41,802 nucleotides of DNA from a virus (IMGVR_UViG_3300017773_000030:1-41802), one strand, 5' to 3'. Numbered from the stretch's first letter, positions 1 through 41,802 are shown. Translations and numbers: made by a program. The notes: a model not told the origin generated them from the sequence alone.

Positions 1-48
1 AGTGAACAAGTTTCTAACAATTTAGTTTCAAGTTCTCAAAAATAATGC

Positions 49-77
49 TTGACTTAATGGTTATTTATTTGTATATT
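49..77 (+). promoter_or_regulatory. sigma70-like promoter
   Basis: A -35 hexamer TTGACT (49-54) is separated by exactly 17 bases from a -10 hexamer TATATT (72-77). Both match the bacterial housekeeping consensus well, and transcription would start near position 84. It would drive the first genes of the window (218 onward) with unmodified host RNA polymerase. A 9-base direct repeat GTTCTCAAA lies on either side of the promoter (32-40 and 103-111). Confidence 0.65.
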
Positions 78-142
78 ATTATGGATACTTAAATAGGTTA
101 TCGTTCTCAAAGAATTGAATCTCATTTTTAAGAGGTTCTTAT

Positions 143-179
143 AGGGGCATAGTTCTTTCTTCCTTTCTTCTATGTCCCT
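143..179 (+). promoter_or_regulatory. Leader hairpin with pyrimidine loop
   Basis: Positions 143-152 pair with 170-179 (AGGGGCATAG against CTATGTCCCT) in a 10-bp stem with one G-U pair. The 18-base loop is almost pure pyrimidine. It lies in the untranslated leader between the promoter at 49-77 and the first gene. The stem is followed by TAAATTTAAAT rather than a clean T-run, so it is a weak terminator candidate; an attenuator, processing site or mRNA-stabilising hairpin is equally possible. Confidence 0.4.
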
Positions 180-217
180 TAAATTTAAATAATAATAAAA
201 TAAGAGGTTAATTAATA

Positions 218-457
218 ATGAATAAAACTAAAAAAATAGATCTTTCCCAATTTAAATTATCAACAGATGATAAGAGACAAATGAAGTCTATGGATAGGCA
301 CTCATCATCTACACCTAATTATAAAGAAAACAAGAGAGTTAATCTTGATTACTTTAATGAAGGTGAATTAGATGATACTGCTGTTGATGATTACTCCGAA
401 TGTGATGGTCGTGAAGACTTAAAAACATTAGGTGATATTGGAATGGATGTATATTAA
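218..457 (+). CDS. Small acidic protein of unknown function
   Basis: A 79-residue protein that I do not recognise. The N-terminal third is basic and polar (MNKTKKIDLSQF), the C-terminal half is strongly acidic (DYFNEGELDDTAVDDYSE), and there is no signal peptide or membrane segment. The start is supported by an AAGAGG Shine-Dalgarno about 10 bases upstream and by the sigma70-like promoter and leader hairpin before it. It is the first gene of the leftward group and is separated by about 50 bases from the next gene. Small charged soluble proteins expressed from host-type promoters are common in phages, but no specific role can be assigned. Confidence 0.7.
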   Translation: MNKTKKIDLSQFKLSTDDKRQMKSMDRHSSSTPNYKENKRVNLDYFNEGELDDTAVDDYSECDGREDLKTLGDIGMDVY

Positions 458-492
458 AATTTAAAATATAAGTGATTTGATTGATTGGTAGA

Positions 493-500
493 ATATTTAT
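493..500 (+). promoter_or_regulatory. ATATTTAT motif, candidate late promoter element
   Basis: The octamer ATATTTAT occurs in the short gap before the gene at 507, whose ATG follows after 6 bases and has no clear Shine-Dalgarno. The same core precedes the genes at 1986, 20970, 29285 and 37881, and the minus-strand gene at 37810. A window this AT-rich gives chance copies, so this single site is weak by itself. Confidence 0.35.
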
Positions 501-506
501 GAGTAT

Positions 507-842
507 ATGGAACAGAAACAAAAACATAATAACGAGCAAATCATTAAAGTATTATCTTTTATACTAAGTCGTTTGGACTCGTTAGAAATTGAGCAATCAA
601 GGCATAAAGAAATGTTTTATAAAGTTCGTAAGAATCTAACAGATGCTAACGATTTAATAAATCAGATACTTGATGTTTTAGAGATTGAGAATCCTGAGTT
701 ATATGCTGAAACAATAAAACAATATCAAGATACTCATATAAAAAGTTTAGTTTCCACATTAGACAAACACATTCAAGAATTAGATGATTTTGATAATGAA
801 CAAATTCTTGAGTTACTAACTAACATAGTAGGAGATGCTTAA
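507..842 (+). CDS. Helical protein of unknown function
   Basis: A 111-residue, mostly helical, charged protein with heptad-like hydrophobic spacing (residues 12-60, e.g. ILSRLDSLEIEQ), suggesting a coiled coil or small oligomer. There is no signal peptide, membrane segment or catalytic motif that I recognise. The ATG at 507 is chosen because it opens the long frame; another ATG at 499 is in a different frame and stops after 22 codons. The stop overlaps the start of the next gene by one base (TAATG), so the two are probably translationally coupled. Function unknown. Confidence 0.7.
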   Translation: MEQKQKHNNEQIIKVLSFILSRLDSLEIEQSRHKEMFYKVRKNLTDANDLINQILDVLEIENPELYAETIKQYQDTHIKSLVSTLDKHIQELDDFDNEQILELLTNIVGDA

Positions 843-985
843 TGAATAGCGAGATGATAATCTTTTTAGAAGATTTAAAAGCTTTGTTATTAGAAATAGA
901 TACACATCATGAAGAAGATCAAAACGAAATACTTATAGAAGTTATAGATTTAATAGATGATAAAATACTAGATTTAGAGTCTTAA
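842..985 (+). CDS. 47-residue acidic helical protein
   Basis: A very short gene: ATG at 842 overlaps the previous stop by one base and the frame ends with TAA at 983-985. The product begins MNSEMIIFLEDLKALLLEID and continues as one acidic amphipathic helix rich in Glu, Asp, Ile and Leu. The next gene begins at the base after its stop. Tight coupling on both sides and the amphipathic composition argue that it is a genuine gene. No function can be assigned; small acidic helical phage proteins often bind a host or phage partner. Confidence 0.6.
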   Translation: MNSEMIIFLEDLKALLLEIDTHHEEDQNEILIEVIDLIDDKILDLES

Positions 986-1276
986 TTGTTACATTACATA
1001 ATTACCATTACATTAGGAATTGTTGCCACCTTTTTAGGGGTGGTGACTTTTTATGCACTACGCCGTATCAATTCATATGAAAACATAATACTAAACATAA
1101 GCAATACAATAGAAACAATAAAAATTCAACTTAAAACTATAGATGATAAAGGCACATTTGAATCAGATGATGAAGTTGGTTTTTTCTTTACGGAGATAAA
1201 ACAACTTGGAAAAGACTTAGACAATTTATTTGAAACCGAGGTTGAAGAAAATGAAAAAAAGACGAAAGAAAAGTAA
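986..1276 (+). CDS. Small single-pass membrane protein
   Basis: A 96-residue protein with an N-terminal membrane helix (about residues 3-26, including GIVATFLGVVTFYALRR) followed by a cytoplasmic, probably coiled-coil region with the stretch FESDDEVGFFF. From memory, related small one-helix proteins with an ESDDE(V/I)GFFF motif occur in marine T4-like phages, so I believe the gene is real. It starts with TTG directly after the previous stop; no in-frame ATG exists in the first part. The 3' end overlaps the sigma-factor gene. A terminator-like hairpin lies inside its first codons (1022-1052), which may tune expression of this gene and of the sigma factor. Exact function unknown. Confidence 0.65.
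   Translation: MLHYIITITLGIVATFLGVVTFYALRRINSYENIILNISNTIETIKIQLKTIDDKGTFESDDEVGFFFTEIKQLGKDLDNLFETEVEENEKKTKEK
1022..1052 (+). terminator. Terminator-like hairpin inside a coding region
   Basis: Bases 1022-1030 (GTTGCCACC) pair with 1039-1047 (GGTGGTGAC) in a 9-bp stem with two G-U pairs and an 8-base loop, directly followed by TTTTT (1048-1052). This is the shape of an intrinsic terminator, but it sits within codons 13-23 of the membrane-protein gene and upstream of the late sigma gene. It could be an attenuator that limits read-through into the sigma factor, or a chance structure from the GCC ACC / GTG GTG codons. Confidence 0.4.
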
Positions 1277-1958
1277 AGTTTATTTTGGTACACCCGTACA
1301 TGATGCTATTGTAAGATATAACCATTGTGATAATACTGTAGAAAGAAACAAAATTTATACTGAAGAGATACATACAGCATTTCTTAAATTAGCAGAAAAT
1401 ATAATAAACACTTTTAAGTTTAGTTATTTTAGTTATGGGTTTAGAGATTTACAAGAAGAGGTTGTATCTAATCTTGTTATCAACATGCACAAATTTGATG
1501 AAACAAAGGGAAGTAAAGCTTTTAGTTATTTTTCTGTAGTAGCAAAAAATTATCTCATTCTAAATAATAATGCTAACTATAAAAAGATGAAGATTCATGA
1601 TGATATTGATATTTTATACGACCACGGTGATGAAGATGATAAAATAAAAAAGAATCCATCTTTAGATGTATTTAAAAAAACGGTTGATTACTTTGATGAA
1701 AATATAGAAAGACTTTTTCCAAAACCACAAGATAGAGAAATTGCAGAATCAATATTATATCTATGTAAAAACAAAAACAATATTGATAACTTTAATAAAA
1801 AAGCAATATACATAATGATTCGTGAGATGACAGATGTTAAAACATCTAAAATAACTCAGATTACAAATACATTTCGTAAAATATATCCTAAAATTCAAGA
1901 AGAAGTGCTTACAAAAGGTCACATAGATAACCTAAGATATACAGGTTCTTTAGTGTAA
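1251..1958 (+). CDS. Late-transcription sigma factor, gp55-like
   Basis: A 235-residue divergent sigma factor resembling T4 gp55, which directs host RNA polymerase to late promoters. The region around residues 40-105 matches sigma region 2: a helix with FRDLQEEVVSNLVINMHKFD followed by KGSKAFSYFSVVAKNYLI, the core-binding and -10-recognition fold, equivalent to the Q-E...FD..KG..F..Y pattern of the family. The start at 1251 is preferred over the upstream TTG at 1230 because GAGG lies nine bases before it and the product then begins MKKRRKKSK. T4 gp55 is shorter (about 185 residues). In T4 this factor acts with gp33 and the clamp gp45; neither is recognisable here. Likely target sites are the ATATTTAT elements listed separately. 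Confidence 0.8.
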   Translation: MKKRRKKSKVYFGTPVHDAIVRYNHCDNTVERNKIYTEEIHTAFLKLAENIINTFKFSYFSYGFRDLQEEVVSNLVINMHKFDETKGSKAFSYFSVVAKNYLILNNNANYKKMKIHDDIDILYDHGDEDDKIKKNPSLDVFKKTVDYFDENIERLFPKPQDREIAESILYLCKNKNNIDNFNKKAIYIMIREMTDVKTSKITQITNTFRKIYPKIQEEVLTKGHIDNLRYTGSLV

Positions 1959-1973
1959 TATTGTAACCATACT

Positions 1974-1981
1974 ATATTTAT
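1974..1981 (+). promoter_or_regulatory. ATATTTAT motif, candidate late promoter element
   Basis: The motif, here within the 10-mer TATATTTATA (1973-1982), fills the 27-base gap between the sigma gene and the gene at 1986. The ATG follows after only 4 bases and no Shine-Dalgarno is present, so a transcript started from this element would be leaderless or nearly so. The identical 10-mer recurs at 20925-20934 and 29269-29278. Confidence 0.45.
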
Positions 1982-1985
1982 AGTT

Positions 1986-2399
1986 ATGGAAAAAGACTTT
2001 AAATTATTTGGTGATAAAAACTTCTCTGATTTATCTGAAGAGATATATAATAACACCAAGCTTAAGAAAACTCAAATTGACCTTTTAATTCAAGAGGTGC
2101 ATGGTTACATACAAGGTATCGAAGATATTGCTATCGTAGGTCCTATTATTAAAGAACTAATGGATGTCGGTATTAAAAATGATGATAACCTTGTTAAACT
2201 AGCCACTCTATATCAAAGAATAATGTCCAAACAAACTGTAGATGAAAGTGATGTTGGATTTTTATCTGAAGAAGAAAAAGAACAACTCATGGCTTCTCTT
2301 GAAGATGTAGCAGAAGACTTACAGAAGAAGAGAGATGATATAGCTGATAAAGATCCTATAGATATGTCTAAAATAAGACAAAAGTATGGTAACTCATAA
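1986..2399 (+). CDS. Unknown protein in the sigma/baseplate group
   Basis: A 137-residue soluble, largely helical protein. Residues 30-80 (TQIDLLIQEVHGYIQ, IVGPIIKELMDVGIKNDD) resemble, from memory, small conserved proteins found near structural genes of marine T4-like phages, but I cannot name the family. The C-terminal part is an acidic coiled coil (EEEKEQLMASLEDVAEDLQ). There is no Shine-Dalgarno, and a candidate late-promoter motif sits 4 bases before the ATG. It is coupled to the spike gene by a TAATG overlap, so co-expression with the baseplate genes is likely. It could be a virion protein or an assembly helper; neither is shown. Confidence 0.65.
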   Translation: MEKDFKLFGDKNFSDLSEEIYNNTKLKKTQIDLLIQEVHGYIQGIEDIAIVGPIIKELMDVGIKNDDNLVKLATLYQRIMSKQTVDESDVGFLSEEEKEQLMASLEDVAEDLQKKRDDIADKDPIDMSKIRQKYGNS

Positions 2400-3655
2400 T
2401 GTCTTCAAATAGAGTTTTTGATAATGTAGCAACTAGTGCTATAGAATTTAATTTGGGTTTTGTTAACAAAATTTTTACTAATAATTTTGATTTCAATAAT
2501 CAAAACGAAGAAAACCAATCGTCTCAGATAATAGAACTAAGACCTTTAAACACTACACTACCAACTATACAAAGAAAAATAAAAGCTAGACCTCTTTTTA
2601 GAGGTATTAGTGATTCGATAACAAGAGGTGACATAGTATTATTTTCTTTAATAAAAGAAAAATATTATTATATGGGTCCTCTAAATACATTTAATGAACC
2701 TAGTTTTTCACCATCAAATTTTTATAATACCAAGTTAGAAGATAGAGGTTTAAATATAAAAGATAATGTTGATGAAACAACTGGTTATGGAAAAGAATAT
2801 CCACCAAAGAAATCTAAAAAATTACAAAAGAAACAAAGTGTATTGGATTTATTAAGTAAACAAAATTATGGTATATCAAAACACTCTGATATGTTATTAG
2901 AAGGTAGACATGGTAATGCCATACGAATAGGATCTAAAAATATATTTCCTGTATTAAATATAAGTAATAATAATCAAAATATAGAAGAATCATTAAGTAA
3001 AGGTTCTTTAATATCATTATTACAAAATGGATCTTTAGAAGAAAACTTTTTTTTAAATAACGAATTTAGGTTATCAGCTGACATAACTACTGATGAAAAT
3101 GTTTTATTTAAATTAAATCTTGGTAATGATAATGATGAGGAAGTATTTAATTATAATTACGGAGAATTAAATAATACAACAACTTTTGATCAGATAATAA
3201 TTACATCAGATAAAATAACATTTGATGCTAGAAGTAATCAAGGAGATTTTACTGTATCATCAAATAGAAATATAAACTTTGGTGCTAAAAAGAATTTTAC
3301 ATTAAACAATCAAGGTAGTACAATTATTAATTCTGGTAATATTTATTTAGGAGTACCGGCAAAGTCTAAAGCTGAACCTATGGTTTTGGGTGATAGGTTA
3401 AGACAAATACTTTTAGACTTTGCTCAAATACTACAAGATTCAAGAGCATTGGTTCAAGGAGTTCCTATCCCATTGACAGATCAAAACTCATCACCAATGT
3501 TTCAAAGAATACAGAGTTTGATAGATGAATTGCAACCAAGAACTGAAACTGATAATGATGATGGTAGTAAAACAATAACAAATGATGGTCCTGAATTTAT
3601 GAGTCATCATCATTACATAGAAATAAACAATAGGGAACAGAACAATGAAGGTTAA
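2399..3655 (+). CDS. Baseplate central spike protein, gp5/VgrG-like
   Basis: A 418-residue protein with the layout of T4 gp5/VgrG spike proteins without a lysozyme domain. An OB-fold-like segment lies at about residues 60-95 (RGISDSITRGDIVLFSLI). The conserved spike motif SDMLLEGRHGNAIRIGS is at about 163-179. A repetitive beta region at about 260-320 (TSDKITFDARSNQGDFTV, NINFGAKKNFTL) would form the trimeric beta-prism needle. The C-terminus contains an HHHY motif. The protein would form the membrane-piercing tip below the tail tube. It lies directly upstream of the wedge genes, as expected for a baseplate operon, and its last 11 bases overlap the next gene. The absence of a lysozyme domain means peptidoglycan hydrolysis must come from another protein not recognised in this window. 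Confidence 0.75.
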   Translation: MSSNRVFDNVATSAIEFNLGFVNKIFTNNFDFNNQNEENQSSQIIELRPLNTTLPTIQRKIKARPLFRGISDSITRGDIVLFSLIKEKYYYMGPLNTFNEPSFSPSNFYNTKLEDRGLNIKDNVDETTGYGKEYPPKKSKKLQKKQSVLDLLSKQNYGISKHSDMLLEGRHGNAIRIGSKNIFPVLNISNNNQNIEESLSKGSLISLLQNGSLEENFFLNNEFRLSADITTDENVLFKLNLGNDNDEEVFNYNYGELNNTTTFDQIIITSDKITFDARSNQGDFTVSSNRNINFGAKKNFTLNNQGSTIINSGNIYLGVPAKSKAEPMVLGDRLRQILLDFAQILQDSRALVQGVPIPLTDQNSSPMFQRIQSLIDELQPRTETDNDDGSKTITNDGPEFMSHHHYIEINNREQNNEG

Positions 3656-4073
3656 TATATTTAAGAAGTTAATAAGAGAAGTAGTAAGAGAAGAGTTAGA
3701 TTTTAAATTTTCTGCACTTGAAAAAAAGTTAGATGAAGTGTTAGTTAGAAGTAGATCTAATAGTATAGTAGAAGATCAAACAACACAGCTTAACTCGTCT
3801 CCAACTAAAAAAACAAATGTTCAGTCACAGGTTCCGACTCCAACATTACCACCTCCTAATAATTTATTAACAAAAGATTCTATTTTAAATGATATTTTAA
3901 ATGAAACAGCAGCAGCTGGTGATTGGAAAAAAATAAATGAAGAACCACAAGTTCAATCTGTAACAGAAAATACACAAGGATTACCAGACCATTTAGCTAA
4001 TGCTCTTAACAAAGATTATTCTGATATAATTAAAAAAGTAGATGAAAAGGCAAAGTTTAGAAATGGGACTTAA
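3645..4073 (+). CDS. Small structural-region protein, unknown
   Basis: A 142-residue protein that starts inside the end of the spike gene (11-base overlap). Residues 1-35 form a charged amphipathic helix or coiled coil (KKLIREVVREELDF, ALEKKLDEVL). The middle, at about residues 45-75, is a low-complexity Ser/Thr/Pro linker (QVPTPTLPPPNN). The C-terminal third is helical. Its place between spike and wedge genes suggests a virion or baseplate-assembly component, possibly a linker protein. No family is recognised. Confidence 0.65.
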   Translation: MKVNIFKKLIREVVREELDFKFSALEKKLDEVLVRSRSNSIVEDQTTQLNSSPTKKTNVQSQVPTPTLPPPNNLLTKDSILNDILNETAAAGDWKKINEEPQVQSVTENTQGLPDHLANALNKDYSDIIKKVDEKAKFRNGT

Positions 4074-4404
4074 ATCTGATATATATAACGCATTGAAAAA
4101 AAATGTTGAACCAAGTAATCCTGCTGATAATTATGAATTTAACGATGGTGGCAAATTAGATACTTTAGCACAAGATTTAACTGATTCTATAGTAAAATGG
4201 GTTCAGGCTCAAACATTTACTGTAACCAAATTAAATGCAAGTCAAGGTGCAGTTCCCACAGTTACACCAGTTGGTCCTGGTACAATACCTTTAATTACTG
4301 TTAAGGTTGATGATAAAGGTCAAGGCGTAGATAATCCAATAGGTGGTGGTAAGGTAGAATCTATGCAAAGTAAAGTTCAATTAAAAAGGACAGTAGAGGT
4401 ATAA
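4063..4404 (+). CDS. Small baseplate-region protein, unknown
   Basis: A 113-residue protein beginning MGLKSDIYNALKKN. I prefer the ATG at 4063 to the one at 4042 because it gives a natural N-terminal helix and the smaller overlap (11 bases) with the preceding gene; neither start has a strong Shine-Dalgarno. Residues 25-45 form a helix (LAQDLTDSIVKWVQAQ), followed by a Gly/Pro/Val-rich beta region (GPGTIPLITVKVDDKGQG). It ends one base before the gp25-like gene. Position suggests a baseplate or tail role; there is no recognised domain. Confidence 0.6.
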   Translation: MGLKSDIYNALKKNVEPSNPADNYEFNDGGKLDTLAQDLTDSIVKWVQAQTFTVTKLNASQGAVPTVTPVGPGTIPLITVKVDDKGQGVDNPIGGGKVESMQSKVQLKRTVEV

Positions 4405-4405
4405 C

Positions 4406-4882
4406 ATGCCAATATTAGATAGAAGAAAAGATAGATTTGTAGAAGACCAAGATAGTAGGGTATCAGTTGGAATAGATTTTCCATTTGCTAGAGTTACTGG
4501 CGGTGATGGATTTTTTAAAACTACAAAAACAACTGTAGATGCTATAAAAAATAATATAAAACTTTTATTACAAACTAATCAAGGTGAAAGAGTATTTCAA
4601 CCAAACTTGGGTATGAATCTAAAACAACTTTTATTTGAACAAATGACAGATGATACTACAATAAAAATAGAAAATAATATTGTTGATGCATTTGAAAGAT
4701 GGCTTCCTTTTGTAGAATTAAGAAATATAGAAATAAACAATATTGATAGTAATAATCAAGTTACTATAAACATACAATTTAACATAAGAAGAACACCAAA
4801 TAGTACAGAAGGTGTTCAAGTTACATTTGATGGTGTTGGTGGTGGAGAGTCAACAGCACAAACAACTGGTGGAGCATATTAA
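4406..4882 (+). CDS. Baseplate wedge protein, gp25-like
   Basis: A 158-residue protein of the GPW/gp25 family, the sheath-nucleating wedge component of contractile tails. The diagnostic stretch spans about residues 22-115: FPF at the start, VDAIKNNIKLLLQTNQGER (the helix and conserved QGER turn), FQPNLGMNLKQLLFE, then a wedge helix and a beta region (VELRNIEINN). The conserved Glu of the QGER motif, which stabilises the sheath attachment site in this family, is present. T4 gp25 is 132 residues; the extra length is a Gly/Thr-rich tail. The gp6-like gene starts two bases after the stop, the normal wedge operon order. Confidence 0.88.
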   Translation: MPILDRRKDRFVEDQDSRVSVGIDFPFARVTGGDGFFKTTKTTVDAIKNNIKLLLQTNQGERVFQPNLGMNLKQLLFEQMTDDTTIKIENNIVDAFERWLPFVELRNIEINNIDSNNQVTINIQFNIRRTPNSTEGVQVTFDGVGGGESTAQTTGGAY

Positions 4883-4883
4883 A

Positions 4884-6821
4884 ATGGCATATACTGATAA
4901 ACAAAAATTAATACCAACGAATGTAAACTATACAAGTAAAGATTTTAGTACAATAAAAACTGATTTGATTGAGTATACTAAATCTTACTTTCCTGATACA
5001 TACAAAGATTTTAACGAAACATCACCTGGTATGATGTTAATAGAACTATCAAGTTATGTAGGTGATGTTCTTTCTTATTATATTGATTACAATTACAAAG
5101 AAAACCTTTTATCAACTGCAACCGAAAAAAGAAATGTAAGAAGATTGGCTGAATTTTTAGGGTATAAAACTCCAAACAAAACACCATCTGTTGTCAAATT
5201 AAAAGTAGAGACAACGATAAATGCTGATAGTACAACTGGTGAACCACTTTATGGAGAAGCTCCATCTTCAATAGATAGTGGATTACAGATTGCTTCTAAT
5301 GTAGATTCAGAAATACTTTTTGAAACAACTAATGAAATAGATTTCACATCAAGTGGTTCTGGTGATCCTGATATAAGTGCTCCAATACTTGATAGTAATG
5401 GTGAAGCTAGTTCATATACTCTAACAAGATATGTAAGAGCTGTATCGGGTAAAACAAAAACAAAGTCATTTACTATTACAACTCCAACTAAATTTTTAGA
5501 ATTAGATTTAGGTGAAAACGATGTTATAGAGATATTAAATTGTGAAGATGGTTCAGGACAAAAATGGTATGAAGTTGATTATTTAGCACAAGATAAAATT
5601 TTAAAACAAACACATTATTCAGATGATTCTACGAGAGCAACTGCTTATGACCAAGGTGATGCTTCAGATAACACATCAGAAATACCAATTCCATATGTTG
5701 TTGAGTATATTAAGACTACTAAAAAATTCGTAACTAAGTTTGATGAGGATACTCAAACTTATAAAACTCAATTTGGTAATGGGTTATTTAGGTTTAGTAA
5801 CTCTGGCTCAAATGTTGATCCTGTAGAACAAGCTGGTGTGACAATTAATGGAACTAATCTTGCTGATATTCCAAGTGCTTTAGGTGTTGTTACAGGTAAT
5901 ACTCCAAACTTAGGTGAAACTCCAGCAAATACAACATTAACATTTACATATAGAGTTGGTGGTGGAGCTACATCAAATATTCAAGTAGGAGAACTTACAT
6001 CTATTAATAATACTCCAGCTGGTGTATCGATAAATGTAACTAATGATGAACCTGGAACAGGTGGAACAGATGGTCAAACTGTTGATGAAATTAAAAACAA
6101 TGCTAGTTCTTTTTTTGCATCTCAAATGAGATGTGTTACTAAAGAGGATTATACGGCAAGAGTATTGAGTTTACCTCAAAAATTTGGTAGTATTGCTAAA
6201 GCTTATGTGGAAAGATTAAATGGAGGAGCTCTTTTATTTTCTACTCTTTCTTACAACCAAAATAAACAACTAGTGCAAACACCAGATCTTGTATTACAAA
6301 ATATAGGAACTTATTTAAATCAATTTAGAATGATAAATGATCAAATTGGTTTTGGTTTTAATCTTAATAATACATTATTTTCTGCTTATATAATTAATTT
6401 TGGTGTTCGTTTTATTGTTAATTACGATAGAAGATTCAATCCAACAGAAGTTAAATTAAATGTAATTGAAGTAATAAAAAACTTTTTTAGAGTAGAAAAA
6501 ATGCAATTTAGACAATCAATAAACATAAGTGATTTACAATATAATATATTGGGATTAGATGGTGTAATTGGTATAAAAGAATTATTATTATTTCAAGATG
6601 GTAAACCAGGTGAATATGCAGAGGGTAGAAAATTATACTCCTTTCAAGGTGATGGTGACACAGTATCAGATGGAGATACTGGTTACGGATTTCAATATAA
6701 TTTTTCAAATGCTAATCAAGGTGATAATGAATTCATACATACAGTAATTAGACCATCTGTATCACCTGCTGTATTTGAATTAAGAAACCCTAACCAAGAC
6801 ATATATGGAAAGGTGATATAA
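4884..6821 (+). CDS. Baseplate wedge protein, gp6/baseplate J-like
   Basis: A 645-residue protein, close to T4 gp6 (660). The N-terminal 100 residues carry the hallmark of the gp6/gpJ family: DFSTIKTDLIEYTKSYFP, ETSPGMMLIELSSYVGDVLS and ATEKRNVRRLAEFLGY. Then comes a variable central region, and a C-terminal half with KEDYTARVLSLPQKFGS and a wedge-like beta/helix region (about residues 410-560). The protein dimerises to build the inner iris of the baseplate. The start at 4884 (MAYTDKQ) is chosen because it lies two bases after the gp25-like stop; a longer frame from 4812 would lie within the gp25 gene. The stop overlaps the next start (TAATG). Confidence 0.88.
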   Translation: MAYTDKQKLIPTNVNYTSKDFSTIKTDLIEYTKSYFPDTYKDFNETSPGMMLIELSSYVGDVLSYYIDYNYKENLLSTATEKRNVRRLAEFLGYKTPNKTPSVVKLKVETTINADSTTGEPLYGEAPSSIDSGLQIASNVDSEILFETTNEIDFTSSGSGDPDISAPILDSNGEASSYTLTRYVRAVSGKTKTKSFTITTPTKFLELDLGENDVIEILNCEDGSGQKWYEVDYLAQDKILKQTHYSDDSTRATAYDQGDASDNTSEIPIPYVVEYIKTTKKFVTKFDEDTQTYKTQFGNGLFRFSNSGSNVDPVEQAGVTINGTNLADIPSALGVVTGNTPNLGETPANTTLTFTYRVGGGATSNIQVGELTSINNTPAGVSINVTNDEPGTGGTDGQTVDEIKNNASSFFASQMRCVTKEDYTARVLSLPQKFGSIAKAYVERLNGGALLFSTLSYNQNKQLVQTPDLVLQNIGTYLNQFRMINDQIGFGFNLNNTLFSAYIINFGVRFIVNYDRRFNPTEVKLNVIEVIKNFFRVEKMQFRQSINISDLQYNILGLDGVIGIKELLLFQDGKPGEYAEGRKLYSFQGDGDTVSDGDTGYGFQYNFSNANQGDNEFIHTVIRPSVSPAVFELRNPNQDIYGKVI

Positions 6822-7915
6822 TGCATAAATATTTTTTTACAACCAAAGATACTTTTATTAATAGTGGTTCAGACCAAATTACAGGTGAAGATTTTAAAAA
6901 TAAAAATGTAGGACAAGATGAAATACTTGAATTAAAAAAAGTATTTTTTTACAGAACATTTTCTCATCCAACTCGTGTTCTTCTCCAATTTGATACTGAT
7001 GAAATAGAAAACTATATTAGTTCATCTGTTTTACCAAATGACTATCAGTTAAATCTTAGACTTTATGAAACAGAGGGAACAAGTGGTTTAAGTGAAGAAT
7101 ATACAATTGCTGCTTATCCACTAAGTCAAGAGTGGGATGAGGGTATTGGTAAAGAAATAGATGTTCCAAAAACAACAGATGGTTGTAGTTGGTTATATAG
7201 AAAAAATAGAGATGGTGCTTCTGAAATAAGTTGGACAAATCCTGGTGGTACTTATATAGCTAGTGATGAAACAACACAAGTATTTTCGTCTGAATCACCG
7301 GATGTAAATATGAATATAACCACTATGGCTAAAAAATGGTTTGGTGGTGTAAATGATAACTATGGTATGTTAGTGAGAATATCTGGCAGTAGAGAAACAT
7401 CAAGTGGTAGTTTTGAAGATATTAAATTTTTCTCAAGACAAACTAATACAATATACTCTCCTAAGATAGAATTAAAGTGGGATGACCATTTACCAGCAAC
7501 AGGTTCTAATACGGGTAGCTTGACCACCTTAGATGTTTCTGGTAATAGTGAGAACTACCTATACCCAATCCACTTACGAGAAGCGTATAAAGAAAACGAA
7601 ACTGTAAAATTTAGATTTGGTGCTCGTAAAAGATACATACAAAAATCATTTACAACATCAGTTCAAACTATAAGTGGTAGTTTTATACCACATGGAAAAG
7701 GTTCTTATTCTATTGTAGATATGGCAACAAATGAATCAGTTGTTCCATTTAGTGCTTATACAACAATGAGTTGTGATACAACTTCTAACTATTTTAAACA
7801 AGACCTAAATTCCTTTGAACCTAATCGTGCTTATAAAATTTTGATAAAAGTTAATCATGATGATGGTCAAGAAATAATATATGATAATGATTTTGAATTT
7901 ATACTGAGGACTTAG
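6821..7915 (+). CDS. Tail/baseplate protein with DNRLRE-like domain
   Basis: A 364-residue protein. Residues about 5-225 follow the pattern of the DNRLRE beta-sandwich found in secreted and surface proteins: an opening TKDTFINSGS, the core LLQFDTDEI and YQLNLRLYETEG, a Trp-containing stretch (SQEWDEGIG, ISWTNPGG), the helix NITTMAKKWFGG, GMLVRISGS, and a closing FFSRQTNTIYSPKIELKWD. The C-terminal part is a second beta domain. The gene directly follows the gp6-like wedge and may play the role of gp7/gp8-type wedge periphery or receptor-contact proteins. The DNRLRE assignment is by motif memory, and the exact place in the virion is inferred. Confidence 0.65.
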   Translation: MHKYFFTTKDTFINSGSDQITGEDFKNKNVGQDEILELKKVFFYRTFSHPTRVLLQFDTDEIENYISSSVLPNDYQLNLRLYETEGTSGLSEEYTIAAYPLSQEWDEGIGKEIDVPKTTDGCSWLYRKNRDGASEISWTNPGGTYIASDETTQVFSSESPDVNMNITTMAKKWFGGVNDNYGMLVRISGSRETSSGSFEDIKFFSRQTNTIYSPKIELKWDDHLPATGSNTGSLTTLDVSGNSENYLYPIHLREAYKENETVKFRFGARKRYIQKSFTTSVQTISGSFIPHGKGSYSIVDMATNESVVPFSAYTTMSCDTTSNYFKQDLNSFEPNRAYKILIKVNHDDGQEIIYDNDFEFILRT

Positions 7916-7917
7916 TA

Positions 7918-9798
7918 ATGGCTAATTATGGAAATAATGATCCCGAAATCATTAATAATCCTATTGTAGAAGTTGCTTTACAGGCTAAAGAAAACGATAA
8001 TTTTTATTTTAAAAATAATTCAGAAGAGCAATATATAGGTTTATATCACAAACATGAAGATGGTACTTTGATGATTGGTAGAGGTGTATTAGGTGTCAAT
8101 CACGAATTAATTTCCGATGAAATAATATTTCAAAAATTTGGTTATCAAGATTTACAACAAACTCGTGAAAGAGTAAGTGATATTTTTTACAAAATATGGT
8201 TTCAATCAAATACTCTTTCAGACAACGAATTATTTTCTTTACAAACAACCATTCGTGATGGTAAAAAACAAACAGGTCGTGAAGAAGACGAGCCTCTTGT
8301 ATTTTATAAAAAAGATAGAAACACATTAGAAAATAGAAAAGATTTACAAGGTGATATTTTTGAGGACATGTGTCAATATATTTTTGATAACGATATTGTT
8401 GAATTGGATGATTTGTTTTCTATTGAAGTAAGCCAAGGACCAGTATTTGATGGTGAAGATGTTTTCATATACACAATGAATTTTGATACTGATAGATTTA
8501 AAATAGTAATTGCTCAAAAAATAGGTACTACCTTTACAGATATATTAAATCTAAGTCAATTAACAAAACCAAAATTTGGAAACAAAATAGATCCTAATAA
8601 AGCTAGTGAAATATTAGATACAAATATTTTTGAATTACTACCAAACCAAACAACTCGTCAAGATAGAATAAATGATTTCTTTAGAGAGTTTGATACACTA
8701 ATAGGACCAACACCAAGTTTTCAAGATGTAGATGATGATGGTATTGGGGAACAAGCAACAAATTATGAAACAGACGAACAATCTCGTATTAGTTATGAAA
8801 ATCAAATAAATGCTTATATAACTAGACTAATTTCCCAATCAGAAGGTAATACTAATAATCAAGGTAAAACTCTTGAAGATATGAGAAATCGTCTTAATAC
8901 TTATCTTTTAGATGCTGATAATATAGTAGAAGAGGTTAGAGATGATAGACCTGAATATGAAAATAAATCAACTGGATTTTTAAAAATAAGAAAACCAAAC
9001 CAATCAATTATAATAAGGTCACCTGGTGATGATGATTTAGAATTCCAAAAAATAAATTCTGATACTGGTAAACCAAGTTATTTGGAAGATGGTTTTACAA
9101 TAACAATGTGGGTAAGGTTTGTTAACAAAACTTCGGAGGGAACTCTTTTTAATTTTGGTAATCCAAATGAAATAGATGGTAATGGATTTAGATTAGAAAC
9201 AAATATTACTCAAGATAGTAATGGTAAATATCGTAGAACAGTAAGGTTGGTGGTAAAAGATGATTTTATTAGAGATAATCATTATGGTTTTACACTATCA
9301 AATGGTAATGTCGGTTTAAATAGAATAACAGGAAGAGATTTAGTAACTAGACCAAATAGTAATTATAATCCAACTAGACGATTTCCAACTAGAGCTCATA
9401 AAATATATCCTGAAATACCAACTGATGATTTAAATGAGTGGTATTTTATTTGTGCTACTTTTAATCCTCAAGTAGATGAAGATAGGGACATAGAAGAATC
9501 GTTAAGTAGTAACAAACAATATTGGTTAAATCATATTTTACCAACAGAGGATGGTGATACCGTGGTTGCTAATAGTGGTTTAGGTGCTAAATGTAAAGTT
9601 GAGATAATAAGTCGTTCTAATTTACTTAGAGCTCGTGGATTTAAAATAGGTGATTTAACTACACTACCTATTGATGATGAAACAATGGATTCGGATAATA
9701 TCGTAATAGGTGATTTACCAATTGTTAATTTTTCATTTAGAATATTAGAGTATGAACAACCTATAGATACGGATACAGAAACAGTATCAGGAGTATAA
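7918..9798 (+). CDS. Large tail protein with LamG-like domain
   Basis: A 626-residue protein. The N-terminal half (about 1-340) is an unrecognised structural region with an Asp-rich loop DVDDDGIGE (near residue 275) that could bind calcium. Residues about 345-600 form a concanavalin A/LamG-like beta-sandwich: FTITMWVRFVNKTSEGTLFNFG, then RLVVKDDF and NEWYFICATFNPQ, the usual order of strands in LamG_3 domains. Such domains bind glycans or proteins. It sits in the baseplate operon, so it is probably a peripheral baseplate or short fibre protein in contact with the host surface. There is no signal peptide, consistent with a virion protein. Confidence 0.65.
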   Translation: MANYGNNDPEIINNPIVEVALQAKENDNFYFKNNSEEQYIGLYHKHEDGTLMIGRGVLGVNHELISDEIIFQKFGYQDLQQTRERVSDIFYKIWFQSNTLSDNELFSLQTTIRDGKKQTGREEDEPLVFYKKDRNTLENRKDLQGDIFEDMCQYIFDNDIVELDDLFSIEVSQGPVFDGEDVFIYTMNFDTDRFKIVIAQKIGTTFTDILNLSQLTKPKFGNKIDPNKASEILDTNIFELLPNQTTRQDRINDFFREFDTLIGPTPSFQDVDDDGIGEQATNYETDEQSRISYENQINAYITRLISQSEGNTNNQGKTLEDMRNRLNTYLLDADNIVEEVRDDRPEYENKSTGFLKIRKPNQSIIIRSPGDDDLEFQKINSDTGKPSYLEDGFTITMWVRFVNKTSEGTLFNFGNPNEIDGNGFRLETNITQDSNGKYRRTVRLVVKDDFIRDNHYGFTLSNGNVGLNRITGRDLVTRPNSNYNPTRRFPTRAHKIYPEIPTDDLNEWYFICATFNPQVDEDRDIEESLSSNKQYWLNHILPTEDGDTVVANSGLGAKCKVEIISRSNLLRARGFKIGDLTTLPIDDETMDSDNIVIGDLPIVNFSFRILEYEQPIDTDTETVSGV

Positions 9799-9799
9799 T

Positions 9800-10489
9800 A
9801 TGGCAACAGCAACAGTTGAAACTAATGTAGCAGGAGATTTAGTATTAGTTAAATTAACAGAACAGGTTGAATTTACTGATGAATCTATTGGAGCAGATAA
9901 TGTTAGTTGGGAATTTGGTGATGGTAATACATCATCGGAAAGAAATCCAATACACAATTATACTGATAATGGAGAATATACTGTTACCTTTATTGCATTT
10001 AATGATTTTGGTCAATCTTCTACACAACAAACTATAATTGTAACTGGTATAGGAGAAGAGATACCTAATGTTGATGAACCTAAAGATGATAATCCAATAG
10101 AGCCACCAATAAGTGATGAACCCGATGAGCCACCAATAAGTGATGAACCCGATGAGCCACCAATAAGTGATGAACCTGATGAGCCACCAATAAGTGATGA
10201 ACCAATAGATGAAGATTTAGAACCACCTACTGAACCAAGAATATCTACAGAACCACGACCAACAAATCCACCTAGTGGATACAATCCTTTATTTGGAAAT
10301 TTTAAAAGAGGAGCTACAAGTCCTGAAAGACAATGGATTTGGAGTGGTTTTATTTGGAATGCAAATCCTAATTATGAATTAGTTGAAGAAGAAGAGGAAG
10401 AAGTAATAGTTAGAGAAGAAAGAGATGAAATCGTGGTTAATAGAAGAAGGCCTAGAGATAATATCAGAGAAACAACTAGAGGTTATTAA
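9800..10489 (+). CDS. PKD-domain virion protein with Pro-rich repeat
   Basis: A 229-residue protein. Residues about 10-80 are a clear PKD domain (VEFTDESIGADNVSWEFGDG, HNYTDNGEYTVTF), an Ig-like fold of surface proteins. Residues about 100-136 hold four copies of a nine-residue acidic Pro-rich repeat (EPPISDEPD), encoded by a 27-base tandem repeat, which would form an extended stalk. The C-terminal part has aromatic residues (RQWIWSGFIWN) and ends in acidic then basic low complexity (EEEEEEV, NRRRPRD). PKD plus stalk suggests an adhesive or spacer decoration on the baseplate. It is coupled to both neighbours by very short junctions. Confidence 0.7.
   Translation: MATATVETNVAGDLVLVKLTEQVEFTDESIGADNVSWEFGDGNTSSERNPIHNYTDNGEYTVTFIAFNDFGQSSTQQTIIVTGIGEEIPNVDEPKDDNPIEPPISDEPDEPPISDEPDEPPISDEPDEPPISDEPIDEDLEPPTEPRISTEPRPTNPPSGYNPLFGNFKRGATSPERQWIWSGFIWNANPNYELVEEEEEEVIVREERDEIVVNRRRPRDNIRETTRGY
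10100..10207 (+). repeat. 27-bp in-frame tandem repeat, four copies
   Basis: The unit beginning GAGCCACCAATAAGTGATGA occurs at 10100, 10127, 10154 and 10181; the first three copies are nearly identical and the fourth diverges in its last bases. Each unit encodes EPPISDEPD. The near-identity of silent positions points to recent expansion by slippage or recombination, so copy number may vary between related phages. Confidence 0.9.
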
Positions 10490-12825
10490 TGCCTAAGTTT
10501 AGTTCAATAGAAAACCTTTTTAATGAGGTTAATCAGTCTATAGGTCCTTATGAAGAAACTAATGATGATCAGAGAGTTGTTGTTGATAGAACAAGAGGTA
10601 TAGATTTAAAATATGAAATTGTAGATAATATACCTCAAATTATAGAAGAAAATGATTTGCGTAAAACACTTGGAACATTTACGCTAAACAATAGAGATTA
10701 TTGGGAAGGTATAAATTATAACCAATCTACATTTCAACCTTATTTAACTGATGATAGAGAAACAGTTAAAATGAATTTTCTTTCTGCAGAGGGAATAGTT
10801 TTTAACCCTCAATATTTTAATTCTACTATTTACCAATATACTATTGATGCTTTACCATTTGTATTAGATGCTAACAATGATAATGAGATAATTAATGTTG
10901 ATAGATATTGGGATAAAAAAATAAATTCAAATGAATATTATTTAGCAACAGAGGGTAAAATAAATTACTATCTATATCCAAGAGCAAGTGGTAGAGGTAG
11001 AGATTACAATACAAATAATCTAATAGATATTTATGCTAACAGAAATAGGCTTACTGGTTATGCTGGACAAAGTGGTGTAAATAATTTTACTGCTTATGCT
11101 AATGCTGGTGATAATAGTGGATTTTATTTATTTAAATTAAATTGGGGTGATGGTTCTCCATTAGAATATACAGACGAACCTAAATTGTTAGAGGGTTCTA
11201 CTTTATTAGAACATTTTTATGAAGAACCAGGTTTTTATACTATTACTGGTACAGTATATGTTAGCTATAATAATAAACAAATAAATGCTTATGAACAATT
11301 TGAAACAAACATATTATTAAATCCATCAAAAAATTATGAATTTAGTTTATATAATTATGATAATTTTGCTACTATTGGTGGTACAAGTTTAAACTCAACT
11401 TTAATTAAATCATTGTTAAACACTATAGGAATAAATCCTATAAGGGGAGAAGATGGTGATTTTGATTCTACAAATGCATCATCAGATTTAATAGAAAAAA
11501 TAAATTTATTAGATAAATTAGAAATTTTTAATTTTTTAAATAAATCCAATGATGAGTTTTTAAATAAATTTCAAGACTTGTTAGAACCATATTATTTAAG
11601 TGTTGATGAATATATTTTAGAAGAAGATCAAGATGAAGAAGATCAAGATGAAGATAATCAAGATGAAGATAATCAAGAAGAACTTACAACATATACTTTA
11701 TCTTTAAGTGTAGATGGTCACTTTGCTAATATGTATAATCCATTAGGAGCTATTAGTGTAGATGGTGAAGATGCTTTATTTGTTCCAAGAGAAATAAATT
11801 TTGTTCAAGGAACTGTGGTTAATTTATCAACAGTAACAATTGGAGAGGACGATAATGCTGAAGTTATATTTGATGGTTGGTTAGGAGACACATACGCACT
11901 ATCTAGTGATGAATCACCAACGACTATTACAATGAATAATGACTATAATATCTCTGCTAAATTTGAGTGGTTGTATACTGACATACCAACATTAGAACAA
12001 CCAGAACATATACCAATTGATTTAGATAATATGTGGTTTGGAAGTGCAGGAGATACTAGACCAACTGCACCAAATTCATTACAAACAGTTAATGTTGTTA
12101 ATTTAAATGAACCTTGGAATTTTAATGTAAGATATATACACGATGATAATAATCCACCAGATCCATTTACAATGCCTTGGAATTGGGCTGCATATGTAGT
12201 GTGGTTTTCCGAAACAGATGAAGAATGGAAAGATATTATGTTAGGTTATGCTGAATATGTAGATGGTGTTAGTGACAATTTAACACCTGGTACTCGTACT
12301 ATAACTGGAGGCGGTGTTAGAGATGGAAACGAGACTCCAACTAATAATTGGGAATGGGCTTTAGATCAAGTTAAAAATTCAACTCAACCTACTGAAGATA
12401 TTTTTTATTTTATTGAAGTAAATGATCCTGCTACTAGTCAAGAAATTAGATCTACTTTGGGACGAATAGAGGGATTGTTTGAAGAAAACACAAATGATAC
12501 TGATGACAACAATGATGATACCGATGAAACTAATGATGATACTAATAATACTCCTAGTCAAATTAATGGTACATTGACATATAGTGGAGAGGCTGGAGGA
12601 ACAAATAGTAATTTTTCAGTTGTTGATTTCCCTAATGAATATGAAAATCTTTTATCTTCTGGTGCAACTGTGTATATAACAAATAACAATGGAAATGTTA
12701 ATAGTTATATTATAGATACAACTACAGAAGGTATAACTGGTAATACTATACTAAGGTTAGCTAGTTTTGCTGCTGGATTTACATTATTTACTACTGAATA
12801 TGATTTTTATGTTAATAATAATTAG
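10489..12825 (+). CDS. Large tail protein with PKD- and InlB-repeat-like domains
   Basis: A 778-residue protein. Residues about 215-265 look like a degenerate PKD/Ig domain (FKLNWGDGSPLEY, EEPGFYTITGTVYV). An acidic low-complexity linker with repeated DEDNQ lies at about 378-398. Residues about 400-490 match the bacterial repeat fold of the InlB B-repeat type (YTLSLSVDGHF, VTIGEDDNAEVIFDGWLGD, TMNNDYNISAKFEW). A second Asp/Asn/Thr linker near 665-690 precedes a C-terminal beta domain (GTLTYSGEAGGTNSNFSV). These are extracellular-type modules in a tail operon. A host-binding or host-surface-wrapping role is inferred; no enzymatic motif is visible. Confidence 0.65.
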   Translation: MPKFSSIENLFNEVNQSIGPYEETNDDQRVVVDRTRGIDLKYEIVDNIPQIIEENDLRKTLGTFTLNNRDYWEGINYNQSTFQPYLTDDRETVKMNFLSAEGIVFNPQYFNSTIYQYTIDALPFVLDANNDNEIINVDRYWDKKINSNEYYLATEGKINYYLYPRASGRGRDYNTNNLIDIYANRNRLTGYAGQSGVNNFTAYANAGDNSGFYLFKLNWGDGSPLEYTDEPKLLEGSTLLEHFYEEPGFYTITGTVYVSYNNKQINAYEQFETNILLNPSKNYEFSLYNYDNFATIGGTSLNSTLIKSLLNTIGINPIRGEDGDFDSTNASSDLIEKINLLDKLEIFNFLNKSNDEFLNKFQDLLEPYYLSVDEYILEEDQDEEDQDEDNQDEDNQEELTTYTLSLSVDGHFANMYNPLGAISVDGEDALFVPREINFVQGTVVNLSTVTIGEDDNAEVIFDGWLGDTYALSSDESPTTITMNNDYNISAKFEWLYTDIPTLEQPEHIPIDLDNMWFGSAGDTRPTAPNSLQTVNVVNLNEPWNFNVRYIHDDNNPPDPFTMPWNWAAYVVWFSETDEEWKDIMLGYAEYVDGVSDNLTPGTRTITGGGVRDGNETPTNNWEWALDQVKNSTQPTEDIFYFIEVNDPATSQEIRSTLGRIEGLFEENTNDTDDNNDDTDETNDDTNNTPSQINGTLTYSGEAGGTNSNFSVVDFPNEYENLLSSGATVYITNNNGNVNSYIIDTTTEGITGNTILRLASFAAGFTLFTTEYDFYVNNN
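11620..11682 (+). repeat. Acidic low-complexity tandem repeat
   Basis: Short tandem units of GAAGATCAAGAT and GAAGATAATCAAGAT encode Glu/Asp/Gln/Asn repeats that link two domains of the 778-residue tail protein. The units are imperfect and probably prone to slippage. Confidence 0.7.
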
Positions 12826-12834
12826 AGAATTTTA

Positions 12835-13419
12835 ATGCCAGAAACAATACATAATGGATTTATAAATAAAAAATTAACTAATTCGTTAAAGGATACGGGT
12901 TTAAATAATTTTGATTTAGCAACCACTAGAATTTACAAGGGTGTTAAACCAATGTGGGAACAACTTGGTTTTGAAAATGATGATAGTGATATACCAAATC
13001 AAAATATTTATTGGAACAATATAATACCAGATGATTTTAATTTTTCTAATATATCTAATGTAAATATTGAAGGTGATATAATGATTGATGAAGATAATCA
13101 ATTTTGGGATGATGAATACTATTATCCTATTTTACCTACTATAAATAAATTTGGAGTTTTTGATGACGATGTAGATGTTGAATTGTATGGTGGTGTTGAT
13201 GCTCCAATAACAAATTTAAATGTTGTTGATGAGAATTTAATATTAGATGTAGATTTTAATCAAACAACAACAGATGATTTAATAGATAAAACAGATTTCA
13301 ATAAAGTTGATTATAATCAAGACTTTCAAGTATCACTTGATAAAAATTTAAGAATAAAAATAGATACTTTTATTATACCAGATGGTATAGAAAAAGATAA
13401 TTTAGAACAGGCATTTTAA
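12835..13419 (+). CDS. Unknown tail-region protein
   Basis: A 194-residue, very acidic protein (MPETIHNGFINKKL at the start) rich in Asn, Asp, Ile and Phe, with no recognised domain. It lies between two giant tail genes, 9 bases after the first, and overlaps the next start by one base. Its last residues (DNLEQAF) resemble the last residues of the next protein (DNNKQAF), and the DNA at the two junctions is almost the same (GCATTTTAATGG). This may mark an old duplication or a shared C-terminal docking tail. Probable virion component by position. Confidence 0.6.
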   Translation: MPETIHNGFINKKLTNSLKDTGLNNFDLATTRIYKGVKPMWEQLGFENDDSDIPNQNIYWNNIIPDDFNFSNISNVNIEGDIMIDEDNQFWDDEYYYPILPTINKFGVFDDDVDVELYGGVDAPITNLNVVDENLILDVDFNQTTTDDLIDKTDFNKVDYNQDFQVSLDKNLRIKIDTFIIPDGIEKDNLEQAF

Positions 13420-16316
13420 TGGCATACGAAAAAAAAGATAATTATCCAAATGTAAAATTAAAAGGAATATATCCATCAGGTTCTATAAAAGAACTTGGAT
13501 TGGATGGTAATGATTTAGAAAAATTTTCATTAGGTAATTGGAACTCACTTTTTAGAGGCAACAAATTAATTTTAGGAGGTGATTTACTGAGTGATATTCA
13601 AGAAGAAGATATAGAAGTTAAAGTTAGAACATCACCACCTAAAGATGGAACTAGAGTGCTTGTTTGGAGATATAAAAGAAGAGAAAGAGAAAATGGCTCA
13701 TACGCAGAAGTTACACTTACACAAGGACCTATAATTGAATATCTATCAGATAGAGAGTATTGGTCAGATAATTCTAACAAAGATACGGCTGCTGTAAAAA
13801 GAAGTAGACTTATGAGAACAAATAGAGTTTATAAACGATTTTATGGTGATGATAATGTTGTTTTATCAGGCGGAAGCAAGAAAAGAACTGCTTTTAATTT
13901 TAATGGTTTAGATACAAACAAAGCTTTAACTTTTGAAAATGATGAAGGAACTATTTCTACTGATAATGGTGAAGATATAATATTAAAAATAAATGAAGAT
14001 AGTAGAGACAAATTACAATATCATGTAATAGAAAGAGCGTTAACTCAACAAGAAATTAATAATTGGGGAAGTGGAAATCCTTCGGCCGGTAATGATAAAG
14101 AATTTACTCATGAGCTTGTAGTATTAGTAGAGTTTGATGTTCAAGCTAAAAATTTAACAACTGATGATTTAGAAACTTTTGAAAACACAAAGTTTAGTCT
14201 TAATGTAGAAGGTCCTGGAAATGAGTATAGCATTGACACTATGGCAATAAGTGAAGGTCATGACAGAGACACTTTTTTAGGTCAATTAGAAGAAAAAGGT
14301 TGGTGGGAATATGGTAGAGATGCAAACTCTTGGAATAATTATAGACTAGATTACCCTAGAGATTCAGTTGCTTCAATAACATTAAGAGGTTTGGAGTATA
14401 ATCTTTATACAGGTCCTAAACCAGATGCAAAAGATGATATTCCATTTCGTGCTAGTACAAATAGAGATGACTACTACGATGGTTCTGGAATTGGTAGAGA
14501 ACTTTTGCTTGGTAGTCCTTACAATGGTGGTTATGGATACTATCGTGCGGTTAATGACGCTTATGGAGCAAATATTACAGCAATTGAGTTTGATAGTGGA
14601 TATGATGTTAGACCACTTATAGGAACTGAAACAGGTGTTAGAGCTTTTGAATGGCCTGAAGAATTTAGATTTAGTATTAGTCAAACTCGTGAAATTGGCA
14701 ATCGTGATGTTCAACCAGATAGACCACTTGGTGCTGGAGAAGATAATTACGATATTCCATATTCACCGCTAAGGGGTACAAATAATCCTATTTACCCACC
14801 TCTTTTAGAAAGTAACATTATAGAATTATGGGATCAACATTTTAGTTTTTTAGGATATCCTGATTTTGAATTTGATATAGTAATATCTGATTCGGAATAT
14901 TTAAATGGATTAGAGACATTTGATACTCCTATAGATTTTATTGTAAATGCAAAAACACCTGATAATAATGATTTTTTATATTATGATAACAAAGAAAAAC
15001 CTGAAAAATATCGTAATACTTCTTTTCCTATGATGGTTAACTTAAATATTGATTTATATGATTTTCCTAATTTTATTAATACTACACAAAATTTTATAAA
15101 TATAACTGGCACAATCAATTCTGTAGAAAATAATCCGATATTCTTTCTTATTAATATTAATGAACCATATTCGATTTCAGATATTTCAGTTGGTATGATT
15201 ATTACTATAAATGGTAATGAATATGAAATAATAAATGTTATTGATAATGCGATTGTTTTAAATGAAGGTGTAGATGAACCAGTAGCTACTGACCAAGAGG
15301 TTTTTATTATAGGAGAAATACCACCTGATTATGATAACGATGATTTAAAAACAGTATTTTCTTCAGAATCAACTGCTCGTGCATCATACCTTAATCAAGT
15401 TTTTAATGTAGAAGAAAGTGCTGAAAATCCAAATAATTGTTATTATGAATACGAAGTTATACAATGGGGTGACGAAGAAACATTACTATCAGATAAACAA
15501 ATAAAAAATAGTTACTTTTTTAGTTTTTATGACTCGGTTGATGATTTTGATATTAATAATTTTTATTTTAAAAAATATCAACAAGCTCAATCGCAAAAAT
15601 CTAAACCAATACAAGAAGACTCTAATCATATTTATAATAGTTCTGGTGTAAAAACTATTAAAATAATTGTATATAGGTATACTAAAAATAAAACTTTTGT
15701 TTTACAAACTTATTTAGTCACAAAAAATATTTTAGTAAATGATGGTAATTTGGTAAGTCAAGATTTTTCTTTATTTGGAGGAACTGATTTTAACTTTTTA
15801 CCAGTTAAAACAAAAACTCAAGCGATAGTAGGTGGGTTAGATACAGATTCTGATTACAATAACTCTGTTTTTAAAATTGTTAAAGATGATAATTTTGTTC
15901 AAGAAGATTATTTAGAAAGAGTTTCTTCAAAACAATATATAACAGATTTTAACAATGGTTTTTTTGGTAAGTCACCAGGTCAATTAGATTTAGGTCAAAC
16001 AAGAGTTTTTACAAAACCAAAGGACATATATGATTTTATTGGTGGTGATAAATTAGAGTGGATAAATCAAGGTTCAGGTAGTTTACCACTCAATAGTTTA
16101 GCAACCGACATATTTATAAGAGATGAGAAATGTGTTGTTGATTTAAACCCATCAAATTCTGAGTTTTTAACAATACAAAATCAAGCTGGAGTAAAAGAGC
16201 AAGGAATTATAATTGGAGATTATAAAGTCAATCAACCAAAAAATGGTAAAGTTCAAAAACAAAGTGTAATGAAAACGCCTCTTTTAGAATCAGATAATAA
16301 TAAGCAAGCATTTTAA
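13419..16316 (+). CDS. Large baseplate/tail structural protein
   Basis: A 965-residue protein without a clear named family. The N-terminal part (LKGIYPSGSIKELGLDGN, then GNWNSLFRGNKLILGG) and a long beta-rich middle suggest a multidomain structural protein. Residues about 674-760 have PKD-like spacing (YEVIQWGDEE ... HIYNSSGVKTIKIIVYRY). There is a low-complexity hydrophilic stretch before it and a conserved-looking C-terminus (GIIIGDYKVNQPKNGK). It is coupled by one-base overlaps to both neighbours in the tail operon. Function as a wedge-periphery or fibre-network protein is inferred from position. Confidence 0.6.
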   Translation: MAYEKKDNYPNVKLKGIYPSGSIKELGLDGNDLEKFSLGNWNSLFRGNKLILGGDLLSDIQEEDIEVKVRTSPPKDGTRVLVWRYKRRERENGSYAEVTLTQGPIIEYLSDREYWSDNSNKDTAAVKRSRLMRTNRVYKRFYGDDNVVLSGGSKKRTAFNFNGLDTNKALTFENDEGTISTDNGEDIILKINEDSRDKLQYHVIERALTQQEINNWGSGNPSAGNDKEFTHELVVLVEFDVQAKNLTTDDLETFENTKFSLNVEGPGNEYSIDTMAISEGHDRDTFLGQLEEKGWWEYGRDANSWNNYRLDYPRDSVASITLRGLEYNLYTGPKPDAKDDIPFRASTNRDDYYDGSGIGRELLLGSPYNGGYGYYRAVNDAYGANITAIEFDSGYDVRPLIGTETGVRAFEWPEEFRFSISQTREIGNRDVQPDRPLGAGEDNYDIPYSPLRGTNNPIYPPLLESNIIELWDQHFSFLGYPDFEFDIVISDSEYLNGLETFDTPIDFIVNAKTPDNNDFLYYDNKEKPEKYRNTSFPMMVNLNIDLYDFPNFINTTQNFINITGTINSVENNPIFFLININEPYSISDISVGMIITINGNEYEIINVIDNAIVLNEGVDEPVATDQEVFIIGEIPPDYDNDDLKTVFSSESTARASYLNQVFNVEESAENPNNCYYEYEVIQWGDEETLLSDKQIKNSYFFSFYDSVDDFDINNFYFKKYQQAQSQKSKPIQEDSNHIYNSSGVKTIKIIVYRYTKNKTFVLQTYLVTKNILVNDGNLVSQDFSLFGGTDFNFLPVKTKTQAIVGGLDTDSDYNNSVFKIVKDDNFVQEDYLERVSSKQYITDFNNGFFGKSPGQLDLGQTRVFTKPKDIYDFIGGDKLEWINQGSGSLPLNSLATDIFIRDEKCVVDLNPSNSEFLTIQNQAGVKEQGIIIGDYKVNQPKNGKVQKQSVMKTPLLESDNNKQAF

Positions 16317-19300
16317 TGGAAATATTAACAAATTATAATAACGATACTTTACAGTTAATTACATCTGATAGTTATCAGTTTAGTTCATCTGATTTAGAAG
16401 ATGGTATAATAAAACTATCTGTATTTTCTGATGTTGGTACTTATCAAGATTTTAAAATATTAGAAGAAGATAAAGATTTTTATGTAAAAGGTAATGATTT
16501 ATTTTTAAAACCAAATGAATATTTAGACGATGCTGGTTTTAGTGAAGGTAACTATAATTTACAATATGATTTTTTAAAGAGATTAAATACAAGTGGTTTA
16601 CATTTGTCTCAAGTATCACCAAGTCGTAATGAAATAAGATTGAGTTTAGTAAATGGTTCTATAGATAACGATACTCAAGATAATATTATTGAGGCAATGC
16701 AAGGTAATGAAGATACTTATCAGTTTAACTCTTATTTAGAATTATCACAAGGAAGATTAATTCCTATTAACGGATATGCTTTTGATAATGTAACAGATAA
16801 TAAAAGAACTTTGGTATTAAAGTTAAATGAACCATTACCAAGTGACATACCAGTTTTATCAACTAATTTTAATATCTCAAATAAATTTTTATCATCACAA
16901 ACAGAAACAATATTTTTTATTGACCGAGAAGGTCTTGCTATAAGTGGATTGGGTTTAACAATTGATGAGGGATATTCAACAGAACTAACTTCTATTGAAG
17001 ATGAATATACAAATTATAATTCAATTACTGGCTCAAGCGGAATTAATTTAGTAAAAGAGATTACAAGACAACAAAAAGACCTTAATCTAAATATAGATTA
17101 TGAAAAATTTGATGGTCATGTATTTTTTGGTTCTGCTAAATCTAAATTAGAAGGATTTAAAAATAAAACTATAAAACTAGAAGGATTATATTCTCAATTA
17201 AGTTCATCACTTGCTTTTTCAAGTAGTTTAAAGGTTGTAGAAAAAAGAAAAGATTTATTTAATCAAATTAGAAATGTTGAAGATGAGTTTACTCACTTTC
17301 AGCATTTTATGTATAATGATGGTCAAAGTTATTCTACTTCATCTGCACCTGGTATTGGTCAAAATTTAGCTGGAAATAATTATTCAAATTTTGTAAATAA
17401 TGATTTTACAAGACTACAAAATTTTGATGGGTTTGATAGAGTTTATAAAAAATCAGAAGATGGGTTTATACATTTATTTACTGATATATATAATGTAGAA
17501 AATCCACCATTTTATAATTCTGATGATGCTTTCTATCTTTCTTTTATTTTAAGAGGTGGTGGTACTGATAGTGAATATTCATTAAATTTTGCTTCAGGTG
17601 GATTTGCTAACGAGAGATATGATAGGTCAGGTAATTCTGAAGTTGGTAATTATGGATACTTTAATGATAGACAAATTCCATTTAATGCATTTACTGGTTC
17701 TGTTATTTTCAATCCTGAAACAACTGGATCAAATTATCAAAGATATATTTTTAAAGGACAACAACAGTTCTTTAGACCAACAAAAACAGGTGATTTTGGT
17801 TTAATAACAGGTCTTGAAGATTATGGAAAAACCTCTACATCATGGGAAATACTTTCTGGTTCAAATCCTATATCTGCATCTACAGTAGGTGGTATTGGAG
17901 ATGGGTTTGCATATGGTATGTTTGATTTAACTGGTGTTTTCATTCCATTTACATTTCCATCACAAATTAAAGAAGATGGAACGCTGGGAATGGATGATTT
18001 TATTACAGGTTCTATTCTTCCACAAGGAGATTTATTTCCTTTGTTTACACAAGAATCTGGAGATAAAGAAGCTTTTTTTACAGATGTAAGTGTAACAAAA
18101 AATAATCCAACTAATATACATCCTTTTTCAAAAATATACAGACCACCAAGTGGTAGTTATGCCGGCTCATCCGAATGGAATAGTTGGTATAATACAATGG
18201 AAAGTATTGCTGAAAATTATGATACTAATAATATTCACTCACTTGTAAATAACTTACCTGAAATTTTACAGACTGGTATTGAGCATAAAACACTTCGTGA
18301 TTTTGTAAATATGTTAGGTGAACAATTTGATTTATTAAGAAGTTATATTGATAATTATCATAACATATATAAGTTAGGATATAAAAATCCAAATGCTATG
18401 CCAGATGGTCTTTTACCTATTATTGGAAATACTTTAGGATTTGATTTAAGAAACCCTCTTTCTGGTAGTTTAGAAGAATACTTAGAATCAACTCGTGGAG
18501 ATGAAATTGGTGATAAAAAAGCCATTTCTTCTCTTTGGACAAATATATTAAATAATATTATTTACATTTATAAAACAAAAGGAACTCAAGAAAGTATAAA
18601 TACTTTACTAAGTTTATATGGATATGATCCAAGTTCATTTAAAATAACAGAATATGGTGGTTCTCGTGAAGAGCATAATCCAACTATTTTAACCAATAAT
18701 GCTTCTAATGATTTAGATAATGGAATAAAAAATGTAAAGGGTAATGTTTCTTTTAGAGAAAAAGTTGAAAAATTTAATACAATGAATTTTTCAAATGTAG
18801 ATAGTAAACTAGCATTAGATTGGTATTCAAATGGTGCCGAACCAAATGGTGTAGAGTTTATTTTTAAAACTACTAGAACTAGTAACGAACAAAAATTATT
18901 AAGGTCAAGTGGTTCTGAAGACAATTGGGATTTGAGAATTGTTCCATCTGGTTCATCTACTACTAGAGGTAAAATAGAATTTAGATTAAATAACAGTCTA
19001 ACTGGTTCATTGGAGTTATCAGATAATTCCATATCAATGTCTACCGATTACATTGATAATGTAAACGATAATAATTTTTTTAATGTATTATTACAAAGAG
19101 ATATAGCAACAAGTTCAGCTGAACTTACACAATCTTATAGTTTGTTAGTTGCTAGAAAAGATAGTGATAAAATAAAAAATGTTCAACATATTAGTATGTC
19201 TTCATTTAATACAAATGCTAATAAAAACTTTATAACTGCTTCTGGACAATCAACGAACAACTTTATAGTTGGTGAAGAAATAACAGGTTCAATTGGTGAA

Positions 19301-20911
19301 ATAAGAGCTTGGGATATTCCCATTAGTATGTCTAAATTTAAACAACATACTTTAAATTATAAAAGTGTTGTTGCTGGTACACCAGATGCTCCAAGAAATA
19401 ATCTTATTTACCATTATCCACTTAATGAAAGTAAAAATTCTACAACTATTAAAGATATTTCTTCTCCAAAGAAAATTAAAAATTTTGATAAAACCCTTTC
19501 TTCTCAACCAAGTTTAACCTCAGTACAAAGTAATGTAACTGATGTTAAAAACTTTTCATTTCAAGTTAGAGGAACTGATGCTATAAAAAGTGACAGACAA
19601 TATTATATTGGTTCTGTCATGAGATATTTAGGTGAATTAAATCCTAATAATCCAACTTTAGGATTACCTTATAATCCTCAAAACAATCAGGAAGTAATAA
19701 ACAAAATAGGAAAATCTTTTTCTTATGTAGACGCTATCGATGCTCTAGTAATAAATGCCATGTCTGATTTTGTATTAGATGATTATTTAGATGATTATGA
19801 TAATAATGGTATTTATGATGAACTTTTAACTCTTAGAAAACAACTTATAGATGAAAGGCTTATTTCAGTAGATGTAGTTAATAATTTATCTAGTGTAGAA
19901 AATAAAGTAGACAATCCTGAATTTATAGATTCAATAGAAAAATTATTACCAGCAAGAACAAAATTAGAATTTTCATATGAAGTTAAAAATGATACTCTTT
20001 TTAGACCAAGAATAAAAAGAGCTGTCTTACAAACACAACTTAATCCAGATAAAGCAGAAGGTTCTACTAATCTAACAGAACCAATTGTTAGTGTAAACTT
20101 CAATGAAAATAAACACGAGATATCTATTGATGTTCCAACAGATGAGTTTTCTGTATCTGCTTTAGCTAATGAAAACTTAAAAGAAAAAACTATTGATGTT
20201 TTAACTGATGAAGTAAATGTAAATGCTACTCTAAATGAAAAATTTCATTCAAATACATCAACTCCATTAAATATAATTGATTTGTCAAATTCATCCAATC
20301 AAACAATTTTTAATATAGAGCCAGATAATTTTACTGATTTGTTATTAGGTTCTAAAAACGAGTTTTATAAAAATAGTGGAACTGATGTAAATAATACCTT
20401 TTTTAAATCTGGTAATCCTGGTAGTGATGGAAATTACAATACTTACAAGTATGAAGATAGATTTTTCTTTAGAAGTATAGGAGACACAGAAGAGTTTTTT
20501 CCTGTAAGTGGAACTTACGAAGATAGAACTGGTACAAACGCCAAACAACCTTTTAACCACCACGATAACTTTAGACATTTTGGAAATCGTTATTATGTAG
20601 ATAGTGGAAGTGGGTATACCTATTCATCTTTTTTTGGTAGTGATGATGCTACTGTAGATGGTAGAATGGTAGGTAGAACACTTTTCTTTAAATCAGATGG
20701 AAGTGGTAATATCACCTATCCAATCAATCATTACTTTAAAGTTGGAACAAGTAAAGATGGTTTAACAAACCTTATTTATAAAGGAACTCAAAATGATGGT
20801 AGTAATCCATCACCTTTTGATCCTGAATTAGATGTTTTACCTACTATTTCAGCATATGTAATTAATGTAGGTGGTTCGGATACTATTAATAAGTTAAAAG
20901 TAATAAGGTAA
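16316..20911 (+). CDS. Giant baseplate protein, tail-protein-I-like core plus LamG-like domain
   Basis: A 1531-residue protein. Its most informative segment (about residues 655-775) matches phage tail protein I (P2 gpI type): LRDFVNMLGEQFDLLRSYID, LLPIIGNTLGFDLRNPLS and the signature YKTKGTQESINTLLSLYGYD, a wedge protein that connects the inner baseplate to the fibre network. Residues about 840-1010 form a LamG-like sandwich (VEFIFKTTRTSNEQKLL, ending with GEIRAWDIPISMSKFKQHTL). The C-terminal part has loose internal repeats (KHEISIDVPTDEFSVSA, KEKTIDVLTDEVNVNA). It ends the main tail operon; the next gene has its own leader. The extreme size compared with P2 gpI (about 180 residues) shows strong domain accretion. 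Confidence 0.7.
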   Translation: MEILTNYNNDTLQLITSDSYQFSSSDLEDGIIKLSVFSDVGTYQDFKILEEDKDFYVKGNDLFLKPNEYLDDAGFSEGNYNLQYDFLKRLNTSGLHLSQVSPSRNEIRLSLVNGSIDNDTQDNIIEAMQGNEDTYQFNSYLELSQGRLIPINGYAFDNVTDNKRTLVLKLNEPLPSDIPVLSTNFNISNKFLSSQTETIFFIDREGLAISGLGLTIDEGYSTELTSIEDEYTNYNSITGSSGINLVKEITRQQKDLNLNIDYEKFDGHVFFGSAKSKLEGFKNKTIKLEGLYSQLSSSLAFSSSLKVVEKRKDLFNQIRNVEDEFTHFQHFMYNDGQSYSTSSAPGIGQNLAGNNYSNFVNNDFTRLQNFDGFDRVYKKSEDGFIHLFTDIYNVENPPFYNSDDAFYLSFILRGGGTDSEYSLNFASGGFANERYDRSGNSEVGNYGYFNDRQIPFNAFTGSVIFNPETTGSNYQRYIFKGQQQFFRPTKTGDFGLITGLEDYGKTSTSWEILSGSNPISASTVGGIGDGFAYGMFDLTGVFIPFTFPSQIKEDGTLGMDDFITGSILPQGDLFPLFTQESGDKEAFFTDVSVTKNNPTNIHPFSKIYRPPSGSYAGSSEWNSWYNTMESIAENYDTNNIHSLVNNLPEILQTGIEHKTLRDFVNMLGEQFDLLRSYIDNYHNIYKLGYKNPNAMPDGLLPIIGNTLGFDLRNPLSGSLEEYLESTRGDEIGDKKAISSLWTNILNNIIYIYKTKGTQESINTLLSLYGYDPSSFKITEYGGSREEHNPTILTNNASNDLDNGIKNVKGNVSFREKVEKFNTMNFSNVDSKLALDWYSNGAEPNGVEFIFKTTRTSNEQKLLRSSGSEDNWDLRIVPSGSSTTRGKIEFRLNNSLTGSLELSDNSISMSTDYIDNVNDNNFFNVLLQRDIATSSAELTQSYSLLVARKDSDKIKNVQHISMSSFNTNANKNFITASGQSTNNFIVGEEITGSIGEIRAWDIPISMSKFKQHTLNYKSVVAGTPDAPRNNLIYHYPLNESKNSTTIKDISSPKKIKNFDKTLSSQPSLTSVQSNVTDVKNFSFQVRGTDAIKSDRQYYIGSVMRYLGELNPNNPTLGLPYNPQNNQEVINKIGKSFSYVDAIDALVINAMSDFVLDDYLDDYDNNGIYDELLTLRKQLIDERLISVDVVNNLSSVENKVDNPEFIDSIEKLLPARTKLEFSYEVKNDTLFRPRIKRAVLQTQLNPDKAEGSTNLTEPIVSVNFNENKHEISIDVPTDEFSVSALANENLKEKTIDVLTDEVNVNATLNEKFHSNTSTPLNIIDLSNSSNQTIFNIEPDNFTDLLLGSKNEFYKNSGTDVNNTFFKSGNPGSDGNYNTYKYEDRFFFRSIGDTEEFFPVSGTYEDRTGTNAKQPFNHHDNFRHFGNRYYVDSGSGYTYSSFFGSDDATVDGRMVGRTLFFKSDGSGNITYPINHYFKVGTSKDGLTNLIYKGTQNDGSNPSPFDPELDVLPTISAYVINVGGSDTINKLKVIR

Positions 20912-20925
20912 AATATTTTTTGGAT

Positions 20926-20933
20926 ATATTTAT
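20926..20933 (+). promoter_or_regulatory. ATATTTAT motif, candidate late promoter element
   Basis: The 10-mer TATATTTATA (20925-20934) lies in the 58-base gap after the 1531-residue tail gene. The next ATG is 36 bases downstream and has its own AAAGGA Shine-Dalgarno, so the geometry fits a promoter followed by a short leader. This is the best-placed copy of the motif on the + strand. Confidence 0.5.
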
Positions 20934-20969
20934 AGATGAGTAATATTATAACATTAAAGGATTACAACT

Positions 20970-21656
20970 ATGGGAATTTTAGATAATGATACAGTAATAG
21001 TTGACGCTATTCTAACTAAGTTGGGAAGGCAGAAATTAGCAAACGGAGAACCTTTAGGAATATCACAATACGCTTTTGGTGATACTGGTGTAGATTATAC
21101 ATTATATAACGCCGACCACCCAAGTGGTTCAAGTGCTTATGGAACTGCTATTACTTCACTTCCAATGTTAGAAGCAGTACCCGATGACAATGTATTTTTA
21201 AGATTTAAACTTTATGGTGAAGGTGAAAGAAATGTACAAAACTTTTCTTTTATAACTGTAACAAGTGGTACTTCAGTAACTATATCTAAAATTGCTGGAG
21301 AGACAGAAAGTAATCCTGTTACAATACTTCCTACTATTTTTCCAAGTGTACAAGGTGCTAGATTTGATTTTAAAATTTTAGATATGAGGGGATTGACTGT
21401 TACACAAGCTAATGGTAATGCTATTGGAGACAATAATTTTCAGATACAAGGCGGTGGATTTAGTAGAACTAATCTACCACCATTTGACCACCCAGATCCT
21501 ATTATTGCTAATATATCTAATGTAAGAGCTATACTTGTTAATGCTCTACCACAACAAATTACTTCACAACGGTCTATTGGTATTGAAATATCAAGAGATG
21601 GTGCTGCTTCGGCATTTGTAACTTTAACAATTGAAGCTAATAACACAACAGCATAG
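20970..21656 (+). CDS. Phage structural protein, probable tail/fibre component
   Basis: A 228-residue protein. The start MGILDNDTVIVDAILTKLGR followed by LANGEPLGISQYAFGDTGVDY resembles, from memory, a family of T4-like marine phage structural proteins that begin with a 'VDAILTKKGR..LA' motif and a 'FGDTGVDY' motif. The remainder is beta-rich with Gly/Thr/Ser. An AAAGGA Shine-Dalgarno and a candidate late promoter precede it. It begins a three-gene group of fibre-type proteins. A location at the tail tip or fibres is inferred from context and composition. Confidence 0.65.
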   Translation: MGILDNDTVIVDAILTKLGRQKLANGEPLGISQYAFGDTGVDYTLYNADHPSGSSAYGTAITSLPMLEAVPDDNVFLRFKLYGEGERNVQNFSFITVTSGTSVTISKIAGETESNPVTILPTIFPSVQGARFDFKILDMRGLTVTQANGNAIGDNNFQIQGGGFSRTNLPPFDHPDPIIANISNVRAILVNALPQQITSQRSIGIEISRDGAASAFVTLTIEANNTTA

Positions 21657-21666
21657 GATTTAGATT

Positions 21667-22734
21667 ATGATTAAACAATTTAACATAGACGATGATACAA
21701 TAACAACACAAATTGCTGTTACAAATGGATTTTTTGATGGTGGTGTTGGAACACTTGCTGGTTCTAATTTAACAACATCTTCTTTATCTGCTACACAAAA
21801 ATCTTATTATTATAATCTACAATATAATTCCAAAGACCATTTTAGTATAACTTATGGTCATATTCTTGGAAGTGGTAGTGCTGAAGAAACTGCAACTATG
21901 GAAGGAACTACACAAGCTATTTATAAACAATTTTTTAATTTTACAGAACCTAGTGCTGAAAATTTAAGAGATAATGCTGGTTGGTCAATGATTGATGGAA
22001 CTAACGGTGCTAATGCCGTAACTCAACAAGGAGTTTACATTTTAGCTACTGAAAGACTTCAGATGAAAGATAGATTAAATCCAGGTACTTGGACATTAAA
22101 TCTTTCTGGATCAAATACTGCTGGTACTGCTGCTGCTACATTATCTTTAACTGATGATTCAAAAACAGAAAATGCTGATTCTGCTCCATTTGGTCCTAGA
22201 TATCATATTGTAGAAGGTTCTGCTGGAACAGTAACTACTGCTTATACAACTAAAACTTATGGATTCTTTTATCCTGATGCTGGTCTAATGGTACTAAGTG
22301 CTAATGCCCTTTCATCAAGTATACCTGGTGACCCAGTTATGATAACAAGTGGAAGTGGCACTTTAGGTTTTACAGGAACTGGACTAGCACAAGATTTAAC
22401 AGTTACAGACTCTACAGATAATGCTGCAAAATTAGTTCTTGCTATGCAAAAAGGTACTGGAGTAACTCTTCGTTCAGAAGAACAACAATATGTTTTTGAT
22501 TATTTTTGCAGAGCTAAAGCAAGTGAGTTTAATCTTTCACAAAATATAACTTTTTGGAGTGGTTCAACTTATGAAATGAGACATTCTGATATGGTAACAA
22601 ATCCTCAAACTTTTATTAGTGAAGTTGGATTGTATGATAGTCAAAACTCCTTATTGGCTGTTGGTAGATTAAGTTCTCCAATCAATAAGAACTTTAGTTC
22701 TGAAGCAATCGTCAAAGTTCGTTTGACTTACTAA
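21667..22734 (+). CDS. Tail-fibre-type structural protein
   Basis: A 355-residue, beta-rich Gly/Ser/Thr protein with an N-terminus MIKQFNIDDD and a C-terminal module FISEVGLYDSQNSLLAVGRL followed by a basic beta strand. Both ends match the next protein (MFKQF; ITEVGLYDDQNTLVGYAKL), so the pair are paralogues that differ in the middle. Conserved ends with a variable centre are typical of virion attachment proteins. There is no signal peptide or catalytic motif. It lies 10 bases after the previous gene and 9 before the next, so co-translation is likely. Confidence 0.65.
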   Translation: MIKQFNIDDDTITTQIAVTNGFFDGGVGTLAGSNLTTSSLSATQKSYYYNLQYNSKDHFSITYGHILGSGSAEETATMEGTTQAIYKQFFNFTEPSAENLRDNAGWSMIDGTNGANAVTQQGVYILATERLQMKDRLNPGTWTLNLSGSNTAGTAAATLSLTDDSKTENADSAPFGPRYHIVEGSAGTVTTAYTTKTYGFFYPDAGLMVLSANALSSSIPGDPVMITSGSGTLGFTGTGLAQDLTVTDSTDNAAKLVLAMQKGTGVTLRSEEQQYVFDYFCRAKASEFNLSQNITFWSGSTYEMRHSDMVTNPQTFISEVGLYDSQNSLLAVGRLSSPINKNFSSEAIVKVRLTY

Positions 22735-22743
22735 TGTTATGGA

Positions 22744-23556
22744 ATGTTTAAACAATTTACACCTGAAAATCAAAATACATACGAGTATAAAGCACATAAA
22801 TCATTTACTTTAACTCAAGCCAATGTCACACGACATCAGTTTTTAAATAACTCATCTAATGAAATATCTAAAAGTTATTATGATTTTTCTCGTATAAACT
22901 TTTACCTTAGTGGTTCTACTTCTGATAATTATAGCAGTCAATTTAATATAGGAAATGATGGTTCTGGCAGAGATACTTTTTTAACAAAATTTTATGATAC
23001 AGGTTCAGTTGTTTTTATACCACAGAATAAATTTGATGTGGAGATAAAAAGAGGTAGTTTTAGATTAATAGACACAACTACTAATGCTATAATTGTAGAC
23101 GATAGTAATGGAAATTTATATTCTACAAATTCTACATTTTCACAATCTATATCACCTATATCATCATCTGATAACTATGTAGGTAATATATTTTATAATG
23201 TTGGAGCTTTTACAATTACTGAAACTGCTTCTTTTGATAGTTCATATGACTATACAGATGTAACAAGTGGTGATTATGTAATTCAATATAAAGGAACTAC
23301 TGTAATTAATACTTATGAGTGGACTTGTGATACAAAACCAAATGAATTAAACGATACAACTAATGTTACTGTTTTTAATAGTAATGGGCTAGGGCAATTA
23401 AAAGATAATTTAACAAGTAGTAACTTTCCAACTTATATAACAGAAGTTGGATTGTATGATGACCAAAATACTTTGGTTGGTTATGCTAAACTTTCTAAGG
23501 CAATACCTAAAAGTCAAAAAATGCCAATGAAATTTTTATTAAGAATGGATTACTAA
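22744..23556 (+). CDS. Tail-fibre-type structural protein, paralogue
   Basis: A 270-residue relative of the preceding gene product, with the same N-terminal MxKQF and the same C-terminal EVGLYDDQN-type module (YITEVGLYDDQNTLVGYAKL). The central part is unrelated in sequence and shorter. Two other ATGs in the gap (22734 and 22740) lead to other or very short frames, so 22744 is the start. It is the last recognisable virion gene before the envelope-protein island. Confidence 0.65.
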   Translation: MFKQFTPENQNTYEYKAHKSFTLTQANVTRHQFLNNSSNEISKSYYDFSRINFYLSGSTSDNYSSQFNIGNDGSGRDTFLTKFYDTGSVVFIPQNKFDVEIKRGSFRLIDTTTNAIIVDDSNGNLYSTNSTFSQSISPISSSDNYVGNIFYNVGAFTITETASFDSSYDYTDVTSGDYVIQYKGTTVINTYEWTCDTKPNELNDTTNVTVFNSNGLGQLKDNLTSSNFPTYITEVGLYDDQNTLVGYAKLSKAIPKSQKMPMKFLLRMDY

Positions 23557-23588
23557 TACTTATTAATATAACTTATAGGAGAGAAAAA

Positions 23589-23882
23589 ATGGATAATCCT
23601 TTAGCAAAATTATATAGTTGGCAAATATCAAGTGGTCAGCTAGATGGGTGGACTTCATATCATTTAGCGGCTGGTTTGTTTATTGCTAAAATAGCACAAT
23701 GGTTAGGTGCTACTGATTTGTGGGCTGTACTTTGGGTATTGATTATAGGTATAGCTTGGGAAATTTTTGAAGTATTCGTAGAGGGAACAGAAGAAACCTA
23801 CGGAACAAAAAAGAAATGGGCATATAATACAGCGGCAGATGTTTTTGTTGAAACAGCAGCTGCAGCTTGGATGGTATGGTAA
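23589..23882 (+). CDS. Small polytopic membrane protein, H...E...D type
   Basis: A 97-residue protein with two or three hydrophobic segments (about residues 22-40, 42-62 and 80-97). Conserved-looking polar residues sit at the membrane edges: His25 in YHLAAG, Glu in WEIFEVF and Asn/Asp in YNTAADVF. The gene product at 26509 has the same pattern (LHFMGG, KELYDVY, SNKDALA), so the two are distant paralogues. The pattern also recalls small membrane proteins of the YfiM/VanZ-like kind. A holin-like role is possible but not supported by any specific motif. A clear AGGAG Shine-Dalgarno precedes the ATG. It opens the envelope island. Confidence 0.7.
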   Translation: MDNPLAKLYSWQISSGQLDGWTSYHLAAGLFIAKIAQWLGATDLWAVLWVLIIGIAWEIFEVFVEGTEETYGTKKKWAYNTAADVFVETAAAAWMVW

Positions 23883-23907
23883 ATTAAAAACTATTAGGAG
23901 AAAACAG

Positions 23908-25203
23908 ATGTTAAAGAAAATAATAATAGGGATACTACTATCCTCATCTTTGTTTAGTCAGAACTTTTTTACTAACTTTTTTAAGTATTCAACAGCTTAT
24001 TCAAGTTTTAGTTTAAATGCTCCTCGCTATCAAGATGATAGATTTGCTATCATTGGTGGGTTATCTACTGGTGTGTTGCAAGTGGAACGAACTGAAAGAG
24101 AATTAAAACCTGATTTTCAAACATCATTTGGACTTCGTAAGATTGGTAGATTTCAATACGAACCAAAGAGGGGTGTAAAGTCTGCTGGTAAAGGTGGGAC
24201 TTGGTATGATGGTTCAGAACAAAATGCTAATGAAAGTTCTACATTTGGTCCTGTTAAAGGTTGGGAGTATTTAATAAAATTTTCTGAAGGAAGACAATGG
24301 GGTAACGAATATCTTAATCAAGAATATTGGGTGAGATACATCGGTGATTGGGTTATGGCAAAAGTTGGTTGGACTGAATTAGGTCTTGAAGATATATCCT
24401 ATGGACAAGGTGATATTAGAGTTCATCTTACACCAGAAGCTCTTGGAAACAAACTACATTTTTCTATTGGACTAAAACATAGACAACATCCTGTATATGG
24501 ATTTGACGCTATGGTTCTTGATACCACTTGGTATAAAGGGCAATGGTGGAACTTTGCTGAAGATGCTTTTGGTATCGATGATAATATGTGGTTTGATTCA
24601 ACTATGATTAATCCTGACTCTCCTACAGGTTGGGATAGTAGAACACTTTATGAAGTAGATCCTGAAACAGGTGAGATTAGGGAAGTAGAAGGTTCTGGTC
24701 CGTTTTGGAATGAAGGCGGTGAGTATTGGGGACATGATTGGTTATGGAGAGGTGTTGATGGTAAGATATTTGCTTATACAGATAGGGAATATTTTGTATA
24801 CCACTTTCCAAGAATGTTAGAAAAATACATAGGTGGTGTAAAGAAAAATTTAGGTTATCAAAGTGAAACATCATTAGTTATTGGTGTTGATTGGTATCAC
24901 TATGGAGATAGTTGGTGGATACATGGTTGGGGTAATTGGTTACCTGTTCATTATGGTCACTCAAAACATGCGTACCATAATGCTGCTCATTATCAAACTC
25001 ATTTAGAAGAGGGTGGTGAAGCAAGTGATTTTATGTATATGGATCCAATGTGGCATGATTGGAATGATTATGATATTGGTGCTATCTTAGGTGTAAAAAT
25101 AAAAGAAAACTTAGGAGTCTTCACAGAAGGTCGTTATCTATATTATTGGGAAAGACCAGCATACGATATTAAATTTGGTCTTAATTATCAATTCTTAAAC
25201 TAG
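23908..25203 (+). CDS. Exported, probable outer-membrane beta-barrel protein
   Basis: A 431-residue protein with a standard signal peptide (MLKKIIIGILLSSSLFS, then Gln). The mature part has many alternating aromatic strands and ends in a beta-barrel-like C-terminus (FGLNYQFLN). It is unusually rich in Trp, Tyr and His; around residues 325-370 His-rich runs (GVDWYHYGDSWWIHGWGNW, HYGHSKHAYHNAAHYQTH) could bind metal. The ATG at 23908 is chosen over 23839 because AGGAG lies 8 bases before it and the signal peptide starts there. A signal peptide means the protein is exported by the infected cell rather than built into the virion. It may alter the host surface, for example by masking a receptor. 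Barrel topology and function are inferred. Confidence 0.7.
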   Translation: MLKKIIIGILLSSSLFSQNFFTNFFKYSTAYSSFSLNAPRYQDDRFAIIGGLSTGVLQVERTERELKPDFQTSFGLRKIGRFQYEPKRGVKSAGKGGTWYDGSEQNANESSTFGPVKGWEYLIKFSEGRQWGNEYLNQEYWVRYIGDWVMAKVGWTELGLEDISYGQGDIRVHLTPEALGNKLHFSIGLKHRQHPVYGFDAMVLDTTWYKGQWWNFAEDAFGIDDNMWFDSTMINPDSPTGWDSRTLYEVDPETGEIREVEGSGPFWNEGGEYWGHDWLWRGVDGKIFAYTDREYFVYHFPRMLEKYIGGVKKNLGYQSETSLVIGVDWYHYGDSWWIHGWGNWLPVHYGHSKHAYHNAAHYQTHLEEGGEASDFMYMDPMWHDWNDYDIGAILGVKIKENLGVFTEGRYLYYWERPAYDIKFGLNYQFLN

Positions 25204-25206
25204 GAG
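25202..25206 (+). promoter_or_regulatory. Ribosome binding site of the Cys-rich peptide
   Basis: AGGAG overlaps the stop codon of the preceding gene (TAGGAG). An ATG at 25207 touches it directly, but the in-frame ATG at 25213 has proper spacing (6 bases), which decides the start of the 16-residue peptide. The next gene repeats the arrangement: its TAGGAG (25261-25266) overlaps the peptide stop. Confidence 0.7.
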
Positions 25207-25212
25207 ATGATT

Positions 25213-25263
25213 ATGTGTGACTGTTGTGGATGTGATTGTGATTGTAATTGTAAATGTAACTAG
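25213..25263 (+). CDS. 16-residue Cys-rich peptide, metallothionein-like
   Basis: The frame ATG TGT GAC TGT TGT ... AAC TAG encodes MCDCCGCDCDCNCKCN, in which eight of sixteen residues are Cys, arranged as CxCC followed by repeated CxC. This Cys density is what metallothioneins and phytochelatins use to bind soft metal ions (Zn, Cu, Cd) in thiolate clusters. The gene has its own Shine-Dalgarno, starts 10 bases after the previous stop, and its stop carries the next gene's Shine-Dalgarno, exactly like its larger neighbours. That spacing argues against chance. There is no signal peptide. Metal binding is an inference; a redox buffer, an inhibitor of a host enzyme or a leader peptide sensing Cys supply are alternatives. 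I know of no named family. Confidence 0.55.
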   Translation: MCDCCGCDCDCNCKCN

Positions 25264-25272
25264 GAGATTAAA

Positions 25273-25467
25273 ATGAAAAACATGCTAAAAGTAATGCTTT
25301 CTGCTGTAATTCTTTTTGCTGCTGTTCCTACTGCTAATGCTTCAGATATGAACATGGCTGGTATGGAAGAAGTAAAGAAGAAGAAAAAGAAGAAAGGCAA
25401 GAAGATTGGTAAAAAGGGAAAGAAAGCCAAAAAGGGTTTCTTTTCTAAAATCTTTGGCTCAAAGTAA
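25273..25467 (+). CDS. Exported Lys-rich cationic peptide
   Basis: A 64-residue precursor. Residues 1-23 are a textbook signal peptide with an Ala-x-Ala site (MKNMLKVMLSAVILFAAVPT, then ANA before Ser24). The mature 41 residues contain 17 Lys in runs (KKKKKKK, GKKIGKKGKKAKK) and end in an amphipathic GFFSKIFGSK. Such a peptide would sit in the periplasm or on the surface and bind polyanions (LPS, DNA, peptidoglycan) or perturb membranes. AGGAG lies 6 bases before the ATG. The next gene starts at the base after its stop. A role in lysis, surface charge change or DNA binding at the envelope is inferred; no family is recognised. Confidence 0.7.
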   Translation: MKNMLKVMLSAVILFAAVPTANASDMNMAGMEEVKKKKKKKGKKIGKKGKKAKKGFFSKIFGSK

Positions 25468-26115
25468 ATGAACGGTGACATCAAAATCGGTAAGTTGTTA
25501 TGTGATGAAGATATAATTACTAAAAGACAACTTAACAAAGCCTTACAAGTTCAAGTTAAGGGAGACAAACGAACTCTCGGTGAAATACTTGTAGATCAAG
25601 GGTTTTGCGATTTTGATGACATCACTAATGCATTGTTAGACCACGATTCTGATACTCAAAAGCACGAAGAGAAACAAGAAGAGATTCATCAAGAACCTAT
25701 AGAAATAAAACCTCAAGTAAAGGATATACCTCCTGTTGAACCAAAGAAAGAAGAACCAATAGAACTTTCTGAAGATAAAGTTATGGGAACTAAATTTTCT
25801 ATGTCAGTACAGACAATAGTTGGTTTGATTGCTTTAATATCCTCTGGTGTTGGTGGTTATTATATGTTACTCCAAGAAATAGAAGAAGCAAAAGAATTAC
25901 CAAAGATAGATATAGAATCAATTTTTGGAGATGAATATCCATCTAAACCGGATGGTCATAACTGGCCACGGTCTTATGAACAATATAAGAATCAAGTTGG
26001 AGGTCTACAAGAGGATATGGATGCCGTCTATGATATATTAGATGAGTATGAAGAAACTATAAAAGAATTACAAAAAGATATCAAAGACCTTGAACGAAGA
26101 AAAAGGGATAAGTAG
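25468..26115 (+). CDS. Membrane protein with GspE/PilB (MshEN-like) N-terminal domain
   Basis: A 215-residue protein. Residues 5-55 match the N-terminal domain of type II secretion/type IV pilus ATPases as two half-repeats: KIGKLLCDEDIITKRQLNKA then LGEILVDQGFCDFDDITNAL, the pattern LGxxLxxxGxIxxxxLxxAL of GspE-N/MshEN domains, some of which bind cyclic di-GMP. An acidic Pro/Glu linker follows (about 60-110). Residues about 112-135 are one membrane helix (VQTIVGLIALISSGVGGYYM). The C-terminus ends in a coiled coil (DEYEETIKELQKDIKDLE). There is no ATPase domain. Standing a few hundred bases before four pilin genes, it could dock on the host pilus or secretion platform as a decoy or adaptor. 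The link between the half-repeats is short, so ligand binding is uncertain. Confidence 0.7.
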   Translation: MNGDIKIGKLLCDEDIITKRQLNKALQVQVKGDKRTLGEILVDQGFCDFDDITNALLDHDSDTQKHEEKQEEIHQEPIEIKPQVKDIPPVEPKKEEPIELSEDKVMGTKFSMSVQTIVGLIALISSGVGGYYMLLQEIEEAKELPKIDIESIFGDEYPSKPDGHNWPRSYEQYKNQVGGLQEDMDAVYDILDEYEETIKELQKDIKDLERRKRDK

Positions 26116-26124
26116 GAGTTTGTT

Positions 26125-26499
26125 ATGAAACACATATTGAAGCTATCATTATTTCTTTCTGTTATATTTGGACAGGTAAATGATAAAAACTTTAAATCAG
26201 AAGTAAATGGTGGGATAGTAGTTGCTATCTTTTCTTCTGAATGGCAAGAACAAGATTTAGATGAAAAGATATTAAAAGGTGTTAAAGGATATCAAGATTG
26301 TAAAATTATTAGAGTCAAAAGTGAGAATGCTCCTAAAGTTGTGAAAAAATTAAGGTTTAGAAACTTTCCATCAATGGCATTATTCTATGATGGTAGTAAA
26401 AAAGAAACTTGGAAGGCTGACATGGATGGTGAGTTGGATGTTAGTAATAAAGATATAAAAGGTGCTATTGACGATGTTTTATCAGAAGATGTATTTTAG
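26125..26499 (+). CDS. Exported thioredoxin-like protein without CxxC
   Basis: A 124-residue protein with a signal peptide (MKHILKLSLFLSVIFG, then Gln) and a thioredoxin-like fold. The strand GGIVVAIFSSEW stands where thioredoxins have the strand before their active site, but the CxxC is replaced by QEQD. The cis-Pro loop is kept (FRNFPSMALFYDG), with the usual strand and helix after it. Without the cysteines it cannot be an oxidoreductase, so it is more likely a binding module in the periplasm. AGGAG precedes the ATG. It sits between the GspE-N-like gene and a small membrane protein. The thioredoxin assignment rests on pattern only. Confidence 0.65.
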   Translation: MKHILKLSLFLSVIFGQVNDKNFKSEVNGGIVVAIFSSEWQEQDLDEKILKGVKGYQDCKIIRVKSENAPKVVKKLRFRNFPSMALFYDGSKKETWKADMDGELDVSNKDIKGAIDDVLSEDVF

Positions 26500-26508
26500 G
26501 AAAAAGTA

Positions 26509-26775
26509 ATGAGTAAATTTAATGATTTTATGTTACAATGGGGAACGGATAAGTTCTTACACTTTATGGGTGGTGCAGCTGTATATGGTATTACCGAATC
26601 GTGGATAGTAATGTTGATAGTTTCATTTGGTAAAGAACTATATGATGTTTATTATGCAACAAGTGGATGGAGTAATAAAGACGCTTTAGCAACAATGTTG
26701 GGTGGTTTATTTACATTTGTAGGTATAATTTTTTGGGAATTAGTTACAGAAAAATTACCATTTGTAATATATTGA
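26509..26775 (+). CDS. Small polytopic membrane protein, H...E...D type
   Basis: An 88-residue membrane protein with hydrophobic segments at about residues 20-45 and 60-85. The polar pattern DKFLHFMGG, GKELYDVYY, SNKDALATMLGG resembles the YfiM/VanZ-like small membrane proteins, and the gene product at 23589 shares H..AG, E[IL][FY][ED]V[FY] and N..A. It is the last gene before a strong terminator, closing the first half of the envelope island. Function unknown; a membrane chaperone, holin-like or exclusion protein are possibilities. Confidence 0.7.
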   Translation: MSKFNDFMLQWGTDKFLHFMGGAAVYGITESWIVMLIVSFGKELYDVYYATSGWSNKDALATMLGGLFTFVGIIFWELVTEKLPFVIY

Positions 26776-26803
26776 TACACTTTGTAACAAGTGTAACATT
26801 TTG

Positions 26804-26837
26804 AAAACCTCATTTTTAAATGGGGTTTTTTTTATTT
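26804..26837 (+). terminator. Strong intrinsic terminator
   Basis: AAAACCTCATT pairs with AATGGGGTTTT in an 11-bp stem (one G-U pair) around a 4-base loop, then the T-run continues (TTTTATTT). It lies 29 bases after the stop at 26775 and ends the transcription unit of tail-fibre and envelope genes. The stem's A-run opposite the T-run also makes a usable terminator on the other strand. Confidence 0.85.
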
Positions 26838-26899
26838 GTCGTAAGTTTAACAATATCAACATAAATAAAAAAATAAAAAAAAATTTGTAAAATAACAGT

Positions 26900-26930
26900 T
26901 TGTGGTACAGTTATTGTACTATATAGTATA
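26900..26930 (+). promoter_or_regulatory. Promoter with overlapping palindromes before the pilin genes
   Basis: A sigma70-like -10 TATAGT (26922-26927) lies 16 bases after a weak -35 TTGTGG (26900-26905), giving a start near 26934. Two dyads overlap it: GTACA-N5-TGTAC (26905-26919) and the perfect 12-bp palindrome TACTATATAGTA (26917-26928). They are well placed for a repressor that blocks polymerase. The unit therefore looks host-RNA-polymerase driven and regulated, separate from the tail genes upstream. Confidence 0.5.
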
Positions 26931-26951
26931 GAACAACTAACGGAGACAAAA

Positions 26952-27587
26952 ATGTTTTCAAAATTAAGAAAAAAACTAAAAGGCAGAAGTGGACAGTCAC
27001 TTGCCGAATTCGCAGTAACAACTGCTATGATGGCAACACTTGCTACTACTGCTGCACCAAAATTCTCTGGTGTTGGAGAAGGTGCAAAAGAGAAGAAAAC
27101 TCTTGCTGACATTGATAAAATTGTTAAATCAGCAAATAATTTCTATAACGCTAGAGTAACTGATGAAGGTCGTGGTCGTTTTCCTGGTCAAATCAAATAC
27201 AACCGTTCTGTTCCAGATGATGCTGGATATGGAGATGAAGATGAACTTATTGCTGGTTTAGAAACTTTTGTAACATTTGAAAGTGCAGAAGCATCTAAGT
27301 GGGCGTCTATTTTTGGAACAAATAATCCAGAATCTCCAATGCCTACTGGTGCTACTGTAAATACAATTGAAGATCCAGATGACGATGGTTCTTTTTCTAT
27401 AACTGTCGGAGCTGAAGAATTTTTAGATGAATTTGGTGGCAACGCTGTTAAATCACCATTTCAGGATGGTCATTACATTTATACAATAATTGCTGGTGGT
27501 GGGAGTGGACAACAATCTTACTCACCAATTTTGTATGTTGCAGATTTGGAAAGTCCAAAGAACTTTAAGAAAAAACTACAACCTTAA
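26952..27587 (+). CDS. Prepilin-like protein 1 (atypical, Q at +1)
   Basis: A 211-residue protein with a basic leader (MFSKLRKKLKGRSG) followed by QSLAEFAVTTAMMATLATTA and APKFSG. Gly14 would be the -1 residue and Glu19 the conserved +5 Glu of type IV prepilins; Gln at +1 is unusual but tolerated in some minor pilins, and the QSLAEFA string also recalls TadE-like proteins. After the hydrophobic helix comes the usual amphipathic stretch (KTLADIDKIVKSANNFYN) and a C-terminal globular domain. A GGAG Shine-Dalgarno and the palindromic promoter precede it. Maturation would need the host prepilin peptidase. It is the longest of the four and could be a tip or major subunit. Confidence 0.75.
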   Translation: MFSKLRKKLKGRSGQSLAEFAVTTAMMATLATTAAPKFSGVGEGAKEKKTLADIDKIVKSANNFYNARVTDEGRGRFPGQIKYNRSVPDDAGYGDEDELIAGLETFVTFESAEASKWASIFGTNNPESPMPTGATVNTIEDPDDDGSFSITVGAEEFLDEFGGNAVKSPFQDGHYIYTIIAGGGSGQQSYSPILYVADLESPKNFKKKLQP

Positions 27588-27606
27588 CCTTAATAGGAGA
27601 ATTAAA

Positions 27607-28050
27607 ATGTTTAATAAAATAAAAAATAAAGAGGGTTTTACCCTAATAGAATTAATAATGGTAACCATTATCTTAGGTATTCTAGCAGCAGTAGCAGTTC
27701 CAAGATACATGGGAACTGTATCTAACGCTGAAGCAGCAGTTGAAGATGCTATAGTTGGTTCAATTGAAGCTGGTCTTGGAGCATACGCTATCGAACAGAT
27801 GTTTGAAAATGGTCGTAAGAGTTGGCCAGACAATCCTTGGGATGGATTAGATCAAGTACCTACTAGTTATGATTCAACTGATGTTGATAATGCTGACTCC
27901 GATGATGAGTGGACATTTAATACCACCACTAATAAAATTACTCACCAAAGAAGAGATAACACTCGTTGGGGGTGGTCTTATGACAAAGGTGTACAAACTG
28001 GTGATAATGCCGATGTAGGTTCTATCGGTGAAAGAACACTAATTCAGTAA
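27607..28050 (+). CDS. Prepilin-like protein 2 (type IV pilin/GspG-type)
   Basis: A 147-residue protein with a canonical class III signal: leader MFNKIKNKEG, cleavage before Phe11, then FTLIELIMVTIILGILAAVA and VPRYMG, with Glu15 at +5 and Pro at about +22. The globular part is short and Trp/Asp-rich (KSWPDNPWDGLDQVP, DEWTFNTTTNK), resembling GspG/pilin C-terminal domains. The ATG at 27607 is fixed by AGGAGA seven bases upstream; the frame is open further upstream, but there it lies within the previous gene. Normally such proteins are assembled into pili or pseudopili by a PilB/GspE-type motor, which this window lacks. Confidence 0.88.
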   Translation: MFNKIKNKEGFTLIELIMVTIILGILAAVAVPRYMGTVSNAEAAVEDAIVGSIEAGLGAYAIEQMFENGRKSWPDNPWDGLDQVPTSYDSTDVDNADSDDEWTFNTTTNKITHQRRDNTRWGWSYDKGVQTGDNADVGSIGERTLIQ

Positions 28051-28070
28051 TTCTACATAGGAGAAAAGCT

Positions 28071-28514
28071 ATGAGAAACTCTAAGGGTTTCACATTAGCT
28101 GAGTTAGTTGTTGTTGTTGCTTTGATGGGAGTGCTTGTATCATTTGCACTCCCAACATACCAATCTACCGTAATGGAAACACAACATCAAATTAATCAAA
28201 CCAATATGATAATTATAAAACAAACATTTATGAGATATTGGTTAGAAGGACACATGAAAGGAAATCCACAATTTCCACCTAAGTCTGATAATGATAAAAT
28301 TGACGAAGCTTATGGGGACAAATTACTTTTTGATGGAAGAGTTGTCTCTGATTTATTTAGTGGAGATTTGCCTTTAAATTCTAATAATAACCCATTTTAT
28401 TATTATACAGAAACCGATACTTCTGAATATGATTTAGTTACATATAGAATAATTATAGTTGACGAGGATGAAGATAGTCCATCGTACTTAGAGGAAGTAG
28501 TCGGAGAAAATTAG
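28071..28514 (+). CDS. Prepilin-like protein 3
   Basis: A 147-residue protein with a very short leader (MRNSKG) and the class III motif GFTLAELVVVVALMGVLVSF then ALPTYQS; Glu11 is the +5 Glu. The C-terminal domain contains a short Pro-rich loop (NPQFPPKSDND) and ends acidic (VDEDEDSPSYLEEV). A TAGGAG Shine-Dalgarno precedes the ATG. The next gene starts at the last base of its stop. By size and order it resembles a minor pseudopilin. Confidence 0.85.
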   Translation: MRNSKGFTLAELVVVVALMGVLVSFALPTYQSTVMETQHQINQTNMIIIKQTFMRYWLEGHMKGNPQFPPKSDNDKIDEAYGDKLLFDGRVVSDLFSGDLPLNSNNNPFYYYTETDTSEYDLVTYRIIIVDEDEDSPSYLEEVVGEN

Positions 28515-28924
28515 TGAAAAATGGATTTACTTTTATAGAATTAATTATGGTAGTATTGGTGATTGGTATATTAGCAACACTTTCACTACCTAAAATAGAA
28601 AGAAAATTTGAATTAGATTTACTTCGTTTAGAAAAAAAATTTTTAAATAATTTATGGAGTGATTTAGAAGATTACGCTGAATATGAATTAGAAAATAACG
28701 GAGTTGATAAATGGCCATTTAATCCATTAACTGTTGCTGGTAGAGTGCGAGGGTATACAATAAATTTAACAGAAGGTTTACCGACAAAAGACAATGAATG
28801 GACTTTTTACAACCATCAAACCACAGGACCTGCTGTGTTCTTTAGGAGAATGAATAATGAAATCATTTACTATCCATATGATTCTACTGATTTTTATCTT
28901 AGTGATTCCTCGCATAATTTATAG
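28514..28924 (+). CDS. Prepilin-like protein 4 (GTG start)
   Basis: A 136-residue protein starting with GTG at the last base of the previous stop, with GGAG in the preceding codons. The leader is only four residues (MKNG), followed by FTFIELIMVVLVIGILATLS and LPKIER, with Glu9 at +5. The globular part has DKWPFNPLTVAGRVRG and NEWTFYNHQTTGPAVFF, related in feel to protein 2. Its last 68 bases overlap the next gene in another frame. With the three genes before it, it forms a four-pilin cassette comparable in number to the minor pseudopilin set of type II secretion. Confidence 0.85.
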   Translation: MKNGFTFIELIMVVLVIGILATLSLPKIERKFELDLLRLEKKFLNNLWSDLEDYAEYELENNGVDKWPFNPLTVAGRVRGYTINLTEGLPTKDNEWTFYNHQTTGPAVFFRRMNNEIIYYPYDSTDFYLSDSSHNL

Positions 28925-29246
28925 TCAAGATGATATTGAAGAAGAACTTGATTTAGAAGCCATGTGGGAAAATACCATATGGAATGAAATTGAAGAAGTT
29001 ACTACGGTTGAATATGAAGTAGAAAAAGTAACTCAAGTTGCGGGTGTTCGTGGCGCTGAAGCAGAAGATGAAGCATTAGAACACTTATATTATAGAAGGT
29101 CAATGAAAGGATTGTCTAAGTTACAAATACAAAAAGCATTAGGTAAGCTAATAATCAGAAGAGAAAAAATGTCGGATGATGATAGTGATGCTAAAAAAAT
29201 AGATGGTTATATAGCTCAGCTAAAAATAAAATTGAAAAAAGTTTAA
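28857..29246 (+). CDS. Small exported helical protein
   Basis: A 129-residue protein with a signal peptide (MKSFTIHMILLIFILVIPRI, then IYS before Gln). The mature part is acidic at first (DDIEEELDLEAMWEN) and then basic and helical (SKLQIQKALGKLIIRREK), with no recognised domain. The ATG at 28857 lies inside the end of the fourth pilin gene, with AGGAG eight bases before it, so the overlap is real rather than an annotation artefact. It ends the pilin operon. A periplasmic partner or chaperone of the pilin-like proteins is the natural guess from context. Confidence 0.7.
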   Translation: MKSFTIHMILLIFILVIPRIIYSQDDIEEELDLEAMWENTIWNEIEEVTTVEYEVEKVTQVAGVRGAEAEDEALEHLYYRRSMKGLSKLQIQKALGKLIIRREKMSDDDSDAKKIDGYIAQLKIKLKKV

Positions 29247-29269
29247 TATCTTTCTTTCCACTTTTCATT

Positions 29270-29277
29270 ATATTTAT
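29270..29277 (+). promoter_or_regulatory. ATATTTAT motif, candidate late promoter element
   Basis: The 10-mer TATATTTATA (29269-29278) fills the 38-base gap between the pilin operon and the gene at 29285. The ATG follows 7 bases after the core and has no Shine-Dalgarno, as at 507, 1986 and 37881. It would start the operon of putative capsid-targeted proteins. Confidence 0.5.
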
Positions 29278-29284
29278 AAATGTA

Positions 29285-29647
29285 ATGATACATCTAAGAG
29301 ACATATTCCTAGAACTTATAGAAGATAACTCTTGTATTTACTGTGGTAACATAGTTGACGAAGATCTTAGTAAGTGGTTTAAGAAAGGTGGTGATGGTGG
29401 AACAACTGCAGGTGGTTGGGATAGATATGGATCTGATGGGCAAAAACTTGGAAAGTGTGGTGGAGGAAAAAAAGGTGGTGCTTATGCTGCATGTCTTAGT
29501 GCAAAAAAAGCTGCTAAACTTGGTAAAAAAGGTAGAGCTTCATTTGTGAAAAGAAAAAGAGCAGCTCAGAAAAAAGGTGGGGATGCAAAAAAAGGTGGTG
29601 AAAAAAGTAAAGCTCAAAAGTCAATCAAGGTTAAGACAGGTGCTTAA
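29285..29647 (+). CDS. Small basic Gly/Lys-rich protein, possible capsid-targeted
   Basis: A 120-residue protein. It begins MIHLRDIFLELIEDN, which aligns with the N-termini of the following genes and with T4 capsid-targeting sequences (Glu at position 10, and a second site LIE at 11-13). Next comes a CIYCGN motif and then a Gly/Trp/Lys-rich region (WFKKGGDGGTTAGGWDRYG, KLGKCGGGKKGGAYAACLSA, RASFVKRKRAAQKK). From memory this resembles a small Cys/Lys domain found in marine phages and large DNA viruses. The rest is strongly basic, suitable for DNA binding. If the N-terminus is cut by the prohead protease, the mature protein would be a DNA-associated internal head protein. Confidence 0.65.
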   Translation: MIHLRDIFLELIEDNSCIYCGNIVDEDLSKWFKKGGDGGTTAGGWDRYGSDGQKLGKCGGGKKGGAYAACLSAKKAAKLGKKGRASFVKRKRAAQKKGGDAKKGGEKSKAQKSIKVKTGA

Positions 29648-30879
29648 TGTCTACACCTTGTGGGCATAAGAAAAATACAGAAACTGTAGCACAATACAGA
29701 AAGAGATGTGGTCCTAGACCATTGGGTATGATTATGAAAATGGGTGAAGGTGACGATAAATTAGAGTTGATAAAGTTATACAATAAAGCTCTAAAGGCGA
29801 TGCCTAATTCACCTGCACAAAAAAAGATAAGAAAACAGATTTCTGTTTTACGAAAAAAATTAAAGATGGATGAAGCTCCAAGAAAACCTCGTAAGAAAGG
29901 TCAACATAGAAACTCACCATCACACTCAGATTTGTATACGGATGAAAATCCAAAGGGAACAATACACGGACTAAAGTTTGCTACTGTTAAGGATGCTGAA
30001 AAGTCAGTCAGTAAAATAAAGGGTAGTGGTAAGTCTCATGCTCATAAAATACAGGCCGCAGTTGCTATGGAACAAAGAGCTAGAGAGATGGGTAAATCAT
30101 CTCAGGCTGCTGTGTATAGAAAATTTATTAATAAAATGAAAAAGAAGACCAAACAAAGAAATGAAGGTTGGTCAGATAAATATAAAAAAAGTATCGACTG
30201 TAATAACCCAAAAGGATTTAGTCAAAAAGCACATTGTGCTGGACGAAAGAAGCAGGAGAGTAAAATGAGTTTGAAGTTAGAAGAATTAGTGGGAAAGGTT
30301 CTCACAGAAAAACAGTTTGACGAAGCTGCAGGCGAAAAAGATGCTTGTTATCATAAGGTAAATGCAAGATATGATGTCTGGCCATCTGCTTATGCTAGTG
30401 GTGCTTTGGTAAAGTGTCGTAAGGTTGGTGCTAAAAATTGGGGTAATAAGAGTAAAAAGAAAGAATCAGTAAATGAAAAAAGAGGAACCTGTTGGGTTGG
30501 TTACCAACAAATTGGTATGAAAAAGAAAGGCGATAGGATGGTGCCTAATTGTGTAAAAGAAATATACTACGAAGAAAATGGTAAGGGTTATGGTTACACA
30601 TTTGAATTACCACGAATTCAAGAAGCCGAGTATCAAGGTCGTAAGGTAAAACTTAACAAGATTATGCAAGGTGATAAAAAGAAATTCAAAGTATATGTAA
30701 AAAATCCAAAAGGTAATGTTGTTGTGGTTCACTTCGGACAAGGTGGTGATGCTAAAGGTGGTACAATGAGAATTAGAAAATCTAATCCTGAAGCTCGTAA
30801 ATCATTTAGGGCACGCCATAATTGTGATAATCCAGGACCCAAACATAAAGCTCGTTATTGGAGTTGTAGGAAATGGTAA
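29647..30879 (+). CDS. Multi-module Cys/Lys-rich protein
   Basis: A 410-residue basic protein built from several small modules that I recall as separate recurring units in marine T4-like phages. They are a start with CGHKK and RKRCGPRPLG; a helical unit KGTIHGLKFATVKDAEKSVS ... HAHKIQAAVAMEQRAREMGK; SIDCNNPKGFSQKAHCAGRK; ACYHKVNARYDVWPSAYASG ... VKCRKVGAKNWG; GTCWVGYQQIGMKKKGDRMV ... NCVKE; and a C-terminal RKSFRARHNCDNPGP ... RYWSCRKW. The paired Cys in each unit suggest small metal-binding folds. A strong internal start at 30265 may give a second, 204-residue product. Head association or DNA binding is inferred from basicity and neighbours. Confidence 0.7.
   Translation: MSTPCGHKKNTETVAQYRKRCGPRPLGMIMKMGEGDDKLELIKLYNKALKAMPNSPAQKKIRKQISVLRKKLKMDEAPRKPRKKGQHRNSPSHSDLYTDENPKGTIHGLKFATVKDAEKSVSKIKGSGKSHAHKIQAAVAMEQRAREMGKSSQAAVYRKFINKMKKKTKQRNEGWSDKYKKSIDCNNPKGFSQKAHCAGRKKQESKMSLKLEELVGKVLTEKQFDEAAGEKDACYHKVNARYDVWPSAYASGALVKCRKVGAKNWGNKSKKKESVNEKRGTCWVGYQQIGMKKKGDRMVPNCVKEIYYEENGKGYGYTFELPRIQEAEYQGRKVKLNKIMQGDKKKFKVYVKNPKGNVVVVHFGQGGDAKGGTMRIRKSNPEARKSFRARHNCDNPGPKHKARYWSCRKW
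30253..30267 (+). promoter_or_regulatory. Internal ribosome binding site and in-frame ATG
   Basis: CAGGAG (30253-30258) stands 6 bases before an in-frame ATG at 30265, inside the 410-residue Cys/Lys-rich gene. Translation from here would give a 204-residue product starting MSLKLEELVGKVLTEKQFDE, which contains an LTE site like the neighbouring capsid-targeting sequences. This may be a relic of two fused genes or a working dual start. Confidence 0.5.
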
Positions 30880-31619
30880 AACTAAAAGACCTATTGACAG
30901 AAGGTGTTTTAGATCCAGGTATTCTTAAAGCAGTATTTCTTGCTGGAGGACCTGGTAGTGGTAAAGGCTTTGTTGGACAAGGATTATTTGGGATACCAAA
31001 AAAAGTTAATGTATCGGCTCATGGATTGAAACTTGTAAATCAAGACAAAGAATTAGTTCGTATGTTAAACAAGTATGGATTTGGTACAGACTTAGACGAT
31101 ATGCCAGAAGAACTATTTAAACAACTTACAGATCCTGATTACGAAGATTATAGTGGATTACGAGGTAGGGCAAAAGAACTAACAAAACAAAGACAGAAGT
31201 TGTATATGGAAGGTCGTTTAGGTATGATTATAGATGGAACAGGTCATAAGTTTGAAAAGATAAGAAAGAGAAAGTTAGAATTAGAAGAAATAGGATATGA
31301 TTGTTTTATGGTATTTGTCCATACAGATTTAGAAGTAGCACAAAAAAGAAATATGGAAAGACCTAGAAAACTTAATCCCGAATTAGTAGAGGAATCTTGG
31401 AACGAAGTTCAAAAAAATAAAATATATTTTCAAGGTCTTTTTGGAAATGCCAATTTTATGATGGTTGATAATTCAAATACCTTAAGTGAAAAACAAGCAA
31501 CCAAAAAATTTAATATGTTGGTTAAAAAAGGTATTGGTTCTTTTATCAAAAAACCAGTTAAAAACTATCGTGGTAAAAAATGGATAGAAAGGCAATTGAT
31601 ACTTAAAGGAATAAAATGA
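30873..31619 (+). CDS. P-loop kinase-like protein with capsid-targeting-like N-terminus
   Basis: A 248-residue protein. Residues 1-11 (MVKLKDLLTEG) match the shared signal with LTE at 8-10. A Walker A motif follows (VFLAGGPGSGKG, about residues 21-32), and then a zeta-toxin/AAA_33-type kinase fold: GMIIDGTGHKFEKIRKRK in the middle, FMVFVHTDLEVAQKRNMERP (second strand and arginine-rich lid). This is the layout of polynucleotide kinase-like and zeta-toxin-like phosphotransferases. The substrate is unknown: nucleotide, RNA end, or cell-wall precursor as for zeta toxins. It overlaps both neighbours. If packaged, it would be an injected kinase active at once after infection. Confidence 0.75.
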   Translation: MVKLKDLLTEGVLDPGILKAVFLAGGPGSGKGFVGQGLFGIPKKVNVSAHGLKLVNQDKELVRMLNKYGFGTDLDDMPEELFKQLTDPDYEDYSGLRGRAKELTKQRQKLYMEGRLGMIIDGTGHKFEKIRKRKLELEEIGYDCFMVFVHTDLEVAQKRNMERPRKLNPELVEESWNEVQKNKIYFQGLFGNANFMMVDNSNTLSEKQATKKFNMLVKKGIGSFIKKPVKNYRGKKWIERQLILKGIK

Positions 31620-32038
31620 TAAGACTACAAGATTTATTAGAACAAAAATTTAAAGAGTGTCCACCAGCAACTCAAGATGTTGACCTCAATACAAAAAATA
31701 GAGATGCAACTGTAAAGAATCACAACTATGGTCCTCTCAATACAGATGAGCCTGGTGATTATTGGAAAAAAGTTGCTGACCAATGGAATACAACTGTAGA
31801 GGCAGCTAGAACATCTCTTTGTGGTAATTGCACAGCATTTGATATATCACCAAGAATGTTAGAATGTATGCCAGGTGAGGTATCGGATGACTCGGGTGTT
31901 TTAGGATATTGTTGGATGCACCATTTCAAGTGTCATTCTGCTAGGTCTTGTAACACTTGGGCAAAAGGTGGTCCTATAAAAGACGATAAGATTTCTTACA
32001 TTTGGGGTAAAAAGGCATTTGGTGGTAAAGATGATTAA
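31616..32038 (+). CDS. Cys-rich protein, HiPIP-like or zinc-binding
   Basis: A 140-residue protein beginning MIRLQDLLEQKFKE, an imperfect version of the shared N-terminal signal (LLE at 7-9). The C-terminal half has clustered Cys: LCGNCTAFDISPRMLECMPG, then GYCWMHHFKCHSARSCNTWA. The spacing of CxxC, a GYC and later C...CNTW recalls high-potential iron-sulphur proteins but could equally bind zinc. The start overlaps the previous stop (ATGA). Redox or structural metal site is an inference. I recall similar Cys modules in marine phages, without known function. Confidence 0.65.
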   Translation: MIRLQDLLEQKFKECPPATQDVDLNTKNRDATVKNHNYGPLNTDEPGDYWKKVADQWNTTVEAARTSLCGNCTAFDISPRMLECMPGEVSDDSGVLGYCWMHHFKCHSARSCNTWAKGGPIKDDKISYIWGKKAFGGKDD

Positions 32039-32480
32039 GTTAAGAGATTTAATAACAGAGACAGTAGATGAACGAGTATTAAGACTATCTAAAGATGGTG
32101 CTTCTAAACCATTTTTAAAGGACTTTGATAGGGTATTTAAAAAGAGATCTAAAGAATTAGGATATGGTAAATTGAAGAAAAACACTCAAACTTTAAATGT
32201 TCAAGTGTCTGAACCAGCTGAATTTGGTAAACCAATTAAAAGAGAAAAGATAACTGGTATGGAAATTGATTATCAATTTGATGAGGGGGTAAATCCAGGT
32301 TCAAAATCTTACAAGTATTCATTGGATGATTTTAAAAAAGATTTGAAAAAGTTTAGAGGGTATAAAATAAAAGAAAAATTGCCAGTAATTTTTGAATTGA
32401 CCAAAGGGGATTTTGTATATAGTATAAGTTACATAGCAACTTTTACTGGTGTATTCGTAATTGCAAATACAAGAAAATGA
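32031..32480 (+). CDS. Small protein with capsid-targeting-like N-terminus
   Basis: A 149-residue basic protein beginning MIKLRDLITETVDER; ITE at 8-10 is a canonical (I/L)xE site for a T4-type prohead protease. The remainder has helical then beta character (KPFLKDFDRVFKKRSKE, EKITGMEIDYQFDEG, KGDFVYSISYIATFTGVF). I do not recognise a family. The start at 32031 is chosen because it puts the signal at the N-terminus and overlaps the previous stop; an upstream alternative at 32019 adds four residues. Confidence 0.65.
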   Translation: MIKLRDLITETVDERVLRLSKDGASKPFLKDFDRVFKKRSKELGYGKLKKNTQTLNVQVSEPAEFGKPIKREKITGMEIDYQFDEGVNPGSKSYKYSLDDFKKDLKKFRGYKIKEKLPVIFELTKGDFVYSISYIATFTGVFVIANTRK

Positions 32481-33040
32481 TAAAGTTATTAAATTTAATT
32501 ACTGAAAAAATTGTCTTGGATGTTAAGGTTGGCGATGTTATATTAGCTGGTAGATTCAAAAACAAAAAAGTTGTTGTTAAATCCATAGGAAAAGATGAAC
32601 ATGGTATGCCAACAATAAATGGAAAAAAGGTTGTGAATTTTAGAATATCACCAAAAAACGAAATAAAAGAAAGAGTAGATTTTTATGATACGGCAAAACA
32701 GATAGTTAAGAAAGCCGGACTAAAATCAAAAGTTGTATTTGCTAAACGAAAGGGGAACAAAGCTGATTATAATGTAGATACAGATACTATTTATATAAGT
32801 CCGACATCAAATTACAAAGATTTTTTAGTTACAGTTTTTCACGAAATAGACCATGCTAAAGATGCTCAAAAGTTTGGTAAGAAAAAATATAAAGAAAAAT
32901 ACGAACTTGAAATGAATAAGGCAGTTGATAAAGGTGGGGATGCTCACGATGATAATTACTTTGAAAAGAAAGCAGAAAAGTTTGGTCGTAAAATGGCAAA
33001 AGACTATCTAAAGATTAATAGGAAAAATATTTATAAGTGA
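32477..33040 (+). CDS. Putative zinc metalloprotease with capsid-targeting-like N-terminus
   Basis: A 187-residue protein beginning MIKLLNLITEKIVL (ITE at 8-10). Residues about 17-55 form a small beta unit (VGDVILAGRFKNKKVVVKSI, GMPTINGKKVVNFR) seen in other phage proteins. Residues about 115-135 contain VTVFHEIDHAKDAQKF, a HEXXH zincin motif, followed about 45 residues later by YFEKKAEKFGRKMA, where the Glu could be the third zinc ligand. This is the arrangement of small gluzincin-like phage peptidases. It is the last of the targeted group; its stop overlaps the RuvC start (GTGA). Target unknown; it might process phage or host proteins after delivery. Confidence 0.7.
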   Translation: MIKLLNLITEKIVLDVKVGDVILAGRFKNKKVVVKSIGKDEHGMPTINGKKVVNFRISPKNEIKERVDFYDTAKQIVKKAGLKSKVVFAKRKGNKADYNVDTDTIYISPTSNYKDFLVTVFHEIDHAKDAQKFGKKKYKEKYELEMNKAVDKGGDAHDDNYFEKKAEKFGRKMAKDYLKINRKNIYK

Positions 33041-33540
33041 AAAAATTAGGTTTGGATGCCTCAACAACAACAGTTGGATATGCTTTTGTTGACGGTAAAG
33101 AAGTTATAGATTTGGGATTCATTCCCATTAATAAAGAAACAACTATCAGAGATAAAGTTCAATTAACAATGGATACCATAACAGAGTTAGATCCGTTTGG
33201 TGATATTGAACAAATCTATATAGAAGATAGTCTTTCTGGTTTTATGCGTGGTAGAACATCACAACAAACAATAATAAAGTTAGCAAAGTTTAATGCTGTA
33301 TTGACTTACTGTTTAGAATTTGCCTATGGTGAAATAATAGAGGGTGTAAATCCCATGACAGCAAGAAAAAACCTCTTTGGAAAAGCCAGAGTAAAAGGTG
33401 TATCAGCAAAAGATTTTGTAAAAAAAGAAATAAATTGCTTGTATAATTTAGAAGAATATGTTAAATTAACTAAGACAGGATTATGGGATAAACGCAATAT
33501 GGATGCTTACGATGCATTAGTGTGTGCCTTATATGAATAA
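33037..33540 (+). CDS. RuvC-like Holliday junction resolvase
   Basis: A 167-residue RNase H-fold nuclease. The acidic residues expected for RuvC-type catalysis are visible: Asp7 in KKLGLDASTTTVGYA, Glu63 in QIYIEDSLSG, and the C-terminal NMDAYDALVCA (Asp156/Asp159). The family cuts four-way DNA junctions during recombination and packaging; T4 uses the unrelated endonuclease VII instead, so this is a lineage difference. The start is GTG overlapping the preceding stop. It is followed by the primase and the SbcCD-like fusion, forming a DNA replication/recombination group. Confidence 0.8.
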   Translation: MKKLGLDASTTTVGYAFVDGKEVIDLGFIPINKETTIRDKVQLTMDTITELDPFGDIEQIYIEDSLSGFMRGRTSQQTIIKLAKFNAVLTYCLEFAYGEIIEGVNPMTARKNLFGKARVKGVSAKDFVKKEINCLYNLEEYVKLTKTGLWDKRNMDAYDALVCALYE

Positions 33541-34447
33541 ATTAGTTTACTTATTAGAACGAACATTAAATAGTAGAAGTAAGAAACTAACAAAACAAGA
33601 TGAGTATATGTTTTACTCACCTTTTGTTAGTCATTACAAACCTAAATTACAAATTAACATTGTATCACAGAAATGGCATTGTTGGGTTAGTAATCAAGGT
33701 GGTCATTCTATTTACTCACTATTTAAGAAGACAAATGCTGACACTCGTTATTTTACTGAACTTAAAGATTTGGTGTTTACACCATCTAGGTCTAATGATA
33801 AAACAGAGTCTAAGATTATTGTATCTTTACCGAGAGAGTTTCTTCCACTTTGGGTGATAAACAAATCTTTGTATCGTAATCAAGCAAAGTCATTTTTACA
33901 TAAAAGAGGTATTACAGATTGGGACATAAAAAAATACAAGATTGGTTTCTGTGATTCTGGTCTATATGAAGGTAGGATTATTATACCAAGTTATGATGAT
34001 AAAGGATTACTTAATTATTTTGTTGGTCGTTCTTTTGTTGGTGAAAAGATGAAATACAAAAATCCAAATGTATCAAGGGATATAATTCCATTTGATTGGT
34101 ATGTTGCTTGGTCAAAACCAATTGTGTTATGTGAGGGTGTGTTTGATGCTATGTCGATTAGGTCAAATGCTATACCAATGTTAAGTAAAAAACCATCAAA
34201 GAGTTTGTTAAGAAAAATATTTGAAAAGAATGTCAAGTCGATTTATATTGCTCTTGATGATGACGCTAAAAAAGACGCTTACAATATGTCTGAGTTCTTT
34301 AGAGACTTTGGTATAGATTGTAAAGTTGTCAAGTTACCAACAGATAAAGACCCGAATGATTTGGGTTGGAAAAAAATTACATCCCTAATACATACAACAG
34401 AGTCGGCTAGTTTTAGTGATTCGATACAGGCAAAATTATATGGATAA
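33533..34447 (+). CDS. DNA primase (DnaG/gp61-like)
   Basis: A 304-residue primase. The N-terminal region (about 15-65) is positioned like the DnaG zinc-binding domain (MFYSPFVSHYKPKLQIN, KWHCWVSNQGGHSIYSLFK), but two of the four expected ligands are Ser. The core fold follows (FLHKRGITDWDIKKYKIGF, GRIIIPSYDD), then the TOPRIM motifs IVLCEGVFDAMSIR (Glu near 200) and YIALDDDAKKDA (Asp near 241). It makes RNA primers for lagging-strand synthesis together with a replicative helicase not found here. The start at 33533 is preferred over GTG at 33524 because ATG overlaps the RuvC stop in the usual way. Confidence 0.8.
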   Translation: MNKLVYLLERTLNSRSKKLTKQDEYMFYSPFVSHYKPKLQINIVSQKWHCWVSNQGGHSIYSLFKKTNADTRYFTELKDLVFTPSRSNDKTESKIIVSLPREFLPLWVINKSLYRNQAKSFLHKRGITDWDIKKYKIGFCDSGLYEGRIIIPSYDDKGLLNYFVGRSFVGEKMKYKNPNVSRDIIPFDWYVAWSKPIVLCEGVFDAMSIRSNAIPMLSKKPSKSLLRKIFEKNVKSIYIALDDDAKKDAYNMSEFFRDFGIDCKVVKLPTDKDPNDLGWKKITSLIHTTESASFSDSIQAKLYG

Positions 34448-37400
34448 GAAAATAAAAACAATTGCTCACTTAGCAGATATTCACATTAGAAAATTACATA
34501 GGTTTGTGGAGTATCGAGATGTGTTCGATAGGTTATATAAAAAATTAAAAGAATTAAAACCTGATTTGATTTATATTGGTGGAGATGTTGTTCATGGAAA
34601 ACTCGATACATCACCTGAAGAAATTAGATTACTTGCTGATTTCTTTTTAAACTTATGTGATATTTCACCAACATTAGTAATTCCTGGTAATCATGATTGT
34701 AATTTAAATAACAAATCACGAGAAGATGTATTGTCTCCTGTTGTAGATTTAGTACAACAGATAAATCCTAATTTATTATATTGGAAAAAAAGTGGAGTAT
34801 ATAAATTGGGTGATTGTCAATTTGGTTTCTTATCTGTATTTGATATTACAAAAGATGGAAAACCAAATGTAAAAAATTTACCAAAAGCTAAAGATATAAA
34901 AGGTAAGAACAAGATTGCTGTATTTCATGGTGGTGTTGGTAGGTTTGAAGTTGATACTGGTCTATGGATGAGTGATGATAATGTCAATGCAAATGATTTT
35001 GATGGATATGATATGGTGTTATTGGGTGATATTCATAAACGACAGTTCATAGATGATAATGAAAGAATAGCTTATCCTGGTTCATTAATTCAACAAAACT
35101 TTGCCGAGGCACCAGAACATGGATTTTTATTATGGGATGTAGAAAGTAGAAAATCTAAATTTATACAAATAGAAAATGATTATGGGTATAAAACTATTCG
35201 TGTAGAAGATGGTGACATAAAAAGTAAGATGAATTTTGTTCCACGATTTGGTAATTTAAAAATAAAACATCGTAATACTCCTGCTGAAAAACTTCGTTTA
35301 GTTGAGATGAATTTAAGAAAAAAATATACAGAAATTAAATCTATTTCATTTGAAAAAATGGATTCTATTGAAAGTAGATTAAATGAATCTTCAACTAAAA
35401 TATCTATTGAAGATATTCATGATTTAAAAGTTCAAAATGAATTGATAGAAAAAGTTGCTCGTTTAGAAAACCCAGCAATAGACGATAAAACTATACAACG
35501 ACTATTTGATATTAATGAATTTACTAACTCATCAATTGGTATGAAAAACGATTTACCAAGAAATGTAGATTGGAAACTTAAGTATATTGAATTTGGTAAT
35601 ATGTTTAGTTATGGTAAGAAAAATAAAATTGATTTTACAAAATTAAATGGTGTTGTTGGTGTAGTTGCACCCAATCATAGTGGCAAGTCAGCTCTTATCG
35701 ATATTATTGCTTATACTATATTTGATACTTGTAGTAGGACATTTAAGGCTATAGAAGTCCTTAATAACAAATCAAAGAACTTTGAAGTTAAGTTATCATT
35801 AGAAGTAAATGGTATGGATTATATTATACATAGAACTGGTTTACTAAAAGAAAGACGAGTAAGAAAAACTGGTGAAGTAAGACGATTGTGTCCTGTTGCT
35901 GTTAAGTTTTATATGGAAGAGAATGGTGAGTTAATTGACCTTAGTGGAGCTGCTCGAAGTAACTCTCAATATGGAAGTGGTACAAACGAAGAGATAAGAA
36001 AGATATTAGGAACATTTGATGACTTTATTTTAACATCTCTTTCTCTACAAAACAATGGACAAAACTTTGTTGACAAAAAACAAAGTGAAAGAAAAAAGAT
36101 TCTGTCTCAGTTTATGGGTATTGACCTCTTTGATAAACTATATGATATTGCTCGTGATGATGTATCTGATGAGAAGGCATACCTAAAGAGAATAAAAGAA
36201 AAAAATGTCTTTGAAAATATGGGTAGAATAGAACAGAAACTAAAAGATTTAGAAGAGTCAAAATCTGAAAAAGAAGTTACTATAGAGCCAATAGAAAAAG
36301 ATTTAGAAGATTTCAAGTCACAAATAGAAGAACTAAAATCAAAATTAAAAGATGTTGATGATATTGAAGAACTTGATTTTAAGGAATTGATAAGTGAAAA
36401 AGAAAGTGAATTAGAAACACAAAAAGACGCATTAAAACTCGAAGACGAATACAAAGATAATATAAGGCCTCTTTATAATACAATTTATAGTAAATTGAAA
36501 GAATATGATGAAGAAACTTTAGAACACAATTATAATAAATTTAAAGAGTGTAAGGAAGACTTAAGTAAAATTCAATCTAATATTACTGTAAAAGAAAATC
36601 AGATAAAACATTTAGAGACATCTTTGAGTGAAGTAAAAGAACATGAGTTTGATGAGAATTGTGAATATTGTTTAAAGAATGGTCAATGGCATATAGAAAA
36701 AACAAAATCATTGACAAGTGAAATAAAAGATTGTAAATTAGAGTTAGATAAAATACTAACAAATAAGTCTCATCGTGAAAAAGATATTGAAAGTTTTGGT
36801 GATATAGAACAAGACAAATTAAAATATGAAGAATTGATGGAAGATTTAAAACGAGTTGAAGGTGATGCTTACAAAACACATGCAAAAATAAAAGAGTTAG
36901 AACTTTCAGTAGAACAAATACAATCTACTCTAAAAAAAATTGTAAAAGATGAACAGTTATTTTTAGATAATGCTTCTGCGATTGCTTACAATCGTAACAT
37001 ATCTCAAAAGGTAGATAAGTATCAAACTCAAGTTAGAATCGGTAGTGAGATATTAAAAGAACATAGGAAAGAGTTAAAGAAAATAGAATCGGATATCTTA
37101 ATACAAGAGACAAATAAAAAAAATCTAGGTGAAGAAATCAAAGACCTTGTAGAAGCAGAACAGAAAGTTGCTGATTATGAAGTATATCTTCGTTTAGTAA
37201 GTAGTGATGGTATCCCTCAGTTAATCATAAACGATGCTCTACCAATAATTGAAAACGAAGTAAATGCTGTATTAGACCATATGATGGCTGGTTTTCAGTT
37301 GGGTATAACAAGTGAACAAAAAAATATAAATTTGTATATACGATATGACGACCAAGAATGGCCTTTAAGTCTCTCATCGGGTATGGAAAAGTTTGTTTCC

Positions 37401-37652
37401 TCACTAGCTCTTCGAGTCGGATTAATCAATGTTTCTAATCTTCCAAGTCCTAACTTTCTCGTTATAGACGAGGGATTTGGAACACTCGACACAGACAACC
37501 TCTCAAACATGAAAGGTGCTTTTGAGTATCTAAAAACAAGGTTTGATTCTGTCTTTATCATATCTCATTTGGATACAATCAAAGACTTTATGGATTATCT
37601 ACTACCTGTCAATGTAGGTGAGGATGGATTCTCTAAGGTAGTTTATAACTAA
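34440..37652 (+). CDS. Single-chain Mre11-Rad50 (SbcD-SbcC, gp47-gp46) nuclease-ATPase
   Basis: A 1070-residue fusion. Residues 1-330 are an Mre11/gp47-type metallophosphoesterase: HLADIHIRK (Asp13, His15), YIGGDVVHGK (Asp49, His52), IPGNHDC (Asn84, His85), VFHGGVG and GDIHKRQF. Residues about 380-1070 are a Rad50/gp46-type ATPase: VAPNHSGKSALIDI (Walker A, near 404), a long coiled coil with a zinc hook CEYC near 741, LSLSSGMEKF (signature, near 976), LVIDEGFGTLD (Walker B, near 1005) and ISHLD. T4 encodes these as two genes. The complex processes DNA ends for recombination-dependent replication and degrades host DNA. The start at 34440 overlaps the primase stop; the frame is intact throughout. 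Confidence 0.9.
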   Translation: MDKKIKTIAHLADIHIRKLHRFVEYRDVFDRLYKKLKELKPDLIYIGGDVVHGKLDTSPEEIRLLADFFLNLCDISPTLVIPGNHDCNLNNKSREDVLSPVVDLVQQINPNLLYWKKSGVYKLGDCQFGFLSVFDITKDGKPNVKNLPKAKDIKGKNKIAVFHGGVGRFEVDTGLWMSDDNVNANDFDGYDMVLLGDIHKRQFIDDNERIAYPGSLIQQNFAEAPEHGFLLWDVESRKSKFIQIENDYGYKTIRVEDGDIKSKMNFVPRFGNLKIKHRNTPAEKLRLVEMNLRKKYTEIKSISFEKMDSIESRLNESSTKISIEDIHDLKVQNELIEKVARLENPAIDDKTIQRLFDINEFTNSSIGMKNDLPRNVDWKLKYIEFGNMFSYGKKNKIDFTKLNGVVGVVAPNHSGKSALIDIIAYTIFDTCSRTFKAIEVLNNKSKNFEVKLSLEVNGMDYIIHRTGLLKERRVRKTGEVRRLCPVAVKFYMEENGELIDLSGAARSNSQYGSGTNEEIRKILGTFDDFILTSLSLQNNGQNFVDKKQSERKKILSQFMGIDLFDKLYDIARDDVSDEKAYLKRIKEKNVFENMGRIEQKLKDLEESKSEKEVTIEPIEKDLEDFKSQIEELKSKLKDVDDIEELDFKELISEKESELETQKDALKLEDEYKDNIRPLYNTIYSKLKEYDEETLEHNYNKFKECKEDLSKIQSNITVKENQIKHLETSLSEVKEHEFDENCEYCLKNGQWHIEKTKSLTSEIKDCKLELDKILTNKSHREKDIESFGDIEQDKLKYEELMEDLKRVEGDAYKTHAKIKELELSVEQIQSTLKKIVKDEQLFLDNASAIAYNRNISQKVDKYQTQVRIGSEILKEHRKELKKIESDILIQETNKKNLGEEIKDLVEAEQKVADYEVYLRLVSSDGIPQLIINDALPIIENEVNAVLDHMMAGFQLGITSEQKNINLYIRYDDQEWPLSLSSGMEKFVSSLALRVGLINVSNLPSPNFLVIDEGFGTLDTDNLSNMKGAFEYLKTRFDSVFIISHLDTIKDFMDYLLPVNVGEDGFSKVVYN

Positions 37653-37810
37653 CGACTTCTTAATACATTTCGTGGTTTAGATTCACCACGCTTTAAGCTA
37701 AGTATATGCTGGTTAAGAGTGGCACTCATAGTTGTACTTTCATCTTTAACATACAATCTAAACCACTCCATAAGTGTCTCATCTATTGTAAAAGAATATT
37801 TCTTTTTCAT
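37649..37810 (-). CDS. Ribbon-helix-helix (Arc/CopG-type) regulator
   Basis: A 53-residue gene on the minus strand: ATG at 37810-37808, stop TAG at 37651-37649, overlapping the end of the nuclease gene by four bases. The product starts MKKKYSFTIDETLMEWFRLY and has the RHH order of a short strand (KYSFTID), helix (ETLMEWFRLYVKD), a turn with Ser/Thr (ESTTMS), a second helix (ATLNQHILSLKRG) and a basic tail (KPRNVLRSR). GGAG lies 9 bases before the ATG. A -10 TATAAT and the ATATTTAT motif lie upstream on the same strand. Such dimers bind operators in the major groove with their strands. It is the only convincing minus-strand gene in the window; its targets could include palindromic promoters such as 26900-26930. 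Confidence 0.75.
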   Translation of the reverse strand: MKKKYSFTIDETLMEWFRLYVKDESTTMSATLNQHILSLKRGESKPRNVLRSR

Positions 37811-37827
37811 ACCGATAATCTCCATAT

Positions 37828-37844
37828 ATTATACATATAAATAT
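37828..37844 (-). promoter_or_regulatory. Minus-strand promoter of the RHH gene
   Basis: On the minus strand a perfect -10 TATAAT (+ strand 37828-37833) lies 17 to 18 bases before the RHH start codon, and ATATTTAT (37837-37844) overlaps its upstream side. No good -35 is seen. It is back-to-back with the ATATTTAT of the fibre gene (37866-37873), so this 70-base gap is a divergent control region. Confidence 0.45.
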
Positions 37845-37865
37845 CGTTCATAAAATATTTTGTAA

Positions 37866-37873
37866 ATATTTAT
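37866..37873 (+). promoter_or_regulatory. ATATTTAT motif, candidate late promoter element
   Basis: The motif lies 7 bases before the ATG of the giant fibre gene (37881), with no Shine-Dalgarno between them. The following bases TAATGATATG repeat the spacing seen at 29270 (ATAATG-type), supporting a common element for late genes. Confidence 0.45.
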
Positions 37874-37880
37874 TAATGAT

Positions 37881-40800
37881 ATGCCAGAATTATTTAGTCA
37901 AGTATTAGACCTCAAAGAAAAAGATGTATTCCTAGAAACTGAAATAAACGATAATTTATATTTCAGTATATCCGGATTACCTTCTAATTTAAGTTATGGA
38001 AAACATCCATTTGCTATAACTTATAATGATCCAAATAACCAACCACTTTTAAAAAACTTATCTAATATTGTTTTTGAATTTGTTGACTCTCGTGGAACTG
38101 TAATATTTTCTAATTTAGTAGATATATCAGAGCTAAGTGGAGCAGGTAATGGTTTTGTTTGGATAAAAAAAGATCCGCTAAGAACTGCTGATGAAATTGC
38201 AGACGGACCTGCTTTCTTTTATGTAATGGGTGAATTAGGTGGAAACGAAATACCAATGGAGTGGAGGGGGATATACAATGTAAGAACTACTTTTGTATAT
38301 GATATAAGAAAAGATTATCCAAACACATCACCATTACTTTTAAACTCACCCATTGATGTTCAGACAAATTTAAACATAAGTGAAAGTGTAGAATTTGATA
38401 ATGAAGATGATGTTTTTAAAAGAAGTTTTATTAATATCAATTTATCTAATTTACAAACTAATGGTGGTAAAATAGAATCTGTTGAGTTAGCATACAATGA
38501 GCAAAATGCTTTTACTGATGATTTTAATATAATAACAACTTATCCATTAACAAGTGGTTCATTTGAAACAATAGATTCAACAGCAACTTCTGGTTTAAAT
38601 CCGATAACAAATACAACTAAAATAGAAATACCAAAAGAATTTAGACGAGATACGCCAGTAAAATTTAGATTAAGATTTTTAAATACATCAAAACAATTAG
38701 CACAATATTTAGATGAAGATAGACAAGGGGAAATTGTAGAAGTTACATCATCATTTTTAAATTTTGAAGGAGCTCCTCTTTTTATTGAAAGAGAAGATAA
38801 TTTATTAAAGGGTTCAATGTTTACTGGTAATGCCGTTGGTAAAGGATTTGAACAATCAGGTAAAAATAGTGCCTTTTTAAAAACAGTAGATTATGAAGGT
38901 TTTAAAAGTGCTAGTTTAGAAAAAGGTAGTCCTGGAATAATGTTCTTTAGTGGTTCTGTATTGACATCGAGTGGTGATGACTATACTGGTATTGGTTTAG
39001 AATTAGTCGCTAATAGTGAAAGTTTTTTTAGATTTAGAAGTAATCCAAGTGTATTTGATGTAAGAGCTCAATCATTTTTTGTTGGATCAAAAGAGGTTCA
39101 GTTTATTAGTGGTAGTGGTGGTAATATAGAAATAAGTTCTTCTATTTTTCATTTAAATCCTTCTAATAATATCCTTAGTATTAGTGGTACTATTAAAGCA
39201 AATGCTGGTAATATTGGAGATTTTGAAATCATAGATGGAAAAATTAGTGGTAGTAATATTACTTTTGATGCAAATCGTTCACAAATATTTAAGACAGATC
39301 AAGGACCTGGTTCAGATGCTAGTGCTGCTTTTAACCAACTACGAGATGAATATTATATAGATTTTACACCAAGTAGTAGTAACGATCCTGTTGGTACAGA
39401 CTATTATATTAAAATGGGTCCTAATTTTATGGTTGATAAGAGTGGTATTCTTATTGCTAGTGGAGCTATATTTGAAGGGACTGTTAGTGCTAGTGCTGGT
39501 TTTCTTGGTGGGTTTGTAATAGAATCATCTTCAATTCGTTCAAGGGATTATTCTGTATCCATATCTGGATCACCAACTCCTAATGGATTTTTTATAAGTA
39601 GTTCTAATTTTAATGTAAAAGGTAATGGTAACATAACAGGTTCACAAGTTCTTTTTACTGGTGGAACAATAGGTGGTTTTGAATTATCATCAACTCAAAT
39701 TAATTCTACAAATGATAATTTAATACTAAAATCATCAGGACAAATAACTGCTTCAAATGCTCAGATTCAAGGAAAAATAACTGCTGAAACTGGTACTATC
39801 GGTGGGTTTAATATTGGAACTAATTTAGAATCAAGTGGTGGTACATTAAATCTTAAAGGTGGTACAGGCCAAATCACTGGTTCAAATGTATTATTTAGTG
39901 GTGGTACAATCGGTGGCTTTACTCTAAATGGTGGAGTAGGTCAGAGTAGTTTAATTGGTAAATCTGGAACAACTGAAAGATTCAGACTGGATTTACTGAG
40001 TGGAGAATTGTCAGTAAACGGTAACGATGCTTTCGGAATAACTTTAGGCGGTGATGCTTCTAGTGGTTACGAAGCAACAACTGGCACTAGTATACCAATA
40101 GTTTTAGCCACCGAAGAAGATGCTAGTAGGACTGTTGTTAGATTTGGTGATGCGAACCAATTTATTAAATTTGATAGTGGAGGAACACCAAAACTTTTTA
40201 TCAGTTCAAGTAATTACTTTTTAGGTGGTAGTTCACAATTTATAAGTGGTAGTGGTGGTAATATAGAAATCAGTTCAAGTAACTTCCATTTAGACAATCA
40301 AGGTAATGTTGATATGTCAGGAACTATTACTGCTACTGGTGGTGTGATTGGTGGATTTACTATAAATTCTGATAATTTAACAGCAACAAACTTTGTATTA
40401 AATACAACAGACAAATCTTTATCTTTAGGTAGTGGAAATACAATTTTTATAGCAGATGCTGATGATGGAATACAATTAGGACATGCTACATTTGCTTCTG
40501 CTCCATTTAGTGTAACACCAGCTGGTGTTCTTAAAGCTACAAGTGGAACTATTGGTGGTTTTACATTAAGCAGTACACAAATTACATCAAATAATTTAAT
40601 AATAGATTCTGTAGGTATTTTGCAAACATCAAATTTTATTCCAAATTTAAGAGGTTGGAGAATTTCCTCCGAGGGTAATGGAAATGCGGAGTTTGAAAAT
40701 GTAAAAATTAGAGGCACTATTAGTACAGCTGTTTTTGAAAAAGAAACTATAAATGCTGTGGGTGGTCAATTATATGTTGCTAACTCGACTACTTTAACTG

Positions 40801-41802
40801 GTTCAGGACAAATATCTGAAAGTTTTGCTACAATGAGTGTTGCAAATGCAAGGGGATTTAAAGAAAATGAAATATTAAGTTTAAAGAAACAAACTAATAG
40901 TGGTTTTACTACAGAATATATTTTGGTTCAAAGCTCATCACTAGATAATGGTTCAAGTGATACTAATTTTGCTGGTAAATTATTTGTACAACGAGGGTAT
41001 GGACATGGAGTAACTGGTAATAGTTCTTCATTAGGTGGGACACCAGCAAACTCACAATCCTATGAACCAGGACAAGTATTAGTTTCTACTGGCATAACAG
41101 GTAGTGGGTTCATAAGATTAAATGCAAATCCAAATGATACATCAACACCTTTTATAGATATTGTTGAAAGAACTGGTACTGGAATATACGATGTGGAATT
41201 AAAAACTAGAATAGGTGATTTATCAGGTGTGGCTGGAACACGAAATGTACCATCTGATTTTACTGGTTTTGGTTTGATGAGTGAGGTTGCTTTCTTATCA
41301 GGTTCTAATATTAAATTAGAAACACCAAGATTTTTACTTGGTGATTTGACCTCTGCTTTTGTTAGTGGTTCAAATGGAAACATAGAAATAAGTTCAAGTA
41401 ATTTTCATTTAACACCAGAAGGTAGTATAACAGCTTCAAAAGGTTTACTCGAAAATGTAAGAATTGTTGGTGGTGCTGCTGATAATACAATAACTCCTTT
41501 TGATTTTGCCAATCCAGGTTTTATCGGCGGTGGAAAATCAAATGAAATTTTGAATTCTAATAATTCATTTTTAGGTGGTGGACAACAAAATGAGATATCA
41601 AAATCCTCCGAATCAACGGTTGTTGGTGGGCAAAATAATAATATAAAGAATGGTTCTCTTTCATTTATTGGTGGTGGTATTTTTAACAAAATTACAGGTT
41701 CAAATCAATCTAGTATTGTAAGTGGAAAGGGAAATCATATTTGGTATTCCGATGATTCTGGAGTATTAAGTGGTGTTGGTAATGCAATATCGGCATCAGA
41801 TA
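37881..41802 (+). CDS. Giant beta-helical tail fibre, 3' end cut by the window
   Basis: An open frame from ATG at 37881 to the last base (about 1307 codons) without a stop. The first 320 residues are a globular attachment region (MPELFSQVLDLKEKDVFLE; IPKEFRRDTPVKFRLRF). Then comes a long Gly/Ser/Thr-rich shaft with many TIGGF repeats (about residues 530-900) and three copies of an FISGSGGNIEISSS-type block. From about residue 1212 the pattern changes to YadA-head-like repeats (FIGGGKSNEI, FLGGGQQNEI, VVGGQNNNI, FIGGGIFNKI), a left-handed beta-roll of adhesins. It is probably the main long tail fibre for host recognition. Real length and C-terminal chaperone or tip domain are outside the window. 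Confidence 0.8.
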   Translation, partial: MPELFSQVLDLKEKDVFLETEINDNLYFSISGLPSNLSYGKHPFAITYNDPNNQPLLKNLSNIVFEFVDSRGTVIFSNLVDISELSGAGNGFVWIKKDPLRTADEIADGPAFFYVMGELGGNEIPMEWRGIYNVRTTFVYDIRKDYPNTSPLLLNSPIDVQTNLNISESVEFDNEDDVFKRSFININLSNLQTNGGKIESVELAYNEQNAFTDDFNIITTYPLTSGSFETIDSTATSGLNPITNTTKIEIPKEFRRDTPVKFRLRFLNTSKQLAQYLDEDRQGEIVEVTSSFLNFEGAPLFIEREDNLLKGSMFTGNAVGKGFEQSGKNSAFLKTVDYEGFKSASLEKGSPGIMFFSGSVLTSSGDDYTGIGLELVANSESFFRFRSNPSVFDVRAQSFFVGSKEVQFISGSGGNIEISSSIFHLNPSNNILSISGTIKANAGNIGDFEIIDGKISGSNITFDANRSQIFKTDQGPGSDASAAFNQLRDEYYIDFTPSSSNDPVGTDYYIKMGPNFMVDKSGILIASGAIFEGTVSASAGFLGGFVIESSSIRSRDYSVSISGSPTPNGFFISSSNFNVKGNGNITGSQVLFTGGTIGGFELSSTQINSTNDNLILKSSGQITASNAQIQGKITAETGTIGGFNIGTNLESSGGTLNLKGGTGQITGSNVLFSGGTIGGFTLNGGVGQSSLIGKSGTTERFRLDLLSGELSVNGNDAFGITLGGDASSGYEATTGTSIPIVLATEEDASRTVVRFGDANQFIKFDSGGTPKLFISSSNYFLGGSSQFISGSGGNIEISSSNFHLDNQGNVDMSGTITATGGVIGGFTINSDNLTATNFVLNTTDKSLSLGSGNTIFIADADDGIQLGHATFASAPFSVTPAGVLKATSGTIGGFTLSSTQITSNNLIIDSVGILQTSNFIPNLRGWRISSEGNGNAEFENVKIRGTISTAVFEKETINAVGGQLYVANSTTLTGSGQISESFATMSVANARGFKENEILSLKKQTNSGFTTEYILVQSSSLDNGSSDTNFAGKLFVQRGYGHGVTGNSSSLGGTPANSQSYEPGQVLVSTGITGSGFIRLNANPNDTSTPFIDIVERTGTGIYDVELKTRIGDLSGVAGTRNVPSDFTGFGLMSEVAFLSGSNIKLETPRFLLGDLTSAFVSGSNGNIEISSSNFHLTPEGSITASKGLLENVRIVGGAADNTITPFDFANPGFIGGGKSNEILNSNNSFLGGGQQNEISKSSESTVVGGQNNNIKNGSLSFIGGGIFNKITGSNQSSIVSGKGNHIWYSDDSGVLSGVGNAISASD
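39102..41411 (+). repeat. Long-period repeat blocks in the fibre gene
   Basis: An 18-codon block encoding F(I/V)SGSxGNIEISSSxFHL occurs at 39102-39155, 40239-40292 and 41358-41411, spaced 379 and 373 codons apart. Shorter TIGGF units lie between the first two and beyond the second. The DNA of the blocks has diverged at silent positions, so the duplication is old, but it marks a repeated architecture of the fibre shaft. Confidence 0.75.

Follow-up and report, generated by a model that had tools for sequence, protein, structure and literature searches.

The window, that is, the whole stretch of DNA analysed, is a 41.8-kb viral record (41,802 nt) and represents a fragment of a T4-like phage. It contains a late-sigma-like gene and a gp6-like baseplate gene, and also encodes a DnaG-type primase and an SbcCD-like protein. 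No close DNA relative of the record was detected in the phage collection, and no known defence genes or Rfam RNAs were found. An envelope region lies between tail-region genes (tA2–tA4) on its 5′ side and genes from position 29285 onward on its 3′ side (Table 1). The open reading frames reported in the first-pass annotation were all present at the coordinates given there; its count of ten larger genes and one micro-gene had to be corrected to 11 larger genes and one micro-gene. The motif TATAAATA, a candidate late promoter, was not more frequent than expected by chance and was dropped.

Table 1. Genes and other features of the envelope region, numbered from the first nucleotide of the window.
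Feature	Position	Strand	Description	Basis
TM1	23589–23882	+	Small membrane protein, 97 aa	68–98% identity in relatives
OMP	23908–25203	+	Exported outer-membrane-type beta-rich protein, 431 aa	79 viral loci, 62–93% identity
Cys-rich micropeptide	25213–25263	+	16 aa, MCDCCGCDCDCNCKCN	Homologous position, ribosome-binding site and composition in relatives
polyK	25273–25467	+	Peptide of 64 aa, signal peptide followed by a Lys-rich tail	Sequence; relatives
MshEN-domain protein	25468–26115	+	One TM segment, C-terminal coiled coil	Profile and PDB matches
Trx	26125–26499	+	Exported, thioredoxin fold lacking CxxC, RNFPS loop conserved	Alignment of relatives
TM2	26509–26775	+	Membrane protein, 88 aa, weakly similar to YfiM/DUF2279	Last gene of module A
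Hairpin	26803–26830	+	Intrinsic-terminator-like, between modules A and B	12-bp stem then T-run
pil1	26952–27587	+	Prepilin, signal G14|QSLAEF, E+5, P+22	Sequence and homology
pil2	27607–28050	+	GspG-like prepilin, signal G10|FTLIE, P+22	GspG 41.6 bits, below equivalog cut-off
pil3	28071–28514	+	Prepilin, signal G6|FTLAE, P+22	41% identity to host pil3
pil4	28514–28924	+	Second pil2-type prepilin, signal G4|FTFIE, P+22	30% identity to window pil2
exp	28857–29246	+	Exported protein, near-invariant core VAGVRGAEAEDEAL	Homolog at far end of SAR406 pilus region

The region, first described as one island, consists of two separable gene sets. Module A (23589–26775) contains TM1, OMP, the Cys-rich micropeptide, polyK, the MshEN-domain membrane protein, Trx and TM2, and module B (26952–29246) contains pil1-pil2-pil3-pil4 and the exported exp. 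Gene order was compared across 159 viral loci. OMP was found 3′ of tail-region genes in most of the loci retaining upstream sequence, and is itself followed by MshEN-Trx. The pil1 to exp genes were located either after module A or elsewhere, often adjoining a late-sigma-like gene (u4). Dozens of marine viral contigs carry module B as a unit, and in some of them it adjoins module A; both modules occur together on one contig in several cases. The most constantly retained members of module B are pil1 and exp. The terminator-like hairpin between the modules, together with their separability in other phages, led to rejection of the single-island reading. Loss of gene order among relatives and an assembly chimera with a host contig had been named as findings that would speak against the island. 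Each module keeps its own order but A and B move apart, so that the former objection fails for each module taken by itself and counts against a single island. The latter did not come true, the genes having recurred in many independent contigs; because these contigs carry the genes under purifying selection, both chance and an assembly chimera are excluded. Two OMP matches at the ends of one 120-kb contig were also examined as a terminal repeat, which would have proved a complete genome, and turned out not to be one.

Module A looks like a separate, phage-specific envelope module. OMP has a signal-like N-terminus, many predicted beta-hairpins and an aromatic C-terminal strand (NYQF near the C-terminus), features that make an outer-membrane barrel plausible; the AlphaFold model was poor (pLDDT 42), and Foldseek returned no significant match. 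No host copy of OMP was detected in the genome-collection scan or in 199 SAR406 genomes, and among the 21 genomes with pil1 matches 20 had none, the remaining one (G042, a MAG named Alphaproteobacteria) carrying a weak relative. Cys-rich micropeptides adjoin OMP in 25 of 65 OMP loci (some of these loci share a contig), and none was found on the minus strand at the 65 loci. They range from 14 to 43 aa with up to about 55% Cys, each preceded by an AGGAG-like ribosome-binding site, and the micro-ORF noticed initially belongs to a conserved gene family. For polyK, low-complexity minus-strand matches were left out of the count. Trx was correctly recognised as a thioredoxin fold without CxxC, the active site of an active thioredoxin being absent in all 22 aligned relatives; a search of the 199 SAR406 genomes gave one marginal match. 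TM2 is present in the closest relatives only. The proposed kinship of TM1 and TM2 found no support (BLASTP E=1; hhalign probability 0.6%), and identification of TM1 as a heliorhodopsin was set aside, the match being sub-threshold (22 bits) and the protein 97 aa long.

The assignment of a GspE/PilB-N domain to the remaining module A protein was borne out. Residues 6–56 (nt 25483–25635) matched the NCBIfam profile NF053729 for the MshE-related c-di-GMP domain with 43.2 bits (cut-off 38), and PDB matches to the N-termini of PilB, PilF and MshE were obtained; the Pfam MshEN profile gave no match in this protein. In the 53-residue MshEN domain, the c-di-GMP motif occurs in two copies with the consensus RLGxx(LVI)(LVI)xxG(LVI)(LVI)xxxxLxxxLxxQ (PMC5013675), from which the phage protein departs in both. 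Motif 1 retains both L residues and the Q, with K replacing R and D replacing G, and motif 2 is degenerate, lacking the R and the final Q. Binding of c-di-GMP by the phage protein is uncertain because of these departures in both copies. The protein resembles the MshEN domain of MshE/PilB (PMC5013675) by its profile match above a curated cut-off, and differs in having no ATPase domain, in its membrane anchor and in its degenerate second motif.

Module B encodes four prepilin-like proteins, as originally reported, and exp. A prepilin signal consists of G-1, E+5 and a hydrophobic alpha-1 segment, with P+22 in type IVa pilins. G-1, E+5 and P+22 are intact in 4/4 window pilins, as counted on the sequence. 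In profile searches, pil2, pil3 and pil4 all exceeded the cut-off of the NCBIfam prepilin motif; pil2 and pil3 also passed that of Pfam N_methyl, which pil4 narrowly missed (20.5 vs 21.2 bits). No Pfam or NCBIfam prepilin profile matched pil1, which is classed as a prepilin by sequence and homology only. The GTG start of pil4 overlaps the stop of pil3. With a sequence profile of pil1, the top matches were geopilin and MshA, both weak. A pilin fold comprises a long alpha-1 helix and, after it, a globular beta-sheet domain. In the model of pil1 (pLDDT 65) the N-terminus forms a long helix and three short strands are present, and its fold matched no PDB entry significantly. Structure prediction, suggested as a check and run for OMP and pil1, yielded models of too low quality to use, and both were discarded. 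Across 37 phage proteins, residues 17–38 of pil1 hardly vary, and host pil1 shares them. The N-terminal segment of type IV pilins packs in the filament core, and the invariance of these residues would be expected if phage pilins must fit a host filament.

Where do the counterparts of module B occur in cellular genomes? Scanning the genome collection with a pil1 profile gave 22 loci, mostly from single cells and MAGs of SAR406 (Candidatus Neomarinimicrobiota). A few were in MAGs named Balneolaceae, Euryarchaeota, Alphaproteobacteria and Crocinitomicaceae, names that may reflect binning errors or phage contigs. The better-covered loci contain a prepilin peptidase, a T2SSE ATPase with an MshEN domain, T2SSF, pil1, pil2, pil3, further pseudopilins, an AAA_22 ATPase, a T2SSB-like protein and a secretin, often with several pil1 paralogs, and 17 of the 199 SAR406 genomes carry exp. 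Window pil1 shares 76% identity with its counterpart in the SAR406 single cell AM-382-M06, and identities to SAR406 proteins reach 59% for pil2, 41% for pil3 and 56% for exp; for pil4, no host pilin matched above about 33% identity. By sequence comparison, module B is homologous to, and partly co-linear with, the SAR406 pilus/T2SS cluster (L163/L217/L218, L176/L219/L220), sharing exp and the pil1-pil2-pil3 order. The two differ in that the phage set lacks the peptidase, ATPase, PilC, tip-type pseudopilins and secretin, has in pil4 a second pil2-type gene, carries MshEN as a separate membrane protein instead of as part of the ATPase, and places exp directly after the pilins instead of 21–27 kb downstream of pil1. 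The literature contains general reports of SAR406 viruses (PMC4533152). The homologous genes make SAR406 (Marinimicrobia) the likely host of this phage. The same homology bears on the notion that module B serves the virion itself, its pilin-like proteins and exp being particle components or aids to release without involvement of a host pilus. In the lineage of the window they do come after tail-region genes; however, module B lies elsewhere in many relatives, and prepilin signals and kinship with a host pilus cluster would be useless in a virion, which renders this idea highly improbable.

All module genes showed pairwise dN/dS values below 1 (0.08–0.6). OMP, Trx and pil1 had low values, pil3 a higher one, and pil4 and exp the highest; the figures are rough, since synonymous sites often approach saturation. 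In the exp tree, which rests on few columns, the phage sequences group in a single clade separate from those of the hosts (support 100), as fits long retention in phages. The comparison of pilins with host pilins, another suggested check, was run for pil1. Its best tree placed host rows among phage rows and suggested repeated host–phage exchange, a scenario not upheld by a restricted tree and an AU test in which a single phage clade was not rejected (AU p=0.47). Overall, module B is best explained, on these sequence data, as an old, conserved phage cassette of host-type pilus/pseudopilus subunits.

Machinery for filament assembly was searched for in 22 phage contigs, and in the window itself for the peptidase only. 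These 22 contigs, all fragments, gave no match to T2SSF or Peptidase_A24 and none to T2SSE above the cut-off, with weak sub-cut-off T2SSE matches in 10; a complete type IV pilus or T2SS with its own ATPase, PilC/GspF platform and peptidase was not found among them, and, the contigs being fragments, machinery could lie outside the sequence searched. Two of the weak T2SSE matches, read directly as candidates for a phage assembly ATPase, are AAA+ proteins of the MoxR/CobS type by sequence. Because homologs of pil1-pil4 and exp lie in one SAR406 cluster and assembly machinery went undetected in the phage contigs, we propose that the host machine processes and assembles the phage pilins and that the host pilus is remodelled as a result, a reading to which we assign a probability of roughly 0.5. 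The host, expression of the genes, filament incorporation, the benefit and the role of module A are what we infer. During infection of SAR406-type bacteria, the phage would make pil1-pil4 and exp; the phage pilins would be cleaved by the host prepilin peptidase and inserted into the host filament by the MshEN-type ATPase and PilC platform of the host. The filament would thereby become partly or wholly phage-specified. The likely benefit would be that a surface structure used by competing phages is altered or masked. In addition, the membrane-anchored phage MshEN protein may compete with the N-terminal domain of the extension ATPase at the platform. The first-pass annotation had all products of the region acting jointly on the host pilus or secretion machinery or on the host surface. 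Action on such machinery is well supported for pil1-pil4 and exp and suggestive for the MshEN protein, and found no support for OMP, Trx and the TM and Cys/Lys-rich products, which look phage-only and belong to the separate module; the occurrence of module B far from module A in many relatives weakens the idea of a single system.

The pilins come without assembly machinery or tip subunits, and this would also suit an inhibitory role in which they form dead-end or capped filaments, the pilus is lost and superinfecting phages are excluded. The MshEN protein, a stand-alone domain resembling PilB N-termini, could add to the block by occupying the motor-docking site, and there are known cases of phages that shut out competitors by disabling type IV pili (PMC11656802, PMC8764522). 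However, up to four pilins under purifying selection are more than a block needs, and the gene content is of lytic type whereas exclusion is best known in lysogens; we regard this role as unlikely. A supportive role, in which the phage supplies filament subunits and exp so that host secretion, attachment or nutrient uptake keeps running, seems similarly doubtful. The cassette would then act like an auxiliary gene cassette for a host pseudopilus/T2SS-like machine that secretes useful proteins, in keeping with prepilin signals that look functional, with the constancy of pil1 and exp, and with the place of host exp at the distal end of the pilus region, where it comes immediately behind a giant exported protein and an outer-membrane-type protein. 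Against it, the window cassette has no counterparts of host pil5-pil7, the tip-type pseudopilins, and nothing indicates that pilus subunits are limiting. Computation does not discriminate between support, poisoning and replacement. A bolder form of the main reading, which we consider less likely than not, is replacement of the filament in place of inhibition: a widespread lineage of marine T4-like phages may re-specify a surface filament of SAR406 by means of their own pilin set and exp, and infected cells would then carry a phage-specified pilus.

On the main reading, pilus subunits take the place of an inhibitor as the means by which a phage would act on a host pilus, a concrete, testable case, and the pilus system of uncultured SAR406 would be a point of phage–host conflict or exchange. 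The data also point to an abundant, undescribed group of marine phages tied to SAR406 (Marinimicrobia) as likely host. Moreover, no function has been described for the conserved exp, the phage-only envelope module or the Cys-rich micropeptide family.

What distinguishes module B from known phage systems? No phage multi-pilin cassette was found in the open-access literature searched. The 'pilin' family PHROG 3433 and the Vibrio phages 033B and GH32 resemble the present case in that prepilin-like proteins are encoded by phages; Vibrio phage 033B has a single pilin gene in the stretch read, whereas module B is an ordered cassette of up to four together with exp. Phage products known to modulate type IV pili, among them peptides directed at PilB or PilZ and a pilus inhibitor of a filamentous phage, are small inhibitors and not pilins (PMC11656802, PMC8764522). 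Tip, Aqs1, Zip and the Pf-phage inhibitor share with module B the action of phage genes on a host type IV pilus, as proposed here; unlike these small cytoplasmic or membrane inhibitors, module B encodes the pilus subunits themselves.

In SAR406 (Marinimicrobia), the putative host, pil1 and pil3 of the pilus cluster on SGYO01000001.1 (L176/L219) are separated by a tandem array of eight pilins of the pil2 type (L219 11345-15239), and pil1 itself is multiplied in other loci of these bacteria (L171). These tandem and multiplied genes suggest pilin diversification in the host. The SAR406 cluster continues into genes for three further proteins, one CHASE2-like, one giant and exported, and one of outer-membrane type, with exp coming right after (L218 38-9386; L220 6298-16717). 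These three may serve the pilus machine as partners or be its cargo. Among the viral relatives, many (L127, L104, L069, L144) encode a longer form of the exported protein exp, of about 200 aa, whose extra N-terminal part contains CDDTEYR.

OMP, the phage gene for an exported outer-membrane-type protein, is adjoined by a tiny Cys-rich peptide gene. Members of this peptide family were also found beside OMP in L004, L008, L013, L014, L016, L035, L038 and L078; they are 14-43 aa long, with CxC repeats and up to about 55% Cys, and their genes are preceded by AGGAG ribosome-binding sites. OMP itself is present in two copies in some phages of the group (L072 10001-12250; the L008/L144 contig). The large ORF at the window end shows a weak, sub-threshold match to the second domain of Mtd.

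Coordinates of the phage features
Feature	Location	Remark
Tiny Cys-rich peptide gene	window 25213-25263	adjoins OMP
Large ORF	window 37881-41801	continues past contig end
Pilin-like gene, Vibrio phage 033B	L229 4001-4474 (OP331229.1 39233-39706)	annotated hypothetical

Vibrio phage 033B carries a pilin-like gene immediately preceding that of the terminase small subunit; comparison of its product with window pil2 gives 30%, and a similar gene is found in phage GH32.
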